Shown here: piece by piece, positions 1 through 25,645 of the stretch
Layout: the number at the start of each line of letters is the position of its first letter
How positions within the stretch are numbered: position 1 is the stretch's first letter
Source of the DNA: a virus
DNA length: 25,645 nucleotides
IMG/VR virus record: IMGVR_UViG_3300048037_000865
Coordinates: 1-25,645 of that record
Strand: one strand, 5' to 3'
Made by a program: the position numbers and the translations under genes
Notes under the pieces: generated by a model
What the model was told of the DNA's origin: nothing
The model's database searches: none
The model's input: the letters and a program-made list of their open reading frames with translations, nothing else

Positions 1-140
1 TAGTTTCCTGAGGTTCCTGCAGCTTGCACTGAGGAAGTAAAAAATGTACTTAATGTAGCTGTATCTGTTGACCATGCTGTAGATTGTACTGCATCAGCAC
101 TAACTACAAAATCTTCGGCGTCTAATCTTTTAAATCCCAT
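1..140 (-). CDS. Phage structural protein, N-terminal fragment (cut by window edge)
   Basis: An open frame starts at the ATG at 140 and runs off the left edge, giving 46 residues that begin MGFKRLDAEDFVVSADAV. The start lies 10 bases after the stop of the 222-aa gene, in the same direction, so it continues the structural operon. From memory, proteins with this 'FKRLDxEDFVVSAD' opening are common next to tail and baseplate genes of marine T4-like phages, where they are called structural or tail-fibre proteins; the fragment is too short to identify a fold. No Shine-Dalgarno sequence is visible, only an A/T-rich leader. The gene is certain as an ORF; its role is inferred. Confidence 0.6.
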   Translation of the reverse strand, partial: MGFKRLDAEDFVVSADAVQSTAWSTDTATLSTFFTSSVQAAGTSGN

Positions 141-150
141 TTTTTAATTT

Positions 151-819
151 TTATAATGTTGTTGCTTTAGTAATAGTTATAGGAATAGTAATTCTAGCTC
201 CACTATCCAATCCTACTACGGTTAATGTTGTCGATAATTGGGTGTTAGATCCAAATAAAGTATTAATAGTAGTTGCTCTTAAGTTAATTTGAGATCCTAT
301 TACTGTTGAAGATATATTTGTTCCTAAAGTTTGTGTTGAAGTAGCATTTTGAGTTGTTGCAGCTTGGCTTTGAATTCCTACCCCATTAAAAGTAGCCATT
401 GTTCTAATATCTGCTATTGTGGCTGTATATCCTGATGTTTCAAAAGCTGTAGCATTACCTAAATAATTTAATGTTTGAGGAGTTAATGATAAAGAAGCCC
501 CTTGTCTTAATGTTATAGCTGAAAATCCTAAATCTAATACTGGTAAAACTGCTGTACCTCTTGGTAATGTAGCTAATTTATATTTCATTGTTTGAGAATC
601 ATCTGCAAAAGCCTCTAATAAAGGCATATTATCTAATGCTTCTCCATAAAATGCAGAACCTGAGGGGTTATTAGGATTATACAATGTATAGTCTATTTCA
701 TCATCTGCTAATGCAAATTGTGTTATTCTAAAAGAACCATCATTTCTTGCTAATAATTCTCTACCTTTTGTTGTTAAAATAGCATCAACTGTTACTACTT
801 GATTATTTAAATATCCCAT
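151..819 (-). CDS. Phage tail/baseplate-associated structural protein, 222 aa
   Basis: It opens MGYLNNQVVTVDAILTTKGR and then has a conserved-looking stretch RITQFALADDEIDYTLYNP (about residues 31-49). I recall this opening (VDAILTKKGRELLARxDGSF..ITQFALADDEIDY) from proteins encoded beside tail genes of T4-like phages of marine Bacteroidota, where it is only described as structural. The C-terminal half is rich in Thr, Ser and Asn with short alternating hydrophobic stretches, as expected for beta-rich virion proteins. It follows the 837-aa gene after a 46-base gap that holds a late-type promoter motif (839-847), so it may be transcribed separately as well as from upstream. No catalytic motif is seen. 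Virion role is inferred from context and family memory. Confidence 0.6.
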   Translation of the reverse strand: MGYLNNQVVTVDAILTTKGRELLARNDGSFRITQFALADDEIDYTLYNPNNPSGSAFYGEALDNMPLLEAFADDSQTMKYKLATLPRGTAVLPVLDLGFSAITLRQGASLSLTPQTLNYLGNATAFETSGYTATIADIRTMATFNGVGIQSQAATTQNATSTQTLGTNISSTVIGSQINLRATTINTLFGSNTQLSTTLTVVGLDSGARITIPITITKATTL

Positions 820-838
820 TTGTGTTTAATTATATGTG

Positions 839-847
839 TATAAATAT
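839..847 (-). promoter_or_regulatory. Late-type promoter motif ATATTTATA
   Basis: The coding-strand 9-mer ATATTTATA sits 19 nt before the ATG of the 222-aa gene. It is one of five exact copies found in gaps before minus-strand genes. The place 20 nt upstream of the element reads AACT, not TTTG, so there is no -33 box; this fits a gp55-type late promoter that uses only a -10-like element. Confidence 0.5.
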
Positions 848-865
848 GTGTTTTTAATGTTTTTA

Positions 866-3379
866 TTAAGTTAATAAATTTTTACTTTTTAAATCTTGTA
901 TAAACTGATCTACATCCTTATTTAGAGCCTCAGTTGTAAATCTAGGTTTAATAAAAGCTGTTCCAGATGGCCCTGGTGGCTTTATTTGGTTAAATATAAC
1001 TGAAGATCCATCAGGTTCAAACCTCCTTAAAAGAAAAAGATTTAAATCAATTGCAGGAGACACTTCTCTATCTAATTCTACCAATAATTCACTTGTTGGA
1101 GATTGACTTGGAGATTGTACATTAACTACTGTAAAAACTTTACTTTCTTGACCTTCAAATTTAATTTCATCTCCAGGTTTAACTGTGAAAAGTTGTTGGG
1201 TTTCATCTGTTAATGCTGGGGTTCCGCTAGCAGTAAAAGAGGAAGAGATTATTCTTTTTTGTTTTAAAAAACCATAAGATTGGTTAATTTCTATGATAGA
1301 AGATGTAATTATTGTTCTATTGCTTGAATCAACTCCCCAAATAGGCATAGCTGCTGCTGGAACCGGTGAAATATTTACTGTTGATGGGATTTGACTAATA
1401 TCAAAATTCCCATCACTAGTACCATATTGAGTTGATAATGACACTATTGTTATTACCTTATATAAGTAACTAGTAAAGTTAGTAGTATCCATTGTTACAA
1501 AATATTCATCTCCATCTAAATACTGTCCTGATTCTAGTGCTATATTAATAAGGGGAGAATATTCATTAGTAGCAGGATCTGATATTCCAATAAATCCAGG
1601 ATTCCAATCTACAGTTTGTAGTTTAGTTTCTACGCTTCCTCTTTTTTGTACAAGTGAAACTTTAGCTGGGCCTATTACATTTGATGGGGCATAAGGGCCA
1701 TCCATATATCCTCTTATTTGGGTTGACATTACTAATGTAACCCCACTTGCTTCAGCAGTTGCATTTATTGTATATTTTCCTGTTGCACTATTATATAAAG
1801 CACTTCCAGGTAGAGTTGTTTGTACATTATTAAATAAAACGGTAGTAATTGTATTGAAATTATATGTAATAATATTATCAAGAGATACCTCATTTCTAAG
1901 ATCTTGAACTGGGTTACTTATACTTGTTTCAAATATAATTGATTCTGGTTGGGATTGATTTGCAACTACTTGAGTGAATAAAATAGGTTCTACTCTATAT
2001 CCTCCTTTTAGTATACGTTTTATTCCATTTAAAACTTGCATACCTGATCCAGAAGGGGGTTCAATTAATGAAACTTCTAAATCACCTCCATCTGTAAAAT
2101 TATGTTGAGAATCAAGTATAGTAATATCAGATAAATTTGGAGATACAGCATCTCCTTGACTATTAATTAAATATTTAATTTCCGCTTGTACAACACCATC
2201 TATTAAAGGAGTTAAGTCTCTAATAAAATTTACAAATCCAACTAAAGATTGATTAACACTTATAGAAGGAGTTCTTCCATATGTTCCTATGTTAAAGGGT
2301 TGGTCAAAATCTGTTTTTTCTAAAGGTTCTGTAAAAATGTTATATTTTTGAGATTGGATTTTAGAACCATTATATTTTAAAATAACACTAGATAAAGCTG
2401 TATAATAAGATTCGGGGACTGTTCCTTTAGTAGCAGAGCCACTTATAATAGCTTCATTATTTATAGGAATAATTTGACCATTTCCATAATCTATATCTTG
2501 TAAAAAAGGATTAAAAACAGGTTGAGAAGCATTTCCATATAGTACATCACAATCAGTTCCTTCAAAGGGAGAAGTTAAAAATGGTTCTATTACTATAGTT
2601 TTAAAATTATTTATAGCAGCAGAAGAAGTTATTTCAATAATACCATTTGTAAATTTTCCATCATTAAAAAATGTAGGTACATTTACCCCTGAATTTCTTG
2701 CTGTAACTTTTGCATCTAAATAAATATAATGTCCTGGGATAAAAGATCCTCTATTTACTGTGGTTGATAAATCATATGAACCCGTAAATAATAAATCAGT
2801 ACCATCTAAATCTTGAGCCGATTGAGTTAATACTTGTTCTGCTAAAACTGTTGGGTTTTGAGGATTATTAGTAACAAAAGGAGTTGATAAAATTCTTATT
2901 GAAGCTGTTACATCTGTTGTAGTAGATCTTGATCCTTCTACAAGAAATTGTATACTAGAAGAAATTCTAATATCTAAATTTTTATTAGGTAGTGTTGGTA
3001 TTTTATATGATCCTATATTTCTAGGGTATCCTAAACTACTAGTAGTACCCGCAGGGATAAAGAAATTTAAATTATCTACAGATGAAGTTACTATAGGTAG
3101 TAATGAATTAATATTATTTAAGGATATATTAGTATTATAAGAACCTGAAAAAGAATAAAGTAAATCTGATTTATCTACATTATCTATATCTTTTCTATCA
3201 GGAGCAGTAACATAGTATAAATAATAATCATTAGTTCTAGTTGCACTGTTTATAGTGTAAGTATTAAAACTTGATCCTGAGGGTAACGTAATATTAGATA
3301 AGGTTTCTAGGGTATCAGTTAAATCATTACCATTTCCATCTGTTCGAGCTACTTTAATATATAATAAATCTCCTGCCAT
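866..3379 (-). CDS. Large phage structural protein, probably baseplate or fibre, 837 aa
   Basis: I do not recognise the family. The 837-aa protein starts MAGDLLYIKVARTDGNGNDL and is rich in Ser, Thr, Asn and Ile with many short beta-prone segments; it has no signal peptide or membrane segment. Near the N-terminus (about 20-130) short Ser/Thr-rich repeats suggest beta-sandwich domains. The C-terminus is different, with a short proline/glycine hinge (IKPPGPSGTAF) followed by a likely helix (DVDQFIQDLKSKNLLT). It lies between the giant 1410-aa tail protein and the 222-aa structural gene in a single-direction late operon, so a baseplate-peripheral or fibre/adhesin role is reasonable but inferred. 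A late-type motif lies only 4 nt before the start codon. Confidence 0.55.
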   Translation of the reverse strand: MAGDLLYIKVARTDGNGNDLTDTLETLSNITLPSGSSFNTYTINSATRTNDYYLYYVTAPDRKDIDNVDKSDLLYSFSGSYNTNISLNNINSLLPIVTSSVDNLNFFIPAGTTSSLGYPRNIGSYKIPTLPNKNLDIRISSSIQFLVEGSRSTTTDVTASIRILSTPFVTNNPQNPTVLAEQVLTQSAQDLDGTDLLFTGSYDLSTTVNRGSFIPGHYIYLDAKVTARNSGVNVPTFFNDGKFTNGIIEITSSAAINNFKTIVIEPFLTSPFEGTDCDVLYGNASQPVFNPFLQDIDYGNGQIIPINNEAIISGSATKGTVPESYYTALSSVILKYNGSKIQSQKYNIFTEPLEKTDFDQPFNIGTYGRTPSISVNQSLVGFVNFIRDLTPLIDGVVQAEIKYLINSQGDAVSPNLSDITILDSQHNFTDGGDLEVSLIEPPSGSGMQVLNGIKRILKGGYRVEPILFTQVVANQSQPESIIFETSISNPVQDLRNEVSLDNIITYNFNTITTVLFNNVQTTLPGSALYNSATGKYTINATAEASGVTLVMSTQIRGYMDGPYAPSNVIGPAKVSLVQKRGSVETKLQTVDWNPGFIGISDPATNEYSPLINIALESGQYLDGDEYFVTMDTTNFTSYLYKVITIVSLSTQYGTSDGNFDISQIPSTVNISPVPAAAMPIWGVDSSNRTIITSSIIEINQSYGFLKQKRIISSSFTASGTPALTDETQQLFTVKPGDEIKFEGQESKVFTVVNVQSPSQSPTSELLVELDREVSPAIDLNLFLLRRFEPDGSSVIFNQIKPPGPSGTAFIKPRFTTEALNKDVDQFIQDLKSKNLLT

Positions 3380-3383
3380 TCTA

Positions 3384-3392
3384 TATAAATAT
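3384..3392 (-). promoter_or_regulatory. Late-type motif ATATTTATA, 4 nt from a start codon
   Basis: This exact copy of the 9-mer fills most of the 14-nt gap between the 1410-aa and 837-aa genes. It is so close to the ATG at 3379 that a normal -10 spacing would start the RNA at or just inside the start codon. It could give a leaderless transcript, or the motif may act in translation rather than transcription. There is no -33 box (AACTG region at the expected place). Confidence 0.35.
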
Positions 3393-3393
3393 T

Positions 3394-6300
3394 TTAATTA
3401 CTAGTTGATAATACAGTTGGGTTTGGAGGTGGAAGTGGAGTATTTGAACTATCATCTTGAAACCAGGTTTGTATATATCCATTTAATGGAAGGTTATTTG
3501 TAGATATAAAACTTCCAAAAACATCATCTACTGAATTATACGATCTTATTCTGTAGTCTCCACCTTTAGTACTAATAGATTTAAACTGTTCACAATCTTC
3601 ATTTAATTCACCATTAGTTACTATTAAAGTAGAACCACTAAATTCACCATTATAAAATTCATCTTGTGATCTATGTATTCTAGTTACTGATCCAGATAAT
3701 GAAGGGGTAGTAACCGGAAAACTTTGAGTAATATTAAATTGAGGAGGTGTATTATAATAATAAAAATCATTAGGTACTATTTCTTGGGATGAAGAGAAAA
3801 AACTAGTAGAATTTCCTATCGATGATGAGTAAAAAGAAAATTGAAAACCATCTTGTCCCGTGGTACTTATGCTATACCCACTGGCTAAATTTATTTTATT
3901 GTTAATTAAATCTATATCGGCAACTCGAGCTCTTTTTACTGAGGTAAAAGATGAACCAGAGAAAAAAGGAGTAACAATTGGAACCCCATTACCTGTTAAA
4001 TCCACCCAAAGATTTGGATTACCATCATAAGATGCACTTATAAATCTTTCAAACCATTCTAAATTTGGGGCTAAGGTATTAATTGTACCCCCACCAAATG
4101 AGATAAATGTATTTTCTTCTATAGGTAAGACAATATTTGTTACTGTAGCTTGATAATTAAATTCTGTGGTTATAGTAGAACTACTTATATTTAAAATATA
4201 ATCATTATTAAAAGGATTAAACATGCCAGCAGGCCCTCCCTCTGTTGTTACTATTCTAGAACAAGATATTTCAGTTTCTTGAGAAGCAGTATTCCATATT
4301 TTATGAGACTTAATACAACCAGTTAAATCTTCTTCCGAGTATGATACTTGTGGTTGAGGGTATTTATTTCTTTCTAATAAATGTTGTTTTACTACTAAAC
4401 CTGATGCTAAACTAGTTCTTGCAGGTATAAAATCTTTTATCATTTTAAATAATGAATTATCAAAGAATTTTATTAATCTAACAAAATCTACTAAATCATA
4501 TTGTTTAATATATTTTTTAAAATACTCTTCACTTAAATTATTTAAATCCGGATAAATTATAGACCTAGATGATCTTTGTCTAGGGTCACCTATATAATCA
4601 CCAATATTAAAATGACCTAATTGTCCTATAATATCATCATTAATTTGGTTTTGTGGGGAAAATGCTACTTCTAAATAATTTATATTTTCAGAATATGATG
4701 CACTTGCTTCCGTTGTTTGAGATATTTTTCGATATTGAGATAAAGTATTTCCAGGAAGATTATTATCTTCCCACCTTATTTTATCTGTAATTCTATTTTT
4801 TATACCTACTGCAGGTTGATCTAAAAAGAAAGTTTCTGTATTAGATAATGGGTTAAGGGATACATTATAAGTAAAAGAACTATCTCCACTCATAAATGAA
4901 GAAGTAGCAACCCAAGATCCTGTTACTTTAGGATGGATTGAAGAAGTAGACATTTGTTCTATTGTAGTACTACTACCTATAACTGGGGTACTTCCATAAT
5001 TAGAATTACCATATATTCCTATACCATATAAAGTAGGTGTATTAGAACCCGTTGTAATATCTTTTAACAATTCACCCCCTAATGATGCTCTAAATATTAA
5101 TTGATCTGGGGATCCATTTATTCCATTACCTTCAAAAGATAAAGGATTCATTACATAATCTTTAAATCTACTTTCACTAATAGGTGTAGTGTAATATCTT
5201 ATTTCTTGAAGTGATCCAGAAAAACCTGGGTAGTTAGTGGTAGTTCCATCTTCATGGGTTTTAGCAAAATTAGATAAATAAGAACTATTCCATGAGTTTA
5301 CATTTCCTTCAATACTTGAGGTATTATAAAAACCTATTGAAGTTCCTGTATTACCATTATATATTTTATTTCCTGCTGATAATACAAATGTAGTGGAATT
5401 TATTCTTTTAACTTGCACAGACCACCAACCCCCATTAAAAAAAGGTAATTCTATAATAGCACTTATTGAAGGGGTTGATGAATCGGGTAAAAAAACTAAT
5501 CTTCCATTTTTATAATTAGGGTCAGGTATAGAACCATTATATAATGAACTACTTAATAAACCTGATTCGCGATATTCTAAATATAGTTGACTACTAATTC
5601 CAACATTTCCATTACTAGTTAAATCCCATAAAGTTTGTCTTTCATTACTTAAACCATAAGGAGGGGTTCCAGATGTAATTTCTTCTGCTTTAAATCTAAA
5701 TTGAACCGTATTAGCTCCAGAATCTAAACCATCATAGTTAGGACTAGGTTTCCATTTATCATTAATACCTGGTTCTATAGTATTATCTCCCCAAGGAGTA
5801 GTTATAAAATTATTATTTCTAGTATCAAATGAATAATTAAAATTATTAAAATATAAATCATAATCATTAATATTTACTTTATCTTTACCACCAAATTCAG
5901 ATACTCTTAATATAGTATCAGGAATACCAAATGTAGTAATTAAAGCTTTTAAACCCGTAATAGTGCCTTTTTTATTTAATAAATAAGGAATATTATGGTA
6001 AATTCTTTTATATAGAGATTTATTAGTATCATCCATTGATATTACATCATTTGATGCTGAAATCATTGTATTTACAAACTCCATTCCTGTAGGGACAGGT
6101 AATGATCCTGTTATTTCTGGGAAAGGGAATAAACTACCATTAGGAGTCATTCCTAAGAAAGCTGTGTATAATTCTTGATTAGAAAAATTATTTTGATATA
6201 ATTTAACCCCAAAATCTTTAATAGCATCGGATACTAAATCTTTACTAACCCCAAAATCTAATCTATTATCTGCATTATATTTTTGTGTAATATCTTTAGT

Positions 6301-7626
6301 GTATACCCAAACATTATCATAATATTGAGCAACCATATCAATAAATAAATCATATGGTTGGTTTGCTGGGTCTTCTCTTAAATATTCAGGGATTGAATTT
6401 TTAAGTTCATCTGGGTTTTGATTATCAAAATACCAAGCATCATATAACTGGCCACCGTAATAAGGATCAGATTCAACTAAACTTCCATACCACTGTTTAA
6501 CAGCAGTACTTCCTGTTTTAGCTAGTTCATAAGGTTTAGTAAAATTAGTTTTAGGCCAAGATTTAGAACCTGATTGGTAATATAAAAATTTATCATAACC
6601 ATCAAAATTAGTAATAATAGAATTAATTTTATTTTTAAATAGAGTAATAGATGTAGATGAACCAGAAGTTGATTGTAATTCATATATTGAACCCGAATAT
6701 TGTTCTAATAAACTTGCTTTATAATAAAAATTTTCTAAACGGGTTTGAGCTGAACTAAAATGAATAAATTCATTATAATAGTTATAGTCTATACTTATAT
6801 TAATAGAAGATTGGGATAATAATCCTTGCAATTCATTATAAGATGAGGTTGAACTACCTAATAAAATATCATTTTCTGAAAGATTTTGTGAAGAATTATT
6901 TATTTCGTTTTTATAATTAATATTAAAATTAGGACCTTGTAAAGTAATAAAGTCTGTAAAATCTTGGATTTGGGGGACATAATTTACTTTAAATGCTTCA
7001 GGATTTGATAAAATTGTAACAACATAAAGTTGTGATTGTAAATCAAATTGAGGAGGTAAAGGTTCATATAATTTAATTAAAATAGATAAATTATTTTCAT
7101 CTTCATCATCTAATTTTATATTATTAGCTATAACTAATTGATTATTACCAAAATTTAATTGAAAATCAGTAAAATAAATATTTTCTTCTCTAAAATCTAT
7201 GAAATCCTCAGTTTGATCTTCTATATCAAAATTAGATAAAGCTGTACTATCTAATCTAAGTTCAGTTCTATCAGATGAAATTTCAGATATAAAAAGCTGC
7301 TGAAATTGAGAACCTATTCTATTTGTTAAAAAATTATAATACGCTACATATTCTCCATTATCATAACCTTGAAATTGAACATCTATATCAGGATCAATGT
7401 CAAATTGAGATATTCCTTCTCCAGATGAAGGGCTATCATCTAAAACTGTATATCTTTTATAATTATTAGTAAAATATAATAACTCATTATTTAAATTGTA
7501 AATACTAAATTCTATAAAGCTAGAACCTGTTAAAGAAGTATCTAAATCAACTTGTGGAATTAATCCTGAATCTGATTGTTTATAAAATTGAAACTGATAT
7601 TTGTCCGATGGTATTGGAGTAGCCAT
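3394..7626 (-). CDS. Giant tail/baseplate protein with P2 gpI-like and LamG-like regions, 1410 aa
   Basis: This is the largest gene in the window. Residues about 395-585 look like the tail-protein-I/P2 gpI group: a run on peptide-rich helices with IYHNIPYLLNKKGTITGLKA followed by FGIPDTILRVSEFGG (about 542-580). Residues about 640-830 look like a concanavalin/LamG-type jelly roll: VQFRFKAEE, LYLEYRESG, GGWWSVQVKR and GSLQEIRYYTTPISESRFKDYV. Further on, a DFIPARTSLASGLVVKQHLL stretch is one I recall from the same proteins in other marine phages. The remaining C-terminal part is Ser/Thr/Asn-rich. Known gpI-type proteins attach tail fibres to the baseplate; a lectin-like insert would suit receptor or glycan contact. 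It follows the 194-aa gene with a one-base TAATG overlap, implying coupled translation. Domain calls are by eye. Confidence 0.65.
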   Translation of the reverse strand: MATPIPSDKYQFQFYKQSDSGLIPQVDLDTSLTGSSFIEFSIYNLNNELLYFTNNYKRYTVLDDSPSSGEGISQFDIDPDIDVQFQGYDNGEYVAYYNFLTNRIGSQFQQLFISEISSDRTELRLDSTALSNFDIEDQTEDFIDFREENIYFTDFQLNFGNNQLVIANNIKLDDEDENNLSILIKLYEPLPPQFDLQSQLYVVTILSNPEAFKVNYVPQIQDFTDFITLQGPNFNINYKNEINNSSQNLSENDILLGSSTSSYNELQGLLSQSSINISIDYNYYNEFIHFSSAQTRLENFYYKASLLEQYSGSIYELQSTSGSSTSITLFKNKINSIITNFDGYDKFLYYQSGSKSWPKTNFTKPYELAKTGSTAVKQWYGSLVESDPYYGGQLYDAWYFDNQNPDELKNSIPEYLREDPANQPYDLFIDMVAQYYDNVWVYTKDITQKYNADNRLDFGVSKDLVSDAIKDFGVKLYQNNFSNQELYTAFLGMTPNGSLFPFPEITGSLPVPTGMEFVNTMISASNDVISMDDTNKSLYKRIYHNIPYLLNKKGTITGLKALITTFGIPDTILRVSEFGGKDKVNINDYDLYFNNFNYSFDTRNNNFITTPWGDNTIEPGINDKWKPSPNYDGLDSGANTVQFRFKAEEITSGTPPYGLSNERQTLWDLTSNGNVGISSQLYLEYRESGLLSSSLYNGSIPDPNYKNGRLVFLPDSSTPSISAIIELPFFNGGWWSVQVKRINSTTFVLSAGNKIYNGNTGTSIGFYNTSSIEGNVNSWNSSYLSNFAKTHEDGTTTNYPGFSGSLQEIRYYTTPISESRFKDYVMNPLSFEGNGINGSPDQLIFRASLGGELLKDITTGSNTPTLYGIGIYGNSNYGSTPVIGSSTTIEQMSTSSIHPKVTGSWVATSSFMSGDSSFTYNVSLNPLSNTETFFLDQPAVGIKNRITDKIRWEDNNLPGNTLSQYRKISQTTEASASYSENINYLEVAFSPQNQINDDIIGQLGHFNIGDYIGDPRQRSSRSIIYPDLNNLSEEYFKKYIKQYDLVDFVRLIKFFDNSLFKMIKDFIPARTSLASGLVVKQHLLERNKYPQPQVSYSEEDLTGCIKSHKIWNTASQETEISCSRIVTTEGGPAGMFNPFNNDYILNISSSTITTEFNYQATVTNIVLPIEENTFISFGGGTINTLAPNLEWFERFISASYDGNPNLWVDLTGNGVPIVTPFFSGSSFTSVKRARVADIDLINNKINLASGYSISTTGQDGFQFSFYSSSIGNSTSFFSSSQEIVPNDFYYYNTPPQFNITQSFPVTTPSLSGSVTRIHRSQDEFYNGEFSGSTLIVTNGELNEDCEQFKSISTKGGDYRIRSYNSVDDVFGSFISTNNLPLNGYIQTWFQDDSSNTPLPPPNPTVLSTSN

Positions 7627-8210
7627 TATAAATTATTTTCTTTTTTTATCTTTTTAATGAAACTTTTACTTAAATTAAGTCTTGCTGCTCTTTTATTTTT
7701 AGTAGATTTTGGATATTTTTTAAAATCATCTATTACTCTTTGTTTATTAGATATTGTTTTTGGTGGGGCTGCTGGTTGTGGTTGTGTTATAGTTTCAACT
7801 ACTGGGTTGGGTATTTCAATAGGTTCAGATTCAGGTATTTCAGGTTCAGGTATGTCTGGAAGTTCTGGAATCGATGATACAAAATCTGCAGATTGTTTTT
7901 GGGCTTCTAATAATTGTTCTCTTAATGTAGCTATTTCGGCTTGTAATAATAGTATAATATCATTTTCTGCAGAAAAATTAATATATTCTCCGCTAGTTTT
8001 TACTAAAAATTCATGGGAATTTGTAGGACCTAATTCATTTATTTGAAAAAATAATTCATTATACATATTAAAAAATTCTTGAACTGAAGGTTGTTCTTGT
8101 ATTTGTTCTTCTACAGTTTTTACTCCTAATTCTTTAAACTTAGTATCAATTACTTTAGTATAAGAATTTTTGTTAAATACGTCTTTATTTAATTTTATAT
8201 TATTAGACAT
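7626..8210 (-). CDS. Coiled-coil, proline-linker, basic-tail phage protein, 194 aa
   Basis: Three parts are visible. Residues 1-75 are mixed helical. Residues about 80-108 form a clear coiled coil (ILLLQAEIATLREQLLEAQK). Residues about 113-150 are a Pro/Glu/Ile linker with repeated P-E-I units (PEIPESEPIEIPNP). The C-terminal 45 residues are very basic, and RAARLNLSKSFIKKIKKE resembles a helix-turn-helix recognition segment, though it may just be a basic tail. Both ends overlap neighbours by one base (TAATG at 7626 and 8210), so it is translated with the 384-aa and 1410-aa genes. I do not recognise the family. A structural linker or chaperone-like role is possible; DNA binding is speculative. 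Confidence 0.55.
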   Translation of the reverse strand: MSNNIKLNKDVFNKNSYTKVIDTKFKELGVKTVEEQIQEQPSVQEFFNMYNELFFQINELGPTNSHEFLVKTSGEYINFSAENDIILLLQAEIATLREQLLEAQKQSADFVSSIPELPDIPEPEIPESEPIEIPNPVVETITQPQPAAPPKTISNKQRVIDDFKKYPKSTKNKRAARLNLSKSFIKKIKKENNL

Positions 8211-9364
8211 TATAATGTATTAACTACTTTAAAATAATAATTATCATCCAATACCATTGTTGAACCTTTTAATTTAGTTTTTACTAATATTTTGTAGTAT
8301 CTTTCTGGTTCTAATCCATTCATATATAAATTAAAATAATTGCCTTGACTATCAGAACTTAATTTAGTATATGTTTCGTCGAAATCTATAACAAATTCGT
8401 TGGTATCCAAATCTTTTACACCATAATATGATTCTGTTGGTAAATAATTTACAGATGTGTATAAAGATGATGTAGTCCAAACTCTAGGTGGATATTTAGG
8501 TGCTACATTAAATCTAAATCTATTTACTCCTTGAGGTGTAAATTTACCTGGATTTTCAGCTAATGAAGATACTATATTTGTAGTTTGTAATATACTTCCA
8601 GTTGCAGAACCCGTTAGTACTGTTTGGTAATCTACCCATTTAAATTCTAATTGTGGTGGGTATATAGTATTAGTGTCAACACTATAAAATTGCATTACAG
8701 GTTGAACCTGAGGATTGCTATTAAATTCAACAACATCTTCAAATTTAGTTAAAAAACCATAATTTGGTAAGGATGCTGTTGAAGGATATACTATCGAACT
8801 ACTATACCATTTATCTACTATATCTTTAACTTCTATATTTAAATCTTTTTCACTTCTTGTATCAAATGATTGAGATGCTTTATAATTTGGAAACCAGGTC
8901 CCTCCTCCAATAGGTGAAAAATTTGGGTTATAAGACCCCGTTACTGGATTTCCAGCAGCATCACTTCCACTCATAGGCCATCCTAAACCAGAACCTTCAA
9001 AAGCGGGAGAAGCCCAAGAACAACCATCTGTAGTCATAGGAACATCTAAATACATTCCTGAACCATTCCACCAATATGAACCCGCAGGATAAACTTCTAC
9101 AAATATAGATTCAACTATACCTTGAGCTGTTGCTATAAATTGTCTAAAATTAGCAGTCCATTGGGAACCCGATATTAAATTGTTAATAGTGTCTTCAATT
9201 TCTTCTTGTGAAAATTCTGTTAGGGTTCTAGCTACTTGGGGGCTAGTATCTACTGAGATATTTAAGTTTGATATTTGGTTAACAGCATCTATCCCTGAAT
9301 TCATAAAAGGATAAAATGAATAGATACTTGCATCTTTTATAGGGAATAATTTATATACTGCCAT
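8210..9364 (-). CDS. DNRLRE-like phage structural protein, 384 aa
   Basis: The protein opens MAVYKLFPIKDASIYSFYPF followed by NSGIDAVNQISNL. This 'KDASIYSFYPxxNxGxD' pattern resembles the DNRLRE/disaggregatase-related beta-sandwich seen in surface and phage structural proteins. Residues about 95-150 are rich in Gly, Ser, Trp and Pro, typical of exposed virion loops. The C-terminal quarter has alternating strands, ending LKGSTMVLDDNYYFKVVNTL. It lies 12 bases after the 129-aa gene and overlaps the 194-aa gene by one base. A tail or baseplate decoration role is inferred from position between gp6 and the gpI-like gene; no enzyme motif is seen. Confidence 0.55.
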   Translation of the reverse strand: MAVYKLFPIKDASIYSFYPFMNSGIDAVNQISNLNISVDTSPQVARTLTEFSQEEIEDTINNLISGSQWTANFRQFIATAQGIVESIFVEVYPAGSYWWNGSGMYLDVPMTTDGCSWASPAFEGSGLGWPMSGSDAAGNPVTGSYNPNFSPIGGGTWFPNYKASQSFDTRSEKDLNIEVKDIVDKWYSSSIVYPSTASLPNYGFLTKFEDVVEFNSNPQVQPVMQFYSVDTNTIYPPQLEFKWVDYQTVLTGSATGSILQTTNIVSSLAENPGKFTPQGVNRFRFNVAPKYPPRVWTTSSLYTSVNYLPTESYYGVKDLDTNEFVIDFDETYTKLSSDSQGNYFNLYMNGLEPERYYKILVKTKLKGSTMVLDDNYYFKVVNTL

Positions 9365-9376
9365 TAGTCTTAAATT

Positions 9377-9766
9377 TTAAGGTTGTTGTGAAAAAAAATC
9401 ACCTATATCACTAAGTGCATTTGATGCTCCATCTTTGACATTATTTAAATAATTATTTATTTTATTTTTAGTATTTTCAAATTTTGAAGGTGATTCAGGT
9501 GGGGCATATTCTGAGTAATAAGAATCTAAATTAAATGGTTGATTAAATTGTGATAAATAAGGTAAATTTTCATCCCATTGGTTTAAAGTATTATTTACAA
9601 TATTTCCTTTTAAATTTTTGATAGGTCCACCAATTGAATATTCACTATCATTTAAATTGGTTGCTTTAATATTAACATATTGCCCTCCAGGAATATTGTA
9701 AGCATTAGTTCTAACAACAGGATTATAATTTGAACCTTGGGTTGATAATTTATCTTTTAAACTCAT
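9377..9766 (-). CDS. Small phage structural-operon protein, 129 aa
   Basis: I do not recognise this protein. It starts MSLKDKLSTQGSNYNPVVRT, is rich in Asn, Tyr, Pro and Gly, and ends with a predicted amphipathic helix (about 93-120) and a QQP terminus. It has no signal peptide, membrane segment or cysteine. It sits between the gp6-like baseplate gene (9 bases away) and the 384-aa gene in the same late operon, so it is probably a minor baseplate or tail component. Confidence 0.5.
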   Translation of the reverse strand: MSLKDKLSTQGSNYNPVVRTNAYNIPGGQYVNIKATNLNDSEYSIGGPIKNLKGNIVNNTLNQWDENLPYLSQFNQPFNLDSYYSEYAPPESPSKFENTKNKINNYLNNVKDGASNALSDIGDFFSQQP

Positions 9767-9775
9767 ATTTAATTT

Positions 9776-11635
9776 TTATAAAGGTACTACTCTACCTTTT
9801 ATATCATCATTTAAATTTTTTACTTCAAATATAGAAGGATCTAAACTAGGATATATTACTTTATTTAATGTGGCTGATGATAAATCATATCCATATTGAG
9901 AATATCCTAATGAAGCTCCTACTTTATTAGTAAATTTAATATCTTTTACTGTTTGAACTCCTTCTATCCTATCTAATCTTACAAATAAATCTCTTATAAT
10001 TATAGGTTGATTTATTTGCCATTTATCTCTATTGAAATATTCTTGTAATGAATTAATACAAGCTAATATTACTTGACTATTTATAAAATTAGGTAATACT
10101 ATTATTTCAAAATCAATACCTATATTAATAACATAGGCATCTTTTATTTCAATACTATCTCCTATCATTCTATTTTGAGAAAGATATGTTCTTAAATTCT
10201 TTTTTAATGCATCTGAAGCATTAGTAAACTCTCCATTTGTATTTTGTGATAAAATATACATACATAAAGTTTCAACTGTAGATACTTGGGTATCTAATGT
10301 AGGTTTTTCTATATATGCTTTAGCTATAGTTCCAAATCTAGGAGGCATACTCATAGCTCTAACCATATAATCATCTAATGTAACCGATCTTTGTTGTGCT
10401 GCTATTTGCATTAAAGTATTTTGTCTAATTTCTTCATCTGTATCTCCAGCTTGACCACCATCAGCCGCTGAAGGGTTATTACCAGCAACAGTTCCAAATA
10501 CATAATTAGCTATAGTATCATCTGCTAAATTAGGCAAATTAAATTTAGTATTTGTAGTATTAATTCCTTGCAAGTCATTAGAAGGAACATTAGATTCAAC
10601 ACCACCTCCTGTTAAATATCTTATGGTTAAAGTAGTATTTGTAGGAGCGATTCCATAAGTATTAGTAAATAAAAAGTTTGTTGGAGAATATGCAGTTGTA
10701 AGTTTGTTTTTTTCGAATGGTAAACCTATACCTATATTATTTGGATTTGGAATTATTTTTTCATCAGTATCATTAGGGTTACCTGCTCCAAATTGAATTT
10801 GTAAATTAGTTTCTGAAGTAAATCTTGTAGCAAATCTTCTTTGTACTTTTTTTAATTGGAGTAAAAAAGGTGTATTATTTTTATTATTAAAATAATTAGG
10901 ATCATTTACATTAGTGTTTTTAATACTATCATAAACCATTTCTTGACCTAAATAATCTACTTCATACCAAACATTACCATCACTATCAACACAATCTAAT
11001 ATTCCTATTATGTTGTTAGTATTAATATTAATTGTAGGAAATTGTTCAAAATCACCAAAACTAAAAGATTTTTGATTTATTGTACCCGAGATAGCATTTC
11101 TTTTTTTCTTTAAGAGAAAATATTGAGGAATATTTCCTGCTATTTGATATATTGATACTTCAGTTGGATCTAAAGAACTTGAAATTGAAAAATCACATTT
11201 ATCTTCTATTATAAAAGTTGCTTCAGGATTTAAATTTGAATTAATTGTAGTATTTTCTCCTATTGTTAAAGCATAATCAAAATCAGGAACAACATTAGAT
11301 CCTACGGTTTTGCCTGGGACTTGTTGGTATAATTCTAAAGTAGCTTGGGCTGCTCCTGTTGCTTTAGGTTTATATCCAAACATATAAGCTAATTCATATA
11401 AATTATTTGTTTGTCTAGCAAATTGAGTAAATGTTTCTTGTAATTGGTTGTCTAAATAAAATGACATTACATCACCTACATAAGCAGATTGTTCTATAAA
11501 CATCATACCAGGTGATGTAGGAGAAAAATCATTATAGGTATTAGGAAAATAAGTTTTAGAATATTCTATTAATTTAGCTCTAATATCACTAAATTCCCTG
11601 TTTAAATATTTTATATCTCTATTAGGTTGTGCCAT
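9776..11635 (-). CDS. Baseplate wedge protein, T4 gp6-like (baseplate J family)
   Basis: T4 gp6 and P2 gpJ form the core ring of the contractile baseplate wedge. At 619 aa this is close to T4 gp6 (about 660). The N-terminus RDIKYLNREFSDIRAKLIEY followed by FSPTSPGMMFIEQSAYVGDV is a signature I know from gp6-like proteins of marine myoviruses. The J-type core is seen at about 394-435: GQAGDTDEEIRQN then a VTLDDYMVRAMSMPPRFG segment. The C-terminal region (about 500-600) contains the ring-forming strands and INQPIIIRDLFVRLDRIEGV. It starts with a one-base overlap onto the stop of gp25, an adjacency seen in many contractile systems. Confidence in the family is high. Confidence 0.9.
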   Translation of the reverse strand: MAQPNRDIKYLNREFSDIRAKLIEYSKTYFPNTYNDFSPTSPGMMFIEQSAYVGDVMSFYLDNQLQETFTQFARQTNNLYELAYMFGYKPKATGAAQATLELYQQVPGKTVGSNVVPDFDYALTIGENTTINSNLNPEATFIIEDKCDFSISSSLDPTEVSIYQIAGNIPQYFLLKKKRNAISGTINQKSFSFGDFEQFPTININTNNIIGILDCVDSDGNVWYEVDYLGQEMVYDSIKNTNVNDPNYFNNKNNTPFLLQLKKVQRRFATRFTSETNLQIQFGAGNPNDTDEKIIPNPNNIGIGLPFEKNKLTTAYSPTNFLFTNTYGIAPTNTTLTIRYLTGGGVESNVPSNDLQGINTTNTKFNLPNLADDTIANYVFGTVAGNNPSAADGGQAGDTDEEIRQNTLMQIAAQQRSVTLDDYMVRAMSMPPRFGTIAKAYIEKPTLDTQVSTVETLCMYILSQNTNGEFTNASDALKKNLRTYLSQNRMIGDSIEIKDAYVINIGIDFEIIVLPNFINSQVILACINSLQEYFNRDKWQINQPIIIRDLFVRLDRIEGVQTVKDIKFTNKVGASLGYSQYGYDLSSATLNKVIYPSLDPSIFEVKNLNDDIKGRVVPL

Positions 11636-12108
11636 TATGTAAAGTTCATATTTAAAGTATCTGTAATATTTGTTTGATTAACTGAATATTTTAGTACTAC
11701 ATTAATAGTTTGTGAATCATTAGTCTTATTTATTTCTAAATTTAAAATATTTATATTAGAAAAAAAAGTTTCAAGGTTTTGTTGTATTCTTGATTCTAAA
11801 AAATCTAAATTATCATCTGTTAATTGTTCAAAAATAAATGATCTTAGCCCTGCACCAAATTGGGGGTTTAAAGGACGTTCACCTGGGTTAGTTAAAAAAT
11901 AATTAATTAAATTATTTTTAATTGCTGCTGCTGTTGTATAATTTGATGAAAATGGTGTATTAATTTTATTAGAAGGATTAAATAATAAATTAGATCCACT
12001 AATTGCAGAATTAGACACACCCATAGGTCCTGAAAAAGGTAAATTTACTCCTACAGCTGCACTTTTATTAAAGTCTATCGGAAATATTTGTTGTTGTCCA
12101 AATGCCAT
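11635..12108 (-). CDS. Baseplate wedge protein, T4 gp25-like
   Basis: The 157-aa protein carries the GPW/gp25 domain at about residues 52-150: AIKNNLINYFLTNPGERPLN, then PQFGAGLRSFIFEQ, then a helix with two-strand finish. The NPGER and FGxGLxxxxFE motifs are diagnostic. T4 gp25 binds the sheath and gp6 in the wedge and nucleates sheath contraction. It overlaps both neighbours by one base (12108 and 11635), so gp25 and gp6 are co-translated. The first 45 residues are an extended Asn/Ser-rich arm, longer than in T4 gp25 (132 aa). Confidence 0.9.
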   Translation of the reverse strand: MAFGQQQIFPIDFNKSAAVGVNLPFSGPMGVSNSAISGSNLLFNPSNKINTPFSSNYTTAAAIKNNLINYFLTNPGERPLNPQFGAGLRSFIFEQLTDDNLDFLESRIQQNLETFFSNINILNLEINKTNDSQTINVVLKYSVNQTNITDTLNMNFT

Positions 12109-12479
12109 TATTTAGTCATTAATCCCATTATTTGATCCATATTAACTTCTCCATCTGGTAATTGTCCATTAGGTGATGTTGTATTTCCTGCTCCTTGGGG
12201 GTTAAATGGTTTATTACCAAATCCTTGGGCATGTGAACTATTTAAATTTAATCCAGTTTCACCTATGATATCCATATATGCTTGTCTTTGTTCTGCTAAT
12301 GATTTTTTAGGTGTCTGTGTAACAGGTGAGGGTGTAGTTGATGTAATACTTTCTTGTATGGGTTGTGTAACTATAGCTTTGGGTGCTTTAACTGCTTCTA
12401 GTAAAACTTCCTTTAGCTCTTCTTGTATAGCCTCTCTAACGGCTTCTTTAATTATTCTTTTAAGTGCTTCAGTTTTCAT
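12108..12479 (-). CDS. Short helical/disordered protein before gp25, 123 aa
   Basis: Residues 1-32 form a strong amphipathic helix (LKRIIKEAVREAIQEELKEV). Residues 33-60 are a Thr/Pro/Gln linker. The C-terminal half is Gly/Asn/Pro-rich and ends DGEVNMDQIMGLMTK. No known domain is recognised. Position directly before gp25 with a one-base overlap suggests a baseplate accessory or an assembly helper. It is preceded by a late-type motif 12 nt upstream of the ATG. Confidence 0.5.
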   Translation of the reverse strand: MKTEALKRIIKEAVREAIQEELKEVLLEAVKAPKAIVTQPIQESITSTTPSPVTQTPKKSLAEQRQAYMDIIGETGLNLNSSHAQGFGNKPFNPQGAGNTTSPNGQLPDGEVNMDQIMGLMTK

Positions 12480-12491
12480 TGTTGTGTTTGT

Positions 12492-12500
12492 TATAAATAT
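12492..12500 (-). promoter_or_regulatory. Late-type promoter motif ATATTTATA
   Basis: An exact copy of the 9-mer lies 12 nt before the ATG of the 123-aa gene and inside the 25-nt gap after the LysM protein gene. There is no -33 TTTG at 20 nt spacing. It would give an internal late start for the 123-aa/gp25/gp6 group. Confidence 0.5.
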
Positions 12501-12504
12501 TAAA

Positions 12505-14424
12505 TTAATCTGCTTTTAAATTGTTTTGTTTAATATAAAACGATAATTCATCCATTAGTATTTGATCATTAGAAGAAAATGACCATTCTCCTTTTAACAT
12601 TACAACCCCATTAGGTGCTTTTGCTATTGCTCTTCTTCTTTTAATAGTAGATTGAGTTTCTTCAGGTTCAGTATCTAAAGTAAAACCATTTACTACTGAT
12701 ATAACAGGATCTCTGGTTTCTTCAGGGAATAATATTGTTGGAATTTCTTCATTAGGTAAAGCTCCTTCTATATGACATTTTTGAATTAATGCATCTAATA
12801 GACTTAAAAATTGTAAAAGCCTAGCTATTGTTGTTGTTAATAAAGATAAAACTAAAAGTAGTCCTGATGTTACTACTTTTGCTTTTTTCAAAAATTTAGA
12901 TATTTTATCTAAAACTCCATCAGGTTCTAATAATTTTTTAGATGGATCTGGTGCTCCTAATCCAGCAATAGGAAAAGATGATACAAGAGATTTAAGAACT
13001 CCTAAGGCTACATCCGCTATAGTAATAGCTTTATCCGCAAAATCTACACCTATTTTTATAGTTTCTAAAGTATTAAATATATTTTGTAAGATTCTTGTTA
13101 AATCATTTTTTATTTTTATAATTTTATTTAAATCGTCTAGATTAGCAGGACATGTTGTATTTAATTCGTCCATTTTTTTTCCTAAAGCTTCTTGAGCTTT
13201 TCCTATTCCAAATTGCACTATTAATTGTAAAACTTGTGGAATTAAAGATTCACGAACCCTATCCATAATTTTTTTACTTATATCCTTTATAGCAAAAGTT
13301 TCTGGGTCTTTCAATTTTTGAGCTATTTCAATTCCTTTTATTACGGGAGGAGGAATAATTATTTCTTCTATTATAGCTTGTTTAATTGAAACTTTTTGAT
13401 TTTCTAATGGAATTAATATTTCAACATCTTTAAGACTTTGATCTAAATTAAAGGGAGAAACTTGTTCTGTGGAATAAAAAACTTTTGAAGCTATTATATC
13501 AAATATGTAAGTTTTTTTATTTTGATTTCCTTGATTATCTAAAACTGTCCATGTTTTTTGACCTACAATACCATCAACTTTAAGCCCATTTCCTTCTTGA
13601 AATGTTTTAACTGCTGCCGTTGTATCAGGTCCATATATCCCATCAACCTTTATTGCTAATAAAGTTTGTAAATCTTTAACAGCTTCACCTGTAGCTCCTT
13701 TTTTTATTAAAGGTCTTTGGAGAGCAACAACAGGAACATATGTCCCTATTAATTTAAATTTTCCATCTTCATCTGTAGTTGTAGATTCAGATTTACCAGG
13801 TTTTTTAATATTTGTTTTTACATTTGCTCCCTTAATAGGTTCATTGGTTTCTTTATCTATAACCATTCCTCTTAAATCAAAATTTTTAAGAGGTGTACCA
13901 TAACATGGAATATTTAATATATCTCCAGGAAATAATAAATTTTTATTTTGTAAATAATTTTTACCGTTAAAATAAGTTCTATCATTAGATTCAATTCTTC
14001 TACCTTTTAAAAAAGGATTTGCTTTGTATATTTGGTCAACTCTTTTACCTAAACTAACACCATCTTTAGGAAATAATCTTGCTATTTTATATAAAGTATC
14101 ATCTTTTATAACTGTGTATTCCTCCATATCTTCACATAGATTATCTTCAGCAATATTTGGGTTTTCAGCTAATTCTTCTTGTGGTTCATCTTCCAATACC
14201 TCTTCTGATTCTTCTGGAGTTGGTTCGTTTGAAAATGTTGTATTAGTAAATCTAGGATCATTTTTTGATTTTAACCATTCATATATTTCTCTATTTTGTA
14301 AAATAACTTCTTCATTTCTTAAAATATAACTACCATCAGGAATAATTCCTGCATCTTGAGCATCTAAAACATCACCAGGAGTAAGAAGTTCTCTTATTTC
14401 TATATCTGTAATAGGAGTTGTCAT
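12505..14424 (-). CDS. Baseplate hub-like protein with LysM, carboxypeptidase-regulatory-like and peptidoglycan-binding domains, 639 aa
   Basis: Domains in order: residues 67-100 are an acidic linker. A LysM at about 102-173 (EYTVIKDDTLYKIARLF ... LLFPGDILNIPCYG) binds glycan. A CarboxypepD_reg-like beta sandwich lies at about 184-232 (LRGMVIDKETNEPIKGANV, then DEDGKFKL). A PG_binding_1 domain lies at about 239-296 (KGATGEAVKDLQTLL, VDGIYGPDTTAAVKTFQ, VDGIVGQKTW). The C-terminal half is helical, with two hydrophobic stretches (about 485-515 and 530-560). LysM domains occur in baseplate proteins such as T4 gp53. No catalytic residues of a lysozyme or peptidase are evident, so it probably positions the tail tip on the cell wall. 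It overlaps the gp5-like gene by one base (TAATG at 14424). Confidence 0.75.
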   Translation of the reverse strand: MTTPITDIEIRELLTPGDVLDAQDAGIIPDGSYILRNEEVILQNREIYEWLKSKNDPRFTNTTFSNEPTPEESEEVLEDEPQEELAENPNIAEDNLCEDMEEYTVIKDDTLYKIARLFPKDGVSLGKRVDQIYKANPFLKGRRIESNDRTYFNGKNYLQNKNLLFPGDILNIPCYGTPLKNFDLRGMVIDKETNEPIKGANVKTNIKKPGKSESTTTDEDGKFKLIGTYVPVVALQRPLIKKGATGEAVKDLQTLLAIKVDGIYGPDTTAAVKTFQEGNGLKVDGIVGQKTWTVLDNQGNQNKKTYIFDIIASKVFYSTEQVSPFNLDQSLKDVEILIPLENQKVSIKQAIIEEIIIPPPVIKGIEIAQKLKDPETFAIKDISKKIMDRVRESLIPQVLQLIVQFGIGKAQEALGKKMDELNTTCPANLDDLNKIIKIKNDLTRILQNIFNTLETIKIGVDFADKAITIADVALGVLKSLVSSFPIAGLGAPDPSKKLLEPDGVLDKISKFLKKAKVVTSGLLLVLSLLTTTIARLLQFLSLLDALIQKCHIEGALPNEEIPTILFPEETRDPVISVVNGFTLDTEPEETQSTIKRRRAIAKAPNGVVMLKGEWSFSSNDQILMDELSFYIKQNNLKAD

Positions 14425-15698
14425 TATAAAGTAAATACTTTAGTGGATTTAATATCTTCTAGTCCTTTTAATAGTAATTTTAAAACTTCCTGTGTAGAAT
14501 CTGCAACTTGTCCTTTACCTAAATCAGCAACAGCTTCTCCACCTGGCCATACTGTGTCTAAAGACATAACGCTTATTGTTTGTGAAAGTGCAGTTATTAA
14601 GTTAAATAAAACATCATATAACTCATGACCTTTAATTAAAGGTTGACTTGCAGTCTTACCACCTAATTTAATTTTAGTACCAGCATCTATAACAAAATTA
14701 GAAGGGGTGTCAAAATTAAATCCTTTTTGAGCTCCAAAACTAATAGTTTTTTTAGAACTTAAAAGAATATGATTGTCTGTAGAATTAAATACTAATCTAC
14801 CTGAATTAATTATTACTTGTTTTCCTGAATAACTTAAAGGAGATGTTGGGGTTTGATCCGGATCTGAATATGAATTATATCTTCTAATTGAAGCTTTAAG
14901 AGGAACGTTTTGTGTTGAAGTTAAATAAATAGAAGAATCATTTTTATTAATATTTTCGGTTACCCATTCAAAACCATTTTCATTTTGACCATTTGATATA
15001 ATAGTAATGGGGGAACCTGGGTCTCCTATTTTAGACCAATTATTTTCTGGGGGGATTTTACCTATTAAAGGTCTAGCAGTACTTCCTAATCTTATAGCAT
15101 TACCAAATCTACCTTGATAAATTATATCACCCGCAAAAGGTAATAAAGGAGTTGATCTTTCATCTAATTCAATAAAAGTTTTTTGAGATGGATTAACTTG
15201 ACTATTAAATTCATAATTTGGACCTGAGTTTGGGGATATTTCTCCTCCAAAATTTTCTCCTTCTGTTGCTATGCCATAAGATTTAGTTGGTTGGGGATTT
15301 ATGTGGGGGTTATTAAATAAATTAACTGCTGGAAGGTAATAGAATAAATTTTTACCCTTATTATTTACTGAAAAAATATCAGGAAGGTTAAAAAGTAAAA
15401 CATATTCATTAATTAGGGGAAAAGAAGAAATATTAGATAAATAAGGCTTAGCAAAGTTCTCATCAGAATTAGTGTTTTCTTCAGGAAATGTAGAGTAAAA
15501 AATAGTACCTATACTACCCCAATACCCTTTACTAACATATTTTGGATGATCTTTATTAAGAATAATATCAGTTACTTTACCTATTTGAATTTTAGTTTTA
15601 AAATTTGACTCAAATAGTTCAGCTACTATATTAGCTATATCAGAGGATTGAACTTGACCATTATTTCCCCTTGCAGCTTTTCCTCCAAATAATGTCAT
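14424..15698 (-). CDS. Baseplate spike/hub protein, T4 gp5-like without lysozyme domain
   Basis: T4 gp5 is the membrane-piercing spike with an OB fold, a lysozyme and a triple beta-helix. Here residues about 30-115 look like the OB fold (IQIGKVTDIILNKDHPKY, then FPLINEYVLLFNLP). Residues about 200-300 continue as strands (RFGNAIRLGSTARPLIG). Residues about 290-350 look like the short repeating strands of a spike helix (VIINSGRLVFNSTDNHILLS, KTISFGAQKGFNFDTPSNF), followed by a helical tail. I see no lysozyme catalytic region between them. At 424 aa it is shorter than T4 gp5 (575), consistent with loss of that domain. It is the first large gene of the late baseplate operon, beside the LysM protein. 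Confidence 0.75.
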   Translation of the reverse strand: MTLFGGKAARGNNGQVQSSDIANIVAELFESNFKTKIQIGKVTDIILNKDHPKYVSKGYWGSIGTIFYSTFPEENTNSDENFAKPYLSNISSFPLINEYVLLFNLPDIFSVNNKGKNLFYYLPAVNLFNNPHINPQPTKSYGIATEGENFGGEISPNSGPNYEFNSQVNPSQKTFIELDERSTPLLPFAGDIIYQGRFGNAIRLGSTARPLIGKIPPENNWSKIGDPGSPITIISNGQNENGFEWVTENINKNDSSIYLTSTQNVPLKASIRRYNSYSDPDQTPTSPLSYSGKQVIINSGRLVFNSTDNHILLSSKKTISFGAQKGFNFDTPSNFVIDAGTKIKLGGKTASQPLIKGHELYDVLFNLITALSQTISVMSLDTVWPGGEAVADLGKGQVADSTQEVLKLLLKGLEDIKSTKVFTL

Positions 15699-16049
15699 TT
15701 ATTCTTCTTTTTTAGGTGGTAATTGTAAATTTTGTATTTCTTTAAGAAGTTGTTCTTTTTCAGCTTCACTTATACCAAATCCATTATCTTCATTACCTTC
15801 GTTTGCAAATATACGTTGAAAAATGGTAGCAACTTTTATAAGAGCTTCATCATTTTTAATGCCTAATTCCATGTACTCTTTTATGAGTGGCACAATCATT
15901 GTAGCATCACCTATATCACTGATTAGTGGTTTTAATTCGTTGATTAATGCACTAATTTGTGTTTCTTTTTTCTTTTGGTTATCATAAATTTCTTTAAGTA
16001 AATCCGAGTATGATTTTTTACCAAATATGTTTTTATCTAAATGACTCAT
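15699..16049 (-). CDS. Small helical protein at head of late operon, 116 aa
   Basis: Its sequence is helical and charged throughout (MSHLDKNIFGKKSYSDLLKE, then NQKKKETQISALINELKPLI), with an acidic/basic C-terminus ending LPPKKEE. No domain is recognised. It begins the late baseplate operon, 20 nt after a late-type motif, and its stop directly abuts the start of the gp5-like gene. Similar small proteins accompany spike and sigma genes in marine T4-like phages from memory. A baseplate assembly role is a guess. Confidence 0.55.
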   Translation of the reverse strand: MSHLDKNIFGKKSYSDLLKEIYDNQKKKETQISALINELKPLISDIGDATMIVPLIKEYMELGIKNDEALIKVATIFQRIFANEGNEDNGFGISEAEKEQLLKEIQNLQLPPKKEE

Positions 16050-16069
16050 AATTATACGTTTTATTCATG

Positions 16070-16078
16070 TATAAATAT
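16070..16078 (-). promoter_or_regulatory. Late-type promoter motif ATATTTATA before the baseplate operon
   Basis: An exact 9-mer copy is placed 20 nt before the ATG at 16049, in the 35-nt gap between the sigma factor gene and the baseplate operon. No -33 box is present at 20 nt. Best placed of all copies to drive the whole late operon. Confidence 0.55.
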
Positions 16079-16084
16079 GATTAA

Positions 16085-16828
16085 TTAAGATCTTTCGAAG
16101 TCTATATAACCTGTTTCTAAATAATAAATGTAATTATTTTTAAATAATCCATATAATTTATTAGCTATTTTGGTAATTTTGGGTGTTTTAACTTCTAAGC
16201 CATGTGTAGCCATTATTTCTCTAATGTAAATGTATAAAGCTTTTTTATTAAATATTTCTAAATTTTCTCTTTTACGAAATAATTCTAATATAGCATCTGC
16301 TACTTGAGCATCATTACCTTTAGGAAAAAATGTATCAAACCTATCTTCAACATATTTAATATAACTGTCTATAAAAATGGATAATTGGTCTTTTTCTTTT
16401 TCTTCACCCATATTATAGGAATAGTTATCATCCTTATATAGTTCATCTACAGGTGCCTTTTGAACTCGTTTTTTATAATTTTTATTGTTATATATTATTA
16501 GCCAATTTTTAGTTATAGTACCAAAATATGAGTATGCTTTTGCTCCATTATCTGGATTAAACAAGTGAATTTTAGAAAGTAAAAATGTTATTACTTCATG
16601 TTGTAGATGTTCTATTTGATCTACTTCTGTGTAGTAAAATTTAAAAGTATGAATTATGTTTTCTGTTAATTTAAAAAAAGCATAATGGATTTCATCTCTA
16701 TAAATTGTACTTCTCAATTTAAAATCTAAAATAGAATCTAATGAATTATATCTAACAATTGCTTGTTCTGTGTCTTTAGTAAAATAGTTTTTACTCTTGG
16801 GTCTTCTTTTTTTAGCCACGGTAATCAT
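16085..16828 (-). CDS. Late-transcription sigma factor, T4 gp55-like
   Basis: T4 gp55 is a minimal sigma factor that replaces the host sigma to read late promoters consisting of a -10-like box only. This 247-aa protein has a basic N-terminus (VAKKRRPKSKNYF), a helix TIYRDEIHYAFFKLTENIIH (about 42-61), and the region-2-like segment GAKAYSYFGTITKNWLIIYN (about 94-113) with NNKNYKKRV after it; I recall the AYSYFGTITKNWLI motif from gp55 homologues of marine T4-like phages. The C-terminal end YYLETGYIDFERS is where gp55 carries its sliding-clamp-binding tail. It overlaps the 94-aa gene by four bases (ATGA) and lies directly before the late operon it may control. T4 gp55 is 185 aa, so this one is longer. 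Confidence 0.75.
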   Translation of the reverse strand: MITVAKKRRPKSKNYFTKDTEQAIVRYNSLDSILDFKLRSTIYRDEIHYAFFKLTENIIHTFKFYYTEVDQIEHLQHEVITFLLSKIHLFNPDNGAKAYSYFGTITKNWLIIYNNKNYKKRVQKAPVDELYKDDNYSYNMGEEKEKDQLSIFIDSYIKYVEDRFDTFFPKGNDAQVADAILELFRKRENLEIFNKKALYIYIREIMATHGLEVKTPKITKIANKLYGLFKNNYIYYLETGYIDFERS

Positions 16829-17109
16829 TTTAGTCTTTTTAATTTGAAATCATTCAGGATATCTTGAATTTTCTGGATGGAATCAAAAAATTGTCCAACC
16901 TCATCATCAGATTTAAATGTACCAGCTCGATCTATTTCTTTAAGCTTTTTATCAGATATCTCTATTACTTTAGATAACCTATCTAAATAGGTAAGATATT
17001 CTGATAAAATGTCTTCTTGTTTTTCGTTTTTGCGCATTAAATTAAAAGTGGTAAATCCTAAGATTACCACTAATACTGAAAGTATAGATATTAATACTAT
17101 TTCAATCAT
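16825..17109 (-). CDS. Membrane-anchored small phage protein, 94 aa
   Basis: One N-terminal membrane segment (about residues 2-24, IVLISILSVLVVILGFTTF) is followed by a charged helix and then the segment GTFKSDDEVGQFFDSIQKIQ (about 64-83). I recall proteins with the same plan, including the SDDEVGxFF motif, from marine T4-like phages, always without assigned function. It overlaps the HD-domain gene and the sigma gene by four bases each, so the three are translationally coupled. The membrane anchor suggests an inner-membrane location with the helical part in the cytoplasm. Confidence 0.6.
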   Translation of the reverse strand: MIEIVLISILSVLVVILGFTTFNLMRKNEKQEDILSEYLTYLDRLSKVIEISDKKLKEIDRAGTFKSDDEVGQFFDSIQKIQDILNDFKLKRLK

Positions 17110-17858
17110 AAACTATTTAACATATTTTTTAAACCTTCACTTTTCATTGAGCCAAGTGCTTTGGTTTTTACATCTAATTTTTTAGCCTTAGGTTTATCTA
17201 AAACTTCTTCATTAAATTTTGATAGCCATACGTGTTCGAATTCGATTCTTGCTGCCATTAAGTCTGCCTGATGAATTATAAATACCATAGAAGTTCGAGG
17301 TTTTTGCTCTGGCATATAATTTTTTAAATAAGGCTCATTAGCTTGATCATATAAACCATCATGTAATTTAATAGTCATCCATTCATTTTCAGTAAGCTTA
17401 ATATCATGGTCAACTAGTAATTTAATAGATCTATCTGGGACTGACATATAGGCTAATTTTTTGTTGTATTGATACATTTCACCTAGGTTCTTTTTTCTCC
17501 AATCATCTTTAGATGGTAAATAAGCCATTTCTTCACCATTACCCATTTTTCCTAAATCATGGTTTATAGCTGAAAATACAAGTTCTTCAATGGTGTAATT
17601 TTGTTCTGTTCCAAATTTTTTCCATACCTCATTTATTTCTAAAGCACCTTCTATAACTCTATTAACGTGATCAATATAACCACCTGGAAATGCATTGTGG
17701 TAAGCTGTTTTATGTGATGCTGGCATTAGTACAAGGTCATCTTCGAATTTCTTGTAGAATGCTAATACTTTTTCTCTTCTAGGATCTGAGATGTAAGTAT
17801 TAATATAAGCTAAAAATTTATTCCAATTTGTTTGGATTTGTTCTGCTGATAGACTCAT
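17106..17858 (-). CDS. HD-domain phosphohydrolase, 250 aa
   Basis: HD-domain enzymes hydrolyse phosphate esters such as nucleotides or cyclic nucleotides using a metal pair. The metal ligands are visible: H64 in FPGGYIDHVNRV, H100-D101 in INHDLGKMG, H151 in LVDHD and D199 in IIHQADLMAARIE. The fold fills about residues 45-205. The C-terminal 40 residues are lysine-rich (DKPKAKKLDVKTKALG) and may bind nucleic acid. The gene overlaps the 56-aa gene by one base and the 94-aa gene by four bases, in the operon behind promoter 18048-18079. The substrate cannot be told from sequence; possibilities include nucleotide turnover or degradation of a defence second messenger. Confidence 0.8.
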   Translation of the reverse strand: MSLSAEQIQTNWNKFLAYINTYISDPRREKVLAFYKKFEDDLVLMPASHKTAYHNAFPGGYIDHVNRVIEGALEINEVWKKFGTEQNYTIEELVFSAINHDLGKMGNGEEMAYLPSKDDWRKKNLGEMYQYNKKLAYMSVPDRSIKLLVDHDIKLTENEWMTIKLHDGLYDQANEPYLKNYMPEQKPRTSMVFIIHQADLMAARIEFEHVWLSKFNEEVLDKPKAKKLDVKTKALGSMKSEGLKNMLNSL

Positions 17859-18028
17859 TATGCTTCTCTTTCTATTATATCCATTAAATCCTGGAGTGTT
17901 CCTAAAATATCTTGATGGGTGGAGTTATATTCTTCTCTTGTACCACCTCTGTTAACATTCATGTCTTGTTTTCTGATTAGACCATTTAGCTTTCCTAACC
18001 TATTTTGAACTATTTGTTTATTTCTCAT
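17858..18028 (-). CDS. Small protein at head of HD/sigma operon, 56 aa
   Basis: This frame was read directly from the sequence. It starts MRNKQIVQNRLGKLNGLIRK and ends LQDLMDIIEREA, with stop TAA sharing one base with the ATG of the HD gene (TAATG). It is 20 nt downstream of a strong promoter, so it is the first gene of the operon. It is helical and charged, with a central Gly-Gly (NVNRGGTREEY). No family is recognised. A role as an accessory of late transcription (for example a gp33-like co-activator) would suit the operon but nothing in the sequence proves it. Confidence 0.6.
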   Translation of the reverse strand: MRNKQIVQNRLGKLNGLIRKQDMNVNRGGTREEYNSTHQDILGTLQDLMDIIEREA

Positions 18029-18047
18029 AACTTTATTTTTATATATG

Positions 18048-18079
18048 GTAATATACGAATGTAATCTGGGGGATCCAAA
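18048..18079 (-). promoter_or_regulatory. Bacteroidota-type promoter for the HD/sigma operon
   Basis: On the coding strand: TTTG (18079-18076), exactly 20 nt ending TTCG, then TATATTAC (18055-18048). The start codon is at 18028. The known Bacteroidota consensus is TTTG at -33 and TAnnTTTG at -7. A 17-nt stretch around the -33 (18064-18080) is identical to that of the promoter at 19649-19680. Confidence 0.7.
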
Positions 18080-18090
18080 TTGTCTTTATT

Positions 18091-18140
18091 TTATCCAACG
18101 TTATCTAACGTTATTGCCTTTCACCTTTTTTTATCCTACG
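18091..18140. repeat. Three phased 10-bp repeats upstream of the operon promoter
   Basis: Copies TTATCCAACG (18091-18100), TTATCTAACG (18101-18110) and TTATCCTACG (18131-18140). Starts differ by 10 and 30 bp, so all face the same side of the helix. They begin 11 bp upstream of the -33 box at 18076-18079 and look like activator or repressor sites. Confidence 0.55.
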
Positions 18141-18173
18141 TTTTTTCAAACCCCGTGATGGGAACGTAATAGA

Positions 18174-18617
18174 TTAAGATTTCGACTCCAAATTATTTTT
18201 AAGATATTTTTGAATTTTTACTAGAAAAGCGCATTTTTCATACTCTTCTCGTTCTTCAAAGAAAGATATTGATAATTTTAACGATGTATCTAGATAATCA
18301 TCATGTTGAATTATTAAACTGCCTTGCCATACTTCATCATCTATTTTACAATCTTTAATATAACTCCAGGCTCTATGATGTGCTATATATTCTCCTACTT
18401 CTTCCATTTCCTCCATCCCAAAATCATCTTCAGGAGTCTTAAACATATTAATCATTTTTTTTTGAAATACATGCTGATTTAAAACAATTTTTTTAAACAT
18501 TCCAACTTTATAGGTTGGTGTTTTTTCAAAATCAGCCATATTAATAGTAGAGGGTGGCTCATCAGTGTATTTTTTATCATCACCTCCAAATAGATTAAAT
18601 ATATGATTAATGTTCAT
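18174..18617 (-). CDS. Conserved-looking phage protein, 147 aa
   Basis: I chose the ATG at 18617 (MNINHIFNLFGGDDKKY) rather than one 13 codons upstream, because the upstream extension lies inside a promoter (18626-18657). The C-terminal half reads EYIAHHRAWSYIKDCKIDDE and later LKLSISFFEEREEYEKCAFL, a helical pattern (YFExxEEYEKCAFLxKIQ) I recall from hypothetical proteins of marine T4-like phages. No catalytic motif or membrane segment is seen. It is monocistronic between a terminator upstream and the repeat-bearing operator region downstream. The -7 box is 8 nt from the ATG, so the transcript would be almost leaderless. Confidence 0.65.
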   Translation of the reverse strand: MNINHIFNLFGGDDKKYTDEPPSTINMADFEKTPTYKVGMFKKIVLNQHVFQKKMINMFKTPEDDFGMEEMEEVGEYIAHHRAWSYIKDCKIDDEVWQGSLIIQHDDYLDTSLKLSISFFEEREEYEKCAFLVKIQKYLKNNLESKS

Positions 18618-18625
18618 ATCGGTAA

Positions 18626-18657
18626 TAAATATAATAAAAAAAATAGGGCATAGCAAA
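18626..18657 (-). promoter_or_regulatory. Promoter for the 147-aa gene
   Basis: Coding strand: TTTG (18657-18654), 20 nt, TATATTTA (18633-18626). The start codon at 18617 is 8 nt beyond the -7 box. The TTTG lies within the T-rich tail of the upstream terminator, so terminator and promoter overlap. Confidence 0.6.
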
Positions 18658-18683
18658 TTAAAAAAGCCCCTATTAAGGGGCCT
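18655..18683 (-). terminator. Rho-independent terminator after the T9SS gene
   Basis: Coding strand stem GCCCC (18681-18677) / GGGGC (18670-18666) with loop TTAATA, followed by TTTTTTAATTT. It is 35 nt after the stop of the secreted FISUMP/T9SS gene, isolating it from the genes downstream. Confidence 0.8.
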
Positions 18684-18717
18684 AGTGTAATTAAAAATTA
18701 AAAAAATAAAATAAAAA

Positions 18718-19623
18718 TTATTCTTTAAATATTTTAACCTCTTTAGTTACATTTGGTGTTACTAATTTAAGAATATAAATTCCTTTTTTAAAATCTTGTA
18801 AATTTATTTGTAAACTATTATATACACCTAATAATATCCCATTAAGATTATATAATTTAGCAAAAATTAAATCTTCAGTATCTATGTTAATAAAATTACT
18901 AGTTGGGTTTGGGTATACATTTATTTCGATATTATCAATATAATTAATTCCAACAAAATTCCCATCTTTAATACACCTAATAGCATTTCCATTACTTGGA
19001 TTCCAAGAACCTACTCCAACTTCATCATAATCACTATCTAAATACATTCCAAAAGCATTATTAGATATATTAGAAGAAGGATCAATATCATAAGTATTAG
19101 ACCAATACCCAACACTAAATCCTAGATTATAAATTAAACTATCTTCTCTATAACCTGTAGGATATCCATTAAACCCATATATATCAATACCACTTCCATT
19201 ATTTAACCATCCACCTATAGATTTTAACACAATACCTGATTCTAAAGGGTGATCTTGTTCTAAATAACTCCTTAAAGTATCAAAATCACTTTCAGTAGGC
19301 ACCAACCATCCTACAGGACAAACATTTCTAGAATCATGAGCAACATAAAAATTATATAATAAACCATTATTTAATTCCCAATTAGCAATTGATAGACTAT
19401 CATTAAATTCATGTACATAAGCTGGAGTGGTAGAATTTGCTAAACTACCGTTTGTCATCCATTGAATAGTATCTCCGTTTTGAAATCTAGTTGTTTTTAG
19501 ATTTGAAGACATCCATTCTTGATGATTTATTATTGTTGTATTGTAAATATTTCCATTAATATCAGTAACAGTTTGACTTAATATTGAAAGAGGAAATAAA
19601 AGAGATATTATAACTTTTTTCAT
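18718..19623 (-). CDS. Secreted FISUMP-domain protein with type IX secretion C-terminal sorting domain, 301 aa
   Basis: Residues 1-16 are a signal peptide (MKKVIISLLFPLSILS). Residues about 20-219 match the Fibrobacter succinogenes major paralogous (FISUMP) fold, related to DUF1566: HQEWMSSNLKTTRF, LLYNFYVA, CPVGWLVPTESDFDTL, GYPTGYRE, YWSNT, NAFGMYL and finally GNAIRCIKD. Residues about 232-301 are a type A T9SS sorting domain: IEINVYPNPTSNFINID, LYNLNG, FKKGIYILKL and KEVKIFKE. Such tails direct proteins through the outer membrane, where they are cut and often anchored to the cell surface. So the phage appears to place a host-type surface protein on its host. It has its own promoter and terminator and is a typical moron. 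Role could be blocking superinfection or changing adhesion. Confidence 0.88.
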   Translation of the reverse strand: MKKVIISLLFPLSILSQTVTDINGNIYNTTIINHQEWMSSNLKTTRFQNGDTIQWMTNGSLANSTTPAYVHEFNDSLSIANWELNNGLLYNFYVAHDSRNVCPVGWLVPTESDFDTLRSYLEQDHPLESGIVLKSIGGWLNNGSGIDIYGFNGYPTGYREDSLIYNLGFSVGYWSNTYDIDPSSNISNNAFGMYLDSDYDEVGVGSWNPSNGNAIRCIKDGNFVGINYIDNIEINVYPNPTSNFINIDTEDLIFAKLYNLNGILLGVYNSLQINLQDFKKGIYILKLVTPNVTKEVKIFKE

Positions 19624-19648
19624 GACCTTTATTTTTTAATTTATGTCA

Positions 19649-19680
19649 TAAATATACGAACCCTATCTGGGGGATCCAAA
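19649..19680 (-). promoter_or_regulatory. Promoter for the T9SS gene
   Basis: Coding strand: TTTG (19680-19677), 20 nt ending TTCG, TATATTTA (19656-19649), then a 25-nt leader ending AAAGGTC before the ATG at 19623. The box and leader are nearly identical to those at 21679-21736. Confidence 0.75.
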
Positions 19681-19708
19681 TATTATTTAAAAAAAAGTTA
19701 ATTGTTTA

Positions 19709-20014
19709 TCACCAAGGAGTTCCTGCAACGATCCCACTTCCACTCGCCATAACATTTATAATTGCTACATTTTTGGATTCCATCTCAGATTGGGATACTT
19801 TAGCAAATAACCAAGATTTACAAATATCCTCAGTTAAACTATTATAAGATATATAACCTTCATCTCCTTCTGAAATATTATCAAGTGGAAGTTCTTTTCC
19901 TGATATTTTGTTAGAATGTAAATTATCAACAGATGATAAAGTCCATACTAAAGAAGTAACAATATCACTTCCATCATTTCTTTTAAGGGTGTCTATTGAC
20001 CAAGTATGTGTCAT
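19709..20014 (-). CDS. DUF7936-like phage protein, 101 aa
   Basis: The opening MTHTWSIDTLKRND and the ending GSGIVAGTPW, with a LTEDICKSWLFAKVS segment between, match a small family (DUF7936, from memory) that is widespread in phages, where members begin MTHTWxIxxLK and end xxGxPW. Its function is unknown; it is usually found near structural genes. It has a late-type motif 16 nt before the ATG, so it is likely expressed late even though it lies among accessory genes. Confidence 0.65.
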   Translation of the reverse strand: MTHTWSIDTLKRNDGSDIVTSLVWTLSSVDNLHSNKISGKELPLDNISEGDEGYISYNSLTEDICKSWLFAKVSQSEMESKNVAIINVMASGSGIVAGTPW

Positions 20015-20030
20015 GTTATTTGATTTTGGT

Positions 20031-20039
20031 TATAAATAT
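20031..20039 (-). promoter_or_regulatory. Late-type promoter motif ATATTTATA
   Basis: Exact 9-mer copy 16 nt before the ATG of the DUF7936-like gene; no -33 box at 20 nt. A 6-bp hairpin (ATCTCA at 20053-20058, TGAGAT at 20065-20070) lies just upstream on the coding strand. Confidence 0.5.
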
Positions 20040-20106
20040 GTAAAATTTCCCTATCTCAATATAATGAGATTAAAAAAGGCTACAATTTATTAGTAGTTAA
20101 AGGGAA

Positions 20107-20247
20107 TTAACTTAAATTTTTATATTCTTTTTCTAATTGTTCTAGCGCTTGAAAGTATTCTGCTTTTTCAAGTTTGGTAAGATTTGCGTACCATTTAGGG
20201 AAATCTCCTCCTTTAATTTTTAACAACTCTTCTTTTAGGTCTCTCAT
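20107..20247 (-). CDS. Small protein, 46 aa
   Basis: Read directly from the sequence: it begins MRDLKEELLKIKGGDFPKWY and continues ANLTKLEKAEYFQALEQLEK. The coding strand carries a purine-rich stretch and the gene lies 9 bases after the T5orf172 gene. Short, helical and charged with a WYANLTKLEKAEY core that looks like a small helical domain. No function recognised; it reads as the last gene of the lipoprotein operon. Confidence 0.5.
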   Translation of the reverse strand: MRDLKEELLKIKGGDFPKWYANLTKLEKAEYFQALEQLEKEYKNLS

Positions 20248-20256
20248 TTTTAGGTT

Positions 20257-20727
20257 TTATTTATAATGTTTTCCAAGTTTTTCAATTGCCTCTTGTGCTT
20301 CAACCAACGGTATATCAAAAAACTCCCGTTGTTGATTCACGCGATAGGTTGCTAATTCTTCGTGGACTTCTCTTTCTAGTTGCTCACCATTAAAACATTG
20401 AAATGCCCATTCTACTTTATATGGTAAAGCTACTCCCGTGGAAGCACTAATTTGTTTAGCCCTTACCTCTGGTTCGTTTTTTGTGTACCCTATTTTAAGA
20501 ATATTGGGTAATGTAGGATTTGATAATATATAAACCCATTGATCAGCATCACCTCTGTTAGCATATATGTCTTTACGTCTTGAGGTGTAATATGTTATTT
20601 TATCCCATCCATCTTCATCTTCTGTTTTAGTGTAAAATCGGATAGGTGAATCTAGTAGGTCTTCTTCTAAACTAAAATATTTGGATGCTTTTTCTTCAGT
20701 TATTTTTTTAATATTAGGTTTAGACAT
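20257..20727 (-). CDS. T5orf172/MUG113-type GIY-YIG-superfamily protein, 156 aa
   Basis: Residues about 64-150 form the T5orf172 domain: WVYILSNPTLPNILKIGYTK carries the two signature strands (YIL, KIG), R89 lies in the next helix (EVRAKQIS), and a LEREVHEELATYRV helix holds the Glu and His, followed by REFFDIPLVEAQEAI. Members are phage and host proteins related to GIY-YIG nucleases and are often fused to DNA-binding or anti-repressor domains; here about 60 N-terminal residues have no recognised domain. It shares one base (TAATG) with the 91-aa gene. Base composition is visibly less AT-rich than the structural genes. Nuclease activity is plausible but untested. Confidence 0.8.
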   Translation of the reverse strand: MSKPNIKKITEEKASKYFSLEEDLLDSPIRFYTKTEDEDGWDKITYYTSRRKDIYANRGDADQWVYILSNPTLPNILKIGYTKNEPEVRAKQISASTGVALPYKVEWAFQCFNGEQLEREVHEELATYRVNQQREFFDIPLVEAQEAIEKLGKHYK

Positions 20728-21002
20728 TATCGCATTTTTTGTGAACGTGCATTACGTTCGGTTAAAACTTTACTTGAAACAATTTTATTATTATTTTTTG
20801 GTGTAACTTTTCGATTGGTTCCATAAGCATATAAGGGACCTTCATACTCCTCACCTTGTATTCTTCTTTTACCATCGAATGATCTAAAATCAGTTGGGGT
20901 AACTCTGTGCCATCTGGATAATCCTGGCATGTATATTTCTAAATGTTTAGCCTCATTAAAGAGGTATTCCATTTTTTCTATATCACCTGTTTTTTCACTC
21001 AT
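20727..21002 (-). CDS. Hypothetical phage protein, 91 aa
   Basis: The sequence contains PGLSRWHRVTPTDFRSFDGK and EEYEGPLYAYGTN, which suggests a compact, aromatic-rich domain followed by a basic tail (KVTPKNNNKIVSSKVLTERN, ending RSQKMR). No family is recognised. The ATG is one base after the stop of the lipoprotein gene and the gene overlaps the T5orf172 gene by one base, so the three form an operon from promoter 21705-21736. Confidence 0.55.
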   Translation of the reverse strand: MSEKTGDIEKMEYLFNEAKHLEIYMPGLSRWHRVTPTDFRSFDGKRRIQGEEYEGPLYAYGTNRKVTPKNNNKIVSSKVLTERNARSQKMR

Positions 21003-21003
21003 G

Positions 21004-21678
21004 TTATATAACGTTTATTGTGAATTGAAATGTTTCGATTTGCTCATCCCCAAAATGAGAATTATTATAATGAACTTTAATAAAAACATTTATTTGATCA
21101 CCTACCATTTCATCATCAAGTAGAAAATTTTGGGTTGGGTTATAATTATATCTTGAATGTGAACCTATTATAGTTGGAGCATAAGGACAAGTTGTACAAA
21201 AATGCATAGGTATTTGATATCCAGCTATATTGTATGGTGGATGAGAAGCAATTAAATCATTCATTGTGTAAGTATAATTACCTATTGGAATTGGAGTTGA
21301 TAAAGTATTATCATTGAACCAACCTAAATATGAATATTGTGGTATGGTAAAACTTAATGAATCAAATACTACCCAATAATCTGAGTCATACATGCAGTCT
21401 ATTTGTGGTACATCATTAATCTCAACATAATCCCCTTCCATTTTTTCTAATTGACCTGTTATTTGGAAGTAATTTAAACCATCCCATGCTATATTATATT
21501 CACCATTTGAACTTGGGTTTATAGCTTGCCCTTTATATATTATTTGAAATGTGGAATTACAATCTCCATCAGGACAGGGGGAACCTTGGATTGTATCAAT
21601 TTTTTTACATGATGGAGCAAATATTAGTGATAATATGAGCGCTAAAAATAGTAATATTGTTTTTGTTGAATTGTTCAT
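21004..21678 (-). CDS. Phage-encoded Bacteroidota-type lipoprotein, 224 aa
   Basis: The N-terminus MNNSTKTILLFLALILSLIF followed by APSCKK is a lipoprotein signal; Cys24 would be lipidated and the SCKK form is typical of flavobacterial lipoproteins. The mature part has further cysteines at CPDGDC and CTTCPY and another at IDCMYDSDYW, suggesting disulphides or metal binding, and is rich in beta-prone Tyr/Ile/Asn segments. No known domain is recognised. It has its own promoter and leader, almost the same as those of the T9SS gene. Surface lipoproteins of phages commonly block superinfection or change host surface properties; that role is inferred here. Confidence 0.8.
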   Translation of the reverse strand: MNNSTKTILLFLALILSLIFAPSCKKIDTIQGSPCPDGDCNSTFQIIYKGQAINPSSNGEYNIAWDGLNYFQITGQLEKMEGDYVEINDVPQIDCMYDSDYWVVFDSLSFTIPQYSYLGWFNDNTLSTPIPIGNYTYTMNDLIASHPPYNIAGYQIPMHFCTTCPYAPTIIGSHSRYNYNPTQNFLLDDEMVGDQINVFIKVHYNNSHFGDEQIETFQFTINVI

Positions 21679-21704
21679 AACCTTTATTTTATTAATTTAT
21701 GTCA

Positions 21705-21736
21705 TAAATATACGAACCCTATTTGGCTCCTCCAAG
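21705..21736 (-). promoter_or_regulatory. Promoter for the lipoprotein operon
   Basis: Coding strand: CTTG (21736-21733), 20 nt ending TTCG, TATATTTA (21712-21705), then a 26-nt leader to the ATG at 21678. Confidence 0.7.
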
Positions 21737-21753
21737 CATTTTTATGAGAGTCT

Positions 21754-22098
21754 TTAAGAAATAGGTCCTAGTTGTGTGCGATTGTCAAATTCTACAGTAT
21801 TTGCTGCTCCTCCGTTTAGTGAAACTTCTACTTTACCTGCTCCTCTTAGTGTTATTAAACCTCCTGGAATGTTTGCTCCTGGTGTGAATACTATTGATGA
21901 AGAACCTTCTGGGATTGATATTGCCATTTGGTAGTCTCTTACTACTATAGCTTCTCTTTGTATGTTTGTTAGGGTTCCAAAAGTAGTTCCTAAAAAATAT
22001 TTTTCAAGGAAGTTAGCAGGGTAGGGTTGATTTTCAGGTTGTGTTTCTAAAACTACATATCCTCCTTGTCCAGTGTTGTTAAATGATAGTGTTGCCAT
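21754..22098 (-). CDS. Small beta-rich phage protein, 114 aa
   Basis: It begins MATLSFNNTGQGGYVVLETQ and ends VEFDNRTQLGPIS. The middle (MAISIPEGSSSIVFTPGANI, then LITLRGAGKVEVSLNGG) is a run of alternating strands and Gly turns, as in capsid-decoration or fibre-head domains. No signal peptide, membrane segment or cysteine. It follows the 66-aa gene by 11 bases and a late-type motif variant lies 3 nt before its ATG. A virion component is likely but not shown. Confidence 0.55.
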   Translation of the reverse strand: MATLSFNNTGQGGYVVLETQPENQPYPANFLEKYFLGTTFGTLTNIQREAIVVRDYQMAISIPEGSSSIVFTPGANIPGGLITLRGAGKVEVSLNGGAANTVEFDNRTQLGPIS

Positions 22099-22101
22099 GG
22101 T

Positions 22102-22110
22102 GATAAATAT
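22102..22110 (-). promoter_or_regulatory. Late-type motif variant ATATTTATC
   Basis: One mismatch to the 9-mer found before late genes, and only 3 nt from the ATG at 22098, so it would act only through a leaderless transcript, or in translation. It overlaps the stop codon of the 66-aa gene by one base. Confidence 0.3.
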
Positions 22111-22310
22111 TATCTACCCCAAGGAAGATTTTTAAGTATTATAATAATGGCAGCAGGCCATACTATTATTATGAATATTCTTGTGAATGTGTCGTATTCT
22201 ATTTTTTCTTGTAGTTCAAATTCAATTTTTTTTGTATACATTAGTAAATGCATGTCTAGTAGAAACATTATAATGATTCCAATTAGTAAATAGTATAGTA
22301 TAAACATCAT
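22110..22310 (-). CDS. Two-membrane-segment small protein, 66 aa
   Basis: Two hydrophobic segments, about residues 3-24 (ILYYLLIGIIIMFLLDMHLL) and 44-59 (RIFIIIVWPAAIIIIL), are joined by a charged linker (TKKIEFELQEKIEYD). Small proteins with this plan are common in marine phages without known function; a holin or membrane-signalling role cannot be told apart from sequence. Expressed from promoter 22321-22352, whose -7 box is 10 nt from the ATG, with the 114-aa gene following. Confidence 0.55.
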   Translation of the reverse strand: MMFILYYLLIGIIIMFLLDMHLLMYTKKIEFELQEKIEYDTFTRIFIIIVWPAAIIIILKNLPWGR

Positions 22311-22320
22311 ATCTTTTACA

Positions 22321-22352
22321 TAAATATACGAAAATTGGATGGGGGAGCCAAG
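22321..22352 (-). promoter_or_regulatory. Promoter for the 66-aa/114-aa genes
   Basis: Coding strand: CTTG (22352-22349), 20 nt ending TTCG, TATATTTA (22328-22321). Confidence 0.7.
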
Positions 22353-22436
22353 TATTTCTCATGAGCTCTTTCTTCATATTATACACTTAACATACGTATA
22401 TACTTTCCATAACAATAAACCTTTTATTAAGAAAAA

Positions 22437-22468
22437 TTTGGGGGGTATGAACTCTTTTATTATATTAA
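22437..22468 (+). promoter_or_regulatory. Plus-strand promoter in the divergent region
   Basis: TTTG (22437-22440), exactly 20 nt starting GGGGG, TATATTAA (22461-22468). No gene follows closely; the next protein gene starts 260 bases on, so this may drive a small RNA or a long leader. Confidence 0.45.
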
Positions 22469-22474
22469 TCATAA

Positions 22475-22620
22475 CCTTGAATGGGGGATAAACAATAATA
22501 CCGAATATATAAGAAGCGAGTATTATAATATATTCCAGCATTTATATAGTAAGTAAGTTCATTGACATACTGAGGGAGATATTTATGTTATGTCATGTTA
22601 TCCTCCCCTATATTTTTAAT
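22475..22620 (+). ncRNA. Candidate small RNA between promoter and stem-loop
   Basis: Inferred from a promoter at 22437-22468 and a stem-loop at 22574-22607 (GGGAG-ATA paired with TAT-C-CTCCC, one bulge, 17-nt loop) followed by CTATATTTTTAAT. The stretch has no sensible ORF. Sequence family unknown; low confidence. Confidence 0.2.
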
Positions 22621-22698
22621 CGCTATGTTTCTTGTGTGGTGGATTATTATGTATTTTGTTCTGGAATATATGGATGGATGAGGCTAGGTTCTAGATAA

Positions 22699-22730
22699 TT
22701 TGGCTACCTTTAACCTTTTTTGTATATTAT
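22699..22730 (+). promoter_or_regulatory. Promoter for the GIY-YIG gene
   Basis: TTTG (22699-22702), 20 nt, TATATTAT (22723-22730). The -7 box overlaps the ATG at 22729 and ends just before the ATG at 22735, so the RNA may start at 22735 and be leaderless. Confidence 0.55.
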
Positions 22731-23259
22731 GGGTATGGCAAAAATATGTGGTAAATGTAAAAGTCCTCTTATAATAGGAGAAAATACAACAAAAGCACGT
22801 CTTAAAAATTATGATTTAACTTGTAAATCCTGTCTTAACAAATATAGCGCTAAAAGGAATAGAGCATTGTGGAAAAAGAGGAGTAGCGAATCTTTTCCTG
22901 GTGTTTATATGATATTTGAAGATAATATCTTAGTCTATATAGGTGAATCCTCCCGTGTTTATAATAGAATATGGGTCCACTTCCATACCTCTCCCAATAC
23001 CAAAAACGGGATTGGGGTGAAGAGCAAAGATAAACATAGATATGAGTGTGTTCAGTTATGTGTGGAAGAAAACTTACATAAACGTTTAGCAATAGAACTG
23101 GAGTTGGTTGGTGAATATAAACCTAAATATAATTCCCCATATAAAAATATATACCTAGATAATCCTAGTGTATATCCCCTTGTCGACGATGAGATTTTGT
23201 TAAAAGAGAGAGTTTTGGATTTTTTGGATTTTGATACTTTTATTATAAACGGGTTTTAA
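22729..23259 (+). CDS. Free-standing GIY-YIG endonuclease with N-terminal zinc finger, 176 aa
   Basis: It is on the opposite strand to almost every other gene. Four cysteines at 7, 10, 32 and 35 (CGKC, CKSC) form a zinc finger of the kind that binds DNA. The nuclease follows: G58-V59-Y60 (FPGVYMIF), Y70-I71-G72 (VYIGES), R80 in the first helix, a Glu in RLAIELELVGEY (E123 or E125) and N135 in KPKYNSPY. All core catalytic positions are present. Numbering is from the ATG at 22729; the real start may be 22735, six bases on. Such genes in phages are usually homing endonucleases that spread themselves into related genomes. Flanking long non-coding stretches suit a recent insertion. Codons differ from the structural genes. 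Confidence 0.8.
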   Translation: MGMAKICGKCKSPLIIGENTTKARLKNYDLTCKSCLNKYSAKRNRALWKKRSSESFPGVYMIFEDNILVYIGESSRVYNRIWVHFHTSPNTKNGIGVKSKDKHRYECVQLCVEENLHKRLAIELELVGEYKPKYNSPYKNIYLDNPSVYPLVDDEILLKERVLDFLDFDTFIINGF

Positions 23260-23275
23260 TCCCTTATTTTTTTAT
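23251..23275 (+). terminator. Possible weak terminator after the GIY-YIG gene
   Basis: GGG, a 7-nt loop holding the stop codon, CCC, then TTATTTTTTTAT. The stem is only 3 bp, so it may not fold in the cell. Confidence 0.25.
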
Positions 23276-23402
23276 AGATATAGGTATATACAACATCGAT
23301 GGTAAAGAGGTATACTTCTGTTAAACATACATCTACCTTTTTTTACCCGATATCCACACGTATATAGATACTTGCGCGTATGGGCTATATACAATATTAT
23401 GT

Positions 23403-23414
23403 GCGTACGTACGC
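23403..23414. repeat. 12-bp perfect palindrome
   Basis: GCGTACGTACGC, set in an alternating purine/pyrimidine run from 23398 and GC-rich against an AT-rich background. Could be a protein-binding site or Z-DNA-prone. Confidence 0.6.
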
Positions 23415-23433
23415 CGCCCGCAGCATTAAATAC

Positions 23434-23457
23434 TATGGTATAACATTCTATAGCATA
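23434..23457. repeat. Imperfect inverted repeat
   Basis: TATGGTATA (23434-23442) and TATAGCATA (23449-23457), arms matching at 8 of 9 positions with a 6-nt centre. Operator-like. Confidence 0.45.
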
Positions 23458-23506
23458 ATAAGGTAAATACTATAAATGTAAAGGGTAATATAGTTGTGAA
23501 TATATT

Positions 23507-23689
23507 ATGAACACCGATAACGCCAGTTTACTTATATTATTAAGTACGGACAACAAACCCCCTACCATAGTAGAGGGTACGTTGGACCTTATTTATGCAC
23601 GCGATGTAAGTATAGGGCTAGACATAACGAATACCCACGTTGTTACCCTACACACCGGGCCAGTCATTATATTACGCTGCTTTAAATAA
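23507..23689 (+). CDS. Doubtful small ORF, 60 aa
   Basis: The frame opens MNTDNASLLILLSTDN and ends LHTGPVIILRCFK, with beta-prone alternation. Against it: many codons end in C (AAC, ACC, GAC), unlike the AT-ending codons of neighbours, no promoter of the 20-nt family precedes it, and it overlaps the end of the opposite-strand 121-aa gene by 18 bases. In favour: a clean ATG start directly after a TATATT box. It could be spurious. Confidence 0.25.
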   Translation: MNTDNASLLILLSTDNKPPTIVEGTLDLIYARDVSIGLDITNTHVVTLHTGPVIILRCFK

Positions 23690-24037
23690 AGCTGGGTGAG
23701 CAAACGGATTATCCTCTAAATAGTCAACACAATCGCTATGATCGGCTTTAATCCATTCTGCTCGTTGGGTAATACCACTAACAAATAATTCAGCGTTGAA
23801 CCATTTATTTAACTCCCCTGTTTTACTGGTAGGCATTTTATCATATCCATCAGGCACGATAGTGGTTTCTTTCCACTTAGCTACGATGTGGGGAACCATT
23901 TTCCCCGTTTCGTTCTCCATTTGCTCCACCATAATGGAAACTGGGAAATCAATGCCGTTAGATGGTGTCATTAAACCATGTTTGATTAATTCATTTTGAA
24001 TTACACCTACTGCTTTTTTAATATCTACTTTATTCAT
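23672..24037 (-). CDS. Hypothetical phage protein, 121 aa
   Basis: A compact soluble protein starting MNKVDIKKAVGVIQNELIKH, with a conserved-looking centre (VSIMVEQMENETGKMVPHIV, then AKWKETTIVPDGYDKM) and an acidic C-terminal part (ADHSDCVDYLEDNPFAHP). Not recognised. Base composition is clearly less AT-rich than that of the structural genes, hinting at separate origin. It has the same promoter-leader style as the T9SS and lipoprotein genes (leader ending AAAGGTT before the ATG), preceded by 10-bp repeats and an inverted repeat, so it may be separately regulated. Confidence 0.6.
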   Translation of the reverse strand: MNKVDIKKAVGVIQNELIKHGLMTPSNGIDFPVSIMVEQMENETGKMVPHIVAKWKETTIVPDGYDKMPTSKTGELNKWFNAELFVSGITQRAEWIKADHSDCVDYLEDNPFAHPALFKAA

Positions 24038-24061
24038 AACCTTTATTTCTTATTTACACCG

Positions 24062-24093
24062 TAAATATACGAACCCTCCCTCGCCCCTCCACG
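24062..24093 (-). promoter_or_regulatory. Promoter for the 121-aa gene
   Basis: Coding strand: degenerate -33 CGTG (24093-24090), 20 nt ending TTCG, TATATTTA (24069-24062), then a 24-nt leader. Confidence 0.6.
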
Positions 24094-24433
24094 CCTCCCC
24101 GCATAGACAGTCGTGAATAGTCGTGAACAATTATGTTGTTCATATATATTTTTAAGGTAAGTTGAAAAAATGTGGCTTGCGGCATGGAAAGGTTAACACC
24201 AGGTGCATCTTAACCCATATCCACCCATACACGTTGTTCATATACTATTGTCTACTTATGTTGGTTTGTCATATTTAATGCTTGCTCTATAGATGTTATA
24301 TAATTTACTCATCCACCCCATCAAATACCACGTTAATCAACTATCTACAACGCGATATAAACACGTTCAAACAAAAAACACGGAATGTTATTCAAAAATA
24401 TAACCACGCTTTATCCACAAAATATATTCCAGG
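24094..24433. other. Non-coding regulatory stretch
   Basis: No convincing gene. It contains tandem 10-bp repeats and an inverted repeat (24109-24142) and a 12-nt direct repeat GTTGTTCATATA at 24135-24146 and 24233-24244. The plus strand is rich in C from about 24300 on. Confidence 0.5.
24109..24142. repeat. Tandem 10-bp repeat plus inverted repeat upstream of promoter
   Basis: AGTCGTGAAT then AGTCGTGAAC (24109-24128), overlapped by a perfect 7-bp inverted repeat TGAACAA (24124-24130) and TTGTTCA (24136-24142). It begins 15 bp upstream of the -33 box at 24090-24093, a plausible operator. Confidence 0.5.
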
Positions 24434-24649
24434 TTATCCAACATTAGTAGAACCACCATATTGCTCCTCCACATTATGCTTCACCCCATATCGATTTAAG
24501 ATAGTAACATCTTGTATCACACCCATTTTAGTATTATGTATAAAGCTCATATGCGTCATAGGAGTAGTTATCGTATAAGTCACTACTGGGATATCCGTAT
24601 TACCCCCCACATTACTGTTATCAAGAGCTTTTTTAGTTTTCTTACTCAT
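24434..24649 (-). CDS. Hypothetical small protein, 71 aa
   Basis: Begins MSKKTKKALDNSNVGGNTDI, with TTPMTHMSFIHNTKMGVIQD in the middle, and ends EEQYGGSTNVG. Basic N-terminus, no membrane segment, not recognised. It overlaps the next upstream gene by four bases (ATGA at 24646-24649), supporting it as a real gene of the right-hand cluster. The coding strand is G-rich relative to C. Confidence 0.5.
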   Translation of the reverse strand: MSKKTKKALDNSNVGGNTDIPVVTYTITTPMTHMSFIHNTKMGVIQDVTILNRYGVKHNVEEQYGGSTNVG

Positions 24650-24861
24650 AACTTACCTATTTCATAATATGAACTATTATTTTTACTTCCGTCACCAAAG
24701 AAATTAAACAACTCCATATCCGACTGTTTTATCACAACTGAATCCCAATACTTTATAGACATAGTAGTCTTATAGGTATTAGCCTCATCTAGTGTTTTAA
24801 ATCTCTGTAGATCAATCTGATCATTACTTTGGTCTCTAGAAAAAACATAAAACCATTCCAT
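24646..24861 (-). CDS. Hypothetical small protein, 71 aa
   Basis: MEWFYVFSRDQSNDQIDLQR then FKTLDEANTYKTTMSIKYWD: a compact alpha/beta sequence with aromatic strands. No family recognised. Five bases after the 86-aa membrane/coiled-coil gene and overlapping the following gene, hence co-transcribed. Confidence 0.5.
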   Translation of the reverse strand: MEWFYVFSRDQSNDQIDLQRFKTLDEANTYKTTMSIKYWDSVVIKQSDMELFNFFGDGSKNNSSYYEIGKL

Positions 24862-24866
24862 AACTT

Positions 24867-25127
24867 TTAATTTAAAATAACAGTATCAGGTTGTAAACCA
24901 CCATTAGCACAACATGAGCTTAATATAGCGTTTTCCTCCTCAATACTAATAATATAATCATTTAATTTAGCATTTTCCTGCTCCAAATCAAATATCAAAT
25001 CAATATGAGTAGCATCCTTATCCTTACACTCATTTAATAATTGATTTAACGCTCTACTTTTCCCAAATTGCCAAGTCATAATAAGCATAGACAATATTAT
25101 TATTAATGATATAAATCTTCCTTTCAT
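24867..25127 (-). CDS. Membrane-anchored coiled-coil protein, 86 aa (second of pair)
   Basis: N-terminal membrane segment (about 5-21, FISLIIILSMLIMTWQF) followed by a coiled coil rich in Glu and Asn (about 42-70, LEQENAKLNDYIISIEEENA). A Cys-Cys pair (SSCCANGG) lies near the C-terminus. The N-in anchor plus long periplasmic helix is the plan of an inner-membrane spanin, but no outer-membrane lipoprotein partner is seen beside it. It sits one base after the other 86-aa gene of the same plan. Confidence 0.55.
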   Translation of the reverse strand: MKGRFISLIIILSMLIMTWQFGKSRALNQLLNECKDKDATHIDLIFDLEQENAKLNDYIISIEEENAILSSCCANGGLQPDTVILN

Positions 25128-25128
25128 A

Positions 25129-25389
25129 TTAATTATAATTTACAGTATTAGCAGAATTAGTATCAGAATAATCAATTGCCATCTCATCAATTAATGATTC
25201 AATTCTATTCATCTGAGTTTTCATATCGAATATCTCCACTTGCATATCACTCAGGTCTTCCTCCATATGAAACCACCTATCCAACATATCAATTTCCCTA
25301 TGTTTTAAAGTATGATTTTCATTTATTAACCACACAGCGCCAGTAAACGAAAGTATAATTAATATCATTAGTATATTATTTGTTTTCAT
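25129..25389 (-). CDS. Membrane-anchored coiled-coil protein, 86 aa (first of pair)
   Basis: N-terminal membrane segment (about 5-21, NILMILIILSFTGAVWL) then a Glu/Asp-rich helix (about 33-72, MLDRWFHMEEDLSDMQVEIF) ending in an Asn/Thr tail. Same plan and length as the neighbouring 86-aa protein, but the sequences do not align closely by eye, so either an old duplication or two parts of one complex. Four bases after the 57-aa gene. Confidence 0.55.
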   Translation of the reverse strand: MKTNNILMILIILSFTGAVWLINENHTLKHREIDMLDRWFHMEEDLSDMQVEIFDMKTQMNRIESLIDEMAIDYSDTNSANTVNYN

Positions 25390-25393
25390 AATT

Positions 25394-25567
25394 TTAACTG
25401 ATTAATTTTTTTAAATACTCATTATATTTTAAGAACTGAGTTCGAGCCATTTGATCAATATATCCAAACTGCACTGCTTGATCTGCAATTTGTTTACGTA
25501 ATTGTACAACACGTTTTTCAACATATGCTATGTGTTTACGTTTTTTATGTTTTATAAAAAAATTCAT
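25394..25567 (-). CDS. Small basic protein, 57 aa
   Basis: Read from sequence: starts MNFFIKHKKRKHIAYVEKRV and ends FLKYNEYLKKLIS. Strongly basic and helical, no membrane segment. First complete gene of the right-edge cluster before the membrane/coiled-coil pair. Not recognised. Confidence 0.5.
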   Translation of the reverse strand: MNFFIKHKKRKHIAYVEKRVVQLRKQIADQAVQFGYIDQMARTQFLKYNEYLKKLIS

Positions 25568-25582
25568 ACAATAATAAATATC

Positions 25583-25645
25583 TTATTTTTTATTTTCTTT
25601 ATCTCGCTCGTCCATTTTCTTTTGAAACTCCATAAAACTTTTATC
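25583..25645 (-). CDS. C-terminal fragment of a gene cut by the right edge
   Basis: Twenty codons and a stop are visible, ending FQKKMDERDKENKK; highly charged helix. The frame is open to the window edge, so it is likely the end of another small gene in the cluster, 15 bases before the 57-aa gene. Confidence 0.35.
   Translation of the reverse strand, partial: DKSFMEFQKKMDERDKENKK

Follow-up and report, generated by a model that had tools for sequence, protein, structure and literature searches.

A predicted type IX secretion cargo with a FISUMP domain, encoded in an accessory stretch of a phage with a T4-like baseplate

The DNA analysed here, called the window, is a 25,645-base IMG/VR contig that carries a T4-like contractile-tail gene block on its minus strand. 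A gene located upstream of this block, on the same strand, encodes a protein with a signal-peptide-like N-terminus, a FISUMP body and a type IX secretion system (T9SS) type A sorting tail, and is very probably a genuine accessory gene of a marine phage, with a predicted T9SS substrate as its product.

Architecture and predicted structure of the cargo protein

The gene encodes 301 amino acids between an ATG start and a TAA stop, exactly in the coordinates, frame and strand that had been read from the sequence alone, and an open frame of 301 codons has a chance of about 7e-11 in DNA of this composition. The gene and its parts are:

18718-19623, minus strand: type IX cargo gene, with signal-peptide-like N-terminus, FISUMP body and T9SS type A sorting tail (domain profiles; identical second copy in contig L002)
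19576-19623, minus strand: signal-peptide-like N-terminus, residues 1-16, MKKVIISLLFPLSILS^Q (read from the sequence; like the pattern in other phage T9SS cargo)
18964-19554, minus strand: FISUMP (Fib_succ_major) domain, residues 24-220 (profile matches; confident body model; best solved-structure matches C-type-lectin-like)
18724-18918, minus strand: T9SS type A C-terminal sorting domain, residues 236-300 (profile matches; model matches substrate tails in 8glk, 8gl8, 8glj and 8qb1)

The N-terminus, which reads MKKVIISLLFPLSILSQ followed by TVTD, shows by eye a basic n-region, a hydrophobic h-region and a short c-region. FISUMP and sorting tail were called with the curated Pfam and NCBIfam cut-offs, and both domains lie above them. 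The body matches PF09603 (E=1.2e-24, 88 bits, cut-off 33.9, residues 32-219) and, over the full length of the domain, TIGR02145 (E=1.5e-23, 84.4 bits, cut-off 41.65), while the tail matches TIGR04183 (36.5 bits, cut-off 23, residues 236-300; E=1.2e-11 in the whole-record search) and PF18962 (33.9 bits, cut-off 27). These matches, two of them to the profiles named for the purpose by the sequence-only reading (TIGR04183 and TIGR02145), bear out its proposal of a complete T9SS cargo with a FISUMP body in one phage gene. Its description of the body as FISUMP/DUF1566-like holds in the first part only: the profile search reported no DUF1566 match for the protein, so FISUMP is the right name.

The protein was modelled with AlphaFold2 from an alignment of 60 viral FISUMP rows, which gave a confident body (pLDDT 90.8, residues 17-222) and a tail of moderate confidence. 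The tail model has the beta-sandwich fold of known substrates and matches solved T9SS substrate tails, which are 8glk_D (prob 1.00, TMt 0.63), 8gl8_D and 8glj_D, substrates in type IX complexes, and 8qb1, the mirolase tail; the probabilities are 0.92-1.00, but the E values only 0.03-0.34, for a tail modelled with moderate confidence. Since the alignment held no tail homologues, this structural match is separate from the profile hits. For the body model alone, Foldseek placed the C-terminal domain of the Legionella adhesin Lcl first and the Bacteroides fimbrial protein 4eps third, followed by many C-type lectins, each match being weak and none significant alone (best E 0.039). As a set, these individually weak matches are consistent, and agree with published work in which FISUMP and DUF1566 are inferred to be related and to have a common C-type-lectin-like fold (PMC4159848; PMC8143477).

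Phage context, accessory stretch and control signals

The T4-like tail block includes:

9776-11635, minus strand: baseplate wedge
11635-12108, minus strand: gp25-like protein
12505-14424, minus strand: LysM/peptidoglycan-binding protein

Among cultured phages, Flavobacterium phage immuto (Immutovirus, host Flavobacterium sp. LMO8) is the best relative, at 47% identity across the full length of the baseplate wedge protein. A Microcystis phage record is similarly close (44.7%), so that a Bacteroidota host with a T9SS is an inference from the relatives. A phage integrase was sought in the window, which is a fragment, in six related records and in immuto; none turned up, which is compatible with the lytic type that had been suggested.

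Contig L002, of 5,848 bases, was assembled independently from a different metagenome; it is 99.98% identical to window positions 17445-23292, covers both flanks of the cargo gene and has a single mismatch, at 21765, outside it. The cargo gene is thus carried by a genuine phage. A bacterial contig joined to a phage contig, which had been named as the finding that would undo the proposal and which the occurrence of the same domain architecture in bacteria could favour, is strongly argued against and was rejected, as L002 spans both junctions, the same misassembly would be needed twice and the gene has a promoter of the phage family, so this explanation keeps a negligible probability.

Comparison with relatives defines an accessory stretch and its surroundings:

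18637-20104, no strand assigned: accessory stretch of about 1.47 kb, none in close relatives (approximate limits, nucleotide alignment with L005)
19709-20014, minus strand: the other gene of the cassette, DUF7936 (PHROG 7802), 101 amino acids (profile match; missing from L005, L015 and L039)
20257-20727, minus strand: conserved flanking gene, T5orf172 domain (profile match and comparison with relatives)
18174-18656, minus strand: conserved flanking gene, uncharacterised (comparison with relatives)
19649-19679, minus strand: promoter-like site TTGG-N15-TTCGTATATTTA, one of a five-copy family (exact match)
21705-21735, minus strand: sister promoter site of the lipoprotein-like gene (same motif family)
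18664-18683, minus strand: intrinsic-terminator-like hairpin followed by a T run (sequence pattern)
21004-21678, minus strand: conserved exported lipoprotein-like gene (promoter and leader almost the same as those of the cargo gene; homologous gene in the isolate immuto)

The stretch contains the cargo gene, its promoter, its terminator and the DUF7936 gene, which accompanies the T9SS gene there and gave no match in named phages. Three close relatives (L005, L015 and L039) are without the stretch and keep the flanking genes, so that the T5orf172 gene, a small ORF and the 18174-18656 gene stand together and the gap between the two larger flanking genes is 164-223 bases, compared with 1,600 in the window. 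Searches of 49 other virus records from the baseplate-related group, among them many fragments, gave no match to TIGR04183 or PF09603, and the cargo gene occurs in one phage population only. An accessory gene with its own predicted control signals in a conserved setting, present in one phage and absent from its relatives, has the pattern of a moron.

The promoter-like motif has five sites in the window at two or fewer mismatches (18048, 19649, 21705, 22321 and 24062), compared with 0.12 expected in shuffles; each precedes a gene on the minus strand, and the motif is kept at orthologous places in a 50-kb relative. These genes probably form one regulated class of the phage. The motif resembles the -33/-7 promoter of Bacteroidota, TTTG / TANNTTTG (PMC6847099), but A replaces the last G of TANNTTTG, the consensus being that of Flavobacterium, and it may therefore be a phage-specific variant. 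The terminator is modest evidence as a single site, because the region has 10 such sites compared with 3.3 expected. By consensus, then, the motif and the hairpin agree with the suggestion that the gene has a promoter and a terminator of its own, both as predictions. The promoter copy of the cargo gene, with its leader, is most like that of the lipoprotein-like gene. The product of that gene, which has a lipobox-like ...FAPSC, lies at the same locus in relatives, is 31.6% identical to its immuto homologue and is another candidate surface protein of the phage group.

Related proteins in other phages and in bacteria

T9SS sorting tails are encoded by other phages as well. The crAss-related gut phages encode BACON/T9SS proteins (PMC6949934), which resemble the window protein in joining a carbohydrate-binding-type domain to a T9SS sorting domain in Bacteroidota phages, and differ in having BACON instead of FISUMP, in coming from gut and not marine phages and in lying near head genes. 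Cryophage has three T9SS cargo genes, for which the authors suspect use of the host type IX system (Nat Commun 2020, PMC7468147). Those are also variable phage genes for proteins with T9SS type A sorting domains, but the bodies are an endoglucanase, a GH39 glycoside hydrolase and a PA14 protein, whereas the window gene has a FISUMP body, belongs to a different lineage and has its own promoter and terminator.

A pattern scan of IMG/VR with one codon pattern for VYPNPT gave at least 120 stretches, and all 33 records selected among them for a tail-like C-terminus passed TIGR04183, as did one further FISUMP record. T9SS tails are therefore present in at least 34 further IMG/VR records, some of which may be misclassified or proviral and several of which exceed 90 kb, and in immuto, which answers the proposed search of phage databases. 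The bodies that bear these T9SS tails differ and include cohesin domains. Phage T9SS cargo is thus recurrent, with published precedents from 2019-2020, and the window gene is a new example and not a new principle; the uniqueness implied by the sequence-only reading was overstated in view of the two publications, the many IMG/VR contigs and the isolate immuto.

The viral contigs also hold a recurring cargo of about 800-1,050 amino acids (L097, L105, L112, L114, L131, L165, L196 and similar), which starts like ...AQ(N/D)SW..., ends in a T9SS tail and in some cases has GCTD..AYNYNP repeats; the two members tested (L131 and L112) have no Pfam domain other than the tail.

FISUMP domains, which were sought in viruses with a four-sequence alignment, are found in 281 confirmed stretches, mostly at the C-terminus of long tail-fibre-like proteins without a signal peptide. 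Among the best 80 of these 281 loci, FISUMP and a T9SS tail are joined only in the window phage. Five other viral FISUMP proteins (L245, L254, L259, L274 and L296) are short and have a signal peptide or lipobox without a T9SS tail, and the 85-kb record of L296 has a T9SS tail at another place. Published phage FISUMP/DUF1566 proteins, which include targets of diversity-generating retroelements (PMC8143477, PMC4159848), share the domain family and the presumed C-type lectin fold, but in most cases the domain ends a long protein that lacks export signals, or a reverse transcriptase diversifies it. The cargo protein as a target of such an element was rejected, since RVT_1 is absent from all 50 records, which are the window record and the 49 others; likewise, no VR/TR-like repeat was seen within 17400-25645 of the window, which is a fragment of its genome.

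In bacteria, two genes (L327 and L328) encode signal peptide, FISUMP and T9SS tail in the same order as the window gene. They belong to bacterial genomes and are too distant for a direct donor, the cargo protein being 30% identical to L327 over 272 columns. Body relatives in a phylum sample reach at most about 37-45% identity, none of 50,697 phage records gave a named phage relative of the protein, and a genome scan with the single protein for a close bacterial donor returned only a tail match with 24% identity. Because the same three-part protein exists in bacteria, the simplest origin would be uptake of a host-type gene, even if the FISUMP-domain tree leaves its placement unsure: the window protein is on a long branch without supported neighbours, outside a 44-row viral group.

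Proposed mechanism and competing explanations

The phage would be an Immutovirus-related phage of Bacteroidota with a T4-like baseplate and a two-gene moron-like cassette, the second gene of which encodes a host-type exported protein. This gene would be transcribed from the phage-family promoter that precedes it, and the signal peptide would direct the product to Sec export. By analogy with its family, the C-terminal beta-sandwich tail would then be recognised by the SprA-PorV translocon and a PorU-type sortase of the host, cleaved, and the protein attached to the surface or released. The lectin-like FISUMP domain may bind a ligand at the surface or in the matrix of the infected cell. This whole explanation, a phage T9SS cargo exported to the surface as a lectin-like binder, is in our judgement somewhat better than even.

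The likeliest benefit would be receptor masking against adsorption of competing phages, and the second a changed adhesion or aggregation. Superinfection interference is favoured for two reasons: phages use this body family to end tail-fibre-like proteins, and the promoter of the cargo gene is of the same type as that of another exported phage protein; as the purpose of the gene, such interference is put forward tentatively, at something over one chance in three.

The main rival, with about a quarter of the probability, is that the secreted FISUMP protein alters aggregation, gliding or particle attachment, so that released phage meets more hosts. The solved structure closest to the body is a domain of the adhesin Lcl, with a fimbrial protein third, and cohesin domains occur in other phage T9SS cargo, but the structural matches lack significance one by one and nothing ties the cargo gene to motility or biofilm. 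It is improbable that the gene is a neutral passenger, recently acquired from a host and without use as yet. Its absence from near relatives and its restriction to one phage population would fit such a passenger; against it, the open frame is intact with complete export signals, the phage-family promoter is almost the same as the one ahead of a conserved phage gene, the same arrangement is present in a second sample and T9SS tails recur on differing bodies across many phages. Much less probable still is a virion protein, like a tail-fibre tip, that gained its T9SS tail by chance. Although FISUMP is common in long tail-fibre-like phage proteins and T4-like baseplate genes lie nearby, the protein has a signal peptide, a short size and the sorting tail at its extreme C-terminus, the gene has its own predicted promoter and terminator, relatives with the same tail module are without it, and the tree puts the protein, in an unsure position, outside the viral group.

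How phages exclude superinfection and convert the cell surface has been studied well in Enterobacteria and lactic acid bacteria, but little is known of it in Bacteroidota, many members of which rely on the type IX system to build much of their surface. Should phages make regular use of the T9SS, they would have an outer-surface route that is closed to phages of most other phyla. For superinfection interference, the broader idea would be that virulent Bacteroidota phages commonly coat the infected cell through the T9SS with lectin-like decoys or masks against competitors, made from domains like those at tail-fibre ends. Such a strategy is speculative and rather unlikely; if it is true, the window gene would be a single instance of a general, unrecognised remodelling of the cell surface by phages.

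The idea is directly testable in the laboratory, since cultured immuto has its own T9SS-tailed protein. This protein, immuto35A_15 (QQO91933.1; MW353176.1 positions 12691-13422, or 1692-2423 of L213), combines a cohesin domain with a T9SS sorting tail (TIGR04183, 45.4 bits), and is annotated only as a cohesin domain-containing protein, with the tail unmentioned; a paper on Baltic Flavobacterium phages (PMC7077304) mentions neither immuto nor sorting tails. Like the window cargo, it is a short T9SS-tailed protein predicted to be exported, in a baseplate relative, but its body is a cohesin domain and its gene is at another place in the genome, with an annotated C-type lectin gene close by.
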